DNA of 64,000 bases from Niabella ginsenosidivorans (GTDB lineage Bacteria; Bacteroidota; Bacteroidia; Chitinophagales; Chitinophagaceae): contig NZ_CP015772.1 in the NCBI RefSeq assembly GCF_001654455.1, positions 2,790,001 to 2,854,000 on the forward strand, in the 5' to 3' direction. The position numbers were made by a program, and so were the translations under genes. Every line of letters begins with the position of its first letter. The stretch's first letter is position 1. Of this stretch, positions 1-64,000 are shown piece by piece. The notes below the pieces were generated by a model that worked only from the letters and a program-made list of their open reading frames with translations, was not told the DNA's origin and made no database searches.

Positions 1-73
1 CGGCTTTACCCATTTCCGCGTATGAAACCGCATTTCATTTGTTGTGTCTGTAAGATCTTCCATTGAATAGCTG

Positions 74-2116
74 TTAAGAGTTTCTTTTTTTATATTCAGC
101 GATCACCTTCTCCAGGTGTGCTTTAAACTTACTTACAGAAGGATCATAGGGATATCCTTCCGGTGCCAGGCGCTGTTCATTCCCATCCAGGAAAAAATAA
201 AAAGGCTGGGTGTTGGAGCCAAAACGGGATACCTGTATATCAGTGCTCAGATCCCCCAGGTCTTCTACCTGTTTTCCCAGGTCTTTTGAATAGTATTGTT
301 CTGCCTGCGGGATGTCTACTCCGGTATGAACATCCACATACAATGAAACGATAACAAATTCATTTTTCAGTAATTTCATTACTTCCGGGTCGCTCCATAC
401 CTGTCCTTCCATTTTACGACAGTTCACACAATTGATACCCGTAAAATCAAGCATTAGCGGCTTTTTAACTTTCCGGGCTACATCCAGGGCTTCTTTATAA
501 TCAAAATAGGTAACCAATCCATTATTTACCACTACATCCGGCTCATTTTTTTTCATTACATCCGCATACTTCAACGGTGCCGGCAATGCGGCGCTGTAAT
601 GGGCGGAGCCGTCTGCCTTTCCGGATGTTTTTGATAAAGATCCCGGGTCAAAACCCGATGGCAGGTCATCCGCATTAAAGTCCTGCGTGCCCATTGGGGG
701 CAGAAACGCAGACAGCCCTTTTAACGGTGCGCCCCAAAGCCCCGGCACCAGGTAAACCACCATGCTGAACGAGGCTATGGCAAAGAACAAACGGGTTACA
801 GAAAGATAGGGCAATCCAAAATCATTTTTGGGCAACTCATCATCATGCCGGAACCTGAGCTTACCCAGCAGGTACAACCCCAGCAAAAAGAAGAGCACCA
901 CCCACAGCACAATAAATATTTCCCGGTCCAGTATCCTCCAGTTTTTGGCAAGATCAGCATTTGATAGAAACTTCAGCGCTAATGCCAGCTCTAAAAAGCC
1001 CAGTGTAACCTTAATGGCATTTAACCAGCCGCCGGCCTTGCCCAATACATTCAGCTTGCTGGGAAAGAAGGCGAATAATGCAAACGGCAATGCCAATGCC
1101 AGCGAAAAACCAAACATCCCTACTAACGGGCCATAATAGCTTCCTTTGGAAGCCACTACCAGCAAAGGTCCTATGATAGGCCCGGTACAGGAAAAAGAAA
1201 CGATAACCAGCGTGAGCGCCATAAAGAAAATGCCCCAGAAACTGCCGGTACCGGCTTTACTGTCGGCTTTTGTAGACCAGGAACTGGGTAAAGAAATTTC
1301 AAAAGCACCAAGAAAAGAAATACCGAAGATTACAAAGATTAAAAAGAAAAAGATATTCGCGATCCAGTTCGTTGCCAGGTTATTTAATGCAGCCGGCCCA
1401 AAGATCAATGTGATCAGGAAGCCGATAAATGTAAAAATGAGCACTATTGAGAATGAATACTGAAAGGCATTTTTTATTCCCTCTTCTTTTGTTTTGCTTC
1501 TTTTTGTAAAGAAACTAACAGTAACAGGTATCATTGAATAGATACAGGGCGTTAATAATGCCAGTAAACCGCCTCCAAAGGCTGAAAGAAAAATCAGCAG
1601 CAACGATTTATTTTTTGTTCCGGCCGTGCCCGACAAACCCTCCGGACTGGTTCCGGTATTTTTTATGTAAAATTTAAAGGGGGCTTCCAGAGAAGAGAAT
1701 TCCGCTCCCGATTTAAAAGTATAAGTGACCGTTCCTTTGATGACCGCGCTATCGTCCTTATTTATTTTTACAGCCTGGATCCATTGAAGGGAATCTTTCA
1801 CAAAGAAAACAGCGGCATTCAGAACGGAATCATAGGCATGAATGATGTTGCCCTTTTCATGCAGACTGTCTTTCAGGTATTTTTTACCGGATGAATCAAA
1901 GGCGATCATAGAAAAAACGCTCTTGTTCTGAGGCGTTTCAAGGCTAAATAACTCAATCCCCGGTTGCACCACATGCGCTGTTATGACCAGTTGAATGGTT
2001 TCATCACCCATCTTTACCTGGCGGTAATCAAATTGAACCTTTGCAGCAGTATCCTGGGCTGTTGAACAGTGAAATAAAAAAAAGAGGGGTATGATAAATA
2101 AAACCAGTCGTTTCAT
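74..2116 (-). CDS. DsbD-like thiol:disulfide interchange protein
   Basis: A 680-residue inner-membrane protein expected to pass electrons from cytoplasmic thioredoxin to the periplasm. An N-terminal signal peptide (residues 1-20) precedes a DsbD-alpha-like periplasmic domain (about 30-155). A CcdA-like membrane block of roughly eight segments follows (about 170-465), containing the conserved LLTPCIYSMIP and SCTGPIIGP cysteine motifs. The C-terminal thioredoxin-fold domain carries a C-V-N-C active site at residues 563-566. Length and domain order fit the Bacteroidota DsbD family. The gene stands alone; a possible minus-strand -7 box TATATTTG lies at 2146-2153. The family role is well established, the exact substrate is not visible here. 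Confidence 0.93.
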   Translation of the reverse strand: MKRLVLFIIPLFFLFHCSTAQDTAAKVQFDYRQVKMGDETIQLVITAHVVQPGIELFSLETPQNKSVFSMIAFDSSGKKYLKDSLHEKGNIIHAYDSVLNAAVFFVKDSLQWIQAVKINKDDSAVIKGTVTYTFKSGAEFSSLEAPFKFYIKNTGTSPEGLSGTAGTKNKSLLLIFLSAFGGGLLALLTPCIYSMIPVTVSFFTKRSKTKEEGIKNAFQYSFSIVLIFTFIGFLITLIFGPAALNNLATNWIANIFFFLIFVIFGISFLGAFEISLPSSWSTKADSKAGTGSFWGIFFMALTLVIVSFSCTGPIIGPLLVVASKGSYYGPLVGMFGFSLALALPFALFAFFPSKLNVLGKAGGWLNAIKVTLGFLELALALKFLSNADLAKNWRILDREIFIVLWVVLFFLLGLYLLGKLRFRHDDELPKNDFGLPYLSVTRLFFAIASFSMVVYLVPGLWGAPLKGLSAFLPPMGTQDFNADDLPSGFDPGSLSKTSGKADGSAHYSAALPAPLKYADVMKKNEPDVVVNNGLVTYFDYKEALDVARKVKKPLMLDFTGINCVNCRKMEGQVWSDPEVMKLLKNEFVIVSLYVDVHTGVDIPQAEQYYSKDLGKQVEDLGDLSTDIQVSRFGSNTQPFYFFLDGNEQRLAPEGYPYDPSVSKFKAHLEKVIAEYKKRNS

Positions 2117-2270
2117 GCATATACTATTTATTGGTTCACCGGGCTCAAATATATATAAATAAAAAACCGGAAAACGGTATTATACAGTATTCCAATTATT
2201 TACAGAATATTCAATATAAGATCCTTCCCTCTGAACAATCACTAATAAAAACAGCAAATCTTCCGATTTG

Positions 2271-3143
2271 TTATGTATTCATTAGAATTTCAATACATTT
2301 TTTTAAACTACTTTCCCAGTAGGGTATCTCTATCCGGAAGGTGTCTTTGAAGGAGGTTTTATCCAGAACAGAATAGGCAGGGCGTTTTGCCGGGGTTGGA
2401 TACGCGGATGTTGGAATGGCATTTACCGTACAACTGCTCCGGATAAGCTCTTTAATGGCTACGGCAAAATCATACCAGCTGATGACGCCTTCATTGGTAT
2501 AATGATAAATCCCGGGCACCCAGTTCCCGGACGCGATCACATCCAGGATCGCCTTTGCCAGGTCGTTTGCATAGGTGGGCGAGCCATACTGATCGCTGAC
2601 CACATTTATGGATGACTTTTCGGTCATCAGCCGGATCATGGTTTTTACAAAATTCTTCCCAAACGCAGAATACACCCATGCTGTACGGATGATCACTGCA
2701 TCGGTATTTGACGCGGCCAGCTGCTCTCCCTTTAATTTTGTTTTACCATAAACACTGACCGGGCGGGTAGGCGCACCGGGCAGGTATGGGCTGGTGGCGG
2801 TTCCGTCAAAAACATAGTCTGTTGATAGATGAATCAGCTTTGTGCCGTGCTGCCTGCAGGCCCTGGCTAAAATGCCAGCGGCATCCGCATTTACTTTTTC
2901 CGCGATCAGTGCCTCACCGGCTTCTTCTGCTTTGTCCACTGCGGTATAAGCCGCGCAGTTAATGCAGTAATCCGGCTGCAACCGGTTCATCAGTTGGTTC
3001 ACAGCAGTTGCGTCTGTTATTGATACCTCCTTCTGGGTTGTAAATTCAAAAAGGAAGTCAGGATATAAAGCAGCCATGGTCTGCAACTCGGAACCCAGCT
3101 GGCCACTTGAACCCGTTACGAAGATTTTTACCGGCCTGTTCAT
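2271..3143 (-). CDS. rfbD: dTDP-4-dehydrorhamnose reductase
   Basis: Catalyses the last step of dTDP-L-rhamnose synthesis, NAD(P)H-dependent reduction of dTDP-4-dehydrorhamnose. The 290-residue protein has an N-terminal Rossmann motif VTGSSGQLGSEL (residues 9-20), the family motif HLSTDYVFDG and the catalytic Tyr-x3-Lys in VYGKTKLKGE. It is the last gene of a minus-strand operon with the epimerase immediately upstream (a single base between them) and an aminotransferase before that. This points to nucleotide-sugar supply for LPS or surface polysaccharide. RfbA and RfbB are not in the window. Confidence 0.95.
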   Translation of the reverse strand: MNRPVKIFVTGSSGQLGSELQTMAALYPDFLFEFTTQKEVSITDATAVNQLMNRLQPDYCINCAAYTAVDKAEEAGEALIAEKVNADAAGILARACRQHGTKLIHLSTDYVFDGTATSPYLPGAPTRPVSVYGKTKLKGEQLAASNTDAVIIRTAWVYSAFGKNFVKTMIRLMTEKSSINVVSDQYGSPTYANDLAKAILDVIASGNWVPGIYHYTNEGVISWYDFAVAIKELIRSSCTVNAIPTSAYPTPAKRPAYSVLDKTSFKDTFRIEIPYWESSLKKCIEILMNT

Positions 3144-3144
3144 A

Positions 3145-3693
3145 TTAAAAATTATTTATGGCATTCTTAAACGAAGGCAACAGCAGGTCCTTATCAGAAA
3201 TGATGACGTCCTTTTCAGGGATCTTCCAGTCTATTGCCAGATCGGGATCATTATAGATCACGCCGCCTTCACTTTCCTTGTTATATAATGCATCACATTT
3301 ATACAGCACTGTAGCTGCCTGGCTCAAAACAGAGAACCCATGTGCAAATCCATGAGGAATGAGCAACTGTTTTTTATTGGCTGTAGAAAGTTCAATGGTA
3401 AAAACGGTTCCGTAGGTAGCCGCATTTTTACGCATGTCTACTGCCACGTCCAGTATTGTTCCTTCCAGTACGCGTACCAGTTTGCATTGTGCATGCGGCT
3501 GTAACTGGTAGTGCAGCCCCCTGATCACCCCGTAGGTTGAATAGGATTGATTATCCTGGATAAAACGGTCATGGACCCCTGCCTGGTTAAATACAGATTG
3601 ATTATAAGCCTCAAAAAAATAGCCGCGCGCATCTTCAAACACACGGGGCTCAAATACAAGGAGGCCTTCCAGGCCGGTGGGTACAAATGGCAT
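3145..3693 (-). CDS. rfbC: dTDP-4-dehydrorhamnose 3,5-epimerase
   Basis: A 182-residue cupin-fold epimerase that converts dTDP-4-dehydro-6-deoxyglucose into the rhamnose precursor. The diagnostic features are the N-terminal GLLVFEPRVFEDARGYFFE stretch, the RGLHYQ motif with the catalytic His, and LLIPHGFAHGFSVLS near residue 115-130. It sits between the aminotransferase gene (77 bp upstream) and rfbD (1 bp downstream), so the three are very likely co-transcribed. Length is typical for the family. Confidence 0.95.
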   Translation of the reverse strand: MPFVPTGLEGLLVFEPRVFEDARGYFFEAYNQSVFNQAGVHDRFIQDNQSYSTYGVIRGLHYQLQPHAQCKLVRVLEGTILDVAVDMRKNAATYGTVFTIELSTANKKQLLIPHGFAHGFSVLSQAATVLYKCDALYNKESEGGVIYNDPDLAIDWKIPEKDVIISDKDLLLPSFKNAINNF

Positions 3694-3770
3694 TATGAAT
3701 TAATTAATAGGTTCTCGTTTTAGTTTAAATAAAAGACCCTGTGATAACAATACGGAAAGCTGTACCTGTA

Positions 3771-4895
3771 TTACAGAGCAGAAAGCACCGCATCTTTAAT
3801 AAAGGCCAGTTGCTCAGCATCCATTTCCGTATGGATCGGAAGCGAAATAACCCGATCTGTGAGATAGGTAGTGACCGGCAATTCCTGGTTGGCCACATCA
3901 AACTGAGCAAACATTTTTTGTTTATGCGCAGGCAGCGGGTAATAGATCATAGAAGGAACTCCTTTTTTCTCCAGCCGGTCTTTGAACGCATCGCGCTCTA
4001 CATTATTTAAAATAAGCGTATACTGGTGATACACATGATCCGAATTGTCCGCTTTATAAGGTACCGTGATCTTATCATTTCCTGAAAAAGCCGCATTATA
4101 ATAAGCGGCTACCTCCTGGCGTGCTTTGCAATAGGCATCCAGGTGTTTCAGCTTAATATTAAGTATGGCCGCCTGAATGCTGTCCAAACGGCTGTTACAT
4201 CCTACCAGATCATGATAATAGCGCACTTTCTGACCATGATTGGCGATCATTTTTAATTTTTCTGCAAGCGCATCATCATTGGTGAACAGGGAACCCCCGT
4301 CTCCAAATGCGCCCAGGTTCTTGCTGGGGTAAAACGAGGTACAGCCGATATGCCCAATAGTGCCTGTTTTTTTAGAAGAACCGTCTGAGAAATGAAAATT
4401 ACAGCCAATGGCCTGGGCATTGTCTTCGATTACAAAAAGGCTATGCTTTTCTGCAATTTTCATGATCGCTTCCATATTGGCCGATTGGCCGTAAAGATGC
4501 ACCGGAACGATCGCTTTTGTCCGGGGAGTTATAGCCTTCTCTATAGCCGCAGGATCGATGCAAAATGTCTTTTCATCCACATCTACAAATACAGGTGTCA
4601 GCCTTAGCAGCGCCACCACTTCTGTTGTGGCAATATAGGTGAAGGAAGGGGTAATAACTTCATCCCCCGGTTTCAGCCCCAGCGCCATCAGGGCAATCTG
4701 TAAGGCATCTGTTCCGTTACCGCAGGGAATTACATGCTTTACGTTGAGATAGCCGGCCAGGTTACCCGCAAATTCCTGTACGATCTTTCCGTTAATGAAC
4801 GCCGAGCTTTCCATCACCTCAATAACTGCCTTATCTACCTCGTCCTTAATTTTATGATACTGCGTATGCGTATCCACCATTTGCAAAGGTTTCAT
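3771..4895 (-). CDS. DegT/DnrJ/EryC1/StrS family sugar aminotransferase
   Basis: A 374-residue PLP-dependent enzyme of the family that aminates keto-sugars on nucleotide carriers. Visible family features are GNGTDALQIALMALG, the TPSFTYIATTEVV segment, VIEDNAQAIG, and the PLP-lysine motif FYPSKNLGAFGDGG. It is the first gene of the operon with rfbC and rfbD, so it probably makes an amino-deoxysugar for LPS or capsule. A second in-frame ATG at codon 6 is also a possible start. A minus-strand TACTTTTG box at 5019-5026 is the likely operon promoter. The exact sugar cannot be told from sequence alone. Confidence 0.92.
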   Translation of the reverse strand: MKPLQMVDTHTQYHKIKDEVDKAVIEVMESSAFINGKIVQEFAGNLAGYLNVKHVIPCGNGTDALQIALMALGLKPGDEVITPSFTYIATTEVVALLRLTPVFVDVDEKTFCIDPAAIEKAITPRTKAIVPVHLYGQSANMEAIMKIAEKHSLFVIEDNAQAIGCNFHFSDGSSKKTGTIGHIGCTSFYPSKNLGAFGDGGSLFTNDDALAEKLKMIANHGQKVRYYHDLVGCNSRLDSIQAAILNIKLKHLDAYCKARQEVAAYYNAAFSGNDKITVPYKADNSDHVYHQYTLILNNVERDAFKDRLEKKGVPSMIYYPLPAHKQKMFAQFDVANQELPVTTYLTDRVISLPIHTEMDAEQLAFIKDAVLSAL

Positions 4896-5018
4896 CCGTA
4901 TAATTTTTATCTATTTTGACCGTCGTCCCAATCGTCAGGGATTCAGGAAAACGCCATTTAATCTTCCCCTATGTTAAATACTTTTACACAGGCGTTCCGG
5001 CACTTTATTTTTCGGCAG

Positions 5019-5026
5019 CAAAAGTA
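5019..5026 (-). promoter_or_regulatory. Predicted -7 box of the aminotransferase-rfbC-rfbD operon
   Basis: Read on the minus strand the segment is TACTTTTG, a full match to the Bacteroidota -7 element TAnnTTTG. It would give a leader of about 115 nt. No clear -33 TTTG was found at the right distance, so this rests on the -7 element and position only. Confidence 0.4.
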
Positions 5027-5056
5027 ACTAATTTACTATTGGTAAACGATTGCTTT

Positions 5057-5064
5057 TATTTTTG
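5057..5064 (+). promoter_or_regulatory. Possible -7 box just upstream of the Kdo transferase gene
   Basis: TATTTTTG matches TAnnTTTG. Transcription would start near 5071, only about 7 nt before the preferred TTG start at 5078, so the message would be almost leaderless if this is used. No good -33 partner at 19-21 nt was seen. Confidence 0.3.
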
Positions 5065-5077
5065 CAGAAAACAAATT

Positions 5078-6334
5078 TTGTCAGTTGTTATATATACTAT
5101 ATTCCTGTATTTATACAGGTGGGGAATATCGGTTGCTTCGGTGTTCAATAAAAAAGCAAGGTTGTGGATCTCCGGAAGAAAGCGGTTAGCCGAATGGCTG
5201 CACCAGTCGTTTGGCAATAACAATTCCCCTGTGATCTGGATGCACTGCGCATCACTGGGTGAATTTGAACAGGGCCGCCCGGTGCTGGAGGCCCTGAAAC
5301 AGCAATACCCTGGGCATAAAATACTACTCACTTTTTTTTCTCCTTCAGGCTACGAGATCCGGAAAAACTATAACCAGGCTGATTGGGTGGGCTACCTGCC
5401 ACTGGATACCCCGGCTAACGTAAAGCAGTTCCTGGACCAGGTACGTCCGGAATTAGCCCTGTTTGTTAAATACGAATACTGGTATCATTTCCTGCACCAG
5501 CTTAACAGAAGAAACATCCCTACCCTTCTTATTTCAGCGCTTTTCAGGGAAAATTCCATCTTTTTAAAATCCTATGGCGGTTTCCATAGGAAAATGCTGG
5601 GTTTCTTTACGCATATTTTTGTGCAGGATGCAGCCAGTAAAGAACGGCTGGCACATATAGTGCCGGATATAAAAGTGACCGCTGCCGGCGATACAAGATT
5701 TGACCGGGTGGTGCAAATTGCGGATCAGTTTACCCCGATACCTGTAATTGAACGCTTTGCAAAAGACAAACCTTTTATCATCGTTGCCGGCAGCACCTGG
5801 CCGGAGGATGAGCACCTCCTGTCTCAATATATAAATAAAAACAAAAGAAATACATCGTTAATAATTGCTCCGCATGAAATTAATAAAGAGCATATTGACG
5901 AAATAATCAAATACTTCCCGGATGCTGTCCTTTATTCGGTAACAGAGCAGGATGCAGATGCAGCGCTGAACAGCAATATCTTAATTATTGATAATATTGG
6001 TATGCTTTCCAGGCTTTATTATTATGCATCGGTTGCTTATATCGGAGGGGGGTTTAATAAATCCGGCATCCATAATACCCTGGAGGCGGCTGTATTTTCC
6101 AGGCCGGTTATTTTTGGGCCTAACTACAGGAAGTTTTACGAAGCAATAAGCTTAATAAAAAAAGAAGGTGCCTTTTCCTATTCTACTGGTAATGAATTGG
6201 AAGATGAAATAAGAAAACTAAAAAATAATCCTGCCTTTTTAGAAATCTGTGGAAAAAATGCCGGTGATTTTGTACGGGCAGGCACCGGTGCAACAGCAAT
6301 TATACTGAGTTATATTGAAGCAAACCTGCGATAG
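5078..6334 (+). CDS. waaA: 3-deoxy-D-manno-octulosonic acid (Kdo) transferase
   Basis: A GT30 glycosyltransferase that attaches Kdo to lipid A on the inner face of the cytoplasmic membrane. The membrane-anchor helix (ILSVVIYTIFLYLYRWG) is followed by FNKKARLWISGR, as in family members. Later motifs are MHCASLGEFEQGRP, SPSGYE, VAGSTWPEDE and GGGFNKSGIHNTLEAA. The open frame extends up to an ATG at 4916, but the extra 54 residues do not look like the family. I therefore prefer TTG at 5078 (418 residues). It is divergent from the sugar-nucleotide operon, which suits a shared LPS role, and overlaps the convergent gene by 25 bp. Confidence 0.9.
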   Translation: MSVVIYTIFLYLYRWGISVASVFNKKARLWISGRKRLAEWLHQSFGNNNSPVIWMHCASLGEFEQGRPVLEALKQQYPGHKILLTFFSPSGYEIRKNYNQADWVGYLPLDTPANVKQFLDQVRPELALFVKYEYWYHFLHQLNRRNIPTLLISALFRENSIFLKSYGGFHRKMLGFFTHIFVQDAASKERLAHIVPDIKVTAAGDTRFDRVVQIADQFTPIPVIERFAKDKPFIIVAGSTWPEDEHLLSQYINKNKRNTSLIIAPHEINKEHIDEIIKYFPDAVLYSVTEQDADAALNSNILIIDNIGMLSRLYYYASVAYIGGGFNKSGIHNTLEAAVFSRPVIFGPNYRKFYEAISLIKKEGAFSYSTGNELEDEIRKLKNNPAFLEICGKNAGDFVRAGTGATAIILSYIEANLR

Positions 6335-7074
6335 ATCAGCCGGTCGAAATATTCTACATCACTGTTATTGATCCAGCCGAGCTTGGTCTTTAGCTCCCGA
6401 GTTACCCAGTATTCCGCCTGTTCCAGCGAATTGAAATTATTGATCGTTTTAATGCAACGGTTATACATTACCTCGTCGCCTCTGAACAGATTCTTTACAA
6501 ACCGCTCTTTGTCTGCTTCTGAAATATCTTTTGTCAGGTCGTGGATCACCTGTGGCGATTTTGGCCGGATACCATCGTCTACGGTCTGTTCCGTTTTCAC
6601 GGTCCCCCCGGTTCTGCCATTTTTTACCTGCTGGAACAAAGTAGGAACTTCAATCAATGGATCAAAGTCTTTACTTTTTATATCTTTACCATTCTTTATC
6701 TCATTTTTCCCTTCATGCTTATTTTCATCTTCTTCCTCATCCATATAAAGACCGGCATCATATTGAAGCTTCAGAATCCGGAACTCTTCTTCATCCACTT
6801 CATCTTCATTGATGCCTCCAAGAGAAAAATATTCCTTTTCCATGCCGGCTGCATCCTTTACAACAACCCGCTTGTTTAAAGAAGGCATGTTGGGCATCAG
6901 AACAGCAACATTTGTGCTGCCTAAAACGGCTGTCTCCTTCATAGCCCCGCTGATCTCCCGCTGGATCATCTGGGTGGTTATGAGCAATTGAGACAACTCT
7001 GCTTTGTTATTAAATTGAGTTCTTAATTTTTCTATCAGTGCTTCAATTCGCTGCATTATCCTACTTTTGATCAA
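6310..7074 (-). CDS. Hypothetical protein with acidic linker
   Basis: A 254-residue soluble protein of unknown function. An N-terminal helical part (residues 1-60) is followed by a middle segment with YFSLGGINEDEVDEEEFRILK. A low-complexity Glu/Asp/Lys-rich linker covers about 112-138. The compact C-terminal domain (about 175-254) has a ERFVKNLFRGDEVMYNRC...NFNSLEQAEYWVTRELKTKLGW pattern ending in YRRF. I have an impression of similar C-terminal domains in other Bacteroidota hypothetical proteins, but cannot check. An internal ATG six codons in is an alternative start. The gene converges on waaA with 25 bp overlap and is divergent from tdk. Confidence 0.75.
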   Translation of the reverse strand: MIKSRIMQRIEALIEKLRTQFNNKAELSQLLITTQMIQREISGAMKETAVLGSTNVAVLMPNMPSLNKRVVVKDAAGMEKEYFSLGGINEDEVDEEEFRILKLQYDAGLYMDEEEDENKHEGKNEIKNGKDIKSKDFDPLIEVPTLFQQVKNGRTGGTVKTEQTVDDGIRPKSPQVIHDLTKDISEADKERFVKNLFRGDEVMYNRCIKTINNFNSLEQAEYWVTRELKTKLGWINNSDVEYFDRLIYRRFASI

Positions 7075-7148
7075 TTATGGACACAATGTATTTCATCAAT
7101 ATACAAATAATAGTCCAAAAAATGTTGTTAAATCAATAAAAGCAGCAA

Positions 7149-7718
7149 ATGTTTATTGAACCGAACCTTACAGGAGAGCGGCGCGGATGGATTGAAGTGA
7201 TCTGTGGTTCCATGTTTAGCGGAAAAACGGAAGAGCTGATCAGGCGGTTAAAACGGGTGCAGTTTGCCAACCTGAAAGCGGAAATATTTAAACCGGCCAT
7301 AGATACCCGTTATGATGAAGAGCATATTGTTTCACATGATACAAACGTCATTCACTCAACACCGGTAGATAATTCACAGAAAATACTGCTGCTGGGCCAG
7401 AGCGTGGATGTGATCGGGATTGATGAAGCGCAGTTTTTTGATGCCGAGCTGCCCGATGTTTGCGATCAGCTGGCCTATAAGGGAATCAGGGTGATCGTTG
7501 CGGGGCTGGATATGGATTATACCGGGAAGCCTTTTGGCCGGATGCCCGATATTCTTGCAAGAGCAGACTATATTACAAAGCTGCACGCGATCTGTGTGAA
7601 ATGCGGGAACATTGCCAATTACTCTTACCGTAAAATTCCGGATGACGACCAGATCATGCTGGGCGCAACAGACGCGTATGAACCCCGTTGCAGGAAATGC
7701 TATTTTGATAAAGTCTAA
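7149..7718 (+). CDS. tdk: Thymidine kinase
   Basis: Phosphorylates thymidine to dTMP in the pyrimidine salvage pathway. The 189-residue type II enzyme shows the P-loop GSMFSGKT (residues 20-27), the Walker-B-like IGIDEAQFF, the lasso-region FGRMPDILA, and two pairs of zinc ligands in CVKCGN and CRKCYF. It ends with TAA at 7716-7718; the downstream ccmB reading frame is in the same frame without an intervening canonical start codon. Length is normal for the family. Confidence 0.96.
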
Positions 7719-7748
7719 AACAGAATCCTTATCGCCGCAAATCATCCC

Positions 7749-8387
7749 ATATTACAACTGATTAAAAAAGACCTGCTACTGGAAATCAGGCAGCAATACA
7801 GTTTTTATGGAATATTATTATATATAGCAGCCACGGTATTTGTATTGTTCCTGGTTATTGACGAGCCCGAAGGCAATATCTGGAACGGGCTGTTCTGGGT
7901 CATTCAACTGTTCATCTGCATCAATGCTGTTGCCAAAAGCTTTTTACAGGAAAGCCGGGGCCGGATGCTTTATTTCTATACCATAGCTTCTCCTGTCCAT
8001 TTTGTGCTGGCTAAATTATTATTCAACTCGGCATTAATGCTTATGATGTCATTCATCAGCCTTTTATTGTTTTTTGCCTTGCTGGGCAACCCCGTGCAAA
8101 AAGTAACCCCATTCATCGCACTGGTATTATTAGGTGGCTGGAGCCTGAGCATGGTGTTTACCTTTCTTGCTGCCATTGCGGCCAAAGCACAGCAAAATGC
8201 CGCTATAATGGCGATCCTGGGTTTTCCGCTCATTATTCCCCAACTGATGCTGTTAATGAAAATAACTTCGGCCACCTTTAATCCTGCCCTTTCCATACAA
8301 TGGAACGATATTGCGCTGCTGATAGCGCTTGACCTGCTGGTAGGTATCCTTGCCGTAATCCTGTTCCCTTTCTTATGGAAAGACTGA
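7749..8387 (+). CDS. ccmB: Heme exporter protein CcmB-like (non-canonical start)
   Basis: Membrane component of the CcmAB heme-handling ABC transporter used in cytochrome c maturation. The conserved N-terminus (QLIKKDLLLEIRQQY, then six membrane segments) is encoded directly after tdk. The frame has no ATG, GTG or TTG between the tdk stop (7716-7718) and TTG at 7845, which lies inside the first membrane helix. The start must therefore be a rare codon: ATA at 7749, CTG at 7758 or ATT at 7761 are candidates. I give the ATA position (212 residues), which fits the usual length of about 215-220. A sequence error is another explanation. The CcmA ATPase is not adjacent. Confidence 0.75.
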   Translation: MLQLIKKDLLLEIRQQYSFYGILLYIAATVFVLFLVIDEPEGNIWNGLFWVIQLFICINAVAKSFLQESRGRMLYFYTIASPVHFVLAKLLFNSALMLMMSFISLLLFFALLGNPVQKVTPFIALVLLGGWSLSMVFTFLAAIAAKAQQNAAIMAILGFPLIIPQLMLLMKITSATFNPALSIQWNDIALLIALDLLVGILAVILFPFLWKD

Positions 8388-8462
8388 ATATCAGGTTTGC
8401 CTGAAATAACTACCTGTATGAACCTGTTTTTTTAATTTTTATTTAATAATCAACTTTCGGCT

Positions 8463-8470
8463 TACATTTG
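8463..8470 (+). promoter_or_regulatory. Predicted -7 box upstream of ccmC
   Basis: TACATTTG fits TAnnTTTG and sits 39 nt before the ccmC start, with a predicted transcription start near 8477. The -33 element is not obvious. It suggests ccmC can be transcribed apart from tdk-ccmB. Confidence 0.4.
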
Positions 8471-8509
8471 CGTTTGTAGATTTCTAAGGTATACCGATAA
8501 GATTAGAAT

Positions 8510-9205
8510 ATGTATAAAAAGTGGTGGAAAATCCTTTGTGTGATTTTGTTGATTTATGCCATTGTGGCCGGAATGCTTGTCAAAACCCCCAACCTTCCTG
8601 CTCTTGATGAAACCATTCGCAACGTGTTCTATCATGTTGGCATGTGGAGCGCCATGATGGTATTGTTTATATGCTCGGTGGTGCATTCCATCCGGTACCT
8701 GCGCACCCTGGATCTGAAATATGATGTTTTAGCGCGGAACTACGCGGCAACAGGTCTCTTTTTCGGATTCCTTGGGTATGCTACCGGCGCTATCTGGGCC
8801 AGCTACACCTGGGCAGACCCCAATAATCCCGCTTTTGAATCATTTGGCGCTGTAGCACGGGACCCCCGGTTAATAGGCACCGCTGTAGCGCTTTTAATAT
8901 ACCTTGCCTACCTGATCTTAAGAAGTTCGATACCCGATATAGATAAAAGGGCCAAAGTAAGCGCAGTATATAACATTTTTGCGTTTGCCATGCTCTTCCC
9001 GACCATTTTTATCATCCCCAGGATCCTGCCCAGCCTGCATCCCGGCGGAGAGGGCAACCCGGCGCTGAATTTTAAGGATTCCAGCCCGGTAATGCGCATG
9101 GTACAGTACCCGGCCTTCATCGGATGGGCGCTGCTGGGCGTGTGGATCGCTACGCTAAAGATCAGGATCAGTTTATTGAAAGAAAAATCGCTATTAAAAA
9201 AATGA
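8510..9205 (+). CDS. ccmC: Cytochrome c biogenesis protein CcmC/CcsA family
   Basis: A 231-residue integral membrane protein that presents heme for cytochrome c assembly. It has about six membrane segments. The conserved motif region is FYHVGMWSAMM with a His ligand candidate, followed by GYATGAIWASYTWADP, equivalent to the tryptophan-rich WWD-type heme-binding loop. The stop TGA overlaps the ATG of the next small gene (ATGA at 9202-9205), indicating translational coupling. Neighbouring ccmB and the CcmD-like gene support the assignment. Confidence 0.9.
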   Translation: MYKKWWKILCVILLIYAIVAGMLVKTPNLPALDETIRNVFYHVGMWSAMMVLFICSVVHSIRYLRTLDLKYDVLARNYAATGLFFGFLGYATGAIWASYTWADPNNPAFESFGAVARDPRLIGTAVALLIYLAYLILRSSIPDIDKRAKVSAVYNIFAFAMLFPTIFIIPRILPSLHPGGEGNPALNFKDSSPVMRMVQYPAFIGWALLGVWIATLKIRISLLKEKSLLKK

Positions 9206-9414
9206 AACAGACAGGAACAGGGTTCATGATACTATTACTGCTGTCCTTACCGGGGCTGGCAATGGCTCAATCTTCAGTGGATTCCTTAATGAGAAGTGAT
9301 GGCAGGATCTACGTTGTAATAGCAGTGCTGCTGATTATTCTGTTAGGGCTGTTTTTTTATCTGTTCCGTGTAGAGCGCAGGCTAAAAAAGCTGGAAGACC
9401 AAAACAAGGATTAG
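9202..9414 (+). CDS. CcmD-like small membrane protein
   Basis: A 70-residue protein. The open frame extends upstream into ccmC, but the start at 9202 gives a clean signal segment (MKQTGTGFMILLLLSLPGLAMAQ) and a classic ATGA overlap with ccmC. One central membrane helix (IYVVIAVLLIILLGLFFYLF) is followed by a positively charged tail ending in RRLKKLEDQ. This layout is typical of CcmD-type accessory proteins that stabilise the heme exporter. Assignment is by context and topology, because the family has little sequence conservation. Confidence 0.75.
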   Translation: MKQTGTGFMILLLLSLPGLAMAQSSVDSLMRSDGRIYVVIAVLLIILLGLFFYLFRVERRLKKLEDQNKD

Positions 9415-9462
9415 CCAAAGGAAAAGCACATCTGGAATTGCTAAATTGAAAATATAATAACT

Positions 9463-10881
9463 ATGTCAGAAAACAATTACAGTTTTTTTGGAGCTGTTGA
9501 AAAGAGCTTCCATAAAGCTGCCCGGTTCACCAAATGGGATAAAGGATTGCTGGAACAGATCAATGCCTGTAATTCGGTTTACAGAATGCGTTTTCCTATT
9601 AAAAGAGAAAACGGAACCATTGAAGTTATTGAAGCCTACCGGGTGCAGCACTCGCACCATAAAACTCCCTGTAAAGGAGGCATCCGCTTTTCCATGCAGG
9701 TAAATCAGGATGAAGTAATGGCGCTGGCAGCACTGATGACCTATAAATGCGCTATTGTAAACGTGCCCTTTGGCGGCGGCAAAGGCGGTATTAAAATAGA
9801 TCCTAAAAATTATACTCCTTACGAGCTGGAAAAAATTACCCGCCGCTATACTACCGAATTAATAAAAAAGAATTTTATAGGGCCGGCGACGGATGTTCCG
9901 GCTCCTGATTATGGTACCGGTGAACGGGAAATGGCCTGGATTGTGGATACCTATAGTGCTATGAAGCCGCAGGAAATAGATGCCGCCGGCTGTGTTACCG
10001 GTAAACCCGTAAGCCAGGGCGGTGTAAGAGGCCGCAGGGAAGCTACAGGACTGGGGGTATTCTTTGGCATCCGCGAAGTTTGTCATATGCCTGAAGAAAT
10101 GGAAAAACTGGGGCTGACGCCGGGCGTGGAAGGCAAGCGTATCATTGTTCAGGGACTGGGCAACGTGGGGTATCACTCGGCAAAATTCTTTCACGATGCC
10201 GGGGCAAAAATAGTAGCCATTGCTGAATACGAAGGCGCCATCTATAATGAAAACGGGCTGGATGTGGAGGAAGTATTCCAGCACCGGAAACGCACCGGCT
10301 CTGTACTGAACTTTAAAGGAGCCACCAACTATAAAAATTCAAGAGAAGCGCTGGAACTGGACTGCGATATTTTAGTTCCCGCAGCGCTCGAAAATGTGAT
10401 TGATAAGGAAAATGCCCCCAGGATCAGGGCCAGGATCATTGGTGAAGCAGCCAACGGGCCATTGACCCCCGAAGCCGATGAGATCTTCCTGGAAAGGAAC
10501 ATCCTGGTGATCCCTGATATGTACCTGAATGCAGGGGGAGTTACTGTTTCCTATTTTGAATGGCTGAAAAACCTGAGCCATGTACGGTATGGCCGCCTTG
10601 AAAAGCGCTTTACTGAAAACGTAAATACATCTATACTGGAAGAAATTGAAGGGCTTACCAATAAAAAAGTGGATGAAAAGAAACGTAAAATGATCATGCA
10701 TGGTGCAGATGAGGTAGACCTGGTATACAGCGGTCTGGAAGAAACCATGATCACTGCCACAAGGGAAATTATGGAAGAATGGAGAAATAACCCGGAGATC
10801 CCGGACATGCGCACGGCAGCATATGTAGTGGCTATCAATAAAGTAGCCACAACATATGCAGAATTGGGTATTTTCCCGTAA
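9463..10881 (+). CDS. Glu/Leu/Phe/Val dehydrogenase (glutamate dehydrogenase)
   Basis: A 472-residue NAD(P)-dependent amino-acid dehydrogenase that interconverts glutamate and 2-oxoglutarate plus ammonia. Family signatures are [16 protein letters not shown], the catalytic-lysine region [32 protein letters not shown], and the Rossmann motif [27 protein letters not shown] and [17 protein letters not shown] complete the C-terminal domain. Glutamate is the most likely substrate. The gene is followed by an 8-bp perfect hairpin at 10894-10913. Confidence 0.93.
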
Positions 10882-10893
10882 TCGCTAAAAAGA

Positions 10894-10913
10894 CCCTATA
10901 AGATTTTATAGGG
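10894..10913 (+). terminator. Hairpin after glutamate dehydrogenase gene
   Basis: CCCTATAA and TTATAGGG form a perfect 8-bp stem around a GATT loop, 12 nt after the stop codon. There is no downstream T tract, so it may be a weak terminator or a 3'-end protecting stem. Confidence 0.45.
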
Positions 10914-10969
10914 CTCCCCAACTTTATAAACTAATCTGCCGGTAATTAGGCCGTTTGAGATATTTTGTT

Positions 10970-10977
10970 TACCTTTG
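10970..10977 (+). promoter_or_regulatory. Predicted -7 box of the DUF177-rpmF-plsX operon
   Basis: TACCTTTG matches TAnnTTTG 31 nt before the DUF177 start. The -33 element is not clear at the usual spacing. Confidence 0.4.
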
Positions 10978-11008
10978 CATCCCTAAATTAAAGGGAGGTA
11001 GTTGAGTC

Positions 11009-11560
11009 ATGGCTTACAGAAGGGTGTACGATATTGCTTTTGTGGGTTTAAAACCAGGAGTTCATGAGTTCAATTATGCAATAACAGACAAGTTCTTTGA
11101 GGCATTTCAGGAGCAGGACTTCACCAATTGCAAGGCACAGATCAAATTGCTGCTGGATAAAAAAAGCAGTTTTATGATGCTGAAGTTTGAAGTGGGGGGC
11201 ACATTGGATGTAGTATGCGACCGGTGTAACAATCCGTTAACACTGGAGCTATGGGATGAATTTATCATTACGGTAAAAATGGTAGAAGAGCCCGGTTTAA
11301 TGAACGACCAGGAAGAGGATCCGGATGTTTATTATATCAGCAGGGGCGAAAGCCATCTGAATGTAGAGGACTGGATCTACGAATTCATTAACCTCAGTAT
11401 TCCCATGCATAAGACCTGTGGTTTTGATAATGCCGATGGACCGCAATGCAATAAAGAGGCCCTGAAGATGCTGAACAAGCTGGGTTCCGAAAAAACCTCT
11501 AAGAAAGAGGTCAACCCGCTTTGGAAAGATTTAGAAAAATTCAAGGGACTGGACAATTAG
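11009..11560 (+). CDS. DUF177 (YceD-like) family protein
   Basis: A 183-residue protein of the YceD/DUF177 family, known to be encoded just upstream of rpmF in most bacteria and linked in other organisms to 23S rRNA metabolism. The sequence contains the CDRCNNPL zinc-knuckle-like pair and a second Cys pair around residues 130-142 (KTCGFDNADGPQCN). It begins with ATG behind an AGGGAGG-like segment. The rpmF gene follows after 56 bp and plsX after that, the classical gene order. Confidence 0.88.
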   Translation: MAYRRVYDIAFVGLKPGVHEFNYAITDKFFEAFQEQDFTNCKAQIKLLLDKKSSFMMLKFEVGGTLDVVCDRCNNPLTLELWDEFIITVKMVEEPGLMNDQEEDPDVYYISRGESHLNVEDWIYEFINLSIPMHKTCGFDNADGPQCNKEALKMLNKLGSEKTSKKEVNPLWKDLEKFKGLDN

Positions 11561-11616
11561 TAAACGTAGTTTAAAGAAAGAAAAAAATAATTTAGAACTT
11601 TTTAATTTTATCAGTT

Positions 11617-11811
11617 ATGCCAAATCCGAAACGCAGGCACAGCCAGCAAAGAAGCGCAAAACGCAGAACTCACTATAAAGCCACTTCCACTACTTTAACC
11701 ACAGATGCCACTACGGGTGAAACCCATGTACGGCACCGTGCTTATGTAAACGAAGGCAAGCTCATTTACAAAGGAAAAGTAGTAGCTGAAAAAGCACCTG
11801 CAAAAGCTTAA
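11617..11811 (+). CDS. rpmF: 50S ribosomal protein L32
   Basis: A 64-residue basic ribosomal protein. It starts with MPNPKRRHSQQRSAKRRTHY, the highly conserved L32 N-terminus. Its place between DUF177 and plsX is the standard arrangement. A 7-bp hairpin (GTTAAGT/ACTTAAC, 11819-11839) follows the gene and may reduce read-through into plsX. Confidence 0.97.
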   Translation: MPNPKRRHSQQRSAKRRTHYKATSTTLTTDATTGETHVRHRAYVNEGKLIYKGKVVAEKAPAKA

Positions 11812-11818
11812 AAAAAAC

Positions 11819-11839
11819 GTTAAGTCACCTTTACTTAAC
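11819..11839 (+). terminator. Weak hairpin between rpmF and plsX
   Basis: GTTAAGT (11819-11825) can pair with ACTTAAC (11833-11839) around a 7-nt loop; only a short T-rich segment follows. It is AT-rich and may be an attenuating or processing element. Confidence 0.35.
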
Positions 11840-11909
11840 TTGTTCATTCCAAATTCATTGACGACCTTTGGTTGGTGATGTATTTGGAATTTTTAATTTT
11901 AGCCCGTAT

Positions 11910-12860
11910 ATGATGAATATTGGAATTGATACGATGGGTGGCGATTTTGCGCCCCTTGAAGCATTAAGAGGAGTTAAAAAATATCTTTCGCAAAATGAAG
12001 GGAACGGCATACAACTTACATTATTTGGAGATGAGGCAGCGATTAAAGAAATCATTGCAGAAGAACAGATTCCGGAAGAACAGGTTACTGTAGTTGCCAC
12101 CACGCAGATCATTGGCATGCATGAGCACCCTACCAAAGCGCTGAAAGAAAAGACCGATTCCTCTATTGCCGTTGGGTTTCAATATCTGGCAAAGGGCAAA
12201 ACCAATGCGTTTGTGAGCGCAGGAAATACCGGCGCCATGCTGGTAGGCACCTTGTTCAGCATCAAAACGATCGAGGGGATTTTACGGCCCGTGATCTCTT
12301 CTATTATTCCCAAAAAAAACGGTGGCACCGGCCTGGTCCTGGATGTGGGGCTGAATGCAGATTGTAAACCCGAGCAATTGAACCAGTTTGCTACATTAGG
12401 CGCCGTTTATGCAAAGCATATCCTGGAAATTCCTCATCCTAAAGTAGGGTTGATCAATGTGGGCGAGGAAGAAGGTAAAGGCAATATATTAACCCAGGGG
12501 GCTTATCCTTTGCTGAAAGAAAACCGGAATATCCGCTTTATAGGAAATATTGAAGGCAGGGATCTTTTTAATGATAAGGCAGATATTATGGTATGCGACG
12601 GTTTTACCGGCAACATTATTTTAAAGCTGGCAGAATCTATTTATGATATTTCAACAGCAGAAGCGCTGAATAATTCTTACCTGAACCGGTTTAATTTTGA
12701 AATTTACGGAGGCACTCCTGTATTAGGCGTAGAGCACCCGGTTGTGGTGGGGCATGGCATTTCAAAGGCCACCGCTTTCAGCAATATGATCCTTGTAGCT
12801 GAAAAAATGCTGCAGACCGATGTGCTTCAGAAATTAAAAGAGGCGGTTCAACAGAGTTAA
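11910..12860 (+). CDS. plsX: Phosphate acyltransferase PlsX
   Basis: Converts acyl-ACP to acyl-phosphate, the first step of the PlsX/PlsY route to phospholipid. The conserved N-terminus NIGIDTMGGDFAPLEALRG starts two residues after ATG at 11910; the open frame reaches back to 11868 but that extension is not conserved. Further motifs are FVSAGNTGAMLVGTLF, DVGLNADCKPEQL, VCDGFTGNIILK and GHGISKATAFSNMI. Length is 316 residues. It closes a DUF177-rpmF-plsX group; the usual fabH does not follow here. The stop codon lies inside a GGCGGTT/AACCGCC hairpin (12842-12866). Confidence 0.95.
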   Translation: MMNIGIDTMGGDFAPLEALRGVKKYLSQNEGNGIQLTLFGDEAAIKEIIAEEQIPEEQVTVVATTQIIGMHEHPTKALKEKTDSSIAVGFQYLAKGKTNAFVSAGNTGAMLVGTLFSIKTIEGILRPVISSIIPKKNGGTGLVLDVGLNADCKPEQLNQFATLGAVYAKHILEIPHPKVGLINVGEEEGKGNILTQGAYPLLKENRNIRFIGNIEGRDLFNDKADIMVCDGFTGNIILKLAESIYDISTAEALNNSYLNRFNFEIYGGTPVLGVEHPVVVGHGISKATAFSNMILVAEKMLQTDVLQKLKEAVQQS

Positions 12861-12866
12861 ACCGCC
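12842..12866 (+). terminator. Hairpin across the plsX stop codon
   Basis: GGCGGTT (12842-12848) and AACCGCC (12860-12866) form a 7-bp stem with an 11-nt loop that contains the stop codon. No T tract follows. Confidence 0.35.
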
Positions 12867-12901
12867 ATCCGCACTTTTATTAAGCCAACGCAATAACTTT
12901 A

Positions 12902-13906
12902 TTACTGATACGTTACAGACACCGGTACATCGATCGTATAATTGTAAGGTGTCAGCACTTTTAAAATAACATTATACGTACCCTTCGGAATGGTCGTATT
13001 GCCAACGGGTGTCATTTCCCATTCAATGGAATAGAACTTTGCAGAACCATCCAGCAGCTTGCCCAGGTTGCCAAACATGCTGATCAGTTGTTGTGCATCC
13101 TGCGCATACATAAATGCCCCTCCCGTAGCTATTGCCTGGTCAAAAAGATAGGCATCAGAAGAACTGCCCAGCCCTATATTATACAACCGCACATTTTTGG
13201 CAGTTGCTGCGCTTACTACAGCACTACTGCTTTTGGAGCTCAGGTTATCCTCACCATCCGTAAAGGTTAATAAAGCTTTTACGGATTTAGTGCCTTTCCC
13301 TGCAATATCCGTAACAGCAGCGATCTGCGAATCATACAGGCGGGTATTGCCTTTGGATTTATTGCGTACGCTTTCCACATCTTTTACTAACTGAGCAGTA
13401 TCATTTGTAAATCCTGTTCCGATCTTGGCATAATTATCAGAGAACCACCATACCCAGGATTCATCCCCCTGATTCATATTCCAGCAGAAAATCTTACCTG
13501 CGTCAATCCTGAGATCGTCCGGGTCTGTGTTATCCGTGCTGCCACTCTGATCCATCAGCATAATTGAAGAATAATTGCCGGCAGCATTACCGCCCGATAA
13601 AGACGCTTTTACTGCTTTAAAAGCATAACTGCCATACAGCGTATCAATTTTAAATTCCCCGGCTCCAAAGCCGTATTCCATATTTTTTGAATCCTTAAAC
13701 ACGGCAAGGTCAACCGAAAAGCGCACCTTCTTCTCCCCCGCTTCCAGCACTTTTACATTATATACAGCAGCAGATGGAAGGGAATTGTCATTTAAGGGTG
13801 GTGTTATTTTAACAACATCATCTTTTTTACAGGAAAAAAGCAATACAGAGCTTAGAACAGCAGCAAAAGCAGCTTTTGCAATCAGACCGGTTTTTTTCAT
13901 CATCAT
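12902..13906 (-). CDS. von Willebrand factor A domain lipoprotein
   Basis: A 334-residue predicted lipoprotein with a lipobox ending in LLFSC (Cys about 26) followed by KKDD. The vWA domain starts near residue 110. Its MIDAS motif D-Q-S-G-S is visible in LMDQSGSTDN, and the second metal-site segment is TFTDGEDNLSSKSSS. The protein likely binds a partner or substrate at the cell surface in a metal-dependent way. It is a single gene with its own strong promoter (13924-13954). No conserved neighbour points to its role. Confidence 0.82.
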   Translation of the reverse strand: MMMKKTGLIAKAAFAAVLSSVLLFSCKKDDVVKITPPLNDNSLPSAAVYNVKVLEAGEKKVRFSVDLAVFKDSKNMEYGFGAGEFKIDTLYGSYAFKAVKASLSGGNAAGNYSSIMLMDQSGSTDNTDPDDLRIDAGKIFCWNMNQGDESWVWWFSDNYAKIGTGFTNDTAQLVKDVESVRNKSKGNTRLYDSQIAAVTDIAGKGTKSVKALLTFTDGEDNLSSKSSSAVVSAATAKNVRLYNIGLGSSSDAYLFDQAIATGGAFMYAQDAQQLISMFGNLGKLLDGSAKFYSIEWEMTPVGNTTIPKGTYNVILKVLTPYNYTIDVPVSVTYQ

Positions 13907-13923
13907 AATTATTTTTTGTGATG

Positions 13924-13954
13924 CGAAAATAGACCGGTCGTCCTGGTTATCAAA
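13924..13954 (-). promoter_or_regulatory. Promoter of the vWA lipoprotein gene
   Basis: On the minus strand TTTG (13951-13954), a 19-nt spacer and TATTTTCG (13924-13931) match the Bacteroidota promoter pattern at ideal spacing. The predicted leader is short, about 12 nt. Confidence 0.65.
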
Positions 13955-13993
13955 TACTCAAAAACCAGTATTTTTTTATCAAGGGACCTGTCA

Positions 13994-15397
13994 TCAGGAT
14001 AACCCTGTTTCAAAATGCCTTTCAGGCACCAGTACATCCAGAAATCCCTTTTTAATTAACCGGTTTTTAAAGGCAAACTGTACTTCAGGCTCGCCATGAA
14101 CCAGGAACAGTTTTTTCACCAGTTTGGGATCCTGGCAGGCCAGCCACTGGCACAGATCATCATAATCACCATGAGCACTCATGCTCCTTATCTGCCCTAT
14201 TTCCGCATTCACCTGATGCTCCACGCCAAATATGCCCACTTCCTTTGCGCCTGCAAGCAGCCGGCCTCCCAATGAGTTGGGCTCACAGTAGCCGGTCATC
14301 ACAATGGCATTACGGGAGTTTTCAATATTATTACTGATATGGTGTTTTACCCGGCCCGCGTCTGCCATTCCGCTTGCTGAAATAATGACCATCGGGCCAT
14401 TCCTGAAGTTGAGGGATTTTGATTCCTCAACAGACTTTATATAAGTGACCCCGGGAAACATAAAAGGATCATCATCATTCTTCAGCACATTCTGGATCTG
14501 CTTATTAAAATACTGGGGAAAACGCTTTACCACATCGGTTGCTTCAATGCTTAGCGGGCTATCCACATAAAACGGGATCTTGGGAAGAACGCCCTGTGCC
14601 TCCAACTGATTCAGATCATAAAGAATTTCCTGGGTACGCCCAACACTAAATGCCGGTAAGATCAGTTTACCCTTTCGTTCCATACATACCTTATTAATCC
14701 ATTCGTGCAATAGCTGCGGCGTATCTTTTACGTCTTCATGCAAAGAGTTACCATAGGTCGATTCCATAATAATATAATCTGCCTGCGGAAAAATCTCCGG
14801 AGAGCGCAGGATCACATCCCGGTACCGGCCCACGTCGCCGCTAAAGGTGATGCGGGTATCTTTTCCATCTTCTTTAACAACCAGATGCACACATCCGCTT
14901 CCGATGATATGACCGGCATCTGTAAACAGCGCCTGTACTCCCTCTATCACATCAAACCACTGGCCATATTCCACGGTTTCAAAAAGCAGCATGGCTCTTT
15001 TTGCATCTTCAATATTGTAAAGAGGCTGCAGCAGCTCCGGGGAGGTGCGCTGCCGCTTTTTTTCCAGGAACCGAGCGTCGCTCTCCTGTATCTCAGCGCT
15101 GTCCATCAGCAAAATATTGGTAAGATCTTTTGTTCCTGGCGTACAAAAAATCTTACCCTGGTATCCTTCCTTTACAAGTTTGGGAACAAGACCGCAATGA
15201 TCTATATGAGCGTGCGACAGGATCATTACATCCACTTCACTGCTGATAAAGCCAAAATCATGATTCAGCTTATCAGTTTCATCACCCAGCCCCTGGTACA
15301 TACCGCAGTCAAGTAATATTTTTTTTCCATTCTTCAGTGTAATCAGGTGTTTGGAGCCCGTTACGGTTTGGGCCGCACCATGAAAAGCAATTTTCAT
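13994..15397 (-). CDS. Beta-CASP metallo-beta-lactamase-fold nuclease
   Basis: A 467-residue protein of the RNA-specificity (beta-CASP) branch of the metallo-beta-lactamase fold, related to RNase J and CPSF-73 type ribonucleases. Zinc ligands are seen in SHAHIDHCG (H62, H64, D66, H67), with the later DAGHIIGSG and SGDVGRY motifs. The beta-CASP segment contains PAFSVGRTQE and SASGMADAGRVKHH. The C-terminal SAHGDYDDL supplies the last conserved histidine. The likely activity is RNA cleavage or 5'-3' trimming. It stands alone on the minus strand. Confidence 0.88.
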   Translation of the reverse strand: MKIAFHGAAQTVTGSKHLITLKNGKKILLDCGMYQGLGDETDKLNHDFGFISSEVDVMILSHAHIDHCGLVPKLVKEGYQGKIFCTPGTKDLTNILLMDSAEIQESDARFLEKKRQRTSPELLQPLYNIEDAKRAMLLFETVEYGQWFDVIEGVQALFTDAGHIIGSGCVHLVVKEDGKDTRITFSGDVGRYRDVILRSPEIFPQADYIIMESTYGNSLHEDVKDTPQLLHEWINKVCMERKGKLILPAFSVGRTQEILYDLNQLEAQGVLPKIPFYVDSPLSIEATDVVKRFPQYFNKQIQNVLKNDDDPFMFPGVTYIKSVEESKSLNFRNGPMVIISASGMADAGRVKHHISNNIENSRNAIVMTGYCEPNSLGGRLLAGAKEVGIFGVEHQVNAEIGQIRSMSAHGDYDDLCQWLACQDPKLVKKLFLVHGEPEVQFAFKNRLIKKGFLDVLVPERHFETGLS

Positions 15398-15708
15398 ACA
15401 AGTACGTTTTAATTAGGATAAGAGTTATTTTAACAAACAAGGTAAGCAAAGAATTTTATATCCCCTACAGGTGTTTGCGTTTTATGAGAATTTGTTGATT
15501 AAACCGTGCAACTGAGAATTGAGAATCGGGAGTTGAGCATTCAGTTATCAGTCCCGGCTATGAACCATAAACTACCATTCAGCTCTCCTTACTGCCACAG
15601 CCTTCTCAGCAACTCGTGCAGTTCCTGCACCCCTTCAGTGGCGGTTTTTTCAATGGCAGCCAGGTTCGGCATGTGCTGTAAAATATGCAACCATGAGCCG
15701 GGGCTTAA
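15398..15708. other. Gene-free stretch with heptamer repeats
   Basis: This 311-bp gap holds a degenerate 7-nt tandem repeat at 15510-15551. Nearer the DUF4442 gene, a short minus-strand open segment around 15600-15705 reads SWLHILQHMPNLAAIEKTA and then ends in a stop. It has no start and looks like a remnant or chance frame. No RNA gene was seen. Confidence 0.5.
15510..15551. repeat. Degenerate heptanucleotide tandem repeat
   Basis: Six successive 7-nt units can be read: aactgag, aattgag, aatcggg, agttgag, cattcag, ttatcag. Period 7 is clear although the units vary. Similar repeats occur at three other intergenic sites in the window. Confidence 0.6.
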
Positions 15709-16200
15709 TTATGACAGTGCTTTATTCTTTGCTTTAAATGACCAGGTAATATGGAAGGTTGCAATCAGCTCGCCTGCTTCACTTTCACCGGTAGAAACTG
15801 CGGTCAGTTGCTGCGGCTGATCTTCTTTTATGGCTTTTTGGATCGTTTCTGAAAAAGCTACACCATCTTTGCACGTAAAAAAAGTAATGCCAGTTGCTTT
15901 TTTAAAGTAGGTTGCCTCTAATTTTACCACCAGCAATGAAATCTTTGCAGGTTGATCTATTGCTTTTGCCATCGCTAAAGCACCCGTACTTAACTCTCCG
16001 GCCATAGCCAGTGCGGCAAAATAGGTGGAGCGGAACGGGTTTTTGGTGATCCGGTTATAAGGAACGGTTACCATGCATTTCCGGTCATCAATTTCACGGA
16101 TACGTACACCCGCTAATAAAGCCAGAGGAAGCTTTGACAGCAAAAACATCCTGAACTTTACAGGATGTTTCAATGCTTTTATAAACCTATCTGCTTTCAT
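15709..16200 (-). CDS. DUF4442 hotdog-fold protein
   Basis: A 163-residue protein of the DUF4442 family, distantly related to acyl-CoA thioesterases with the hotdog fold. Recognisable features are VRIREIDDRKCMVTVPYN, NPFRSTYFAALAMAGELSTG, and a C-terminal strand SEAGELIATFHITWSFK. The substrate is unknown. It is 17 bp downstream of the thioredoxin-like gene on the same strand, so the two may share a transcript. Confidence 0.8.
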   Translation of the reverse strand: MKADRFIKALKHPVKFRMFLLSKLPLALLAGVRIREIDDRKCMVTVPYNRITKNPFRSTYFAALAMAGELSTGALAMAKAIDQPAKISLLVVKLEATYFKKATGITFFTCKDGVAFSETIQKAIKEDQPQQLTAVSTGESEAGELIATFHITWSFKAKNKALS

Positions 16201-16217
16201 CAGTAATGCACCAGGAT

Positions 16218-16712
16218 TTATTCCTTATATTTTTCCGGCTTTAATGCGTCCGGGGCCCAGTCATTCAGGAACCCGGATACTTTTTCTTTGCTGTAGCCTT
16301 TCCCTTCTTCCAGGTAGGCGGAGTTCTGGGTATGGATCAATTGCCCGTCGCTGGCAAGCACCAGGAATACGGGAAATCCGAACCGCTGAGGAAAAGCATA
16401 TTTTGCCAGCAACGGAAGATTTTTATTTTCCTTGCTGTAATTTAAGTGGTAAACGACATAAGCGCTTTTGATCAGGGAATCTATCGAGGAGTCTGTCTTT
16501 GAAAAATGATCAAACCGCGCACACCAGATGCACCAATTGCCTCCAATAGAAATAAGAACATGCTTGTGCTCTTTTTGGGCCTGTGCCACGGCTTTTGCAA
16601 TACCGGCTTCTGCATCGGCAGCGGGGTCATATGCGTTAAATGTTTTTAAATCCTGTGCCCGGCCACCCAGCATTATAAAAAAAGAAAAAATGATTATAAC
16701 AAACTGTTTCAT
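16218..16712 (-). CDS. Thioredoxin-like (DUF255-type) exported protein
   Basis: A 164-residue exported protein with a signal peptide (residues 1-19, cleavage after GRAQ). The thioredoxin-fold active site is C-I-W-C in GGNWCIWCARFDHF (about residues 59-62). It likely acts as a periplasmic oxidoreductase or chaperone. It stands upstream of the DUF4442 gene and downstream, on the same strand, of the interrupted TonB receptor gene. That arrangement suggests, without proof, a shared role such as metal handling. Confidence 0.8.
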   Translation of the reverse strand: MKQFVIIIFSFFIMLGGRAQDLKTFNAYDPAADAEAGIAKAVAQAQKEHKHVLISIGGNWCIWCARFDHFSKTDSSIDSLIKSAYVVYHLNYSKENKNLPLLAKYAFPQRFGFPVFLVLASDGQLIHTQNSAYLEEGKGYSKEKVSGFLNDWAPDALKPEKYKE

Positions 16713-16942
16713 ATCTTATAAAAATTAAAATCCGAACCCGGCACAAAGATAAACAGAAACGGGCGGCCTTACAGCCCTTTTTGTTTTTAAAGAACAGATA
16801 AGGTAAAGTGTAGCCGGGAGTGGAACGTAAAATGAAGATGCAGGATCCGCATAAACGATAACAGCACATCACCGGGTATCCAGACAGAAGAGTTGGGCCG
16901 CTCCTTTTTAGTCCGCACTCAGAACGTCCCCAGTTAAACGGC

Positions 16943-19329
16943 CTATTTCACCCTCCATTCAAACGGAATAATGATACGCGCTGTAAAGTTGCGTCCCATT
17001 TCAAAAACCCCTACCCTGCCGGTAACAGGATTTTCGGGAGCATACCGCAACCGGTTCAAAAAGTCCTGGTAAGCTACATTGCCGATATTATTCAGCGCCA
17101 GCACAATTGTAGCTCTTTTAGCGCCACCAAAATAAAGATCGCTGCCAATACCTGCATTGAACAGGATATACGATGGAGTTCCTGTTTCCGTATTATAACC
17201 GGAGAAGAAATGGTCCTGGGCCCATACATTATTCATTTCTGCTTTAGCGTAAAAATTTCTGAACGTTTTTAACTGATGCGGGAACTCTGCACGCAGCTCT
17301 GTTAACAACTTCATAGGCGGGATCAACGGAAGATTGCCGGATCCATCCACTGGTTGGGTGAATTTTCCACGGACATAGCTGAATGAATTTTCAAAATGCA
17401 GCCAGTCCAGCGGGTGCGGGTGAATATCCAAAGAGGCTTCAACACCATACATGTTAGCACTTTGCTGCGTAAACTGGTATACGGGCACCTCATTAATAGT
17501 TGAATCCGCCCCTGTGTCCGTCTGTAATTTCCGGAAATAAATATAATTGCTGATATGGCTGAAATAAGGCGACAGGTTTAATGAAACATGCTGCGTATTT
17601 ACGTCAAGCCCCAGATCAAATGAATAGGAGTCTTCACTTTTTAACTGCCGGTTCCCAATCTCGTATCTGAAGGTTCCCTCATGCTCTCCATTTGCTGCCA
17701 ACTCTGCCATATTAGGCGCTCTGAAACCTTTACTGGCATTGGCTTTCACCGTAACATACTCATTAATATCATGGGTAACTCCGATACTCCCGGATAAACT
17801 GGACAGGTTCTTGGTAAAAGGCTGAAACAGGTCTTCCCCTTCTGAAGCGGTCAGCTTACTGTTGATGTGCCTGCTATCAAACCGCAGCCCCCGGTAATGG
17901 TTGTTTTGTTAATGGTTTTAGAAGCGATACCATAAATGCCCCAATCAAACAGCCGGTAATTGGGTATCAATGCCTCTTCTGCCCTGATCCGGTTCTGCTG
18001 GCTCATTCCGTTTACTCCCAGCGAAGCTTTCCAGCCGTTTATAAAAGGCATCTGGTAGGCGGCATTATAATTAATCGTTCTCAGGTCAAAATAGCTTTCA
18101 GGAACATCCGGTGCTTCATAATCTCCAAACTCTTTCCGCTGGTTGCGCTGAAACCCGATCAAAGCGGTAATACGCCCGCCATTGCCCAGGTTAAAGCTGT
18201 TATCCAATGCCGCTTTAAAATGCTGAATATTCTGATCCGGCACCAGGGGCGATTTTCCTTTTTGCAGTTGAGGCGTGTTTTCATACCCGTCTATTACAAA
18301 ATTGCCCGAATCATCCCTGTCGCCATCTACCATTCCCACATGCAGGTTATAATCAGAAAGGAGCAGATGGGAATAGCCCCAGCTTTTATTAACCCCAATA
18401 TAACCACCAAAATTGTGCTCATTGTACCGGCTGTTCAAAACGTCTCCGTCATATTTATTCTGATAATCCCCTGCGCTCTTAATACTCCCGTAGGCATTCC
18501 AGTTAAAACCATTGATATTTCCAGCTACGTTTGCGTAGCCCCCCTGCATATTATTGTTGCTGTTAAGACTACCCGAAACATTCGCTTTGATCGTATTTTC
18601 AGCAACGGGAAGATTGGTAAGGATATTAATGACCCCGCCGGTGGCATCGCTGCCATACATTAAGGAAGCCGGGCCCCGCAGCACCTCTATTTTCTGTGCA
18701 CTGTATTCATCAATTTCCACGCCATGCTCATCACCCCATTGCTGCCCTTCCTGTCTTACCCCATCATTTAAGGTAACCACCCTGTTGTAAGCCAGACCGC
18801 GGATGCTGGGCTTTGCAATTGCCGGGCCGGTTGTAATAACGGATACACCCGGTACCTTTGCTATTGCCTGCAATAAGTTAGTACCCGATGAGCGCTGCAG
18901 GTCCTTTTCAGAAATTACTGAAACATGCACAGGTGTGTGTTTAAGCTGAGTGGAGGCAGAAACGCCAGTAACCACCACCGCCTGATTTTCAACCACAGCT
19001 ACATTCAGTTTAAAATCCTGAGTAGTGGCACCACTGATGGTCAGGATGCCTACATAAGACCGGTAACCAACATAAGATACCGTAATGGTAAATCTTCCGT
19101 TCGGAAGCGATCTTATAAAAAAACGGCCATCCTTATCTGTAACCGCGTCCACTTTCAGATCCGGGAAAGAGATTGTGGCACCTGGCAGGGGCAGATTGGA
19201 TAAGGAATCTGTAACGGTACCTTTTAAAGAGCCGGATAGCTCCTCTTCTGCATTTTTGGGCACCGGCGATGCATAGATAATGCATCTGATCAATAGCAAC
19301 ACACTAAGGCTTAAAATTTTCTTTTGCAT
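16943..19329 (-). pseudogene. TonB-dependent receptor split by a frameshift
   Basis: One outer-membrane receptor of about 795 residues is broken into two frames. The upstream part (17851-19329, 492 residues) has a signal peptide, a carboxypeptidase-regulatory-like domain (about 30-115) and the plug with GLAYNRVVTLNDGVRQEGQQWGDEHG. The downstream part (16943 to about 17887) carries the rest of the barrel, ending in the terminal FEWRVK strand. Reading shifts at a C5 run (17888-17892, plus strand): one more base restores GGLRFDSRHINSKLT and an uninterrupted barrel. It could be a real mutation, a phase-variable switch or a sequencing error. A small His-rich gene lies upstream; the ligand is unknown. 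Confidence 0.85.
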
Positions 19330-19369
19330 ACATACATTTACTAAACCGCACCCGGGAAAGGTACTGGCG

Positions 19370-19741
19370 TTAAAAAATCCGGTTAGAACAATTCTGGAAG
19401 ATGTATGCGGGTGGCCCTCTTAAAAAAGCATGCGATAAATGCAGATCGTGCGGCCCGTCCGCGTTTTTGCCCGATGACCTGACAGTTGTCAGGATAACTC
19501 CAATCGCAATCGGACCGCCGTTATAAACAAAAGGGAAAGTACGCTCTATACCCGTATTTATAAATCCACAACTGTACTCATACTTTACAATACTTTTCTG
19601 TTGCGGATCTGTATGCAGGAAGAGCTGATCCTTATGATGAGTAAATACGTTGTGTAAATACAATTTAGGCGTAACAGCAATCGTAAAAACGATCAGCAAA
19701 CACCAGCTTAATATATATTGTATTTTCCTTTTGCCCCTCAC
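19370..19741 (-). CDS. Small His-rich membrane-anchored protein next to TonB receptor
   Basis: A 123-residue protein if started at GTG (19739-19741); the frame is open up to a TTG at 19762, but a TATTTTTG promoter box covers that codon (19760-19767). One N-terminal membrane helix (YILSWCLLIVFTIAVTP) precedes a metal-binding-like segment HNVFTHHKDQLFLH and a single CGF motif. The end FLRGPPAYIFQ resembles other small proteins encoded beside TonB receptors in Bacteroidota (from memory). A role in metal sensing or uptake with the receptor is inference. Confidence 0.6.
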   Translation of the reverse strand: MRGKRKIQYILSWCLLIVFTIAVTPKLYLHNVFTHHKDQLFLHTDPQQKSIVKYEYSCGFINTGIERTFPFVYNGGPIAIGVILTTVRSSGKNADGPHDLHLSHAFLRGPPAYIFQNCSNRIF

Positions 19742-19807
19742 CTTTTTGAAACTGAGTTGCAAAAATACAATAATAAATAATAATTGATTTAAAATTTTGT
19801 AAAAATG

Positions 19808-20419
19808 CTATTCCACCGTTAGCTGGAAAACGCTTTCATCTTCAAGGATGCCTTCAAGTACATCCCCCGGAAGCACCTCGCCCACCCCCTCCGGTGTTCC
19901 TGTAAAGATCAGGTCTCCAATATTCACTGTAAAATATTTGGAAACATGTGCCAGTATCGATTCAAAACTGTGGATCATTTTAGCTGAATTACCGTGCTGT
20001 ACCAACTCATCATTTTTATAAAGCCCGAAGTTGATATTTTTGGTATTTTCAAAATCACTTAAAGGACGCCATTTCCCGATTATTGCTGAATTATCAAAAG
20101 CTTTTGCTTTCTCCCAGGGCAGGCCTTTTTTCTTCAGCTCATTCTGAATATCACGGGCCGTAAAATCAATACCCAATGTTATGGCATCAAAATACTGACT
20201 GGCATATCTTCTGTTAATATAACGTCCGTTTTTTGAAACCCGCATTACCAACTCACATTCATAATGCAATTCATTTGTAAACTCAGGATAATAAAAGGGC
20301 AAGTGAGGCCGCAATAAGGCGCTTTTAGGTTTCATAAAAATTACAGGTTCTTCCGGAACCTCATTTCCCAACTCCCTGGCATGTGCCGCATAGTTTCGCC
20401 CAACACAAATAATTTTCAT
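19808..20419 (-). CDS. Fumarylacetoacetate hydrolase family protein
   Basis: A 203-residue enzyme of the FAH superfamily, which cleaves or decarboxylates beta-diketone and acylpyruvate compounds with a bound divalent metal. The metal-binding and active-site motifs are GRNYAAHARELGN, EPVIFMKP, YECELVMRVSKNGR and GDLIFTGTPEGVGEV. Length matches the single-domain acylpyruvase-type members (about 200 residues). The substrate cannot be read from context: neighbours are pth and rplY, which are housekeeping. Confidence 0.9.
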   Translation of the reverse strand: MKIICVGRNYAAHARELGNEVPEEPVIFMKPKSALLRPHLPFYYPEFTNELHYECELVMRVSKNGRYINRRYASQYFDAITLGIDFTARDIQNELKKKGLPWEKAKAFDNSAIIGKWRPLSDFENTKNINFGLYKNDELVQHGNSAKMIHSFESILAHVSKYFTVNIGDLIFTGTPEGVGEVLPGDVLEGILEDESVFQLTVE

Positions 20420-20449
20420 AATAAAGCAGGATTTTTAAAACTCTTATAA

Positions 20450-21025
20450 TTACAACGTATATATTTTATTATTTATTTCATTCATAGCTGCTTCAATGCC
20501 CTGGAACATGAATGTTTCTATAGCAATGACCGCCTTTTCAATTTTCAGCTGTACCAGCGCTTCTTCCTCCTTTCTCCATTTTCCTAATACAAAATCAACC
20601 TGCATACCTTTGGGGAAATCATTTCCGATCCCGAATCTTAGTTTTGGATAAGCAGTAGTATTTAATGATGCCTGTATGCTTTTCAAACCATTATGCCCTC
20701 CGTCACTGCCCTCTGGTTTTATCCTCATTTTTGATAAAGGTAATGCTAAATCATCTAAAATTGTTAAAGAACGTTCCAATGGTATTTTTTCTTTATCCAG
20801 CCAGTATTTGACCGCCTTCCCGCTCAGGTTCATAAATGTAGTAGGACAGATACAAACAGCTATGCGGCCCCTGACCTTTGCCTCTGCAACATAAGCCAAC
20901 CGCTCACTCCTAAAGGTTGCCTCATGTTTGAGCGCAAAGGCTGCAGCGATATCAAAACCAATATTGTGACGGGTATGCGCATATTCATTACCAATGTTCC
21001 CCAAACCTGCAATTAAATACTTCAT
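20450..21025 (-). CDS. pth: Peptidyl-tRNA hydrolase
   Basis: Releases tRNA from peptidyl-tRNA dropped by ribosomes. The start MKYLIAGLGNIGNEYAHTRHN is placed at 21023-21025 and gives 191 residues. Conserved residues include the Asn-Tyr region and catalytic His in TRHNIGFD, PTTFMNLSGKAV, and DDLALPLSKMRIKPEGSDGGHNGL. The frame extends to 21064 but the extra residues are not conserved. It is directly downstream of rplY on the same strand, the common rplY-pth order. Confidence 0.95.
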   Translation of the reverse strand: MKYLIAGLGNIGNEYAHTRHNIGFDIAAAFALKHEATFRSERLAYVAEAKVRGRIAVCICPTTFMNLSGKAVKYWLDKEKIPLERSLTILDDLALPLSKMRIKPEGSDGGHNGLKSIQASLNTTAYPKLRFGIGNDFPKGMQVDFVLGKWRKEEEALVQLKIEKAVIAIETFMFQGIEAAMNEINNKIYTL

Positions 21026-21102
21026 ACTGTTTGTCAAATTTATTAAAAATAAAAAAACCTGCATCTATATGATGCAGGCTTTTTACCCGTTTTTTGTAAA
21101 AA

Positions 21103-21678
21103 TTATTTTTTTGCTGCGGCTTCTTCCTGTTTTAACTGTCTTGTCATTACAATGGAAGCGATAGGAATACGCGGAGAGTTCATAATTTCCATATTATCAG
21201 CCTTTACGTCTTCCACGCGGATGTTCTCATTTATCTCCAGATTATCAACAGGCACTTCAATTACCTCTTTCAGGTCTTTAGGGAATGCTTTTACTTTTAA
21301 TGATTTGATCTTGGAAACAAAGCGTCCGCCATCTTTAACACCTTTTGCACTTCCGGTAAATTTAACCGGTATAGCTGCTATTACTTTTTTGTTATCTGTA
21401 AGTTCCAGCAGATCTACGTGAATTAATTCGTCGCTTACTTTATCAAACTGAAGATCCTTCAGGATACATTTATAGGTAGCCCCATCCAGTTTTACCTCTG
21501 CCAGCTGAAAATTAGGCGTGTAAACCAGGCCTTTGAATACTGAGGCCGGCGCACTGAAGTTGATTTCTTTGGCACCCCCATAAATTACAGCAGGCACGGC
21601 TCCCTGAGAGCGGATCTGGCGGGTGGCTCTTTTGCCAAATTCGGTCCTCAGCTGTCCTTCGATTGTAATTGTTTTCAT
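21103..21678 (-). CDS. rplY: 50S ribosomal protein L25/general stress protein Ctc
   Basis: A 191-residue long-form L25 that binds 5S rRNA. The N-terminal L25 domain (1-90) starts with ITIEGQLRTEFGKRATRQIRSQGAVPAVIYGG. The C-terminal TL5 domain runs from about 95 to 180. A low-complexity tail ends in QLKQEEAAAKK. It lies between prs (22 bp upstream) and pth, all on the minus strand; prs-rplY-pth is a familiar gene order. Confidence 0.96.
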   Translation of the reverse strand: MKTITIEGQLRTEFGKRATRQIRSQGAVPAVIYGGAKEINFSAPASVFKGLVYTPNFQLAEVKLDGATYKCILKDLQFDKVSDELIHVDLLELTDNKKVIAAIPVKFTGSAKGVKDGGRFVSKIKSLKVKAFPKDLKEVIEVPVDNLEINENIRVEDVKADNMEIMNSPRIPIASIVMTRQLKQEEAAAKK

Positions 21679-21700
21679 TTTATATTTTTGTTTTAATTTA

Positions 21701-22669
21701 CTATGTAGTCCTCAAATTTGAGTGAACAAACAGACTGGTAATACTTTTATTTTCAAAAGCGTGCCTGATCGCAATTGCAAAAAGATTCGCTACAGTAATT
21801 ACCTTTATCTTCCCTTCTGCCTTTTTTATTGGTATGGTATCGCAAACCACCAATTCATCCAAAGCGCTGTTCTCAATATTCTCGTAGGCATTCCCGCTCA
21901 ATATCGGGTGCGTGATCATTGCCCGTACGCTTCTTGCCCCCTTTTCCATTATTAATCCCGCGCTTTTTGCAAGGGTACCGCCGGTATCGCAGATATCATC
22001 AATAATTATCACATTCCGATCCTCCACATCACCGATCACCGTCATACTGGCTATTTCATTCGCACGCTTCCTGTGCTTGTCGCAAATAACCATATCCGCA
22101 TTAAAATAGCTGGCTATTTCCCTTATCCGGTTCGTAGCGCCCACATCAGGGGCTGCAAAGGTAAGGTTTTCCAGTTTCAGTTCCTCAATATATGGAATAA
22201 AAACTGCGTGGCTGTCCAAATGATCTACTGGAATATCAAAATAGCCCTGGATCTGTGGCGCATGCAGATCCATCGTAATGATCCTGTCGGCCCCGGCTGC
22301 AGTTAACATATTGGCAACCAGCTTACTACCTATTGCCACGCGGGGGCGATCTTTCCGATCCTGGCGGGCATAGCCATAATAAGGCATTACCACGATCACT
22401 TTGTAGGCCGAGGCCCTTTTTGCAGCATCGATCAGCAAAAGCAGCTCCATAAGATTATCTGCCGGCGCATAGGTGCTCTGGATGAGGAATACATAATCTC
22501 CCCGGACGCTTTCCAGGAAGTTCACATAAATTTCCCCGTCGCTAAAACGCTGGGTATGCACTTTTCCCAGTTCGCAGCCATAGCGGCTACAGATTTCTTC
22601 TGTTAACTGACGCGATGCCGAACCGGCAAAAATTTTGGCTGAATGCATATTAAAAACCGGAAGTTCCAT
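21701..22669 (-). CDS. prs: Ribose-phosphate pyrophosphokinase
   Basis: Makes PRPP from ribose 5-phosphate and ATP, for nucleotide, His and Trp synthesis. The 322-residue protein contains the KIFAGSASRQLTEEI N-terminal segment, the RFSDGEIYVNFLESVRG motif, QDRKDRPRVAIGSK, and the PRPP-binding VIIIDDICDTGGTL. A second Met at codon 8 is also plausible as the start. It is the first gene of the minus-strand prs-rplY-pth group. Confidence 0.97.
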   Translation of the reverse strand: MELPVFNMHSAKIFAGSASRQLTEEICSRYGCELGKVHTQRFSDGEIYVNFLESVRGDYVFLIQSTYAPADNLMELLLLIDAAKRASAYKVIVVMPYYGYARQDRKDRPRVAIGSKLVANMLTAAGADRIITMDLHAPQIQGYFDIPVDHLDSHAVFIPYIEELKLENLTFAAPDVGATNRIREIASYFNADMVICDKHRKRANEIASMTVIGDVEDRNVIIIDDICDTGGTLAKSAGLIMEKGARSVRAMITHPILSGNAYENIENSALDELVVCDTIPIKKAEGKIKVITVANLFAIAIRHAFENKSITSLFVHSNLRTT

Positions 22670-22770
22670 TTGTTACTGAATGAGCGGCGAAGATATTAAT
22701 ATCTGCTTCAATTCACCAAGCAAAATATGCACGTTTTGAAAAAATATTATAGATTTTGTATCTTGTGTTG

Positions 22771-23460
22771 ATGAAAACCAAAAACACCATCAAAGATTGG
22801 GCAGAAGACGACCGGCCCCGCGAAAAACTACTTGCCCGGGGACCACAGAGCCTGAGCAATTCCGAACTGCTGGCGATCTTAATTCATAACGGAACTCCTC
22901 AAAGAACAGCGCTGGACCTGGCTAAAGAGGTACTGGAACTTGGAAGCAATTACCTCAGTGACCTGGGGAAACTGACAATTGCCGAGCTGATGCAGGTAAA
23001 AGGCATTGGCGAAGCCAAGGCCGTAACCCTGAGCGCAGCATTGGAATTAGGACGCAGAAGGCAAACAGATAAACCTGCCCGGCTGCAAATGGCAGCCGGC
23101 AGCAAACATATAGGTGAATATCTGCAGGCAAAGCTGAAAGATTATCTTTATGAAGTATTTGCGGCTGTATACCTGAACCAGAACAATCATTTCATTCATT
23201 ATGAAGTGATCAGCGCGGGAGGCATTACCGGAACAGTTGCTGATCCCCGCATTATTCTGAAAAGAGCGCTGGAAAAAAACGCAGTCGGAATTATACTGGC
23301 GCATAACCATCCTTCCGGCAATTTGTCGCCCAGCAGGGCAGATGAATTCCTTACCAATAAAATAAAAGAGGCTGCAAAATTTCTTGATATAAAAGTAATG
23401 GATCATATTATTGTAAGTGATATGGGTTATTACAGCTTTGCAGATGAAGGATTGCTTTAA
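22771..23460 (+). CDS. radC: RadC-family JAB-domain protein
   Basis: A 229-residue protein of the RadC family, historically called a DNA repair protein, whose actual biochemistry is unsettled. The N-terminal helix-hairpin-helix (LGKLTIAELMQVKGIGEAKAV) is followed by a JAB/MPN domain with the metal motif LAHNHPSGNLSPSRAD. I place the start at ATG 22771; the frame opens at TTG 22756. It stands alone on the plus strand. Confidence 0.92.
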   Translation: MKTKNTIKDWAEDDRPREKLLARGPQSLSNSELLAILIHNGTPQRTALDLAKEVLELGSNYLSDLGKLTIAELMQVKGIGEAKAVTLSAALELGRRRQTDKPARLQMAAGSKHIGEYLQAKLKDYLYEVFAAVYLNQNNHFIHYEVISAGGITGTVADPRIILKRALEKNAVGIILAHNHPSGNLSPSRADEFLTNKIKEAAKFLDIKVMDHIIVSDMGYYSFADEGLL

Positions 23461-23727
23461 GCGCTTTTCAATCAGTAGCTTTTTCAACAGGTCTGTATTT
23501 TTATTGTATCTGTGCCCGCTTTATTTGCCCGGTACCCGGCAATTATTTCCTGCTATTTTTTATTTCCTGAGGCATAAGCATTGCATCGGGTTGTAAAACA
23601 ATACAATCGTTTTGCTGCAAATAACCGGCTGCTAACAAAAGTTAGCATTCAAATACCTATTTTTGTTACCTCAACATTTTTTGAATAAACATAGTTTGAA
23701 TAATTTTATTCCTTAAAAATACTATAT

Positions 23728-25065
23728 ATGGCTTTAGAGGATTTGGTGATGCCAAAATTGGGTGAAAGTATTATGGAAGCCACCATTTTAAAATGGTTAA
23801 AGCAGGTAGGGGACAAAGTGGAAATGGATGAAACTGTTTTAGAAATTGCTACCGACAAAGTGGATAGTGAAGTACCCAGTACCGCTGCAGGAATCATTGA
23901 ATCCATTTTGTTTAATGAAAATGACGTGGTTCCTATTGGCACCGTCATTGCCCGGATAAGAACGGAAGAAGACGGAAGCCATGAAACACCCCTCCCTCCT
24001 GCTCATGAACCGGCTGCAGCACCGGTCACAGCCGAAAAAGAACAGGAGGCCGAGGTCGTTTCTTCCGAAATAAAAAACGGAGAAGTAAACAGCAATCCTG
24101 CTGCGCCCAATAAATTTTACTCACCACTGGTACTCAATATTGCGGCCAACGAAGGTATTTCCATGAGCGAATTGGAAAAGATCCCGGGCACCGGAAAAGA
24201 AGGGCGTGTTACCAAAAATGATATACTTGGTTACATAGCATCAAGAGCCAAAAAGGGTACGGATCTGCAATCAGCATCAACAGCTTCCAACGTTTCCGTT
24301 CCTTCCATTGCTCATCATGATGTACAGCCGACTGCTGCCGACTGGAACAGACAGGATGGCGCGATTGAGATCATTGAAATGGACCGCATGCGTAAGCTGA
24401 TCGCCGAACATATGGTGCGCAGCAAACATACCAGTCCGCATGTGACCAGCTTTTCAGAAGCTGATGTAACCAACATGGTCATCTGGCGTGAAAAGGTGAA
24501 AAAAGACTTTGAAAAAAGAGAAGGAACCAAAATAACCTTTACGCCTTTATTCATTGAAGCGATAACCAAATGTATTAAGCGTTTTCCGCTGGTTAACAGT
24601 TCCGTTGAAGGAGATAAGATCCTTATCAGAAAAGATATCAATATTGGCATGGCTACTGCCCTGCCCAATGGCAATCTTATTGTACCTGTAATTAAAAATG
24701 CAGATCAGTTGAACCTTACAGGATTGGCAAAGCGGGTGAACGGCCTGGCTGATGCCGCCAGAAATAACAAGCTGAAAGCGGAAGACACACAGGGTGGAAC
24801 CTTTACATTGACCAACGTGGGAAGTTTTGGCAGCCTTGCCGGCACCCCTATTATTAACCAGCCCCAGGTAGCCATCCTTGCTGTTGGTGCCATAAAGAAA
24901 CGCCCCGTTGTTATAGAAACGCCCCAGGGCGACAGTATTGCCATCCGCCATATGATGGTGCTGAGTTTAAGTTATGACCACCGCATTGTAGATGGTGCTT
25001 TGGGAGCTACTTTTCTTACTGCAGTAGCAAAAGAACTGGAAAGTTTTAAGGGAACCGAGTTCTAG
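23728..25065 (+). CDS. 2-oxo acid dehydrogenase E2 component (dihydrolipoamide acyltransferase)
   Basis: A 445-residue core enzyme of a 2-oxo-acid dehydrogenase complex. A single lipoyl domain covers residues 1-80 with the lipoylated Lys44 in EIATDKVDSEVP. A Pro/Ala/Glu-rich linker follows, then the peripheral-subunit-binding domain (about 130-170, FYSPLVLNIAANEGI...GRVTKNDIL). The catalytic domain ends with the active-site H418 and D422 in SYDHRIVDG. E1 and E3 genes are not adjacent, although an E3 gene (lpdA) is at 53.3 kb. Branched-chain or pyruvate substrate cannot be decided. Confidence 0.92.
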   Translation: MALEDLVMPKLGESIMEATILKWLKQVGDKVEMDETVLEIATDKVDSEVPSTAAGIIESILFNENDVVPIGTVIARIRTEEDGSHETPLPPAHEPAAAPVTAEKEQEAEVVSSEIKNGEVNSNPAAPNKFYSPLVLNIAANEGISMSELEKIPGTGKEGRVTKNDILGYIASRAKKGTDLQSASTASNVSVPSIAHHDVQPTAADWNRQDGAIEIIEMDRMRKLIAEHMVRSKHTSPHVTSFSEADVTNMVIWREKVKKDFEKREGTKITFTPLFIEAITKCIKRFPLVNSSVEGDKILIRKDINIGMATALPNGNLIVPVIKNADQLNLTGLAKRVNGLADAARNNKLKAEDTQGGTFTLTNVGSFGSLAGTPIINQPQVAILAVGAIKKRPVVIETPQGDSIAIRHMMVLSLSYDHRIVDGALGATFLTAVAKELESFKGTEF

Positions 25066-25418
25066 TGAACAAGCCCATTTCCTCCTGAAACTGTGCAACC
25101 GGTTGTGCAGCTTGTAGTATTTAACGGATGAATAGCTATCTTGCTTTATGTAAGGCTGTTGTGAAACGGGATTCTGTAAATCCGGCTTGCCGGCTTGTTT
25201 GTGATACGGTTGCCTGTATGCCTGATAAGGGCCTGCTATGCCCCGCTTCTTTAAGAAGAAAAGCAGTACCGGAAGGAAATACAAACGGCCGGGCTGCGGC
25301 TTTACTGTTACAGATAACAAAATAATAATATAAAGCAGGCCCGGTACTGCTGGTAAGATACCGGATAATCGATACCTTTGGCTCCTATTGACTGCCACCA
25401 AAACGCGGTAATCATTAT
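25066..25418. other. Gene-free leader region before the ECF sigma gene
   Basis: The 353-bp region contains no convincing gene. A short open frame at 25128-25325 has no recognisable features. A TACCTTTG box at 25373-25380 is the probable -7 element for the sigma factor gene, giving a leader of about 30 nt. Confidence 0.5.
25373..25380 (+). promoter_or_regulatory. Predicted -7 box of the ECF sigma gene
   Basis: TACCTTTG matches TAnnTTTG exactly and is 38 nt before the sigma factor start. The -33 element is unclear. Confidence 0.4.
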
Positions 25419-25952
25419 ATGCAGTTAATCCATTCCTGGTATATCAACTTTAAAGCAAAACTACAGGCCATAGCCTGTTATTTCGGGTATACTTCAGAAG
25501 AAGCGGAAGATATTGTACAGCAGTTTTTTCTGGATCTTTTGCAAAAGAATATTACAGACAATATTCAGAATCCTGAAGCTTATATAGTTACAGCCTTTAA
25601 AAGAAAGCTGATTGACCTCCACCGGGCCAGCCAGCGCAAAGGAGCGCCTTATGAGATCGAGTCTTTTTATATTCCGTCTGCCCAGGAAATCATAGAGCAG
25701 CTGGAAACCAATGAGCACCTCGTTAATCACATTGCAGAAGCCTATAAGAAGCTTCCGGCTAGATACAGAAAGGTGATCTACATGAAATATTACAAAGGGT
25801 ATTCTACTGACAAAATCGTTTCCCTTACAGGATTATCCCACCAAACGGTTTATAATAATCTTTCAAAAGGGATCCAGCACCTGCGGCAGAACCTCTGTAA
25901 GGAGCGGCTGTTTTCCAAACTGGCCAGTTTGCTTCTTTTCCCATTTATTTAA
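25419..25952 (+). CDS. ECF RNA polymerase sigma factor
   Basis: A 177-residue sigma-70 family ECF factor. Region 2 is visible in YFGYTSEEAEDIVQQFFLDLLQ (about 25-46). Region 4 with a helix-turn-helix is in LPARYRKVIYMKYYKGYSTDKIVSLTGLSHQTVYNNLSKGI (about 112-152). It is followed by a fecR-type anti-sigma gene, then SusC and SusD. This is the standard layout of a cell-surface signalling locus in which substrate binding by the outer-membrane receptor releases the sigma factor. Confidence 0.93.
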   Translation: MQLIHSWYINFKAKLQAIACYFGYTSEEAEDIVQQFFLDLLQKNITDNIQNPEAYIVTAFKRKLIDLHRASQRKGAPYEIESFYIPSAQEIIEQLETNEHLVNHIAEAYKKLPARYRKVIYMKYYKGYSTDKIVSLTGLSHQTVYNNLSKGIQHLRQNLCKERLFSKLASLLLFPFI

Positions 25953-26018
25953 GAAAAAGTTAAAAAAAACGGTTAGGTTTTTCCGGAGGCGCCGTCTGTA
26001 ATAAAAAAGGAGGCGTTG

Positions 26019-27134
26019 GTGATTTATACAGTAGAAGAGCTTACCATTAATGATTCGTTTATTGCCTATTGCACAAGGCAAAATGAAAAAGATATTGCTT
26101 TCTGGAATGAATATTTATATCAGCATCCTGAAGAACTGTTAACCATTGAAGAAGCCCGGAAACTAGTGCTGGGCTTAAAGTTTATGCTGCACAAAAAGCA
26201 GAATGAGCTGTCGGCCGATGACGCCCGGCTTGGCCTGGATCTTATTGCGGTTCCAGGAAAAACGCATAGTCATGATTTTTATCAGGAAAAACCAGAACAG
26301 CCAGCCCGTGGCCGGAATAAAAAAGAGTGGCTTGCTGCCGCTTCTGTTATCCTTCTATTGGGAACAGGGCTCTGGTTCCTGTATAAACAACCTTTGCGCA
26401 CGGGCAACACCAGCAACAGGTTGTCTGCCGGAATTACCGCTACCGTGCCAGGAGACAGCATCGGGTCTGAACGGGGAGAATACAAAACCCTGATATTATC
26501 AGACGGAACAAAAGTGACCCTGAATGCCCAATCGGCGCTATTGGTATCAGCAGGTTTCGGCACAAAGAACCGGGACGTACGGTTAACAGGGGAAGCCTTC
26601 TTTGAAGTGGCGCACAACCGGTTACTACCATTCATAGTCCAGGCGTCCAGGTATAAAATAAAGGCCGTAGGCACCAAGTTCAACGTAAAAGATTATAAAA
26701 ACGATGCTTACAGCGAAACATCGCTGCTTGAAGGAAAAGTACAGATCCTGCTTCCCAGCGGCAACCGGGACCGCGTATATAAAACATTGGAGGTGAACCA
26801 GAAATTTGTGATCCATACTACAGCGGCCCCGGAAGCACCTCTGCAGGAAAAGACGGAAATAACGCCGCTTTCTTATGACGACAGCCAACAGAATATTGAG
26901 ACGGCATGGGTGGATCATTCCTTGGTTTTTGACAACACTCCTCTTTATGAGATTAAAAATATCCTTGAGCGAAAGTATGCGATCACGGTTGAAATTGCCG
27001 ACAGCGATGTAGCGAACTATCGCTACACAGCAAGTTTTCAGAACGAAGGGGCAGATGAGATACTCAAAGCCCTGCAGCTTTCTTATCATTTTTCTTATAA
27101 AAAAGACGGAAATAAAATCATCATTAACAAATAA
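26019..27134 (+). CDS. FecR-family anti-sigma regulator
   Basis: An inner-membrane anti-sigma factor of 371 residues. GTG at 26019 is preferred over the TTG at 26016, because an AAGGAGG Shine-Dalgarno (26007-26013) has the better spacing to it. The cytoplasmic N-terminal part (1-105) is followed by a membrane helix (WLAAASVILLLGTGLWFLY). The periplasmic FecR domain begins with LSDGTKVTLNAQSAL and includes LTGEAFFEVAHN. A C-terminal STN-like domain (DUF4974) ends the protein. It is expected to signal between the SusC receptor and the sigma factor just upstream. Confidence 0.93.
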   Translation: MIYTVEELTINDSFIAYCTRQNEKDIAFWNEYLYQHPEELLTIEEARKLVLGLKFMLHKKQNELSADDARLGLDLIAVPGKTHSHDFYQEKPEQPARGRNKKEWLAAASVILLLGTGLWFLYKQPLRTGNTSNRLSAGITATVPGDSIGSERGEYKTLILSDGTKVTLNAQSALLVSAGFGTKNRDVRLTGEAFFEVAHNRLLPFIVQASRYKIKAVGTKFNVKDYKNDAYSETSLLEGKVQILLPSGNRDRVYKTLEVNQKFVIHTTAAPEAPLQEKTEITPLSYDDSQQNIETAWVDHSLVFDNTPLYEIKNILERKYAITVEIADSDVANYRYTASFQNEGADEILKALQLSYHFSYKKDGNKIIINK

Positions 27135-27248
27135 AATATGTAAACAGGAAAACAAAAAAAGGGAGAAACGGATTGCGGCCATTTCCCCCCGGTAAAAATG
27201 GAAGAAGCTGAATGTCTTCCACTTAGTTAACAAAAACCAATTAAAAGT

Positions 27249-30200
27249 ATGAAAAAAAGCGCTTACGTAAAAAGGCGGCCGTTGCGGCTGCTCAAAAAGC
27301 TGTTGTTTATGAAGTTATGTATTGCCCTGGTGCTTATAACCGCTTCGCAGGTTGCAGCACGCGCCGGCTACGGGCAGGAATCAATCAGTTTAAAAATAGA
27401 AGAGGCCCGGCTGTCCACCGTTTTAAAGATCATCCAGAAAAAAACCGATTACCGGTTTGTATACAGCAATAAGGTTGTTGATGATTTTGGCACAGTAGAC
27501 ATTAGAGTTGTGAACATACCCGTTTTAGATTTATTACCAAGAGTGCTTAATGGCACAGGGCTTCAGTTTCAGCAAATAAGTGACAATCTCATTGTTATTT
27601 CAGAAAAAGCAGGCATAAGAAAAAACATTATTGTAAAAGGAGTAGTAAAAGATAAAAATGGCGATCCGGTAGCCGGTGCCACTGTTTCATCCAGTAAAGG
27701 GCAGGTTACATCAACTAACAATGAAGGTGAGTATAGCATAGAAACCGATGAATATGCTGAACTTACATTCAGCTACGTGGGCTATGCTACCCAAACCATT
27801 AAAATAAACAGCCAGCAAATTATAAATGTAGTGTTTGAAGAAGGTAACCGCGCATTAACAGAAGTAGTGGTAACAGCATTGGGCATTACCCGCGAAGCAA
27901 AAGCGCTGGGTTACGCTGTGCAAAAAGTAAGCGGTAATGAAATTCAAACCGTAAAAGGGGTGGATGCGGCCACTTCGCTTACCGGCAAGGTATCGGGCCT
28001 CGTTATAAAGAATTCAACCGAATTTAACGCCACTCCTACCATTGAACTGCGCGGGGAAACACCAATGCTGGTTATTGACGGTGTCCCATACAGTAATATG
28101 ACTTTGCGTGATATACCAACAGATAATATCGAAGATATCAGTGTACTGAAAGGGCCCACCGCTGCGGCTTTGTATGGTTCCAAGGGCACCAGCGGTGCTA
28201 TTATGATTACCACCAAAAAAGGAAAAGGCAGGGGACTGGCTATTGATATCAACAGTAATACCATGATTGCATCGGGATACCTGGCCATACCGAAAGTGCA
28301 AACCTCTTATGGTCATGGTATCGATGGCGAAATTTCTACCGACTATGTTTGGGGGCCAAAATTAGATATTGGCGATAGTGCCATACAATGGAACCCCATT
28401 ACCAAGCAAAAAGAAATGATGCCCCTTGTATCGAGCGGTAAAAACAACCTGAAAAACTTCCTCGAAACCGGGCTGGTCACCAATAACAATATCACGGTTA
28501 CCCAAAGTGGCGAAAACGGATTTTTCAGGGCAGGCGTTAACCACATTTATAACAAAGGACAGTTTCCCAATGAAAAACTGAATATTCTTAACTATACTAT
28601 GAGCGGTGCGTTAAAAATAGGGCAGAAATTCAGCCTGGAAAGCAGCATGGGCTATACCTGGCAGCAATCGCCCCAGGTATGGGGACAAGGTTATGGGGCC
28701 CAGGGGTACATTTACCAGTTGCAGATGTGGACAGGACCGGATTACGACATCCGCCAGTACAAGGATTATTGGGTAACGCCCAATGAGAAACAAAACTGGC
28801 TGTATGATGCCTGGTATGATAACCCTTATCTGATTGCTTATGAAAAATTAGACGGCATTAACAAAAACAAGCTCAATGCCAGCCTTACTGCCAATTATAA
28901 GTTCACCAAAGATCTGAACCTGATGTTCCGCACCGGCTACGATTTTTATAAAGACGAGGAAACGGTACAAAGTCCTGCAGGTATTAATTCTACGCGGGGC
29001 GGATCAAGCGGAAACACCTTTAGCTGGAATTACAGTGGTAAAGGAATGTTTGGTATGAACCAGCTATGGGGCTTCAGTACCAATAATGACCTGATATTAA
29101 CGTACGATAAAAAACTAAGTAATTTCGACATCAACTTACTGGGAGGCGGAAGCATTACCTATTTTGTTGACCGGGAAATGGGCGCTCAAACTCGCAATGG
29201 TCTTGCCATACCCGGATGGTATTCCCTTGCTAATGCAGTTCCATCAACAACGGCCGGCGTGGATGCCCTCATCAACAACTACGGTACCTGGCGGCAGCAG
29301 GTAAATAGTCTGTATGGTAAAGCCTCTGTTAGCTGGAACAAAATTGCCTATTTGGATATCACCGGGCGTAATGACTGGAGTTCTACCCAGCCAGCCTCGC
29401 AACGGTCTTATTTTTACCCGTCTTTTGCCGGAAGCGTCATACTTTCTCAGTTTATCTCAATGCCGCAGGCAGTAGATCTGTGGAAGGTGCGTGGCTCCTG
29501 GACACAGGGTAAAAAACCAGCGGGTATATATGACAATAACCGTACCTACACCCCCAGCACCTCATGGGGGCTGCCCAGTTCCAGCTACCCATCCAACATA
29601 CTGAGCTACGACTTATACCCATCGGTAACAAGAACCTGGGAAGTAGGTACAGAGGCGTATTTCCTGAAGGGGCGCCTGCATGTAGATCTGGCTTATTTCA
29701 ACAAGTATTATTATGATCAGCAAATCAGCCCCGACATTTCTTCAGCCTCCGGTTTCTCATCCACTCTTATTAACACCAAAGAAACTTATGTAAGAAAAGG
29801 TATTGAAGTAACTGTGGACGGGACTGTTATTAAAAGAAAGAATTTTGAATGGCGTTCTTTAATCAATTATTCTTTCAATCACAATTATTATGTGGATTTA
29901 GATCCGGTTTATACGGCCGATAAACTTTGGATTAAAAAAGGTGCAAGAAAAGATGTGTATGTTTCCCAGCCCTTATTAAGAGATCCCCAGGGCAATTTGA
30001 TTCTTGTAGGCGGCCTGGTAGCTTCAAGCCCCTATGAAGCCAATATGGGATATACCGATCCTAAATTTTCATTCGGCTTTTCAAACAATTTTATCATCCA
30101 CAACTTTATTATCGGGCTTAGCATTGATGGGCGCATAGGTGGAATTATGTATGATTATATCTGGAACAAAATGTTTGACAGCGGTACCAACCCCGAAACA

Positions 30201-30629
30201 GATACCAAATGGCGTTATGACCAGGTGGTAAACGGCCTTAACAATTATGTGGGTGAGGGAGTAAAAGTGGTTTCCGGAGAAGCTACCTACGATAAGTACG
30301 GACGCATTCTTACAGATACCCGCGTATTTGCCCCCAATGATGTGGAAGTAGGTTATCAGAGTTTTATGCGCGAATTGAATAATACAGATAGTTATGAGCA
30401 TGGTTTAAAAAACCAATCCTTCGTTAAACTAAGAGAGATATCTGTAGGATACAAGATCCCATCAAAATTATATAGCAGAACAGGTATTAAAAATGCTTCT
30501 GTGTCTTTGACCGCACAGAATGTGTTCCTGTGGACAAAGTTCACTTTCTCTGATCCGGATCTGGGAGATGAAAATTTAAACGCTCCCTCACAGCGCATGC
30601 TGGGCCTGAACATCAAACTGGGATTATAA
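27249..30629 (+). CDS. SusC/RagA-family TonB-linked outer membrane protein with STN domain
   Basis: A 1126-residue outer-membrane transporter. The signal peptide covers the first 43 residues. An STN signalling domain (about 45-120, SLKIEEARLSTVLKIIQKKTDYRFVYS) marks it as a receptor that talks to the FecR protein. Next come the carboxypeptidase-like domain (about 130-205), the plug with GVDAATSLTGKVSGLVI and GPTAAALYGSKGTSGAIMI, and the barrel ending in MLGLNIKLGL. It is paired with the SusD gene 33 bp downstream. Its ligand is unknown; the phospholipase C gene next door suggests a lipid or phosphate-containing substrate. Confidence 0.95.
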   Translation: MKKSAYVKRRPLRLLKKLLFMKLCIALVLITASQVAARAGYGQESISLKIEEARLSTVLKIIQKKTDYRFVYSNKVVDDFGTVDIRVVNIPVLDLLPRVLNGTGLQFQQISDNLIVISEKAGIRKNIIVKGVVKDKNGDPVAGATVSSSKGQVTSTNNEGEYSIETDEYAELTFSYVGYATQTIKINSQQIINVVFEEGNRALTEVVVTALGITREAKALGYAVQKVSGNEIQTVKGVDAATSLTGKVSGLVIKNSTEFNATPTIELRGETPMLVIDGVPYSNMTLRDIPTDNIEDISVLKGPTAAALYGSKGTSGAIMITTKKGKGRGLAIDINSNTMIASGYLAIPKVQTSYGHGIDGEISTDYVWGPKLDIGDSAIQWNPITKQKEMMPLVSSGKNNLKNFLETGLVTNNNITVTQSGENGFFRAGVNHIYNKGQFPNEKLNILNYTMSGALKIGQKFSLESSMGYTWQQSPQVWGQGYGAQGYIYQLQMWTGPDYDIRQYKDYWVTPNEKQNWLYDAWYDNPYLIAYEKLDGINKNKLNASLTANYKFTKDLNLMFRTGYDFYKDEETVQSPAGINSTRGGSSGNTFSWNYSGKGMFGMNQLWGFSTNNDLILTYDKKLSNFDINLLGGGSITYFVDREMGAQTRNGLAIPGWYSLANAVPSTTAGVDALINNYGTWRQQVNSLYGKASVSWNKIAYLDITGRNDWSSTQPASQRSYFYPSFAGSVILSQFISMPQAVDLWKVRGSWTQGKKPAGIYDNNRTYTPSTSWGLPSSSYPSNILSYDLYPSVTRTWEVGTEAYFLKGRLHVDLAYFNKYYYDQQISPDISSASGFSSTLINTKETYVRKGIEVTVDGTVIKRKNFEWRSLINYSFNHNYYVDLDPVYTADKLWIKKGARKDVYVSQPLLRDPQGNLILVGGLVASSPYEANMGYTDPKFSFGFSNNFIIHNFIIGLSIDGRIGGIMYDYIWNKMFDSGTNPETDTKWRYDQVVNGLNNYVGEGVKVVSGEATYDKYGRILTDTRVFAPNDVEVGYQSFMRELNNTDSYEHGLKNQSFVKLREISVGYKIPSKLYSRTGIKNASVSLTAQNVFLWTKFTFSDPDLGDENLNAPSQRMLGLNIKLGL

Positions 30630-30662
30630 AAGTGAAAATCGTATACCTTAAAAAATATAATA

Positions 30663-32216
30663 ATGAAAATTATTCAAAAGCATATAATGGTAATGTTGAT
30701 AACAGCCACAGCGCTGATATCCTGCACCCAAAAATTTGATGCCATTAATACAAACCCTGATAAATCCACTTCATCAACCGATGCCTGGTTAGCCACCAAT
30801 ATGTTAACCTCTATAACTTCAAGTGATATAACAAGTACCAAAGGCTTTTGCCAGCCTTTTATGCTGTCGAAATATGTGTTATGGACCGAGAATCAGGTAG
30901 ACTTTCAATATAACAGAATCGCCCGCACAAGTTTTGGACGCCTATCGGTTTTACGTAATGTGGCACCCATGCTTAACTATGCAGCAGCCGAGCCTGTAGC
31001 GTTAAAAAACTCTTATGCAGCGCTGGCGCATTTTATAAGAGCCTGGCAGTTTTACCAGCTTTCCATGCAGGTAGGCGATATTCCTTATTCTGATGCCCTT
31101 AAAGGAGAAACGGAGGGTATCATTAAACCCAAATATGATAGTCAGAAAGATGTATTCAAAGGCATTCTGAATGAACTGGACAGTGCCAATATTTTATTTG
31201 CATCAGGTACCGATTTTTCAGGTGATTTTATATATAAAGGAAGTGTGGATAAATGGCGCCGTCTTACCAACAGCTTTGAACTGCATGTGCTGATGCAGTT
31301 ATACAAAAAAACAGGTGATGCTGATTTAAACGTAGTAAACCGGTTTAAGGATATTGTGGCCAACAGGCCACTTATGCGCGATTACAATGATAATTTTGCA
31401 GTAACCTATGTAAATACTGCAGGATATGCATATCCCTGGAGCAACACGCCTGTACAAATCAATTCATTTACAATCTACCCAATGATAGGGGCTACATTGA
31501 TTACTCCTTTAAAAGCCTTACAGGACAGGAGATTGTTCTATTATGCCGAACCTGCGCCCGCCCAGATTGCCGCAGGTAAAGCTGCTTCCGACTGGGACGC
31601 CTATATTGGAGTAGAGTCTTCCGATGTGTTTGCCAGCACTACTTCTGCAAGGGCCACTGGTAAGTTCTGCGATTTCAACAAACGTTATACAGATCTGTAT
31701 AATGCAGAACCGGTAGGATTATTAAATTACTGGGATATTCAATTTGTTTTGGCGGAAGCTACTGTAAGAGGGTGGATTACTGGAACCTCAGCACAGGCAT
31801 ATTATGCGGCAGGTATTCAAAGCTCTATGAGCTTTCTGGCAAACTACACTCCTGCCGGTTATAATCATGGTATAGCAATGGATGCTGCTTATATTGCCAG
31901 TTATCCTGCATCGGCAGCAGTAGCGCTTACCGGTTCTACAGACAACCAGATCAAACAGATCATCACTCAAAAATATCTGGCTGGTTTTCTGCAGGGTGTT
32001 GATTACAATGCCTGGTATGAAAACAGACGCACCGGTTACCCTGCATTCGTGTTAAATAGCGCTACAAACCGTAATACGCCCTCTGATAAGTTTCCTGTGC
32101 GCTGGCTTTATCCTCAGGCTGAATTAGACCATAACGGAGATAATGTAGCTGCTGCTATTCAATCACAGTATGGAGGTGTTGATGATGCAAACCAGGTAAT
32201 GTGGCTGCTTAAGTAA
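30663..32216 (+). CDS. SusD/RagB-family surface lipoprotein
   Basis: A 517-residue lipoprotein with lipobox ALISC (Cys about 21). It is the substrate-capturing lid partner of the SusC protein encoded upstream. TPR-like helical features of the SusD_RagB family appear, including the segment LKNSYAALAHFIRAWQFYQLSMQVGDIPYSDAL and the C-terminal IITQKYLAGFLQGVDYNAWYENRRTGYPAF. Its length and C-terminal motifs resemble the SusD-like family 2. A perfect 19-bp hairpin follows 42 bp after the stop. Confidence 0.93.
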   Translation: MKIIQKHIMVMLITATALISCTQKFDAINTNPDKSTSSTDAWLATNMLTSITSSDITSTKGFCQPFMLSKYVLWTENQVDFQYNRIARTSFGRLSVLRNVAPMLNYAAAEPVALKNSYAALAHFIRAWQFYQLSMQVGDIPYSDALKGETEGIIKPKYDSQKDVFKGILNELDSANILFASGTDFSGDFIYKGSVDKWRRLTNSFELHVLMQLYKKTGDADLNVVNRFKDIVANRPLMRDYNDNFAVTYVNTAGYAYPWSNTPVQINSFTIYPMIGATLITPLKALQDRRLFYYAEPAPAQIAAGKAASDWDAYIGVESSDVFASTTSARATGKFCDFNKRYTDLYNAEPVGLLNYWDIQFVLAEATVRGWITGTSAQAYYAAGIQSSMSFLANYTPAGYNHGIAMDAAYIASYPASAAVALTGSTDNQIKQIITQKYLAGFLQGVDYNAWYENRRTGYPAFVLNSATNRNTPSDKFPVRWLYPQAELDHNGDNVAAAIQSQYGGVDDANQVMWLLK

Positions 32217-32257
32217 TTTTTTACTCTGAAAAGAAAAGGGATGGTCTCAAAATAAAG

Positions 32258-32305
32258 AAAGCTGTCATATCGTCCCAATTGTAATCGGGACGATATGACA
32301 GCTTT
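32258..32305 (+). terminator. Perfect 19-bp inverted repeat after susD
   Basis: The arms 32258-32276 and 32287-32305 are perfectly complementary (AAAGCTGTCATATCGTCCC and its reverse complement) with a 10-nt loop. The stem is far longer than needed for an intrinsic terminator, and only a weak T-rich tail follows. It may end or stabilise the SusCD message before the phospholipase gene, or be a small mobile inverted-repeat element. Confidence 0.6.
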
Positions 32306-32347
32306 GATATCTTTCCGTTATATTCTATCGTATAAAACGCTATTCAT

Positions 32348-34894
32348 ATGGCTATTGATTTTTCAAGAAGGGATTTTTTAAAGAAGACAGGCCTGCTGGC
32401 CGGTGGCGCGGGCGTTTTTTCCGCGCTTCCTGCTTCTATACAAAAAGCGCTGGCCATTAATCCGCCCAAAGGTTCCACCTTTGAAGATGCAGAGCATATT
32501 GTATTGCTGATGCAGGAGAACCGCTCTTTTGACCATTGTTTTGGCACCCTGAAGGGAGTAAGAGGTTTTAATGATCCGCGCGCTTTAAGGCTGGCAAACG
32601 GGAACCCCGTATGGCTGCAGACAGACCAGCAGCAAAACACCTATCACCCCTTCCGGCTGGATATGCAGCAAACCCGGATCACCTGGATGGGAGGCCTTCC
32701 CCACACCTGGAAAGACCAGGTGGATGCACGCAACAACGGGCAGTATGATCAGTGGCTGATAGCCAAAAGAACAGGATATAAAGGTTTTGAAGAACAACCG
32801 ATGACACTGGGCTATTATACCCGGGGAGACGTTCCTTTTAACTATGCTTTTGCAGATGCATTCACTGTTTGTGATCAGCACTTCTGTTCCTCTCTTACCG
32901 GTACTACTCCCAACCGGTTGTACTTTTTTTCCGGGGCGCTCCGGAAAGACGGATCCGCCAAAAATCCTGCCCTGGTACGAAACGAAGAATCAGATTACAG
33001 GGCAGAATCCGACTGGCAAACCCTTCCTGAACTGTTGCAGGATAACGGCATCTCCTGGAAAGTATACCAGAATGAAATCAGCCTTCCATCGGGTCTTAGT
33101 AATGAGGCCGAACCCTGGCTGAGCAATTTTACAGACAATCCGCTGGAGTGGTTCACCCGGTTTAAGGTGCGCCGCTCCCGGAAATATGAAGTTTACCTCG
33201 TAAACAGGCTGGCCACTTATGATAAAAATCTAAAGGAACTGGAAGAAAAAATCATAAAAAACCCGGACGATCAGAAGGCCAAACGGGTACTGAATGGTCT
33301 GCGCGAACGCAAAAAATACTATGAAGCAGAGTTGGAACGCTGCCGTAAAGAACTGGCAGCTCCTTTGAGCGATTATGAACAGATACTGCATAATAATGCC
33401 TTTGCCACAAATGATTTTGACCCGGATTATCATCAAACAGAAACCCTGGAATATAATGACCACGGAACTCAGCGAAAGATGCAGGTGCCCAAATCGGATG
33501 TATTGGCCAATTTCCGCAAAGATGTAAAAGAAGGGAAACTTCCGGCCATATCCTGGCTGGTAGCACCGCAGTATTTTTCAGACCATCCTTCTGCCCCCTG
33601 GTTCGGCGCATGGTATGTTTCTGAAGTACTGGATATATTAACGCACAACGAAGAACTCTGGAAAAAAACGATCTTTATTCTTACTTATGACGAAAACGAT
33701 GGATATTTTGACCATATTCCGCCGTTCACTGCACCAGACTACCGGAATCCCGCTACAGGCACCGTATCCGCCGGCATCAAAAATATTGATAAGGAATTTG
33801 TAACAATGGACGATGAACTTCAACAGAAAGGCGTGTCAAAAGAGAATGCGCGGCAAGGGTCCATTGGCCTGGGTTACCGTGTTCCCTTTGTGGTAGCCAG
33901 CCCCTGGTCAAGAGGAGGTTATGTAAACTCACAGGTATTTGATCATACTTCAGTAGTTCAGTTTATTGAGCATTTTGCTTCCCGCAAAGCAGGCAAAAAA
34001 GTACAGATCTCCAATGTTTCCGAGTGGAGAAGGGCCGTTTGCGGAGATCTTTCTTCCGTTTTCCGGCCTTATAATGGTGAAGTCATCCGGCAGCCGGAAT
34101 TCCTGAAAAGAAATGCTTACCTGCAGCGTATTGACGAAGCAAAGTACCGCCCTGTTCCCAAAGCAATAAAGCCGCTTTCGACAAATCAGGTCCACGCCCT
34201 CCAACTGAATTATAAAGAAACCCGCAGGTATTTCAGACAGGAGAATGGTACAAAACCCTCCAATGCACTCCCCTATGAACTGTATGCGCATGGAAGCCTG
34301 GACGATGCCGGAGAAAAGATACGTATTACCTTAGAAGCAGGAACTGCCCTTTTCAAAGATCGGTCCGTGGGCAGCCCGTTTTCCTTATATGCCTATCTTC
34401 CCTATGCGGATGCAGATGCTGATCATCAAAAGATCATCAATCGCAACTGGTCCTTTGCTGTAGCGGCCGGAGAAAAGCTGGAATATGATATTCCACTGAA
34501 CGGCTTTGCCGGAAAAGAATATCACCTGGCGCTTTTTGGCCCCAATGGCTTTTACAGGGAACTGAAAGGGCATGCAGGGGAAGAGCAGATCATAGCAACT
34601 TGCGGATATAACCATTCACCCGGCAAAAAATACGGGCAGTTGCTATTGACCATTCACAATTGTTCTGCAAAAAGCCGGCAGGTCATCATTAAAGATAACA
34701 GCTATGAGCAGCAGGATATCCGTAAGGCCGTTGCGCCTAATGCCATATTGAACCTTGTTCTTTCTTTAGAAAAAAGCTATGGATGGTATGACTGCTCTGT
34801 ATTATTAAAATCCCATCAGGGCTTTGAACGTAGATTTGCCGGCAGGGTGGAAACCGGTAAGGAATCGTTCAGTGATCCGGCAATGGCACAGTAG
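32348..34894 (+). CDS. Phosphocholine-type phospholipase C, Tat-exported
   Basis: An 848-residue enzyme of the bacterial phosphocholine-specific phospholipase C family. The twin-arginine signal S-R-R-D-F-L-K-K (R7, R8) directs folded export. The phosphoesterase domain (about 45-560) begins with HIVLLMQENRSFDHCFGTLKG, contains SLTGTTPNRLYFFSG and LTYDENDGYFDHIPP. Two C-terminal beta-domains (about 655-840, DUF756-like) match the full-length family. It is expected to release phosphocholine from lipids outside the cytoplasm. Position right after a sigma/FecR/SusC/SusD locus suggests that uptake system handles the products, which is inference. Confidence 0.92.
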   Translation: MAIDFSRRDFLKKTGLLAGGAGVFSALPASIQKALAINPPKGSTFEDAEHIVLLMQENRSFDHCFGTLKGVRGFNDPRALRLANGNPVWLQTDQQQNTYHPFRLDMQQTRITWMGGLPHTWKDQVDARNNGQYDQWLIAKRTGYKGFEEQPMTLGYYTRGDVPFNYAFADAFTVCDQHFCSSLTGTTPNRLYFFSGALRKDGSAKNPALVRNEESDYRAESDWQTLPELLQDNGISWKVYQNEISLPSGLSNEAEPWLSNFTDNPLEWFTRFKVRRSRKYEVYLVNRLATYDKNLKELEEKIIKNPDDQKAKRVLNGLRERKKYYEAELERCRKELAAPLSDYEQILHNNAFATNDFDPDYHQTETLEYNDHGTQRKMQVPKSDVLANFRKDVKEGKLPAISWLVAPQYFSDHPSAPWFGAWYVSEVLDILTHNEELWKKTIFILTYDENDGYFDHIPPFTAPDYRNPATGTVSAGIKNIDKEFVTMDDELQQKGVSKENARQGSIGLGYRVPFVVASPWSRGGYVNSQVFDHTSVVQFIEHFASRKAGKKVQISNVSEWRRAVCGDLSSVFRPYNGEVIRQPEFLKRNAYLQRIDEAKYRPVPKAIKPLSTNQVHALQLNYKETRRYFRQENGTKPSNALPYELYAHGSLDDAGEKIRITLEAGTALFKDRSVGSPFSLYAYLPYADADADHQKIINRNWSFAVAAGEKLEYDIPLNGFAGKEYHLALFGPNGFYRELKGHAGEEQIIATCGYNHSPGKKYGQLLLTIHNCSAKSRQVIIKDNSYEQQDIRKAVAPNAILNLVLSLEKSYGWYDCSVLLKSHQGFERRFAGRVETGKESFSDPAMAQ

Positions 34895-35065
34895 TAATAC
34901 ACCTCCTTCAACAGCAGCAAAGGAAAAGCTTTTGAAGAAGGAAAATGATTACCGGAAGCCCTCCGGGCCTATGTTATTGAAACAGGGAAACCCAAAGTCA
35001 TCAGTGCAGACAGGAATACCTGCAAAACAGCATTAACGGATATCTTTAATTTACCTGAACAGTAT

Positions 35066-35089
35066 AAAAAACCTCCGCCGGAGCGAAGG
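35066..35089 (-). terminator. Terminator-like hairpin for pnp
   Basis: Read on the minus strand, a GC-rich stem (about 35072-35089) is followed by six T residues (35066-35071), about 30 nt past the pnp stop. It fits an intrinsic terminator, though the stem is imperfect. Confidence 0.5.
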
Positions 35090-35118
35090 TTTCCTGTAAT
35101 CAAATTCAATGCTGAAGA

Positions 35119-37305
35119 TCAATTATTTCCGGATGCCGGGCTGGATGCTTCCCCCTTGTTCTCTTTTTTCTCCGGGCGGGGAATCAGTGCCTTGCGCGAC
35201 AATTTAAACTTGCCGGATTTAGGATCTGTACCGATCAGCTTTACTTTCATAGAATCACCTTCTTTTACTACCCCATCCAGGGTTTCCAGGCGCTTCCAGC
35301 TGATTTCACTGATATGTACCAGGCCCTGTTTGCCGGGCAGGAATTCCACAAAAGCTCCAAATTCCTTAATACCTTTCACAACGGCATCATATACTTCACC
35401 TACAACAGGAACGGCAACAATACCTTTGATCCAGTTTTCTGCCTTTTCAACAGCAGTCTTCTCAATACCAAAAATGCTGATCTCACCCCTGTTATTGACT
35501 TCTTCAATATTAATGGTGGTTCCGGTTTCCCGTTGCATTTCCTGGATCACTTTACCACCAGGCCCTATCACAGCACCAATAAATTCTTTGTCGATAAACA
35601 TTTTCACAACACGTGGTGCATGCGGTTTTACCTCAGCACGTGCTTCCGGAATTGTTTTATACATGGCTTCCAGAATATGCAGACGGCCGGCTTTTGCCTG
35701 CTCCAGGGCCTGCTTCATTACTTCCATAGGAAGGCCGTCTACCTTTATGTCCATTTGTACACCGCAAATACCATCACGGGTACCGGTAACTTTAAAGTCC
35801 ATATCGCCCAGGTGATCCTCATCGCCTAAAATATCACTTAAAATAGCGAACTTTTCTTCTTTGGTAATCAATCCCATAGCAATTCCGGATACATGCTTTG
35901 GAATGGGCACACCCGCGTCCATTAACGCAAGAGAGCCGGCGCAAACAGTAGCCATAGAAGATGAACCATTCGATTCCAGAATATCGCTCACCACGCGAAC
36001 CGTATAACCAAAATCATCCCCGCTGTCCGGCATCATTTGTTTCAAAGACCGCATGGCCAGGTTGCCATGTCCTACTTCTCTACGGCCGGGGCCCCGCATC
36101 ATTTTCACTTCGCCGGTTGAGAACGGAGGAAAATTATAATGCAGAATAAATTTGGAATATTCTGATTTGGCAGCTGATTCCACCAGTAATTCATCTAAAG
36201 CTGTACCTAAGGTAACAGTAGTTAATGATTGTGTTTCACCACGTGTAAATAATGCTGATCCGTGGGGAGAAGGTAAAACATCCACTTCCATATCCAGCGG
36301 CCTGATCTCTGTTAAAGAGCGGCCGTCCAGTCTTATGCGCTCATTCAGGATCATGTCTCTTACCACGTCATACTGCAGGTCATGAAAATAGTTTTTCGCC
36401 ATTTTCTTTTGTTCATCGGTAAAAGGAGCTTCTTCGGTGGCGGCTTCTTCAAAGCTTTTCAGCATTTCTTCCTCAATAGCTTCAAAGCGGTCAGTACGTT
36501 CATGTTTGCCCAGCTTTCCTTTAGCCACTTCATACACTTTTGACTGTGCAAAGCCGTACACTTTTTCACGTAACGCTTCATCCTGGGCTGGTTTGGTGTA
36601 TTCCCTTTTTCCGGAAACACCTTTAAGCGCACGTAGTTCTTCCTGCGCCTTAATCTGAACACGGATGGCTTCATGCGCCACACCCAATGCTGCCACCAGG
36701 TCATCCTCGCTGCACTCTTCAGACTCTCCCTCTACCATCATCAGGTTCTTTTCAGTAGCCGCAATGATAAAGTCCATATCAGAGTTTTCCATTTCAGAAC
36801 GGGTGGGATTTATTTTAAACTGTCCGTTCACGCGGCCAATCCGCACTTCGCTGATAATTTCTTTAATAGGCACATCAGACACTGCCAAAGCAGCAGATGC
36901 AGCCAGGCAGGCCATAGCATCCGGCAATATTTCAGGATCACTGCTGATCAGCGTTACCAGCACCTGCACCTCGCATAAATAATCATCGGGGAACAGAGGA
37001 CGCAATGCCCGGTCAATCAGCCGGGAGGTCAATACCTCATAATCGCTCAAACGGCCTTCCCTTTTAAAGAAAGAGCCCGGTATACGGCCGGCAGAAGCAA
37101 ACTTCTCCTGATAGTCCACCGTTAAAGGAAAAAAGCTCTGGCCTTCCTTGGGTTCTTTATTGGCTACTACAGTAGCCAGCAACATACATTTACCCATAGA
37201 CACCGTCACTGATCCATCGGCCTGGCGGGCCAGGCGGCCGGTTTCTATGGTCACTTCTCTTCCATCTCCTATATCAAATACCTTTCTGATAGGTTGTTGT
37301 AACAT
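35119..37305 (-). CDS. pnp: Polyribonucleotide nucleotidyltransferase (PNPase)
   Basis: A 728-residue 3'-5' exoribonuclease and RNA polymerase acting with phosphate. Two RNase PH domains are visible, with [20 protein letters not shown] in the second. The KH domain (about 565-625) has [18 protein letters not shown], and the S1 domain (about 630-705) has [21 protein letters not shown] Lys/Glu/Ser-rich tail follows. The gene is downstream of rpsO on the same strand with a 255-bp gap, the usual rpsO-pnp order. Confidence 0.97.
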
Positions 37306-37560
37306 AAAATAAACTTGATTTTTTTTAATAAATGCGCCCGGTCTTAACAGCCGGCATTCACCAACTGCCTACTGGCAGTACATCCGGCAGCATCGTTTTC
37401 CTGATATTGGATCACTTTATTCAGTTAAAACGGGCAAGTATAAAAACAGCTATTCCCAACATCCTGCGGACATTGGGAACAGATTATTATAAAAGCATTG
37501 ATTGCAACAATCAAAACCGGATAAACACAATTCGCCAATACCCTTTGGGATTGGGAAAAT

Positions 37561-37830
37561 TTATTTTCTTAAGCCCAGTTTCTCAATTAATGCACGATAT
37601 CCTTCCAGGTTGTGTTTCTGAAGGTATGCCAGCAAACGTTTACGTTTACCAACCAGTTGCATTAATCCCCGGTTGCCTGAAAAATCTTTCTTATTTTCTT
37701 TTAGGTGTGCACTTATTTGTGCAATGCGCTCAGTAAGCTGAGCTACCTGGCCTTCAATAGACCCGGTATTTGTAGCTTTACCACCAAACTCTGTAAAAAT
37801 TTCTTTGTTTCTTTCTTTTGTAATTGGCAT
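37561..37830 (-). CDS. rpsO: 30S ribosomal protein S15
   Basis: An 89-residue primary 16S rRNA-binding protein. It contains the family motifs DTGSIEGQVAQLTERI-like (here NTGSIEGQVAQLTERIAQIS), HLKENKKDFSGNRGL and LVGKRKRLLAYLQKHN. A strong promoter is 53 nt upstream. It is the first gene of rpsO-pnp; no terminator is obvious between the two. Confidence 0.98.
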   Translation of the reverse strand: MPITKERNKEIFTEFGGKATNTGSIEGQVAQLTERIAQISAHLKENKKDFSGNRGLMQLVGKRKRLLAYLQKHNLEGYRALIEKLGLRK

Positions 37831-38469
37831 CTTTAAACTTTTAAAGGATCATCCGATTTTTTCTATTCAATATTTTCGGCTGCAAAGGTAACGCATAAAA
37901 AGGAAATTTCAAATTAATTGTTACCGATATTGAACAGGCATCATCAAAACATTTTAACGATTGATTTTCAATAAGTACAGCGCAATTTGCTCGGTTAAAT
38001 AATCCTACAGATGTACTTGTATTATACAGGAACATTTATCCTTCTCTCTTGGTGTTCTATCGTGTGAACATATCTCTGAAATAGTTCTGATAAAAACGGG
38101 GTATCAGGCTTTCAGCTCCGTCCGAAGTATTCCCTCCGGCCATTAACTATATTCGCTCCACCTTATTCTTAATATCGCGGCGATACGGGCCTCTTAGGCT
38201 ATGGTAGATTGCTGCTGCGAACCTTTGGCCACTCTGCAGCTATGCTTTCTATATAGCATGGTAAAAGTGCAGCGCACCGGCGCACTATTTATAGATCCGT
38301 ACAAAACAACTACAGAGCCGCAGCACAGCGTAATATAAATTTTGAAGAAAATAGTACGTCTGCATAATAAGACATATTTATCAAAGGTGGTTTGCAGCAA
38401 AAGTTGCCCGGCGTGCTATTGTTAATACCACAATAGATTAAAAAAGGCTGTTTATCTTTACGCAAAAAG
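37831..38469. other. 639-bp gene-free region between rpsO and DUF6157
   Basis: Apart from the rpsO promoter nothing definite was recognised. A 68-codon minus-strand open frame at 38194-38400 has no known motif and odd composition. The segment 38360-38469 is AT-rich and includes a TATCTTTA box (about 38451) that may be a weak -7 element for the DUF6157 gene. No tRNA or conserved RNA was seen. Confidence 0.45.
37883..37913 (-). promoter_or_regulatory. Promoter of rpsO
   Basis: On the minus strand TTTG (37910-37913), a 19-nt spacer and TACCTTTG (37883-37890) form a textbook Bacteroidota vegetative promoter. Transcription would start near 37876, leaving a leader of about 46 nt. Confidence 0.75.
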
Positions 38470-38883
38470 ATGAAACCACATACTACTAATTATTTTGATA
38501 CATTTATCCGGGTTGCAGAAGACTGCCCTGTACAACAGGGCCAGGTTCCCCCTTTAAAAGACAACAAAAAAACTGCAGCCAGCATCCAGTTTGAAATGAT
38601 TCATAAGAATCCCTATAAATATACCTCGGACGATGTGCTGTTTCAGGTATATGCCTGTAAAAATGATCTTACCAGAGCACAATATAAAAAGGAGCAGGAA
38701 AAGTTCTTTTCAAAGGGCCAGCCATGTTTGCGGGCCTCCCCGCTTACCAAACGTTACGGATGGGGCATACACAGCAATGCTGAAGGAAAAATAGCCCTCT
38801 ACAGTGTCGGGTCAAAAGAATATGAAGATTTTTCAAAAGATAAGAGGTTAAAGGTTCTGAAGGCGATGCGGTCCGGCCGGTAA
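38470..38883 (+). CDS. DUF6157 family protein
   Basis: A 137-residue cytoplasmic protein of unknown function. The start MKPHTTNYFDTFIRVAEDCP and the motifs PYKYTSDDVLFQVYA, FFSKGQPCLRASPLTKRYGWGIH and the end LKVLKAMRSGR match my memory of the DUF6157 family, common in Bacteroidota and Bacillota. No catalytic residues are assigned. It is followed 48 bp later by a YciI-like gene on the same strand. Confidence 0.8.
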   Translation: MKPHTTNYFDTFIRVAEDCPVQQGQVPPLKDNKKTAASIQFEMIHKNPYKYTSDDVLFQVYACKNDLTRAQYKKEQEKFFSKGQPCLRASPLTKRYGWGIHSNAEGKIALYSVGSKEYEDFSKDKRLKVLKAMRSGR

Positions 38884-38931
38884 CCTACTGATCTAAAAAG
38901 CTATTTATAACTTAATAAAAAATTCCAGTAA

Positions 38932-39270
38932 ATGAAGTATATCGTTTTATTTCGCGAGCCTGATGGCAGAAAAGAGCAGCACACCCCGGAAGCCATTCAA
39001 CAGCACCAGGAAAACTGGAAACAGTGGATGGATGAGCTGATCAGCAAAGGCACGATTAATGGAGGCAGCGGACTAACGCTGAATGGCAGAATGATTGCAC
39101 CGGATGGTAATACCATTACAACTGATATTCATAAAAACGGAGAAGAGATTGTTGGTGGTTTCCTCCTGATCAATGCAGGAGACCTGGATGAAGCAGCCGG
39201 CATTATTAAAAGCTGCCCTATTTTTGAGTTTGGAGGATACGCAGAAATACGGGAGCTTCAGAATCAATAA
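38932..39270 (+). CDS. YciI-like (DGPF) family protein
   Basis: A 112-residue protein of the YCII-related dimeric alpha/beta fold. The N-terminal KYIVLFREPDGR, the central GGFLLINAGDLDEAAGIIKSCPIFEFGGYAEIREL pattern and the Tyr/Ile-rich strands are typical. Members are often of unknown function; some are linked with ECF sigma factors of another type. It may be co-transcribed with the DUF6157 gene. Confidence 0.82.
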   Translation: MKYIVLFREPDGRKEQHTPEAIQQHQENWKQWMDELISKGTINGGSGLTLNGRMIAPDGNTITTDIHKNGEEIVGGFLLINAGDLDEAAGIIKSCPIFEFGGYAEIRELQNQ

Positions 39271-39440
39271 CGGGCATTCTTACAGTAAAACATCGATACA
39301 GACTCATTCATTGGGATGCCCGACTGAAAAAGCAGTTCTTATAGTACCGGCAGTTTATAACCGGTGCAAAAAAATAAAATTGCAGATCTGCTGCTGTAAT
39401 AAAAGCCCGGAAGCGTATAAAACTAACTAAATTCGCATCC

Positions 39441-40049
39441 ATGGAACTTTCACAGGATACAAAAAACATCTTGGGACTGCAACTGCCTACAGACCCGCGC
39501 TGGGTCAATCTTGCAGAAATATCCCTGGAAGCTATTCTTACAGATCATGCTTATTGCGAGCAAAAAGCAGCTACCAGCTGTATTTCCATTATACAGCGTT
39601 ATAGTGATAAAGATAAACTGGTAAAAGCCCTCGCTCCGATTGTTACAGAAGAATGGGGCCATTTTCGCCTGGTATTGCAGGAACTGGAAAAAAGAGGATT
39701 ACAACTGGGCCGGCAGCGTAAGGACACATATGTAAATGCCCTGCTTCAGTTTCAGTCAAAAGGGGGCAGCCCCGATGCTGTTTTTCTGGATAAACTGCTG
39801 ACCATGGCAATGATAGAAGCAAGAAGCTGCGAGCGTTTTAAACGCTTAAGCGAGGGGTTGAACGATGCCTACCTGAGCAGATTCTATCGCCGCTTTATGG
39901 AAAGCGAGGCCGGTCATTACACCTTATTCATAGAGTTAGCGGAAGAATATCTGCCCAAAGACCAGGTACGTAAAAGATGGACTGAATGGCTGAAGCATGA
40001 AGCTTCCATTATGCAGGAAATGGAACTGAGAGGTGATCGCATTCATTAA
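39441..40049 (+). CDS. miaE: tRNA-(ms2io6A)-hydroxylase MiaE
   Basis: A 202-residue ferritin-like diiron enzyme that hydroxylates the isopentenyl group of ms2i6A at position 37 of tRNAs reading U. Visible ligand motifs are ILTDHAYCEQKAATSCISII (Glu/His), TEEWGHFRLV (E-x2-H) and RSCERFKRLSE with ESEAGHYTLFIELA (E-x2-H). Length is standard. It is a single gene. A TAAATTCG box at 39428-39435 is too close to the start codon to be trusted as a promoter. Confidence 0.93.
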   Translation: MELSQDTKNILGLQLPTDPRWVNLAEISLEAILTDHAYCEQKAATSCISIIQRYSDKDKLVKALAPIVTEEWGHFRLVLQELEKRGLQLGRQRKDTYVNALLQFQSKGGSPDAVFLDKLLTMAMIEARSCERFKRLSEGLNDAYLSRFYRRFMESEAGHYTLFIELAEEYLPKDQVRKRWTEWLKHEASIMQEMELRGDRIH

Positions 40050-40185
40050 CTATACAAGCGATACAGCTTTTCATTAATGGCAAAACCCGCAATCAATTGC
40101 TGATCCATAGCAGTTAGTAAAACAAACATGGTCTGCTGAGGGAAGATCAACCGCATGTTCCTGCCTAAAATGAGGCCGCGTACCT

Positions 40186-40587
40186 TTAATGTATTTTTTT
40201 AAGGATATACCGGCCTGTACTGCTGCCTTTGATTGACGTTCCGTTCTGATCCAGTTGTATTAATTGCCCCACCGCAACTTTAAAAAATCGCTTTCCGTTC
40301 TTTAGGGTAAGCACCATTGTTGTATCAGCAGGATGCAGTTCAAAGGCTCCTTTTTCCTGGTATATGCCTTTACGCCCTTCATATTTCTCCGTAAGAATAA
40401 ACAGTGAGCTGTCTTCCAGCAGCCTGAGATTTGTTTGTATGCCCGGGCAATCTGCGCAAGGCAGCACGCCCTCATACTCGCTAATGCCGGTCACAACAGG
40501 TGCTTTGGCACTTTCACTTTCTTTATCTGGCCCCGTATTGCAGGCCAGCAACAAGGTAGCCGCTATTATTTGTACAGCTTGTTTCAT
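40186..40587 (-). CDS. NlpE-like copper resistance lipoprotein
   Basis: A 133-residue lipoprotein with lipobox LLLAC (Cys 16). The NlpE N-terminal domain is marked by YEGVLPCADCPGIQTNLRL, with the C-x-x-C pair, followed by the strands ILTEKYEGRKGIYQEKGAF and GRYILKK. In enteric bacteria NlpE reports surface adhesion or copper stress; here only the single NlpE-N domain is present. It is a single gene, convergent with miaE. Confidence 0.85.
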   Translation of the reverse strand: MKQAVQIIAATLLLACNTGPDKESESAKAPVVTGISEYEGVLPCADCPGIQTNLRLLEDSSLFILTEKYEGRKGIYQEKGAFELHPADTTMVLTLKNGKRFFKVAVGQLIQLDQNGTSIKGSSTGRYILKKIH

Positions 40588-40686
40588 CTATTATTTATTA
40601 ATGTGCATTTGTAAAAATACCGCTTTCGCTCCTTATCCGCATCCCTCTCAAAAAGAGAATCTGTTGAATTGTTTAGTTTCCTGCCT

Positions 40687-41139
40687 TCAATAGGCAGGAA
40701 TAGCATCTAAAAAGATCCGCATATGATGATGCGGCACACCAACTTCCACAAATGGTTCATCATAGATCTCAAAACCATTTTTTAAGTAAAACAGGATCGC
40801 TGTGTCCTGTGCATGACAGGTGATCTCTCTGAATTTCTTTTCTTTTGCAAATACCAGTAATGCTTCCACCAGCAACCGGCCAATGCCTTTATACTGGCAG
40901 GTCGTTTCCACTGCCATTTGCTTTAGCTGTGCGCTCCGGTGCTCCTGATCCAGCGGCACCAGGATCACACATCCTACCACTTTATCCTTTTCCACTGCAA
41001 CAAAATGCCAGGCTTTATGATCATCCATCTCCCAGCCATGATCCGGTAAACCGATCGGCCGCAGCAGAATACGGTTCCGTAAATCCTGTTCCTGTTTGTA
41101 AAGCCTGTCCTGCATCTCAATCTGCTTTATTATGATCAT
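40687..41139 (-). CDS. GNAT family N-acetyltransferase
   Basis: A 150-residue acetyltransferase. The acetyl-CoA binding motif A is in LKQMAVETTCQYKGIGRLLVEALLVFAKEKK (Q/R-x2-G-x-G/A type), followed by ITCHAQDTAILFYLKNGFEIYD. The substrate is unknown. A minus-strand TATTTTTG box at 41158-41165 is a likely -7 element. It marks the left edge of the small-RNA/micro-ORF cassette and is divergent from it. Confidence 0.88.
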   Translation of the reverse strand: MIIIKQIEMQDRLYKQEQDLRNRILLRPIGLPDHGWEMDDHKAWHFVAVEKDKVVGCVILVPLDQEHRSAQLKQMAVETTCQYKGIGRLLVEALLVFAKEKKFREITCHAQDTAILFYLKNGFEIYDEPFVEVGVPHHHMRIFLDAIPAY

Positions 41140-41245
41140 GATTTTTTATTTGTATTTCAAAAATAATACAACAACGGTATTTCATACCACTTACAGCTAA
41201 ACACAAAACATATATGTTGTTATACAAAAAAATATCAAAAAAAAT

Positions 41246-41276
41246 TTTGTAATATAAAAAAGGAGTTACAACTTTG
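41246..41276 (+). promoter_or_regulatory. Promoter of the micro-ORF/RNA cassette
   Basis: TTTG (41246-41249), a 19-nt spacer and CAACTTTG (41269-41276) fit the Bacteroidota promoter with one mismatch in the -7 box (C for the first T). Transcription would start near 41283, 19 nt before the first micro-ORF. Confidence 0.6.
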
Positions 41277-41301
41277 CATCCGCAAATAAAAACAATATAA
41301 A

Positions 41302-41394
41302 ATGCAACGCAATTATTTATATATTGAAACAAAAGCGTGGTTCAGCCCGGAAGGGCTGAATACCCGTTGCGGGGCATTAGCTGCAGAAAATTAA
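41302..41394 (+). CDS. 30-residue possible leader peptide
   Basis: A micro-ORF starting at ATG 41302 in an A-rich leader, the usual context for Bacteroidota initiation. It encodes 30 residues, beginning MQRNYLYIETKAW and ending GALAAEN. Its central part is a stem TTCAGCCC/GGGCTGAA (41341-41360) with a GGAA tetraloop. The segment TTGCGGGGC (41367-41375) within the ORF can pair with the left arm of the terminator that follows the ORF. It could be a leader peptide in attenuation, or the transcript may be a non-coding RNA. No relative is recognised. Confidence 0.4.
   Translation: MQRNYLYIETKAWFSPEGLNTRCGALAAEN
41341..41360 (+). other. RNA hairpin with GGAA tetraloop
   Basis: TTCAGCCC and GGGCTGAA form a perfect 8-bp stem closed by GGAA, a GNRA-type tetraloop. 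This is typical of a folded RNA and unusual inside a normal coding region. Confidence 0.6.
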
Positions 41395-41420
41395 AAAATA
41401 TCTTTTTTAATAAAACACAG

Positions 41421-41450
41421 GCCCCGCAAGCAATTGCGGGGTTTTTGTTT
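41421..41450 (+). terminator. Intrinsic terminator 1 with competing antiterminator
   Basis: CCCCGCAA (41422-41429) and TTGCGGGG (41434-41441) form an 8-bp stem followed by TTTTTGTTT. The upstream segment 41367-41375 (TTGCGGGGC) can pair with 41421-41429 instead, over 9 bp, and so could disrupt this terminator. Confidence 0.75.
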
Positions 41451-41462
41451 ATACGCAAAAAA

Positions 41463-41600
41463 ATGAAACGGACAGAATTATCCAGTCGATTTACAATAGC
41501 GGCACAGTTCCCCTGCTGGCCCAATGGCGGAGCTATGCACCTGCGCATTCGTAAATCAGCAAACCCAAGACCGGAGTTTTTATATCAGCATCAGGAATAG
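41463..41600 (+). CDS. 45-residue possible small protein
   Basis: An ATG immediately downstream of terminator 1 opens a 45-residue frame starting MKRTELSSRFTIAAQ and ending FLYQHQE. The peptide is basic, without a membrane helix. It has no Shine-Dalgarno and no clear own promoter, so it would need read-through of terminator 1. A second terminator follows 20 bp after its stop. No relative is recognised; whether it is translated is uncertain. Confidence 0.4.
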   Translation: MKRTELSSRFTIAAQFPCWPNGGAMHLRIRKSANPRPEFLYQHQE

Positions 41601-41620
41601 AGCTGCATGTGAGCATAATA

Positions 41621-41655
41621 AAAACCCGGTCCGGAAAAGACCGGGTTTTTTATTA
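41621..41655 (+). terminator. Intrinsic terminator 2
   Basis: AAAACCCGGTC (41621-41631) pairs perfectly with GACCGGGTTTT (41639-41649) around a 7-nt loop and runs into TTATTATT. It is a strong bidirectional-looking intrinsic terminator. Confidence 0.8.
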
Positions 41656-41674
41656 TTCAAAAAGGAGGTATGCT

Positions 41675-41809
41675 ATGAACATCATTTTTATAATTATCCT
41701 GTTGGTATTTATAGTGGAAAGAATAACCGGCAGCAAAAAAACGACTAATATAAAAAACGAATCTTCCGGAACGCGGATCGATGACCCTGCTTCTGTAAGA
41801 TTACGGTAA
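41675..41809 (+). CDS. 44-residue single-pass membrane peptide
   Basis: ATG at 41675 follows an ideal AGGAGG Shine-Dalgarno (41663-41668, 6 nt spacing), which is rare in this genome. The product starts MNIIFIIILLVFIVERI, one membrane helix, then a polar tail rich in Lys, Ser and Arg ending DDPASVRLR. It could be a small membrane regulator or a type I toxin-like peptide. It lies between terminator 2 and the tRNA-like RNA segment. Confidence 0.65.
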   Translation: MNIIFIIILLVFIVERITGSKKTTNIKNESSGTRIDDPASVRLR

Positions 41810-41832
41810 CCGGTTAATTGCAGAGAAAGGAG

Positions 41833-41863
41833 AAACATGCCCCGCGGATGCAGCGGGATGTTT
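41833..41863 (+). other. Stem-loop over a 14-codon micro-ORF start
   Basis: AAACAT (41833-41838) plus CCCGC (41841-41845) pair with GCGGG (41853-41857) plus ATGTTT (41858-41863), leaving a 2-nt bulge and a 7-nt loop. The stem covers the ATG at 41837, which would hide the start codon. Confidence 0.5.
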
Positions 41864-41881
41864 ATGCGGATCAGAGCTTAA
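41837..41881 (+). CDS. 14-residue micro-ORF with strong ribosome site
   Basis: ATG at 41837 is preceded by AAAGGAG (41826-41832). It reads 14 codons (MPRGCSGMFMRIRA) to a TAA at 41879-41881, just 7 nt before the tRNA-like segment. Its start codon lies in the stem described at 41833-41863. It may be a leader peptide controlling folding or processing of the RNA downstream. Translation is unproven. Confidence 0.35.
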   Translation: MPRGCSGMFMRIRA

Positions 41882-41888
41882 CAGATAA

Positions 41889-42048
41889 AGTGCCATAACC
41901 AATACGGCCTGGTGTAAGGGCAACCTGCTCGCTCTCCTTTCTTTTTGAAAGGTAAATACTGATTGATCGTCTTCTGTTCGGACCTGAAAGCCGTACGATC
42001 TGATTGGTACTGAAGACAGGACAAAAAGGTTTGAGTCCTTTGGGCACT
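41889..42048 (+). ncRNA. tRNA-like RNA module with an insertion in place of the anticodon arm
   Basis: Elements of a tRNA occur in the correct order. AGTGCC (41889-41894) pairs with GGCACT (42043-42048) as an acceptor stem. T8-A9 follow. ACCA/TGGT (41898-41901/41910-41913) form a D-stem, with loop ATACGGCC holding the G18-G19 pair. AAAGG/CCTTT with loop TTTGAGT (42025-42041) forms a T-arm, with T in place of C56. About 110 nt replace the anticodon arm; they include a CCTTTC/GAAAGG hairpin (41936-41952) and a GATCGT/ACGATC helix (41965-42000). No CCA end is encoded. It resembles tRNA-mimicking RNAs such as bacterial Y RNAs only in concept. Confidence 0.4.
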
Positions 42049-42060
42049 ACCGATATATGG

Positions 42061-42119
42061 ATTGGGTATAAGGGTCAATATGATCTACGCAATCATTGAT
42101 ACAGGTTTGATTCCTGTGT
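42061..42119 (+). ncRNA. Second tRNA-half-like RNA segment
   Basis: ATGAT/ATCAT (42080-42084/42092-42096) closes a 7-nt loop CTACGCA, which has the shape of an anticodon arm with T33 and anticodon ACG. A 4-nt variable loop leads to a T-arm ACAGG-TTTGATT-CCTGT (42101-42117), again with T at position 56. A 4-bp D-like stem ATTG/CAAT (42061-42064/42076-42079) precedes. No acceptor stem can be formed. It may be a degenerate tRNA, or part of one RNA with the preceding module. Confidence 0.35.
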
Positions 42120-42161
42120 TAAAAACAAAAATGAACAGATTGATGACTAAAATTAAAACCG

Positions 42162-42644
42162 ATGGAACAACAACAATGGCAGCGGTTCGGTGGAACATTT
42201 TTAAGCGGACCGGTTGCTGAAGAAGTGAACAAGGCATTAATAACGGAACAGGAAGCCGGCAATACTATACAGGTATGCCTGGGCACCGACAGCCAGGTAA
42301 AAGGCGCCGTTATTGAATTTGCAACAGTGATCGTTTTTGTACGAAGAGGAAAGGGCGCTTTTCTTTTTCTGCAGAAAGAACTGCTGCATAAAAAAATGAG
42401 CATCCGGGAGCGCCTGTTAATGGAAGTAGATAAAACCGTTCAGCTGACGTTACAACTGAATGAGGTCTTTAAAAGACACAGGATCGCTCCGGAGCTGCAT
42501 ATAGACATTAACACTTCTGCTGCATATAGAAGTAATGCCGCGCTCCACGAAGCCATAGGGTACGTTTCAGGAATGGGCTGGACCTGTAAGGCAAAACCAA
42601 ACGCCTTTGCAAGCTCCAGCTGTGCCAACAGAGTTGTTCAATAA
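42162..42644 (+). CDS. YkuK-family (DUF458) RNase H-like protein
   Basis: A 160-residue protein of the YkuK/DUF458 family, predicted to have the RNase H fold. The first-strand acidic motif GTDSQVKG (D43) and the strand FATVIVFVRRGKGAFLF are visible, with a second acidic segment ELHIDINTSAAYRSN and a C-terminal ALHEAIGYVSGMGWTCKAKP. Likely a nuclease or nucleic-acid binding protein. It is directly downstream of the tRNA-like RNA segments and 77 bp upstream of an AAA+ ATPase on the same strand, so RNA as the target is a reasonable inference. Confidence 0.85.
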   Translation: MEQQQWQRFGGTFLSGPVAEEVNKALITEQEAGNTIQVCLGTDSQVKGAVIEFATVIVFVRRGKGAFLFLQKELLHKKMSIRERLLMEVDKTVQLTLQLNEVFKRHRIAPELHIDINTSAAYRSNAALHEAIGYVSGMGWTCKAKPNAFASSSCANRVVQ

Positions 42645-42721
42645 GGCCGTTGCAAAAAGCACCAATATCAACCACTTTATAGCCTCCTGTCTGATGAGGT
42701 ACTAAAGTTAAAAAACAAAAA

Positions 42722-43789
42722 ATGGAACAGGAATCAATACAAAAAGTAATCAACACCAATGAGCTTTTCGGAGATGCGTTTATCAATGCAAAAGTGCTGT
42801 ATCTTCATGAATTCGGCAAATTGCCCTGCACACTGTTCATAGGTCAGCTGGATGGCAGTAAGGCTTTTACTGCATTGAAAGAACTGCTGGCCGGTCGGAC
42901 CAGGCACATTTTCCAGCGTCAATGGTTCAAGCGGAAAAATAAAAAGTTCCAGTATGATACAGCGATCTTCCTTTTAAACGACGGCTGTATCCTGGAACTG
43001 GATGAGTACTGGTGTGAGATCCTGCACGATGGAAACAATGATCTGCTGATCCGGGAAATCGTGCACCTGCTGCAGCAATTCCACGAAAAGAAAAAAAAGG
43101 AGCCACTGGAAATTAACCTGATCGTCCGCGACGGGAACAGGCTGCTGCTAAAATCAATGGAAATAAAAAGAAACAGGCTCGATCTGGATCTTTTTTATGA
43201 AGATGATTTCAAAGCAGTGGACTCGTGTATCCGCCAGCGGCTGAACCGGAAAAAAGATAAGGGCATTGTACTGCTGCACGGCTTGCCCGGAACAGGGAAA
43301 ACCTCGTACCTCAGGTACCTGGTGGGAAAGATCAGAAAGCGGGTGCTTTTCCTCTCACCTTCCGTTGCAGGCAACCTGATCAGCCCGGATTTTATCCAGT
43401 TGCTGATTAATAACCCGGATACGGTACTGATCATTGAAGATGCTGAAAATATTATTATGGACCGTCGCTACAGCTCCGGTTCATCGGTATCTGATCTGTT
43501 GAATATATCAGACGGGTTACTGGCCGACTTTTTAAACATTCAGCTCATCTGCACTTTTAACAGCGCACTCACCCTTATTGATGAAGCACTGCTGAGAGAG
43601 GGCCGGCTCATTGCAAAATATGAATTCAGGAAATTGAGCGTGGAAAAGGCCCGGGCGCTGGCATGCCATCTGGGATACCCGCAAAACATTACAGAGCCCA
43701 GCACTTTGGCGGAGATCTGTAATTTTGAACCGGTTGCCGGAAAACAGGCAAAACCGGCCCCGATCGGCTTCCGGCTGGCAACCAGCTAA
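42722..43789 (+). CDS. AAA+ family ATPase
   Basis: A 355-residue protein with an N-terminal non-ATPase region (1-175) of unknown fold and a C-terminal AAA+ module. The Walker A motif is GLPGTGKT (residues 187-194), Walker B is VLIIED (E239, D240), sensor-1 Asn is N280 in LICTFN, and the arginine-rich LLREGRL follows. The layout recalls BCS1-like ATPases but without a membrane helix. It likely remodels a complex or works with the YkuK protein. A terminator closes the unit 10 bp after its stop. Confidence 0.85.
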   Translation: MEQESIQKVINTNELFGDAFINAKVLYLHEFGKLPCTLFIGQLDGSKAFTALKELLAGRTRHIFQRQWFKRKNKKFQYDTAIFLLNDGCILELDEYWCEILHDGNNDLLIREIVHLLQQFHEKKKKEPLEINLIVRDGNRLLLKSMEIKRNRLDLDLFYEDDFKAVDSCIRQRLNRKKDKGIVLLHGLPGTGKTSYLRYLVGKIRKRVLFLSPSVAGNLISPDFIQLLINNPDTVLIIEDAENIIMDRRYSSGSSVSDLLNISDGLLADFLNIQLICTFNSALTLIDEALLREGRLIAKYEFRKLSVEKARALACHLGYPQNITEPSTLAEICNFEPVAGKQAKPAPIGFRLATS

Positions 43790-43799
43790 AGCAAATAAG

Positions 43800-43832
43800 A
43801 ACATCCGGCAGCAATAACCGGATGTTTTATTA
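43800..43832 (+). terminator. Intrinsic terminator 3 closing the ykuK-AAA unit
   Basis: AACATCCGG (43800-43808) pairs with CCGGATGTT (43818-43826) over 9 bp around a 9-nt loop, and TTATTATT follows. It is a clear intrinsic terminator and ends the cassette that begins at the 41246 promoter. Confidence 0.8.
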
Positions 43833-43959
43833 TTCCATAAGAATATCAGACCAACATATAATGTAATGACAACCTGATTGACGATCCCAAAAGCACGGAC
43901 CTGCCGGTAATAAATAACAGGACTGCCGGTTCAATAGAAATGATCCATGTTATGTTACT

Positions 43960-44403
43960 TTACTTTTCTGCTTCACCTACATGCATTGCATCAAAAGACC
44001 ATGTCCCGTTACCTGCAATAAGAAAATAGATCAGCAGCAATAATACAATAATTGCCAGGAACAGGTTAGAGAACGGGAGCATAACATCCGGAAGCTCCTG
44101 CCCGAGGAAAACAGCTCCCAGCAAAACAGGGATCTGCATAATACAGGCAGCCCTTGTAAGCCAGCCCAGGGTAAGCAGCACGCCACCCAATATATGTGCG
44201 CCTACAATATAATGGCCTACCAGCAGTTCAGAAAAAGAGCCAAATGACATCCATCCCGGCATAAGGCTCATCAGAACAGTATAGTTCTGAGCAAACTGAA
44301 CACCTTTATAAATCAAAAAAAGGCCAAGACCTATCCGCACAATATCCATCCACTTGGGATGGTGCGTTTCGCCCCAGAATCCGATACGATGTAAAACTGT
44401 CAT
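43960..44403 (-). CDS. DoxX family membrane protein
   Basis: A 147-residue protein with four predicted membrane helices, of the DoxX/YphA type. Typical segments are VRIGLGLFLIYKGVQFAQN, LVGHYIVGAHILGGVLLTLGWLTRAA and PFSNLFLAIIVLLLLIYFLIAGNGTWSFD. Members are linked to redox or respiratory complexes in some bacteria, but function here is open. It is a single gene on the minus strand. Confidence 0.85.
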   Translation of the reverse strand: MTVLHRIGFWGETHHPKWMDIVRIGLGLFLIYKGVQFAQNYTVLMSLMPGWMSFGSFSELLVGHYIVGAHILGGVLLTLGWLTRAACIMQIPVLLGAVFLGQELPDVMLPFSNLFLAIIVLLLLIYFLIAGNGTWSFDAMHVGEAEK

Positions 44404-44581
44404 AACGAAACGTTTTTAGATGAAAAAATGAAAGAAAAGAACTTTGGTAAAGTTACAATATACAACAGGCCAAATACAAATTTTTTAAGTGCCAGTAAAT
44501 CATTGTTTTGAAATTAAATAACCGGCCATTTTATTACTACAGACAGAAAAATCGTGCCGTACAGGGGCCCTCAGGCCTCCA

Positions 44582-45517
44582 TTAATCAGTAACCCGGAAA
44601 ACAGAAGACACAGGGTAATGATCTGAAGTATTATTTGTTGTATAACGGGGCACTATAAGCTGCACATCGGTTCTTATCTGAACAGAGTTGCTCATATACC
44701 ATTGCTTCATATTACCGGTAACAATCTGCTGATCAATAACGGAATTGGGATACCCAATAGTAGACTGGTGCCCCGGACTGTTAAGCGGTAAGGTTACCGG
44801 TAAATAGCTTAAGGTATCATCCGTAAAGTTTTTATAAGGTGATATCCTGCCTTCCAGGATGCTGTTATTAAAATGGTCATTATAATCGCCAAGTATCATA
44901 CCATCCTGATCACTCCAGTAATGATCCAGGCTATCTTTCAGTTCTGCTGAACCATCAAGCCGGTGCGTGTAAGCTTCAACCGTTGTTCCGGATTTTGCGT
45001 GCAGCAGAATAAGGTATACCCGTTTCCTTGTGCCGTTAACAACGGCATCCGCCATAAATAAAAAAGGGAACCGGCCATTTGCAAAACTTACCGCGGCTGT
45101 AGCGCTCACCGCCATAAAGGGCCGTGCGCTTACATTCCTGAAAATATTCCGGTTATAAACAATCGCAAGCTTCTGATCAATTTTTGGGTAAGGGCTTATC
45201 AGGTACCTGAACTCATTTCCCAGGTATTGCCGGATCATATTGCCAAAGCGGGCCGTGTCCACCACTTCACACAAACCATACAAATCTGCTTTCAGGTAGT
45301 TCAGGATCAGCCCGGCATTTGCAGCCTGTTCATTAAGGTCTCCTTTAAAGGCCGAAGCATCTCCAAACCATTCCATATTCCAGTTTACGATGGTAAGGTT
45401 TTTATTATAGTTCTTTAATTGTGTGGTATCTTCAGGAGAAGGGTTGCCCGGAACGGTTTCTTTTTTACAGGCCCACAAGCTGGTTAACAGCAATAAGGTG
45501 TATGCAGTGTATTTCAT
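44582..45517 (-). CDS. Endonuclease/exonuclease/phosphatase family lipoprotein
   Basis: A 311-residue lipoprotein with lipobox SLWAC (Cys 16). The EEP fold is shown by the N-terminal TIVNWNMEWFGD (Asn), DLYGLCEVVD (catalytic Glu), ILLHAKSG, the metal motif ILGDYNDHFNN (D-x-N) and the C-terminal SDHYPV (Asp-His). It is likely a surface or periplasmic nuclease or phosphodiesterase. It is divergent from the DUF2490 gene, whose start is 62 bp away. Confidence 0.88.
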   Translation of the reverse strand: MKYTAYTLLLLTSLWACKKETVPGNPSPEDTTQLKNYNKNLTIVNWNMEWFGDASAFKGDLNEQAANAGLILNYLKADLYGLCEVVDTARFGNMIRQYLGNEFRYLISPYPKIDQKLAIVYNRNIFRNVSARPFMAVSATAAVSFANGRFPFLFMADAVVNGTRKRVYLILLHAKSGTTVEAYTHRLDGSAELKDSLDHYWSDQDGMILGDYNDHFNNSILEGRISPYKNFTDDTLSYLPVTLPLNSPGHQSTIGYPNSVIDQQIVTGNMKQWYMSNSVQIRTDVQLIVPRYTTNNTSDHYPVSSVFRVTD

Positions 45518-45579
45518 ATAGTATTTTTCTACTCAAATTTAAACAATTCTTTCGGGAGTCTGTTTTAAAAAATAAACAA

Positions 45580-46284
45580 ATGCTGATCCGGATACTCGTT
45601 TTAGCCCTGCTGTTCTATCTGCCCTTTAAGGCTTATTGCCAGACACGTTATGAGCAAACCGGCTGGGCAGCCTGGTTTAATAACACAAAACTAAATGCCA
45701 AATGGGGATTGTATTTTGATGTACAGATGCGTACTTACGATAACTGGACCCGGATACGCAATCTGTTGCTGAGACCGGGGATCAACTATTACATCAGGCC
45801 CAACCAAACAGCCACAGCAGGGTATCTGTATACACCCACTTTTCCTGCTCCAACAGCAGCTAACGGCAAAACGCTGACAGAGCACCGCATCTGGGAGCAG
45901 TATACGATCAGCCATCCTGTGCGGAACGGCTCCCTGAGCCATCGTTTCCGGCTGGAGCAACGCTTCATAGGGCGTACCAACGAAACACTCTTTGCGCAGC
46001 GCTTCCGTTATTTTTTCCGCGATATACAGCCATTGATACCAACTCCCAATGGTTTTAAAAAGGGCCCCTTCATTGCCTTACAAAATGAACTCTTTTTTAA
46101 TATCCAGAATAAAATTAAGGTCAATGGATCCGTCTTTGATCAGAACCGTGCATATATAGCCGCCGGATTCCGTGCCAGTTCCAAACTGGATATAGAAGCT
46201 GGTTACCTGAACCAAATGATCAAAGGAGCTGACAATAACACAATGAACAATATTATACAGATAGCAGTCTACACGCGGTTTTAA
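45580..46284 (+). CDS. DUF2490 family outer-membrane-like protein
   Basis: A 234-residue exported protein. ATG at 45580 gives a proper signal peptide (MLIRILVLALLFYLPFKAYC); the open frame reaches back to 45421 but overlaps the EEP gene. The body has alternating strands: WAAWFNNTKLNAKWGLYFDVQMRTYDNW, LLRPGINYYIRPNQTATAGYLY, HRFRLEQRFIG. DUF2490 proteins are predicted 12-strand barrels of unknown function. It ends by 4-bp convergent overlap with the YggS gene. Confidence 0.85.
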   Translation: MLIRILVLALLFYLPFKAYCQTRYEQTGWAAWFNNTKLNAKWGLYFDVQMRTYDNWTRIRNLLLRPGINYYIRPNQTATAGYLYTPTFPAPTAANGKTLTEHRIWEQYTISHPVRNGSLSHRFRLEQRFIGRTNETLFAQRFRYFFRDIQPLIPTPNGFKKGPFIALQNELFFNIQNKIKVNGSVFDQNRAYIAAGFRASSKLDIEAGYLNQMIKGADNNTMNNIIQIAVYTRF

Positions 46285-46952
46285 GCTCTCGCACCAAACA
46301 GCAGGCTTCCTACCCGCACCATAGTGCTGCCCTGTTCAAGTGCCAGCTCATAATCGCCGCTCATGCCCATTGACAGGATCCGGAAACAGGGATTTTCAGT
46401 TTGAAGCCGGATAAAGAGCCTGCTCAAATATTCAAACTCCCGTTGAACCAGAGCCGTATCATCCGTAAAAGAGGCCATACCCATCAGGCCGCAAATATTT
46501 ATATGCTGTAATGCCTGCAACTGCCTGTATTTACCAATTGTATTCATCAGCTCAAAAACCTCTTCCTTATCAAATCCGAACTTGGTCGTTTCCTTTGCTA
46601 TATGAACCTGTAACAGGCAATTGATGATCCGGTGATGTTTGGCTGCCTGCTTATCAATCTCGGTCAGCAGCTTAAAGCTATCCACCCCGTGGATCAGATG
46701 TACAAAAGGGGCTATATATTTTACTTTATTGGACTGCAGGTGTCCGATAAAATGCCAGTGGATATCTTTTGGTAAAACGGCCTCCTTCTCTACCAGCTCC
46801 TGTACATAATTCTCTCCAAAAGCACGCTGGCCCAGGTCATACAGCATTTGAATATCACTTGCAGGTTTTGTTTTGGAAACGGCAACCAATGTAGCATGTG
46901 CAGCAGCCGTTTTTTCCAGTATTGCTTTATAATTCTTTTCATTTACAGACAT
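46281..46952 (-). CDS. YggS-family PLP homeostasis protein
   Basis: A 223-residue protein of the YggS/PROSC family, a pyridoxal phosphate-binding TIM barrel with no known enzymatic activity. Its PLP-lysine is in VAVSKTKPASDI; other family motifs are FGENYVQELVEK, HFIGHLQSNKVK and LSMGMSGDYELALEQGSTMVRVGSLLFG. I prefer ATG at 46952 (MSVNEKNYK) to the upstream ATG at 46967. It converges on the DUF2490 gene. Confidence 0.94.
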   Translation of the reverse strand: MSVNEKNYKAILEKTAAAHATLVAVSKTKPASDIQMLYDLGQRAFGENYVQELVEKEAVLPKDIHWHFIGHLQSNKVKYIAPFVHLIHGVDSFKLLTEIDKQAAKHHRIINCLLQVHIAKETTKFGFDKEEVFELMNTIGKYRQLQALQHINICGLMGMASFTDDTALVQREFEYLSRLFIRLQTENPCFRILSMGMSGDYELALEQGSTMVRVGSLLFGARA

Positions 46953-46984
46953 GCCGTAAAAATACAACAGATTCTGCTAACAGA

Positions 46985-48229
46985 TTACTGCGGCTGTTTC
47001 CCAGTGGCATACTGGAATACATTGTAGGGCAACGATACACCTTTTGCTATAAGCACAATAACCCCGTGGCCGGGCACTTCAAAAGATTGTACGGCCTGCC
47101 GGGTTATTGCTATATCTTTTTGCTCCCATATATTATGCAGGGTATAGCCTTTTTTACTATCGATGCTTAAATCATCCATGTTAAAAGAAATATTCTTTTT
47201 TGTTGCAGACCGGTTCAGGAGCGCTATTGCAATTTCACCGCTCATCGTATGCTTCAGCGGTCTTGCCCATACTTCCTGGTCACCATAATCAGCCAGGCGT
47301 CTTGCCTGGTATACCAGGGGATCCTGGTTAATGGCGATCATTTCCCTGTTGGTAAGGATTGAGCGGGTTTCTTTGCTCATACGGGTAAGATCGTTGCCTG
47401 CCAGCAACGGGGAGTTGAGCATACACCACATAGAAAAGTGAGCTTTATCTTCTTCAAAGCTCATCCCTCTTCCTACCTGCAGCATATCCATGTCATTTAC
47501 GTGCCCGGGGCCGGAGTACGGCCACAGATCTGCATTCAGGTCAATGATCTTCAGGATCGATTCAAACGAGGCGCTGATATCTGCCGAAACGCGCCATGAG
47601 TTAGCAATATGCACCACCCATTTGCCTGGGAATTTCCAACGACATACATTATACAGGGCTCCGGGTTTTATTTCCTGTATGAGCCGCCCGATTTCAGTAT
47701 ACCGCGTCTGTTCATCCAGCCCCAGCCAGTCGCCCCCGCACCAGTCTACTTTTATAAAATCAAATCCCCATTCCTTTAAGAGCCGGTGCAGATCCGCTTT
47801 TTCATGGCCATATAAACCCATGCCAATACTTATGCTGTCATGATCCCAGTAAGAACCGCAGGTATTGATCCCCGCATCACTGTAAATACCGGCACTTAGC
47901 CCCTTTGAATGAATATAACGTGCTATAGCAGCCATACCGGCAGGAAATCGTTTACTGTTAAACAATAAATTCCCATCTTTATCCCTGCCGCCAAAAAAAC
48001 CGTCATCAATATTTATAAACCGGTAACCGGCAGCCTTCATGCCACTGGCAACCAACGCATCAGCCTGCGCTTTAATGATCTTTTCACTAATCCCCACATG
48101 AAACTGGTTCCAACTGGACCACCCCATCATGGGCGTATGAGCACCCTGTTGCTCAGTTAGGTCATTGCCCTGTGCGCCTGCATTCATAAAGGCTGACAGC
48201 AGCAGCCAGAGAATAACCAGTTGTTTCAT
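46985..48229 (-). CDS. Glycoside hydrolase family 27 (alpha-galactosidase-like)
   Basis: A 414-residue exported glycosidase. A signal peptide (1-19, ending NAGAQ) precedes the GH27 barrel. The family motifs are MMGWSSWNQFHV, NIDDGFF and the nucleophile D162 in K-V-D-W-C-G-G. The acid/base is probably in the WRVSADI segment. A C-terminal beta-domain of about 90 residues follows the barrel. It may act on alpha-galactosides or beta-L-arabinopyranosides; no transporter lies beside it. The start at 48229 is chosen because it gives the clean signal peptide. Confidence 0.9.
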   Translation of the reverse strand: MKQLVILWLLLSAFMNAGAQGNDLTEQQGAHTPMMGWSSWNQFHVGISEKIIKAQADALVASGMKAAGYRFINIDDGFFGGRDKDGNLLFNSKRFPAGMAAIARYIHSKGLSAGIYSDAGINTCGSYWDHDSISIGMGLYGHEKADLHRLLKEWGFDFIKVDWCGGDWLGLDEQTRYTEIGRLIQEIKPGALYNVCRWKFPGKWVVHIANSWRVSADISASFESILKIIDLNADLWPYSGPGHVNDMDMLQVGRGMSFEEDKAHFSMWCMLNSPLLAGNDLTRMSKETRSILTNREMIAINQDPLVYQARRLADYGDQEVWARPLKHTMSGEIAIALLNRSATKKNISFNMDDLSIDSKKGYTLHNIWEQKDIAITRQAVQSFEVPGHGVIVLIAKGVSLPYNVFQYATGKQPQ

Positions 48230-48389
48230 ACTGTAAAATCTTAAAAACATATAATAACAAAGTTCTGTATTACCCCTTCGCTATGGCAACCTCTTTATAT
48301 TTTATTGCTTTATTTTGAGCAACAGACCAGGGCTGGATCAATACTTTTTAATATCATTCTTATGACAGATCCACTTTTATATCCCAAAA

Positions 48390-49544
48390 TCATTGCAGAA
48401 TCCCCCTGCTGATCACAATCCGCTGCACTTCGCTGGTACCTTCATAGATCTGGGTAACCTTTGCATCGCGCATCAAACGCTCTACATGATATTCCTTTAC
48501 AAACCCATAGCCTCCATGCACCTGAACGGCTTCAATAGCAGCCCACATAGCCGTTTCCGAAGCATACAGTTTTGCCATAGAAGAGCTGATGCTGTAGTCC
48601 TGGTGATTGTCCTTTTCCCATGCTGCCTTTAAGCAAAGCAGCCGCGCGGCTTCAATTTTCAATGCCATATCCGCCAGTTTAAAAGCAATCGCCTGATGGT
48701 TCATAATTTCCGTTCCAAATGACTTACGTGTTCTGGCATAATCCCGTGCACGTTCAAAAGCACCGCCGGCAATGCCCAACGCCTGTGATGCAATGCCAAT
48801 GCGGCCTCCGGCCAGTGTTTTCATGGCAAATTTGAATCCAAAGCCCTCTTCCCCTATCCGGTTCTCCCTGGGTACTTTTACATCAGAGAACAGGATCGTA
48901 TGCGTATCGCTGCCACGAATTCCCAGCTTGTTCTCTTTAGCCGCAACAGTAACACCCGGCCAGTCTTTTTCTACAATAAAGGCATTAATGCCTTTTGCCC
49001 CTTTTGCCTTATCTGTCTGGGCCATTACAAGATATACAGAGGCACTGCTGCCATTCGTAATCCAGTTCTTGGTACCGTTAATTACATAATGGTCTCCTTT
49101 ATCTTCCGCAGTTGTTTGCTGACTGGTGGCATCACTGCCCGCTTCCGGCTCACTCAGTAAAAAAGCGCCAATGTATAACTGGCCATCCTTTTTCCCCTGT
49201 GCCAGCGGTTTCAGATATTTTTGTTGCTGCGCTTCAGATCCGTATTCCTGCAACCCGTAGCATACCAGGCTGTTGTTTACGCTCATACAAACGCTCACAC
49301 TGGCATCCACCTTTGAAATTTCTTCCATCGCAAGCACATAGCTGATCGTGTCCAGCCCGGCACCACCATATTCAGGCCGTACCATCATTCCCATAAAACC
49401 AAGGTCTGCCAGCTTTTCAATCTGTTCCCTGGGAAATTTTTGTTGCTCATCCCGCTCAATAACACCCGGCAAACATTCCTGTTGCGCAAAATCCCTGGCC
49501 GCTTGCCGGATCATTTGTTGTTCTTCTGACAGCTGGAAATTCAT
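48390..49544 (-). CDS. Acyl-CoA dehydrogenase
   Basis: A 384-residue FAD-dependent beta-oxidation enzyme of the short/medium-chain type. Diagnostic segments are FLLSEPEAGSD, TNWITNGSSASVYLVMAQT, GGRIGIASQALGIAGGAFERA and the catalytic-base region in QVHGGYGFVKEYHVERLMRDAKVTQIYEGTSEVQRIVI. Electron transfer to ETF is expected. It stands alone on the minus strand with a long non-coding gap upstream. Confidence 0.95.
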   Translation of the reverse strand: MNFQLSEEQQMIRQAARDFAQQECLPGVIERDEQQKFPREQIEKLADLGFMGMMVRPEYGGAGLDTISYVLAMEEISKVDASVSVCMSVNNSLVCYGLQEYGSEAQQQKYLKPLAQGKKDGQLYIGAFLLSEPEAGSDATSQQTTAEDKGDHYVINGTKNWITNGSSASVYLVMAQTDKAKGAKGINAFIVEKDWPGVTVAAKENKLGIRGSDTHTILFSDVKVPRENRIGEEGFGFKFAMKTLAGGRIGIASQALGIAGGAFERARDYARTRKSFGTEIMNHQAIAFKLADMALKIEAARLLCLKAAWEKDNHQDYSISSSMAKLYASETAMWAAIEAVQVHGGYGFVKEYHVERLMRDAKVTQIYEGTSEVQRIVISRGILQ

Positions 49545-50060
49545 AACGGATCGTTTTATTTTCTACAAATATAAAAGACTGCATCAGTAAACGAACAACC
49601 GTTCACAAGTTTACTGCACTATAATAAAGAAATTGACAGGGAACAATTCCGGTTACAATATGCCTGGCAGTTGACTATTTTTATTTTAACCACAGCTGTT
49701 GTGCTGATGACATCCAGGTTCTTTGCCTGACCGGCTCGCCCATTCAGGCGGTCGTTGCACTCTTGAGCCGTCGTGTACAGGACATCAAGGTATAATTATC
49801 AGATACCAGTTATCAGTGGAGAGTTATGAGTTGATTAGTTGAGCGCTTCAGCTGTTTGGCCTTCCTCATAAAAAAGAAGTCTGATGAAAAAACACTCAAA
49901 AAATGAATATCCCGGATCCTGACAAGCTGTTCAATCTTATAAGAAAGAGCATTTATTTAAAAATACCTACAAATAGCGATGGTCTCTGACCGGCAATCGT
50001 AATAGCTTTATATAAATAAATATTTTTCGGCCTCATAAATTTTATCCGTTTAATTAAATC
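49545..50060. other. 516-bp gene-free region with heptamer repeat
   Basis: No gene was recognised. A degenerate 7-nt tandem repeat lies at 49795-49843. The AT-rich 3' part (about 49960-50050) includes a TATTTTTCGG segment near 50020 that may hold the promoter of the downstream lipoprotein gene. The middle part, about 49700-49790, is more GC-rich than its surroundings and could be a gene remnant, but no frame is convincing. Confidence 0.45.
49795..49843. repeat. Degenerate heptanucleotide tandem repeat
   Basis: Seven consecutive 7-nt units can be read: attatca, gatacca, gttatca, gtggaga, gttatga, gttgatt, agttgag. The period is the same as in the other three repeat sites. Confidence 0.6.
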
Positions 50061-50894
50061 GTGACAAACCGGTTGTTGTTCATATTATTGTTTTTTGCTG
50101 CTGTTGTTTTAACGTCCTGCAACAGTAACCAAAACACTCCTGCTCAAAACAGCACTGATTCCGCTGTTATCCCCGAACCAGCCACGGAGGATACGATAAG
50201 CAACAGTACCGACACGGCTATTATCCCAAAAAATAATACAGATGGCCCTGCACGCCGTTATCATAGATTTACACGGGACGACAGCTCTAAAGTGGCTCCA
50301 ACCCCTCTGATCCAACCTGCAGCAAAGGCTGATAGTGCACAAACAGGTTATGCACTGGTGTACTGTCCGGATAAAATGATCAAGAACAGTCAGAATATAA
50401 TAACGGCAAGAATCACAAAAAATGAACTAAACAAAGCGATTACAGACCTGGTCACGGACCTCAGCAAACAGGAAAATGAGAATACCGGTTCTATAAAAGA
50501 CAATCTTTACCAAAAACAATTGCAGGTATATAATAAAATGGAAGTGCAACTGCAATGTGATGAAAGCATTTTTACGGTTACTACTACAGGCAGTGATTCC
50601 ATTCAATCCTTTGCCCCGGGCGAAAAAGAACTGGAATGGAACTGGGAACTGAAGCCCAGATCGGTAACTGGTAAAACCGTTATCTCATTTATTTTTAAAG
50701 GTATTGACCGGTATAACCAGCCCATAAAACTGGGGGAAAAAATGTTATATGTAACGGTGCAGGTGGATGTCCGGTCTTTCTGGTCTAAATGGATGGAGTT
50801 CTTATCAGACGATCCAAAATATACCATCACAGCTATTATTGTTCCACTGGTTACCTTTTTGGGCGGTTATTTTCTCAAACGCAGATCTTCCTAG
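50061..50894 (+). CDS. Hypothetical lipoprotein with C-terminal membrane helix
   Basis: A 277-residue protein starting at GTG 50061. A signal sequence with lipobox VLTSC (Cys 20) is followed by a Ser/Thr/Asn-rich linker (20-95). A folded domain (about 95-245) has Val/Thr-rich strands such as QLQCDESIFTVTTTG and PGEKELEWNWELKP. A final membrane helix YTITAIIVPLVTFLGGYFL and KRRSS end the protein. The double anchoring is unusual. No known family is recognised. It is a single gene. Confidence 0.75.
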   Translation: MTNRLLFILLFFAAVVLTSCNSNQNTPAQNSTDSAVIPEPATEDTISNSTDTAIIPKNNTDGPARRYHRFTRDDSSKVAPTPLIQPAAKADSAQTGYALVYCPDKMIKNSQNIITARITKNELNKAITDLVTDLSKQENENTGSIKDNLYQKQLQVYNKMEVQLQCDESIFTVTTTGSDSIQSFAPGEKELEWNWELKPRSVTGKTVISFIFKGIDRYNQPIKLGEKMLYVTVQVDVRSFWSKWMEFLSDDPKYTITAIIVPLVTFLGGYFLKRRSS

Positions 50895-50937
50895 CAGGCA
50901 GGGTAAGCACCCGCGGCTATTCCATAAGGACAGGGGG

Positions 50938-51897
50938 CTATTTCAAACTGAACAGGCTGTCTACAAACTCATGCTTATCAAATACCAGCAGGTCTTCCAT
51001 TTTTTCACCTACACCAATAAACTTTACGGGAATCTTAAACTGGTCGGCAATAGCCAGCACTACGCCTCCTTTTGCCGTGCCATCCAGCTTGGTAATGGCC
51101 AGTGCGGTTACATCCGTTGCCGCTGTAAAATGTTTTGCCTGTTCCAATGCGTTTTGCCCCGTAGACCCATCCAGTACCAGCAATACTTCATGTGGGGCAA
51201 AGGGAACAAACTTTTGCAGTACGCGCTTGATCTTATTCAGTTCATCCATCAGATGCGCTTTGTTGTGCAAACGCCCGGCAGTATCTATGATCACTACATC
51301 ACTGCCCCGGCTCATAGCGCTTTGAGCCGTGTCAAAAGCCACAGCAGCAGGGTCACTGCCCATTTCCTGCTTTACAATAGGCACACCTACACGTTCGCTC
51401 CAGATGGTCAGTTGGTCTACAGCCGCCGCGCGGAAAGTATCAGCGGCACCTAATAATACATTCTTACCTGCTTTTTTAAAGTTATAGGCCAGCTTACCGA
51501 TGGTAGTGGTCTTGCCAACACCATTTACGCCCACCACCAATATGATATACGGTTTCGCGGGCATTTCCCCGTCAAAGGTGTAGCTCACAGCAGAAGGGGC
51601 TTCCACGAGGATGTTTTCAATCTCTTCCTGAAGAATGCGGTTCAGCTCACCGGTGCCCATGTATTTATCCTTTGCCACCCGCTGCTCAATACGGTCAATG
51701 ATCCGCACAGTGGTATCCACCCCCACATCTGCACTCACCAGTGCTTCCTCCAGGTTATCCAGCACTTCCTCGTCAACCGTATTTTTACCGGCAATTGCTT
51801 TACTTATTTTAGAAAGGAATCCTTCCTTGGTTTTTTGCAATCCCTGGTCAAGCGATTCTTTTTCCTTTTTACCAAACAGTTTTTTAAAAAGACTCAT
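50938..51897 (-). CDS. ftsY: Signal recognition particle receptor FtsY
   Basis: The 319-residue SRP receptor GTPase that docks ribosome-SRP complexes at the membrane. A short charged N-terminus (no long acidic A domain) leads to the N domain (about 25-105). The GTPase G domain has the P-loop GVNGVGKT (123-130), DTAGRLHNKAHLM, TKLDGTAKGG and the terminal GVGEKMEDLLVFD. It is downstream of the L28-L33-DUF4295 genes, the usual order in Bacteroidota. Confidence 0.97.
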   Translation of the reverse strand: MSLFKKLFGKKEKESLDQGLQKTKEGFLSKISKAIAGKNTVDEEVLDNLEEALVSADVGVDTTVRIIDRIEQRVAKDKYMGTGELNRILQEEIENILVEAPSAVSYTFDGEMPAKPYIILVVGVNGVGKTTTIGKLAYNFKKAGKNVLLGAADTFRAAAVDQLTIWSERVGVPIVKQEMGSDPAAVAFDTAQSAMSRGSDVVIIDTAGRLHNKAHLMDELNKIKRVLQKFVPFAPHEVLLVLDGSTGQNALEQAKHFTAATDVTALAITKLDGTAKGGVVLAIADQFKIPVKFIGVGEKMEDLLVFDKHEFVDSLFSLK

Positions 51898-52039
51898 ACT
51901 TATTTATAGGTTTATGGTTTGAGGTTGTTTTCCGGCAAAGATGCAACAACAATCAGGAACCGTCAAACTTCAAACAAAAAAACAAAAGCCATTCGTTATT
52001 GAAACGAACAGCTTTTCCAATATCATATTAAAGGCAGAT

Positions 52040-52213
52040 TTATTTCTGAGCTAAAAAGTCTTTTACCTTCTCTTTATGCACAATCTGCTCTTTGAAAGTA
52101 TAAGCGCCTGTTTTAGGGCTGCGGATCGCACGGATCACCTTCGTCCAGTTTTTAGACTCTGCTGCTGCTTTAGCATCTTTTACCTTCGCGTTCTTTGAAG
52201 CTGCTTTTGCCAT
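52040..52213 (-). CDS. DUF4295 family protein
   Basis: A 57-residue basic protein (MAKAASKNAKVKDAKAAAES at the start, ending KEKVKDFLAQK). DUF4295 is a small Bacteroidota-specific family always found near rpmG and ftsY, and presumably ribosome-associated. It lies 98 bp after the L33 gene and 143 bp before ftsY. The intergenic gap to rpmG holds a repeat-rich inverted structure. Confidence 0.9.
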   Translation of the reverse strand: MAKAASKNAKVKDAKAAAESKNWTKVIRAIRSPKTGAYTFKEQIVHKEKVKDFLAQK

Positions 52214-52228
52214 TTTATAGTAATTTAA

Positions 52229-52307
52229 AAATGTGGGAATGTAGGAAATGTGGGAAATGTGAAATAAAGATCATTTACATATTTTCACACTTACGCATTT
52301 CACATTT
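52229..52307. repeat. Short tandem repeat and inverted repeat between rpmG and DUF4295
   Basis: Four 8-9-nt units of the type AAATGTGGG run from 52230 to 52261. An 11-bp perfect inverted repeat AAATGTGAAAT (52255-52265) and ATTTCACATTT (52297-52307) follows. The region may fold in the transcript and affect the relative output of L33 and DUF4295. Confidence 0.6.
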
Positions 52308-52310
52308 AAA

Positions 52311-52499
52311 TTATTTAATTTCCTTGTGAACCGTTACTTTCTTCAGAATAGGGTTGTATTTCTTCAACTCTAAACGTTCGGGGTTGTTCTTCTTGTTCTT
52401 TACGGTAATATACCGGCTGGTACCGGGCATGCCGCTGGTTTTATGCTCCGTGCATTCCAGTATTACCTGAACCCTGTTTCCTTTTGCTTTCTTAGCCAT
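52311..52499 (-). CDS. rpmG: 50S ribosomal protein L33
   Basis: A 62-residue ribosomal protein with typical L33 pattern [42 protein letters not shown]. The zinc-binding Cys pairs of the zinc-form are absent (C-minus form, with only one Cys). It follows rpmB by 25 bp on the minus strand. Confidence 0.97.
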
Positions 52500-52524
52500 T
52501 GTATAATGCTTTTAACTGCTTTAG

Positions 52525-52761
52525 TTAGATTTTTTCGCCTTTAGCACGCAATTCCTTTACTACAGCGTATAAACCGTTTTTATTAATCGTACGGATAGCA
52601 TCTGTAGATAACTTTAACGTGATCCATTTGTCTTCCTCAGCCAGGTAAAACTTCTTTTTTTGCAGATTCGGCAAAAAACGGCGTTTTGTCTTAATATTGG
52701 AGTGAGAAACCTTGTGGCCTCCAATTGGGGTTTTACCTGTAACCTGACATACTCTTGCCAT
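52525..52761 (-). CDS. rpmB: 50S ribosomal protein L28
   Basis: A 78-residue ribosomal protein with the conserved N-terminus [21 protein letters not shown] and [13 protein letters not shown]. The open frame extends to 52872 but the conserved start is at 52759-52761. It is the first gene of the L28-L33-DUF4295-ftsY group; a TACCTTTG box lies 23 nt upstream. Confidence 0.97.
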
Positions 52762-52783
52762 AGTAAATAAAAATTTAGGAGTG

Positions 52784-52791
52784 CAAAGGTA
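52784..52791 (-). promoter_or_regulatory. Predicted -7 box of rpmB operon
   Basis: Minus strand TACCTTTG matches TAnnTTTG and lies 23 nt upstream of rpmB. No -33 match was found at normal distance. Confidence 0.45.
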
Positions 52792-53222
52792 AGTATTTAA
52801 AATGGCATTTAAGCATAATCTTTCAATTATTTTAAAAATACCTTTACAAAAGAGGTTATTCCTTAACAGCACATTGCGTCCTTTTCTTTTTCTTTAAAAT
52901 AGATACCAACAGGGCGCCTGTTGTCGTCCCGGTCATAGCTTGAAAAAATAAAGCAGGTCCCGGAGCGGAACCAGCAAACAATTTCGTTACTTCACTGAAA
53001 ATCACAGCGCTGTATGCAACCTTCTGCTCTTTGCACAGCCATTCCTCACTCCTGCCTGCCGGCATTAATGCTTCTGCCCGGAGCTCTATAACCACAACCA
53101 TGCCCGCGCTTATCCAATAATGCCCATCAGACTTTAAAAAGTATTATCATCTTCTCCCTATAACTGCGAAGCGTTATTCCCTGAATGCCTGTACATTGAA
53201 ATCAGCGAATGCGATGGTGCAT

Positions 53223-53253
53223 TTTGCCCGTTGCCGTAATTCAACTAAATTCG
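53223..53253 (+). promoter_or_regulatory. Promoter of lpdA
   Basis: TTTG (53223-53226), an exact 19-nt spacer and TAAATTCG (53246-53253) fit the Bacteroidota promoter with the TTCG variant of the -7 box. Transcription would start near 53260, giving a leader of about 40 nt. Confidence 0.65.
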
Positions 53254-53299
53254 CATTCTTACTATTAAAAATATTTTAATCATCTAAATAGCACATTTT

Positions 53300-54703
53300 A
53301 TGGCATATGACGTAATAGTTGTAGGAAGTGGCCCGGGCGGATATGTAGCCGCTATACGCGCTTCACAACTGGGTTTAAAGACTGCAATTATTGAAAAAGA
53401 GAGCCTGGGAGGTATTTGCCTGAACTGGGGGTGTATCCCAACAAAAGCGTTGTTAAAAAGCGCACAGGTATTTAATGATATCCAGCATTCGCAGGAATAT
53501 GGAATTGAAGCATCCGGCAAGCCCAATTTTGAAGCTATTGTAAAACGAAGCCGGGGTGCGGCAGACAAAATGAGTAAGGGTGTCCAGTTCCTGATGAAAA
53601 AAAATAAAATTGATGTGATCATGGGCTTTGGCACCCTGAAGGGTAAGGGCCAGATAGAGGTAAAGGGCGCAGACGGGAAAACAACATTGGTAGAAGGAAA
53701 GCATATTATTATAGCAACCGGTGGCCGGAGCCGCGAGCTGCCTGCATTAAAGCAGGATGGTAAAAAGATCATCGGCTACCGTGAAGCAATGGTATTGCCC
53801 CGGCAGCCCAAAAGCATGATCGTTGTAGGCAGTGGAGCTATCGGGGTAGAGTTTGGTTATTTTTACAACAGCCTCGGCACCAAAGTGACCATTGTGGAAT
53901 TTTTGCCCAGGATAGTGCCTGTAGAAGATGAAGAGATCTCTAAAGAGCTGGAAAAGAACCTGAAAAAGCAAGGCATTACCATAATGACCGGCAGCGAAGT
54001 AACTTCTGTTGATACATCCGGCAATGGTGTAAAAGCAAAAGTAAAAACCCCAACGGGGGAAGCCATCCTGGAAGCCGACATCCTGCTAAGCGCTGTAGGT
54101 GTGGCTGCAAACATTGAAGGCATTGGCCTGGAAACAGCAGGTGTAAAAACAGACAAGGGCAAGATCGTTGTAGACAAATTTTACAAAACAAATGTAGAAG
54201 GCATTTATGCCATTGGCGACTGTGTTCCGGGGCAGGCCCTGGCGCACGTCGCATCAAAAGAAGCTATCATTTGTGTAGAGAACATTGCCTTTAATGAAAA
54301 GAAATACAAGCATCAGCCTGAAGCCCTGGATTATAATAATGTTCCGGGCTGTACCTACTGCTTCCCGGAAATAGCCAGTGCAGGCTTTACGGAAAAGGCG
54401 GCTAAGGATGCAGGCTATGAGATCAAAGTGGGCAAATTCCCCTTAACAGCAAGCGGAAAAGCCACAGCAGCCGGTCATACAGAAGGGTTTGTAAAAGTGA
54501 TCTTTGATGCCAAATACGGCGAGTGGTTAGGCACGCACATGATCGGTTATAATGTAACGGAGATGATCGCCGAAACCGTTGTAGGCCGTAAACTGGAAAC
54601 CACTTATCATGAAGTGCTGAACAGCATACATCCGCACCCAACCATTAGTGAAAGCGTAAAAGATGCCATTGAAGCGGCATATGGTGAAGCCATTCATTTA
54701 TAA
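53300..54703 (+). CDS. lpdA: Dihydrolipoyl dehydrogenase (E3)
   Basis: A 467-residue FAD enzyme that reoxidises lipoyl groups of 2-oxo acid dehydrogenase complexes. FAD-binding VVGSGPGGYVAAIRAS is at the N-terminus. The redox disulfide is in GGICLNWGCIPTKAL, the NAD-binding motif is VVGSGAIGVEFGYFY, and the C-terminal catalytic base region is HPHPTISE. It can serve the E2 encoded at 23.7 kb. An intrinsic terminator follows. Confidence 0.97.
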   Translation: MAYDVIVVGSGPGGYVAAIRASQLGLKTAIIEKESLGGICLNWGCIPTKALLKSAQVFNDIQHSQEYGIEASGKPNFEAIVKRSRGAADKMSKGVQFLMKKNKIDVIMGFGTLKGKGQIEVKGADGKTTLVEGKHIIIATGGRSRELPALKQDGKKIIGYREAMVLPRQPKSMIVVGSGAIGVEFGYFYNSLGTKVTIVEFLPRIVPVEDEEISKELEKNLKKQGITIMTGSEVTSVDTSGNGVKAKVKTPTGEAILEADILLSAVGVAANIEGIGLETAGVKTDKGKIVVDKFYKTNVEGIYAIGDCVPGQALAHVASKEAIICVENIAFNEKKYKHQPEALDYNNVPGCTYCFPEIASAGFTEKAAKDAGYEIKVGKFPLTASGKATAAGHTEGFVKVIFDAKYGEWLGTHMIGYNVTEMIAETVVGRKLETTYHEVLNSIHPHPTISESVKDAIEAAYGEAIHL

Positions 54704-54724
54704 TATTAAGATGGGTTTGTAACG

Positions 54725-54751
54725 CCTCCTCCTAACCGGGGAGGTTTTTTT
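54725..54751 (+). terminator. Intrinsic terminator of lpdA
   Basis: A CCTCC/GGAGG stem (right arm 54740-54744, left arm 54728-54732 or 54725-54729) runs into a T7 tract at 54745-54751, about 25 bp after the stop codon. Confidence 0.75.
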
Positions 54752-54857
54752 ATGGGTAAGCCTCAACACAAAAATACAGCGCCGGATAGTATCAGGGCTA
54801 ACGACCCGGCAGCGGTGGGTGGCCGTTAAATAATTTTCTAAAAAAGTCAGAAAAAAA

Positions 54858-54891
54858 TTTGACCCTTACCTTAGGTCATAGAATAGCTTTG
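54858..54891 (+). promoter_or_regulatory. MerR-type operator inside an over-long promoter
   Basis: TTTG (54858-54861) and TAGCTTTG (54884-54891) are separated by 22 nt. The inverted repeat TGACC-N9-GGTCA (54860-54878) lies in the spacer and overlaps the -33 element. MerR-family activators work on promoters whose spacer is too long, so this fits autoregulation of the gene at 54920. Confidence 0.6.
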
Positions 54892-54919
54892 CACCTGAAA
54901 CATTGATCAAATCATTTTT

Positions 54920-55684
54920 GTGAAGCAACTCTCTGTAAAAGAACTGGCCAATGCCGCAGGCGTAACAGTGCGCACGTTACACGTTTACGACAAGACGGGT
55001 TTATTGAAACCTGCTATACGAACCGACAAGAAATACCGATACTACGGACAGGCAGAACTCTTAAGGCTGCAACAAATTCTTTTTTATAAAGAATTAGGAT
55101 TAACACTTGCAGAGATCAGCTCGCTTTTGGATACACCGGATTTTGATGTAATAAAAGCGCTCACCGGGCATAAAAAGGCATTGCGCAAAAAACAGGCGCG
55201 CATTGCAAAAATGATCGCTACAATCGACAAAACCATTCTAAACTTAAAAGGTAAAATTAAAATGACACACAAGGAATTATATAATGGATTACCAAAGGAA
55301 CAGGCCTTGCAATGGAGAAAAGAGGCCCTCGAAAAATGGCCGGGGCAGGTAAAACATTCGGAGAAAATGCTTTTGAATATGAGCAAAGCAGAATTTGCAG
55401 AACTTCAGGACAATTTCAGGCAAGTAAACAACCGCCTGGCGCTCCTGTCTGACGAAGACCCAAAAAGCGATCCGGTACAGCACGAGATCCGAAAGCACTA
55501 TCAGTGCATTCTCAAATTCTGGGGTAAATCAAAAAATATAGCCACTGCGTATAAAGGCCTGGGCAGCTTATATGTTTCAGATAACCGGTATGCGATGATT
55601 AATGGCGAAGGCAGTCTCCGTTTTGCACAGTTCCTCAATGAAGCAATGAGCTACTTTGCAGACACTCAATTACAAAATAAATAA
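54920..55684 (+). CDS. MerR/TipA-type transcriptional regulator
   Basis: A 254-residue regulator starting at GTG 54920. The N-terminal MerR winged helix (SVKELANAAGVTVRTLHVYDKTGLL, residues 4-28) is followed by a coiled-coil dimerisation helix rich in Lys. The C-terminal TipAS-like domain (about 115-254) has the segments NMSKAEFAELQD, PVQHEIRKHYQCILKFW and YVSDNRYAMINGEGSLRFAQFLNEAM. Members bind hydrophobic antibiotics or peptides and activate resistance genes. An operator-like palindrome in its own promoter suggests autoregulation. Confidence 0.9.
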   Translation: MKQLSVKELANAAGVTVRTLHVYDKTGLLKPAIRTDKKYRYYGQAELLRLQQILFYKELGLTLAEISSLLDTPDFDVIKALTGHKKALRKKQARIAKMIATIDKTILNLKGKIKMTHKELYNGLPKEQALQWRKEALEKWPGQVKHSEKMLLNMSKAEFAELQDNFRQVNNRLALLSDEDPKSDPVQHEIRKHYQCILKFWGKSKNIATAYKGLGSLYVSDNRYAMINGEGSLRFAQFLNEAMSYFADTQLQNK

Positions 55685-55693
55685 AGACTATAA

Positions 55694-55939
55694 TTAGTTC
55701 AGAAACAAGACCGGCTGTTTTATATTCCGGCAGTTAAGAACCAAAATAATGGTTTGCCTGTTTGTTTTGCCCTCAAAACAATTTCAGAAACACAATTAGT
55801 TTTTGAACATCCACAACACGACTTTCCGCAAATCATTTCCTACACAAAAATTACTGCAGACTTTTTGGTAGCCGAAATTTCGGGAACTAAAGACGGGCAG
55901 GAACGCAAACGAATTTTCTCGATGAAACGGGTAAAATAA
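55694..55939 (+). pseudogene. Remnant of a DUF6265-type gene
   Basis: An open stretch of about 81 codons after the regulator gene reads DRLFYIPAVKNQNNGLPVCF, EHPQHDFPQIISY and ends KRIFSMKRVK. This matches the C-terminal half of DUF6265-like proteins (about 150 residues). The N-terminal half is absent: in-frame stops lie upstream (TAA at 55691) and no proper start exists (TTG at 55754 would start mid-domain). It may be a truncated gene once linked to the regulator. The family assignment is from memory. Confidence 0.6.
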
Positions 55940-55963
55940 AAGGGTCCATGAGGTACAATACCC

Positions 55964-56638
55964 TTATAAAGCGGAAGACGGCAGTAAAGCTTCTGCCATA
56001 ACCAGGTCAATGGGATGGGTGATTTTTATATTGTTCTGCTCTCCTTCCACCAGGGATACTTTAATGCCAAACGCTTCCACAACAGAAGCCTCATCAGTGA
56101 ATTTTCCTTTTTGCTCAATGGAAAAGGCCGGAACCAGTATCTTGCTGTGAAAGACCTGGGGCGTTTGCACCAGTACTATTTTTTCCCGCTCAAGGGCATC
56201 GCTCCCCTCTTCTGTGATCAGGCGCACGCTATCACTGCTGGGGATCACAGGGATCGCGCTCCCTGTTTCCAGTGCCTGCTCATAGCAACGCCGGATCAGC
56301 CTTTCAGAAACCAGGCAGCGTACTGCATCATGCACAAAAACAATGGCCTCCTCATGAACCTGCTGTAAACCGTTCTTTACAGACTCAAAACGCGTAGCGC
56401 CACCGATAGTGATCCGGACACGGTCCTTGTCAAAATAGGCATCAATGATCTCCTGCCCCATGTCAACATAGGCCTCCGGAAGCACCAGTATGATCTCCAA
56501 ATCATCATACGCTTTCAGGAACACATCGATTGTATAAAATAAGAGGGGTTTGTTTTTCAGCAATAGGAATTGTTTGGGCAGCTCACTGCCCATTCTTACC
56601 CCTGTACCTCCTGCTACAATAACCGCTGTTTTCTTCAT
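55964..56638 (-). CDS. ispD: 2-C-methyl-D-erythritol 4-phosphate cytidylyltransferase
   Basis: A 224-residue enzyme of the MEP isoprenoid pathway that activates MEP with CTP. The CTP-binding P-loop AGGTGVRMGSELPKQFLLL, the segment FVHDAVRCLVS, TPQVFHSKIL and FTDEASVVEAFG are diagnostic. The gene is downstream of lepA on the same strand, with an 88-bp gap that holds a heptamer repeat. Confidence 0.95.
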   Translation of the reverse strand: MKKTAVIVAGGTGVRMGSELPKQFLLLKNKPLLFYTIDVFLKAYDDLEIILVLPEAYVDMGQEIIDAYFDKDRVRITIGGATRFESVKNGLQQVHEEAIVFVHDAVRCLVSERLIRRCYEQALETGSAIPVIPSSDSVRLITEEGSDALEREKIVLVQTPQVFHSKILVPAFSIEQKGKFTDEASVVEAFGIKVSLVEGEQNNIKITHPIDLVMAEALLPSSAL

Positions 56639-56653
56639 CCGATTTCCGGTTTC

Positions 56654-56723
56654 TTATTGCTGATTGCTTATTTTCTGATCGCTGATCCCGGCCATCGGAA
56701 CTGATCACTGAAAACTAATAACG
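56654..56723. repeat. Degenerate heptanucleotide tandem repeat between lepA and ispD
   Basis: Ten consecutive 7-nt units: ttattgc, tgattgc, ttatttt, ctgatcg, ctgatcc, cggccat, cggaact, gatcact, gaaaact, aataacg. It nearly fills the gap between the lepA stop and the ispD start. Confidence 0.6.
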
Positions 56724-56726
56724 CGC

Positions 56727-58520
56727 CTACTCATCCAGCTTCAGCACTGCAAGGAATGCTTCCTGCGGCACTTCCACGTTACCGATCTGGCGCATACGCT
56801 TTTTACCTTCTTTCTGCTTTTCCAGCAGTTTACGTTTACGGCTGATATCGCCTCCATAACACTTGGCCGTTACATCCTTACGCATGGCCGAAATATTTTC
56901 CCGCGATATGATCTTGGCGCCGATCGCTGCCTGGATGGCGATCTGGAACTGCTGGCGGGGCAGCAACTCTTTTAATTTTTCGCAGAGCTTTCTTCCAAAA
57001 TCCTGTGCCCGGCTCCGGTGGATGAGCGCACTGAGCGCATCGACCTTATCCCCATTCAGCAGGATATCCATTTTTACAATATCACTTTCGCGATAGCCCA
57101 AAGGATGATAATCAAAGGAAGCATAGCCGCGGGTCTGCGATTTTAATTTATCATAGAAATCAAAAACAATCTCCGTTAAAGGCATTTCAAAGATCAGTTC
57201 TACACGGGAGGTGGTCAGGTAACTCTGGTTCACCAGAATACCCCGCTTGCCCAGGCAGAGTGTCATAATATTACCAATATATTCCGGCTTGGTAATGATC
57301 TGCGCTTTGATATAGGGTTCTTCAATACGTTCTGTTTTTACAGGATCAGGGAACTCTGTAGGATTATTTACGATGATCTTTTCGCCCCTGGTAGTGTAGG
57401 CAATAAAACTTACGTTGGGCACGGTAGTGATCACCGTCTGGTTAAACTCCCGCTCTAAACGCTCCTGGATAATTTCCATGTGCAGCATTCCCAGGAACCC
57501 GCAGCGGAAGCCAAAGCCCAGTGCCTGGGAAGTTTCCAGTTCAAAGGTCAGTGAAGCATCATTCAGCTGCAGCTTGTCCATGCAATCGCGCAGCTCTTCA
57601 AATTCATCCGTATTTACCGGATAAATACCCGCAAATACCATAGGCTTTACCTCCTCAAACCCTTTGATCGCAACCGGGTTGGGATTGCTGGCAAGGGTGA
57701 TGGTATCGCCCACTTTTACTTCTTTGGCGTTCTTGATGCCTGTAATAATATAGCCTACATCACCTGCCCGCACCTCGTTTTTCTCGGTCATTTTCAATTT
57801 CAGAATGCCGATCTCATCTGCCTCATATTCCTGGCCGGTGCTCACAAACTTTACCTTATCTCCCTTGCGTAATACTCCATTAAGAATGCGGTAATAAACA
57901 ATAATGCCCCGGAAACTGTTAAACACGCTGTCAAAGATCAGGGCCTGCAAAGGAGCCTGCATATCCCCCTCCGGCGGAGGGATTTTATGAACAATCGCTT
58001 CCAGTACCTCTTCCACTCCCAGGCCGGTTCTGCCGCTTGCCAGTAAAATATCTTCCGGTTTACAACCAATAAGATCAATGATCTGGTCTTTTACCTCGTC
58101 GATCATGGCCCCCTCCATATCAATTTTATTAATTACGGGTATGATTTCCAGGTCGTTATCAATTGCCAGATAAAGATTACTGATCGTTTGCGCCTGTATC
58201 CCCTGGGTAGCGTCTACCAGTAGCAACGCGCCTTCGCACGCGGCCAGTGCACGGCTCACTTCGTAACTGAAATCTACGTGGCCGGGCGTATCAATCAGGT
58301 TCAGTACATAATTCTGTCCATCCTTTGCTTTGTAATTGATCTGGATAGCATGACTTTTAATAGTGATCCCTTTTTCCCGTTCCAGATCCATATCATCCAG
58401 CACCTGGTCCATCATTTCCCGGTCGCTGATGGTATTGGTTGTTTGCAATAACCGGTCTGCCAGGGTACTTTTACCATGGTCAATATGTGCTATGATACAA
58501 AAATTCCGTATATGCTTCAT
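56727..58520 (-). CDS. lepA: Elongation factor 4 (LepA)
   Basis: A 597-residue translational GTPase that back-translocates or rescues ribosomes. The G domain begins with [22 protein letters not shown] and includes [21 protein letters not shown] and PVINKIDM. The C-terminal LepA-specific domain holds the characteristic [36 protein letters not shown] -7 box is 27 nt upstream on the minus strand (58547-58554). Confidence 0.97.
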
Positions 58521-58546
58521 GCGTCAACCCTTATTTTCAGGGGCTG

Positions 58547-58581
58547 CAAAGGTACGATTTCAGGGGCAATAAGGCTTCAAT
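58547..58581 (-). promoter_or_regulatory. Promoter of lepA
   Basis: Minus strand TACCTTTG (58547-58554) matches the -7 consensus, with a weaker -33 ATTG at 58578-58581 after a 23-nt spacer. Transcription would start near 58540, giving a leader of about 20 nt. Confidence 0.5.
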
Positions 58582-58742
58582 TTCTTTTGCAGCAGTATTG
58601 CTGCGGCCCCACTGTTACTGAATGTTAAAACCAAGGCGGTTAAAATCAATTTTTGTCCGCATCAGCACCTTTTTTAAGATAATTTAATTAGCTTACACAT
58701 ATTATTGAAACGATTCTATTTTTAACAGCACAAACCGCCATT

Positions 58743-59618
58743 ATGAGCACACAAAATAATAACAATGCCCCGCTTGCCAGCCTGGATGAATGGGAAGACG
58801 ATCTTTTAAAAAGATATCCGGACCCTGAAGCCATTGCCACTTCCAAATCAACGGAAGCATACCGCAATTATGAGAACCCGGAAAGAGATACGGTAAAGGA
58901 GTTTTACCGGCTGAACCATACCTGCCAGACCTATGATTTTGTGATGGGCAAACGGGCCGATTTCCTGCAATTTAACCGGAAAGAAATGACCGTTTGGGAT
59001 GCATTTGATTTCCTGAACCAGTTGGTAGACGATTCTGATCCTGATACCGACCTGGATCAGTTCCAGCACCTGCTGCAAACCTCAGAAGCCATCCGCAGGG
59101 ATGGTCACCCGGACTGGATGGTACTGACAGGCCTGATGCATGATATGGGAAAAGTGCTCTGCCTTTTTGGAGAGCCGCAATGGGCCGTTGTAGGCGATAC
59201 CTTCCCGGTTGGCTGTGCCTACTCCGACAAAATTGTGTACCCCGAGTTTTTCAGGAGCAACCCGGATTATAACAACAGCCGCTACAACACAAAACTGGGC
59301 GTATATGAAACGGGATGCGGGTTAAGCAACGTTTATATGTCCTGGGGGCACGATGAATATATTTACCAGATCCTGAAGGATCATCTTCCGGAAGAAGGTT
59401 TGTACATGCTTCGCTATCACTCCTTTTATGCCTGGCACCGGGAAGGCGCCTATGCCTATCTTACAGATGATCATGATAAAAAGATGCTGAAATGGGTACA
59501 ACTGTTTAATCCTTATGATCTGTATTCTAAAAACCCGGAACCTCCTGACTGGAGTAAGCTGCGGCCTTATTACGAAAAACTGGTGAACAGGTACCTGCCG
59601 GCAACATTAAAATTTTAG
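58743..59618 (+). CDS. myo-Inositol oxygenase
   Basis: A 291-residue diiron oxygenase that cleaves myo-inositol to D-glucuronate. HD-domain ligands include H122, H133 and D134 in LMHDMGK, and later motifs are PQWAVVGDTFPVGCAYSD, MSWGHDEYIYQIL and MLRYHSFYAWHREGAY, which match eukaryotic-type MIOX closely. Length is typical. The sodium/solute symporter gene 92 bp downstream probably imports the inositol. This oxygenase is better known from eukaryotes, and is scattered in bacteria. Confidence 0.95.
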   Translation: MSTQNNNNAPLASLDEWEDDLLKRYPDPEAIATSKSTEAYRNYENPERDTVKEFYRLNHTCQTYDFVMGKRADFLQFNRKEMTVWDAFDFLNQLVDDSDPDTDLDQFQHLLQTSEAIRRDGHPDWMVLTGLMHDMGKVLCLFGEPQWAVVGDTFPVGCAYSDKIVYPEFFRSNPDYNNSRYNTKLGVYETGCGLSNVYMSWGHDEYIYQILKDHLPEEGLYMLRYHSFYAWHREGAYAYLTDDHDKKMLKWVQLFNPYDLYSKNPEPPDWSKLRPYYEKLVNRYLPATLKF

Positions 59619-59660
59619 AAATTGTAACACGCAGGAAGTGAATAGCAAGATGATCCTTTT

Positions 59661-59709
59661 CACTATTGACCATGAACTATTGACGATTAACCATTGCCTG
59701 TTGACCTTG
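59661..59709. repeat. Degenerate heptanucleotide tandem repeat in the symporter leader
   Basis: Seven units: cactatt, gaccatg, aactatt, gacgatt, aaccatt, gcctgtt, gaccttg. The last unit ends one base before the symporter start codon, so the repeat forms its ribosome-loading region. Confidence 0.6.
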
Positions 59710-59710
59710 C

Positions 59711-61342
59711 ATGCATCAATTGCAACCGCTTGATTATATTGTTTTTTTTATTTATTTCATAGCCGTATCGGCTTATGGCTATTATGTTTATCGCCGTAAA
59801 AAATCTGAGACCACTGATTCAAAGGATTTTTTTTTAGCAGAAGGATCGCTTACCTGGTGGGCCATAGGCGCTTCCCTGATCGCTTCCAATATTTCCGCTG
59901 AGCATTTTATTGGTATGAGCGGATCGGGCTTTGCCCTGGGCCTGGCCATTTCTTCCTATGAATGGATGGCGGCCGCTACCCTGATCCTTGTGGCCGTATT
60001 TATGATCCCGGTTTATCTGAAGAATAAGATCTTCACCATGCCACAGTTTTTATCGGTACGCTACAATGACCAGGTCAGCACTATAATGGCCATCTTCTGG
60101 TTGCTGGTATATGTTTTCGTAAACCTCACTTCTATCATCTATCTTGGTGCACTGGCCATTTCCTCCATCAGCAATTTAAGTTTTGAAGCCTGCATCATCG
60201 GGCTGAGCCTGTTCTCTGTTATTGTAACACTGGGCGGCATGAAGGTGATCGGTTATACGGATGTGGTGCAGGTTATTGTGCTGATCATCGGCGGTCTGAT
60301 TACTACTTACCTTGCCCTGTCATTGCTTGCTGATCATTTTGGTTTTAACGGGAATATCTGGAAAGGGCTGGGCATATTACGAAAAGAAGCGCCGGAGCAT
60401 TTCCACATGATCTTTAAAAAAGGAGATCCTTATTATTACGAGTTGCCCGGCATGTCCGTGCTCATTGGCGGAATGCTGATCAATAATCTTGCCTACTGGG
60501 GATGCAATCAATACATTGTGCAACGTACGCTGGGGGCAGACCTGAAAACGGCGCGCAAGGGCATCCTGTTTGCTGCTTTTTTGAAACTGCTGATACCTGT
60601 TATTGCAGTAGTACCCGGCATTACCATGTTTGTGCTGCATAAAAACGGCTTGTTCCGGCAGGAGATGGCGGATGCAGCCGGAACCTTAAAACCGGATCAT
60701 GCCTACCCTGTGCTGATGAACCTTTTGCCCCAGGGCCTGAAGGGTGTTGCTTTTGCTGCATTAACGGCAGCCATTGTGGCTTCGCTGGCCGGTAAGGCCA
60801 ACAGCATTTCCACTATTTTTTCACTGGACATTTATAAAAAATTCTTCAATAAAGAAGCTTCTGAACAAAAGCTGGTCCGCACGGGCAGGTGGGCCGTTAT
60901 TATTGCAATGCTGCTGGCCGCCATTGTTACCCCTGCATTAAGATCCCTGGACCAGGCGTATCAATTCATACAGGAATATGTAGGCTTCTTTTCACCGGGC
61001 GTTTTAGCCATCTTCCTTTTGGGCATGTTCTGGAAGCGCACTACCACCACTGCTGCGCTCGCCGGAGCGGTATTAACAATCCCCTTTTCTACCATACTAA
61101 AGTTCCTGCCCCGGTGGACAAACGGCGCTTTCCCGGACTATCCGTTCCTGGACCGGATGATGATCACCTTTTTTGCGGTAGCCCTGGTAATGATCGTCAT
61201 CAGCCTGGCAGATCGTAGATCTGCCCAACCGGCCGCTGCGATCAAAGCAGATAAAAGCCTCTTCAGGGTTTCACCCGGTTTCTTAATGGCCTCCCTTATC
61301 ATCTGCGGCGTGCTGGCTGCGTTGTATACCATCTTCTGGTAA
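59711..61342 (+). CDS. Sodium/solute symporter (SSS family)
   Basis: A 543-residue transporter with 13-14 membrane helices. SSS-family features are FFLAEGSLTWWAIGASLIASNISAEHFIGMSGSGFA near the N-terminus and the central ALTAAIVASLAGKANSISTIFSLDIYKKF. It is related to the SGLT-type sugar and inositol transporters. Adjacent to the inositol oxygenase, it is probably a sodium-coupled myo-inositol importer. No further inositol-degradation gene is nearby. Confidence 0.9.
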   Translation: MHQLQPLDYIVFFIYFIAVSAYGYYVYRRKKSETTDSKDFFLAEGSLTWWAIGASLIASNISAEHFIGMSGSGFALGLAISSYEWMAAATLILVAVFMIPVYLKNKIFTMPQFLSVRYNDQVSTIMAIFWLLVYVFVNLTSIIYLGALAISSISNLSFEACIIGLSLFSVIVTLGGMKVIGYTDVVQVIVLIIGGLITTYLALSLLADHFGFNGNIWKGLGILRKEAPEHFHMIFKKGDPYYYELPGMSVLIGGMLINNLAYWGCNQYIVQRTLGADLKTARKGILFAAFLKLLIPVIAVVPGITMFVLHKNGLFRQEMADAAGTLKPDHAYPVLMNLLPQGLKGVAFAALTAAIVASLAGKANSISTIFSLDIYKKFFNKEASEQKLVRTGRWAVIIAMLLAAIVTPALRSLDQAYQFIQEYVGFFSPGVLAIFLLGMFWKRTTTTAALAGAVLTIPFSTILKFLPRWTNGAFPDYPFLDRMMITFFAVALVMIVISLADRRSAQPAAAIKADKSLFRVSPGFLMASLIICGVLAALYTIFW

Positions 61343-61706
61343 AAAGTAAAAAGGTATTAAACCCAAGCGAGCCCTTGACCCGTAGTCCAGGGCAAGTCCC
61401 GGGGTATTAAACCGGTTTGGATTTTATCACAAAACGGCTAAAATGCCAAAAAAACCAGATCGCGGATAGTCATTATAAAATTTATAATAAATCAAGATGT
61501 TATTGGCGAATCCTTATGCAAAAGCTTAGCTAATCCAATTATTACACACAATTGTAAATTAAAATAACGATCATTTTTTACAGGTATCAACAAGACATGA
61601 ATATAACCTAAACTCAAAACAGTTATACAAAACAGGGCTACTCTAATTACAAAGCAGCCCTGCTACCTAAATAGCACCTCTTTTAATGTTTAAAAAACAT
61701 CATCTG
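61343..61706. other. 364-bp gene-free region after the symporter
   Basis: Two copies of GGTATTAAACC (61352 and 61400 approximately) flank a GC-richer segment. The right part is AT-rich and holds a minus-strand terminator at 61633-61663. No gene was seen. Confidence 0.5.
61633..61663 (-). terminator. Intrinsic terminator of the M57-type protease gene
   Basis: Minus-strand CAGGGCT and AGCCCTG form a 7-bp GC-rich stem, followed by TTTTGT, about 45 bp past the stop of the protease gene. Confidence 0.6.
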
Positions 61707-62678
61707 TTATGGAAATAATGTTACAAGAGCCGTTACATCATTCGAAGTAAATGGCCTATTAACGCCAGATCCTATGCAAGCTAACATCCAACTATTTGCA
61801 TCTTCGGTAGTAGGCGTTCCAGGTATATGAACAGCCCCCGTCCTTGTGGTACCTTCATTGTATCCACCAGGGAGATTTGAATCGTATGGACACCCACTAT
61901 ATGCTCTGTTAAAATAATCTGTATGACGGAACCCTAACATGTGTCCTATCTCATGAGCCATCACAGTAGCCAGATAAGATTGTGCAGCATTAGTACCAAG
62001 TGCATTGACATTTAAACTGATAGTATTATAGGGGTATGCAGGAAAGTCTCCATTACGATTTGGCCATCCTCCTGATAACCCTAAACTTGGCAGATTATTA
62101 TCCATTTTAATATTTATGTCTACCGGAGTAGCTGCATTTTGGGGATTAGACGTACTAACTGTCGAAAAATGTATACCTATATCTAAATTATTATAACGCT
62201 GGCATGCTTCGCCTAAAGCTTGTTCATATACTGAAGGAAAGCCGGGATAGATATTCACCCAAATACCACGAACTGAAGCACCATGTTTACTAATATAATG
62301 GTTGGTTCGATAATGGGCAATAGGATCTGCAGGATTAAATTCAGAAATGCCCTGTTTATCATTACTCATTATAGTATTAGGCTTAGGCAATGAACTTTCT
62401 AAAGTTTCAACAAAAATATTCCCAGCCTTACTTACACGATTATTCCATCCAGCCTTGCTACTATCGCTAAAATATTCTTGCGGAAAAAATAAGTCACCTT
62501 CAACTATATAACCTCCATCATGGGCAACTACATTATATGTGCTGTAATTTTCTTTTGAAAGTCGATCGTACACATATTGAGGAACATCATTGTTCTTAGC
62601 TTTGAGGGATAAATCATTTTTTTTGCAGCTAATTGCCAAAATAAGCAATCCCGTAAAAAATAAAAGTGTTTTTTTCAT
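61707..62678 (-). CDS. M57-type (dual-action HEIGH) metalloprotease lipoprotein
   Basis: A 323-residue predicted lipoprotein with lipobox LAISC (Cys 18) and KKN following. The zinc motif is H-E-I-G-H in VMAHEIGHMLGFRHTDYF, with the extended third ligand HTD typical of the metzincin-like M57 family. After it comes SGCPYDSNLPGGYNEGTTRTGAVHIPGTP and the terminal SNDVTALVTLFP. It is likely a surface-anchored or secreted protease. A 22-bp tandem duplication lies 14 bp upstream. Confidence 0.9.
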   Translation of the reverse strand: MKKTLLFFTGLLILAISCKKNDLSLKAKNNDVPQYVYDRLSKENYSTYNVVAHDGGYIVEGDLFFPQEYFSDSSKAGWNNRVSKAGNIFVETLESSLPKPNTIMSNDKQGISEFNPADPIAHYRTNHYISKHGASVRGIWVNIYPGFPSVYEQALGEACQRYNNLDIGIHFSTVSTSNPQNAATPVDINIKMDNNLPSLGLSGGWPNRNGDFPAYPYNTISLNVNALGTNAAQSYLATVMAHEIGHMLGFRHTDYFNRAYSGCPYDSNLPGGYNEGTTRTGAVHIPGTPTTEDANSWMLACIGSGVNRPFTSNDVTALVTLFP

Positions 62679-62691
62679 AAAATCAATTTTA

Positions 62692-62735
62692 GTTAATTAA
62701 TAAAAACAAATAGGTTAATTAATAAAAACAAATAG
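62692..62735. repeat. Perfect 22-bp tandem duplication upstream of the protease gene
   Basis: GTTAATTAATAAAAACAAAT plus AG is repeated twice, 62692-62713 and 62714-62735, without mismatches. It lies in the leader or promoter region of the protease gene. Confidence 0.9.
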
Positions 62736-62877
62736 GTGCTATTAAGTTATTTATTTGTAGGAATTAGAATGCCAAGCAATTATTCAGGAAAAATAAATTA
62801 CAGTTACAATGTTGCGCTTTCGTATTCTAGTACGTTTCTTTATTTAAAAATAAGTTTTATTTCTTAAAGTTAGTAAA

Positions 62878-63591
62878 ATGAAAACAAAGTATTTAGTAAG
62901 TTATTTTCTTTTATTACTCGTAAGTATTTCTTTTACATCTTGCCTAAAAGACCATGACAAATATTGGGACAATCCTGATCTTCAGAATTCCGCAGCAGTC
63001 AGCGTGGTAAACGGGGCCCCGGTCAGCCTGCCGTTAGATTTCCAATTTAACGGAACTCAACGCTTTTTATTCCAGGACTTTAGTTACACATATAGAACTA
63101 CTTATTTACCTGTAATGGCCGGCAACAGAACTTTCTATGTATACAACCGCGGAGAAAAGGATAGTCTTTTTGCCAAAAACCTCAGCTTTGAGGTTCGTAA
63201 AAGATATTCCATATTCATTGTAGACACTTTACGCAAAATGGATGCGGTACTGGTGCGCGACAGCGTGATGTATCCAACCGGGGACTCTGTATACCTGCGC
63301 TTTGCTAATATGAGCCCTGATGCAGGTGCCCTGGATCTTTATATTCAGGGAAATAATACCCCCATTGCCACAAAAGTTCCTTACAAGGGCGTAAGCCTGT
63401 TCAAAAGCCAAAAGTCGGCAGGCAACGTGGTCTTTGAGGTGCGGCCAACGGGTTCTACCCATGTGCTGGCCACATCCGATGAAGGCGAGAATTTATATAC
63501 CGGAAATCAATATACAATCTGGACAAGTGGTTTTAAATCAATGAATACTACTAACGGGAAGCTTATCGTAAAAAAAATAAGGCATTATTAG
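62878..63591 (+). CDS. DUF4397 domain lipoprotein
   Basis: A 237-residue lipoprotein with lipobox SFTSC (Cys 22). The DUF4397 domain (about 40-130 and 140-220) has repeated beta-strands: VSVVNGAPVSLPLDFQFNGTQ, LRFANMSPDAGALDLYIQGNNTPIA and FEVRPTGSTHVLATSDEG. Function is unknown; such proteins are thought to be surface-exposed beta-sandwiches. It is followed by the sigma-factor start on the same strand. Confidence 0.88.
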   Translation: MKTKYLVSYFLLLLVSISFTSCLKDHDKYWDNPDLQNSAAVSVVNGAPVSLPLDFQFNGTQRFLFQDFSYTYRTTYLPVMAGNRTFYVYNRGEKDSLFAKNLSFEVRKRYSIFIVDTLRKMDAVLVRDSVMYPTGDSVYLRFANMSPDAGALDLYIQGNNTPIATKVPYKGVSLFKSQKSAGNVVFEVRPTGSTHVLATSDEGENLYTGNQYTIWTSGFKSMNTTNGKLIVKKIRHY

Positions 63592-63684
63592 TATATCCCA
63601 TAATCAGCATCAGCCACTATTGTCTTCCCGATAGCTGGCTGATTTTTGCTATATTTAAAACGAAGTTTAAAATTAAAAAGACTT

Positions 63685-64000
63685 TTGGGAATACACGATG
63701 CTGAGCTTGAAGGGATACTGAAGCAATGCAAACAGGATTCAGTATTACATAAAGAGGCGCTTTATAAAGGCTATTATGGCTTTATAAAAAGCGTAGTGAA
63801 GCGTTATGTAAATGATTATCATGTAACTGAAGAACTGATCAATGATTCGTTCATTAAAATATTTAACAACCTGGGCACTTTTAAAGCGCCCGACACTTCA
63901 GCGGATGTACCACAATCGTTCAGGGGATGGGTGGCAAAGATCGCATCCCGGACCGCAATTGATTTTTTAAGAAAAAAGAAAATGGATTTCACAGATGATG
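63685..64000 (+). CDS. ECF RNA polymerase sigma factor (partial, cut by window end)
   Basis: An open frame from TTG 63685 that runs off the window end after 105 codons. Region 2 of an ECF sigma factor is visible in YHVTEELINDSFIKIFNNL and SFRGWVAKIASRTAIDFLRKKK. The TTG start follows a run of A and is the first possible start after an upstream stop; the rest of region 4 is beyond the window. Confidence 0.85.
   Translation, partial: MGIHDAELEGILKQCKQDSVLHKEALYKGYYGFIKSVVKRYVNDYHVTEELINDSFIKIFNNLGTFKAPDTSADVPQSFRGWVAKIASRTAIDFLRKKKMDFTDD

Follow-up and report, generated by a model that had tools for sequence, protein, structure and literature searches.

A reduced RNA-repair locus in Niabella ginsenosidivorans, preceded by a leader that resembles a ribosome-controlled attenuator

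Layout and gene content

The window—a 64,000-nucleotide stretch of the Niabella ginsenosidivorans genome—contains a compact run of parts, all on the plus strand, that begins with a promoter and ends in a terminator. A first-pass annotation had drawn up a list of these parts, and every one of them was found. The promoter region (41240–41277) is of the Bacteroidota type and belongs to the conserved leader profile. It ends in a TTTGC element, a median of 22 nt upstream of the leader ATG (94 of 114 leaders), whose TTTG motif we take to be the −7 element. Three small ORFs follow, then a stretch of tRNA-like RNA and two protein genes. Two terminators lie inside the run, at about 41419–41446 and 41622–41652, and a final one, an 8-bp hairpin and a T-rich stretch, closes it at about 43801–43830, just as had been proposed.

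The first protein (42162–42644, 160 aa) belongs to the YkuK family of RNase H-like proteins, as previously named (PF04308, E = 2e-32; 112.5 bits against a cut-off of 25). Searches by sequence found no convincing solved structural relative for it, and its nuclease role is a prediction. The second (42722–43789, 355 aa) is the AAA+ ATPase that had been expected (PF00004, E = 2.5e-9). Its AlphaFold2 model (mean pLDDT 76.8, pTM 0.54) finds its best PDB matches in Bcs1 and in YjoB of Bacillus subtilis, with a TM score of only about 0.4 for the whole chain and about 0.58, by target length, for the AAA domain of Bcs1 alone; as modelled, the protein has an AAA domain and a fold of the Bcs1 type. When five proteins were scanned for known defence systems with PADLOC, the one result was a weak match of the AAA protein to TRIP13.

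Comparable loci number 141, the window included, or 117 once redundant ones are removed by shared 300-mers. In these relatives the same genes often stand with an RtcB ligase and a Band-7 protein, and some with RlaP nucleotidyltransferases, TROVE or a WYL regulator. This company, together with tRNA arrays, lends substance to the suggestion that the window encodes an RNA-processing or RNA-sensing system. An RtcB match occurs no more than 6 kb downstream in 58 of 135 leaders. From strong leader matches away from AAA matches, 20 regions were picked by hand and 19 analysed: in 17 the leader precedes RtcB, YkuK or Band-7 genes within 6 kb; of the other two, one has a Band-7 fragment and a tRNA, and one has five tRNAs. 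Outside the family, matches to the leader profile are weak and mostly partial, the best scoring 41.2 bits, and among the papers listed in our literature searches of open-licence articles, none describes the leader or the gene set.

Judged by these comparisons, the window is evidently a worn-down, reduced member of a Chitinophagaceae RNA-repair locus, its closest named relatives being other Niabella. The RtcB of this genome is encoded outside the window, and no copy of the leader was found upstream of it. RlaP was not found in the genome by a search with controls, nor Band-7 by a search without a positive control; in N. drilacis, RlaP or Band-7 partners are present downstream of AAA. Because these two were not found, and because the tRNA array has decayed, the local copy may retain only part of the function.

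The leader and its terminators

The most conserved part of the locus is its first 200 bases. They are present at 104 of the 117 loci, well beyond what chance would give, the leader profile search finding no match at the other 13. A lack of conservation across 41283–42160, which would have counted against the first-pass annotation, is not what the comparison shows. An ORF of 27–36 codons, typically about 30, opened by ATG or GTG, occupies the leader position in 114 of 116 leader matches; the two matches without a fitting ORF were set aside, and the peptide statistics rest on the 114. In the two alternative frames, 27 codons run without a stop in only 25 and 11 of the 114 leaders, and the same holds for 19% of shuffled versions. 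In the window this is ORF1 (41302–41394), 30 codons long, MQRNYLYIETKAWFSPEGLNTRCGALAAEN, with 17 different amino acids.

The leader peptides diverge in sequence yet carry unusually many different amino acids. The mean is 17.0 per leader, against 14.6 (SD 1.55) in random protein windows, 15.2 expected from the pooled composition of the leaders, and 14.5 and 14.8 in the other two frames with stops dropped. Eighteen or more occur in 41% of leaders, compared with 2.4%, and all 20 in seven leaders, representing six different peptides. Shuffling residues within columns never equals the observed diversity (0 of 2000, and likewise for 30 representatives of less than 60% identity), a count that, like the other shuffle counts and z-scores, overstates significance because related species are not independent. 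The excess is confined to codons 2–18 (12.98 against 10.78 in 66 representatives), and is absent from codons 19–30 (8.5 against 8.65 in 30-codon leaders). Coverage is nonetheless incomplete. Asp appears in 54% of leaders where 79% is expected, Glu in 68% where 83% is expected, and Trp in 37% against an expected 31%; 26 of the 114 leaders have 15 or fewer different amino acids, and the peptide of the window lacks His, Val and Asp. Codon choice leans toward the anticodons of the tRNA array for Arg, Gln and Ile, and shows no such lean for Ser, Lys or Glu. Thus the leader codons fit the apparent purpose of the operon through their diversity in codons 2–18, with gaps at Asp, Glu and Trp.

Past the stop codon of ORF1 lies the attenuator-like terminator (41419–41446), made up of segment 3 (41421–41429), segment 4 (41434–41441) and a T run. 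A terminator is recognized in 102 of the 114 leaders, 19–35 nt beyond the stop, and it covaries, with 14 cells showing two-sided changes, a count reached by none of 500 shuffles. Within the ORF, near codons 21–24, a segment is complementary to the 5′ arm of this terminator. In the window this putative antiterminator strand is segment 2 (TTGCGGGGC, 41367–41375). When leaders are folded from codon 15 to the end of segment 3, the 2:3 helix is present in the minimum free energy (MFE) structure of 95 of 102; against dinucleotide shuffles the pairing reaches p ≤ 0.05 in 67 of the 102 and stays above it in 35, the 12 leaders without a recognized terminator being left out. Covariation of 2:3 is weak, as there is little variation in either strand. 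Conservation around segment 2 is at the level of nucleotides: its GCGGGG-type motif is spread over three reading frames (59, 19 and 9 leaders) and is absent in 27. The leader alignment comprises 45 of 76 leader stretches. An 8-bp hairpin within ORF1 (41341–41360) is mostly formed in the window MFE. A protector helix, 1:2, which that structure also contains, finds no support across relatives, where it is 58.5% paired, in a single register, compared with 34–55% when slid.

The small ORFs had been read as a group, and they fare differently. ORF1 stands as a conserved leader ORF. ORF3 (41675–41809), for a small protein of 44 aa whose N-terminal segment is hydrophobic, has a coding substitution pattern, its differences falling 9, 9 and 21 by codon position to N. 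drilacis and 7, 7 and 23 to N. pedocola. ORF2 (41463–41600) keeps its length, 45 codons with 16–18 different amino acids, in the window, N. drilacis and N. pedocola; the second terminator (41622–41652) begins some 20–25 nt past its stop and is kept in two close Niabella relatives, and the attenuator may be a tandem one, with ORF2 as its second leader ORF. Neither third-position bias in ORF1, among the same three species, nor codon-position bias in ORF2, in the window against the other two, was found, so it is the open frame that points to translation of these two ORFs.

The tRNA array and element E

Between the leader and YkuK/AAA, relatives carry up to 14 extra tRNA genes. At least two tRNAs lie near AAA in 26 of 61 loci, and fewer than two near intact AAA in 35. 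The association of YkuK and AAA with upstream RNA, on which the first-pass annotation had staked its proposal, therefore divides: the tRNA part is often missing, and the leader RNA is usually kept. In the window, ARAGORN and Rfam found no tRNA gene, and no Rfam family reached its gathering score; relaxed thresholds brought only sub-threshold hits, mostly terminator-bearing sRNAs and leaders. On four relatives, tRNA models were the sole Rfam matches.

By alignment, the array of the window has decayed. What had been noticed as tRNA arms are, by comparison with relatives, remnants of three array tRNAs and one intact, unusual tRNA-like RNA. The stretch at 41855–41900, placed by MAFFT alignment and by local match, is a tRNA-His whose 3′ half is mostly lost, and 42006–42051 is a tRNA-Phe; both find their best local match in N. 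defluvii. The third, at 42057–42127, best matches the tRNA-Trp of N. pedocola and N. drilacis, with acceptor end and anticodon loop altered; MAFFT placed it differently, and an assignment to tRNA-Arg was replaced on local-match scores. For each of the three, none of 200 shuffles did as well. Since the upstream RNA aligns with the leader ORF and tRNA arrays of relatives, we have dropped the idea that it is a guide RNA.

In relatives the array tRNAs form a lineage of their own. For 384 of 415, the nearest relative is the array tRNA with the same anticodon at another locus. Their identity to the host's tRNAs is 0.405 in the acceptor stem and 0.366 in the anticodon stem, against 0.845 and 0.891 in the control; the T loop is best kept (0.815), and the anticodon loop next (0.789). 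Stem pairing is maintained, and the host discriminator base is kept in 88.6% of 414 array tRNAs, against 44.2% when shuffled, which favours genuine tRNAs over decoys. Some Niabella array tRNAs have insertions in the T loop.

The tRNA-like RNA that remains intact in the window, element E (41903–41996), is not a canonical cloverleaf. It has acceptor, D and T arms, but its anticodon arm is built in two storeys: a 6-bp stem, an internal loop and a 6-bp hairpin. Strong matches occur at 26 of the 117 loci, the window included. Among 21 of these 26 that were aligned, 99.0% of pair cells are paired and 17 of 28 pairs change on both sides (0 of 500 shuffles), and de novo prediction arrives at this fold too. 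Element E has no match in Rfam, tRNA models included.

A candidate sensor of tRNA shortage

We think it probable, from comparison of the loci, that this is an operon for tRNA supply and RNA repair, reduced here, that responds to translation stress through ribosome-mediated attenuation in its leader. RNA polymerase would start close to 41277, with a ribosome trailing it through the 30 codons of the leader ORF. While charged tRNAs of every kind are plentiful, the ribosome would reach the end of the ORF and cover segment 2, and the terminator, 3:4, would halt transcription. Should any one of many charged tRNAs become scarce—through cleavage by anticodon nucleases, through lack of charging, or because translation is slowed in some other way—the ribosome would stall within codons 2–18. 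Segment 2 would then be free to pair with segment 3, no terminator would form, and polymerase would read through into the array and the repair genes. In relatives the products would be a second set of tRNAs, RtcB, Band-7, YkuK and the Bcs1-like AAA+ protein, and in some RlaP, TROVE or the WYL regulator. That the excess of diversity is confined to codons 2–18 fits stall sensing, since a ribosome stalled there would leave segment 2 free. The best reading, then, is an attenuator that senses shortage of many charged tRNAs and switches on spare tRNAs and repair. Behind it stand, from comparison, the conserved ORF, the terminator, the complementary segment, the diversity, the association of genes, and a separate set of tRNAs whose charging marks are intact; we infer transcription, control by stalling, and the roles of the enzymes.

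The leader might instead respond to general slowing of ribosomes, by antibiotics that target translation, its mix of amino acids being incidental. Pseudomonas aeruginosa offers a precedent: a leader peptide, PA5471.1, for which attenuation has been proposed, governs the RtcB-like gene armZ, and is thought to respond in this way, armZ being induced when ribosomes are impaired by drugs. The trn array of Anabaena, too, is induced by translation inhibitors. A generic stall sensor, however, has no need of a variety of amino acids that is limited to codons 2–18 and survives shuffling within columns, and we consider this explanation rather unlikely. The proposal that the upstream RNA acts as a decoy, the array tRNAs and element E soaking up anticodon nucleases and the proteins acting on the resulting complexes, seems to us improbable. 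The divergence of the acceptor and anticodon stems from the host's, an anticodon loop that is best kept after the T loop, and the T-loop insertions could all suit a bait, and element E is the upstream RNA hardest to dismiss as one; a decoy has no need, however, of the discriminator bases and stem pairing that the array tRNAs keep. The guide-like or decoy RNA of the first-pass annotation thus gives way to a leader with an attenuator-like terminator and the remains of a tRNA array.

Perhaps the leader ORF is not translated at all, and the conserved RNA is a riboregulator that binds a protein or ligand, the open frame and its diversity being side effects. The lack of third-position bias between close leaders would suit this, as would the nucleotide conservation around segment 2. 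Against it, the fitting frame is open far more often than the other frames or shuffled versions, the stop codon is held at its distance from the terminator, and the diversity is found in the ORF1 frame only. We regard a riboregulator as very improbable, and return to the attenuator as the preferred reading.

Known attenuators of the trp type watch, and repeat, one or a few amino acids. The present leader shares their plan—a leader ORF with mutually exclusive antiterminator and terminator—but samples most amino acids, instead. The PA5471.1/armZ system likewise places a leader peptide and terminator ahead of an RtcB-like gene; its leader is only 13 aa long, however, against about 30 codons with near-complete variety here, and ArmZ is an anti-repressor of an efflux pump, the accessible part of the source mentioning no tRNA array. 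In Anabaena, as far as the available portions of the source describe it, a silent spare tRNA array shares one repressor, TrcR, with rtcB, a slipin gene and an AAA ATPase gene, at scattered loci, whereas here the genes often form one linked locus behind leader RNA, and include YkuK. The RtcB, TROVE and RlaP families found in relatives of the locus recall RtcB repair operons (rtcBA, rsr-yrlBA-rtcBA) and RlaP systems. The Salmonella operon of this kind, in the part of its description available, is controlled by RtcR together with sigma-54, and tRNA halves are what it senses; the present locus adds the tRNA array, YkuK and the Bcs1-like AAA+ protein, and the window, lacking RtcB, falls outside the definition of such an operon. 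Jumbo phages are reported, in the sections available, to pair tRNAs with RtcB and RlaP. Homologues of the AAA protein occur in such jumbo phages as the PA5oct-like phages and XacN1 (36–42% identity among the best 15 of 85 records), and in phage MIJ3 one lies some 7 kb away from tRNA genes; in the two phage regions examined, most genes are called hypothetical and none carries a YkuK annotation.

We lean, by a little, toward a wider statement: that the leader is a general sensor of tRNA integrity, testing most tRNAs in a single pass, so that the loss of any would open a regulon of a complete second tRNA lineage, repair by RNA ligase, and Band-7 and AAA+ proteins, beside tRNA-like RNA of a new class, its anticodon arm built in two storeys. 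If this is true, an attenuator that watches most amino acids would give the cell a simple, built-in warning of tRNA damage. It would become possible to test how anticodon nucleases are detected by bacteria and under what conditions spare tRNA arrays come into use, and the YkuK family, the bacterial Bcs1-like AAA+ proteins and a tRNA-like RNA unmatched in Rfam would gain a context for their function.

Content and reduction of the locus

Everything that the first-pass annotation had gathered into a promoter-to-terminator cassette is present, and all of it on the plus strand: a promoter-like region, small ORFs, tRNA-like pieces, genes for a YkuK protein (PF04308, E = 2e-32) and an AAA+ protein (PF00004, E = 2.5e-9), and three terminators, two internal and one final. 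The locus is flanked by a GNAT gene and a DoxX gene on the opposite strand. Past the leader lie ORF2 (45 codons) and a terminator some 20–25 nt beyond its stop (41463–41652, plus strand); compared in three species only, the two may form a tandem attenuator. ORF3 (41675–41809, plus strand), with a clear coding signature, specifies a hydrophobic small protein of 44 aa (MNIIFIIILLVFIVERITGSKKT...DDPASVRLR) that sits between attenuator and tRNA array in the window, in Niabella drilacis and in N. pedocola. Upstream of the locus is a gene for a MiaE-type tRNA hydroxylase (39441–40049, PF06175), with a counterpart in the same position at a relative's locus, L093; this tRNA-modification gene may or may not be part of the locus.

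AAA matches (E ≤ 1e-3), some of them weak, occur in 101 of 294 Chitinophagaceae genomes. The genes of 60 loci of relatives were clustered together with the window's; of these 61 loci, 41 encode RtcB-type proteins, 22 YkuK (the window counted) and 21 a Band-7 protein. The RtcB label rests on PF01139 in this genome's own member (1.6e-77) and on its tblastn matches, the Band-7 label on PF01145 in the N. drilacis member (2.1e-30). Where the window has ‘tRNA-like RNA’, relatives have arrays in which ARAGORN counts as many as 13 tRNA genes; at least two tRNAs lie near an intact AAA gene in 26 of the 61 loci, and one locus found via the leader has 14. Some relatives also carry TROVE (PF05731) and a LigT-type 2H protein, and 18 of 135 leaders are followed within 6 kb by a gene for a basic protein of ∼250 aa (L093:6655–7428, L035:7693–8478 and others), from a family without a match in a Pfam scan.

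In a genome scan, the AAA protein was 85% shared with N. drilacis and N. pedocola. The order in N. drilacis is leader, small ORFs, tRNAs, a 257-aa gene, YkuK and AAA, followed by a WYL regulator on the opposite strand, Band-7, two RlaP-type nucleotidyltransferases and DoxX. Compared with this, the window lacks the 257-aa gene and every gene between AAA and DoxX, and its array has shrunk to a single intact element amid remnants of tRNA-His, tRNA-Phe and tRNA-Trp; when each remnant was compared with eight array tRNAs from relatives in Niabella, none of 200 shuffles equaled its best match. None of the genome's 43 tRNA matches falls inside the window. ARAGORN and Rfam at their own thresholds report no tRNA or other RNA family there, and a relaxed Rfam scan gives sub-threshold matches only, none of them a tRNA and none overlapping 41903–41996. 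RtcB is encoded elsewhere in this genome, without a leader; searches of the genome for RlaP, and for Band-7 without a positive control, found neither. The window copy is a reduced, worn version of the locus.

A putative leader peptide rich in different residues, and a proposed terminator switch

A leader profile seeded from 41231–41450 matches 104 of 117 non-redundant AAA loci, 116 matches in all, and 114 of these contain an ORF of 27–36 codons beginning with ATG or GTG, exactly 30 codons long in 69. Across 27 codons, the two alternative frames contain no stop in 25 and 11 of the 114; the figure for shuffled versions is 19%. The peptides are highly variable in sequence, yet rich in different residues: 17.0 per leader on average. 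Random protein windows give 14.6 (SD 1.55), draws from the leaders' pooled composition 15.2, and translations of the two other frames, ignoring stops, 14.5 and 14.8. At least 18 different residues occur in 41% of leaders (2.4% expected from random windows); seven leaders, with six distinct peptides, contain all 20 (L148 is one), and 26 of the 114 contain 15 or fewer. Coverage of the amino acids is incomplete: fewer leaders than expected contain Asp or Glu, and Trp is barely above expectation.

Within-column shuffling of the aligned residues brings the mean down to 16.08 for 67 unique 30-mers (17.30 observed) and to 15.77 for 30 representatives below 60% identity (17.0 observed); the observed value was reached in 0 of 2000 trials in either case, a significance that is overstated because related species are not independent. 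The stronger argument is the contrast within the leader itself. The excess is confined to codons 2–18 (12.98 versus 10.78 in 66 representatives); codons 19–30 of the 30-codon leaders, which also hold an RNA motif, show none (8.5 versus 8.65).

That motif belongs to a proposed switch. A terminator starting 19–35 nt past the stop codon was identified in 102 of the 114 leaders, and it covaries: changes on both sides occur in 14 cells, a number that none of 500 shuffles reached. Segment 3, the 5′ arm of this terminator, is complementary to segment 2, a putative antiterminator strand near ORF codons 21–24, and so has an alternative partner. The complementarity is better than that of dinucleotide shuffles (p ≤ 0.05) in 67 of the 102 leaders, and when the region between codon 15 and the end of segment 3 is folded, the MFE structure contains the 2:3 helix in 95; the covariation of this helix is weak because neither strand varies much. 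A GCGGGG-type motif, absent from 27 leaders, occurs in each of the three reading frames (in 59, 19 and 9 leaders), and this persistence across frames points to selection on RNA. An extra protector helix was unsupported in comparison across relatives.

In the window, the MFE structure of the full leader contains the terminator, whereas the stretch exposed by an early-stalled ribosome folds as the antiterminator before segment 4, the other terminator arm, is made. With segment 4 added, the MFE structure reverts to the terminator, so the switch would need to be kinetic.

Array tRNAs and element E

From 140 partly overlapping loci we collected 422 different tRNAs, a few of them outside arrays. Phe, Asn, Lys, Gln, Arg(ACG) and His are the commonest; none is for Thr. 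The set includes many known targets of anticodon nucleases. Ile(TAT), which neither of the two genomes checked has among its host tRNAs, accounts for 20 different tRNAs of these loci (L033, L041 and L052, for example). Array tRNAs and host isoacceptors have identities of just 0.405 in the acceptor stem and 0.366 in the anticodon stem, against 0.845 and 0.891 between two host sets, and despite this divergence their stem pairing is almost complete. The discriminator base is the same as the host's in 88.6% of 414 array tRNAs (44.2% when shuffled). For 384 of 415, the closest relative is an array tRNA with the same anticodon at another locus. Judged by sequence, array tRNAs are a separate, maintained lineage with charging marks, and they look more like replacements than decoys. 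In N. pedocola (L094:6060–6760), tRNA-His, -Arg and -Phe carry, by eye, palindromic inserts of ∼16–20 nt (CCCGATAGC.ATCGGGA type) within the T loop after TTC.

The intact element of the window, element E (41903–41996, plus strand), represents a second RNA, which 26 of 117 loci match strongly. It has acceptor, D and T arms; in place of the usual anticodon arm stands a 6-bp stem that leads through an asymmetric internal loop to a 6-bp hairpin closed by a loop of 5 nt. Across 21 sequences 99.0% of pair cells are paired, with two-sided changes in 17 of 28 pairs; shuffled and slid versions all fall far below, and RNAalifold arrives at the same structure unaided. Rfam has no match to it in the window or in the four relatives scanned. 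The inner loop is frequently like that of a Glu anticodon, though not in the window. Element E of locus L155 has a different insert, in the T arm.

A possible wider regulon and its known counterparts

Matches to a leader covariance model (E ≤ 1e-3) occur in 159 of 288 family genomes, many with several; the weakest are probably in part generic terminators. Outside the family, a search of 395 genomes across the phylum gives weak matches (≤41.2 bits), most of which cover only part of the model. Of the strong matches at a distance from AAA matches we hand-picked 19, not all such copies; two adjoin genes for stand-alone AAA N-domains, a 141–146 aa protein found between leader and RtcB (L329:5880–6320, L330). 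RtcB, YkuK or Band-7 genes lie within 6 kb downstream of 17 of the 19; of the other two, one is followed by a tRNA and a Band-7 fragment of 52 residues, the other by five tRNAs. Overall, at least one of the protein families is matched (E ≤ 1e-5) within 6 kb of 133 of the 135 leaders. The AAA count (116 of 135) is biased because most loci were found through AAA; counts that were not selected for are YkuK 64, RtcB 58, Band-7 53 and at least two tRNAs 65.

The predicted structure of the AAA protein (mean pLDDT 76.8) is closest to Bcs1 and Bacillus subtilis YjoB. Among the 15 best of 85 records, homologues at 36–42% identity occur in jumbo phages, among others, and in one phage region the gene lies ∼7 kb from tRNA genes, a hint of exchange between phage and host (L249 and 85 phage records). 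Published work places YkuK in the RNase H-like superfamily.

Several known systems come close. The proposed regulation resembles that by the PA5471.1 leader of armZ, an RtcB-like gene of Pseudomonas, but the leader here is long and varied. The TrcR regulon of Anabaena—spare tRNA array, rtcB, slipin and AAA—is alike in content, and so are RtcB/RlaP/TROVE repair systems. In the open-licence literature we found no description of YkuK and a Bcs1-like AAA+ protein combined in a unit under leader control. The initial idea of an RNA-processing or RNA-sensing system is right in part; that of a guide-like RNA is not supported. Worn as it is, the window copy has led to a conserved candidate switch, the logic of which is directly testable.
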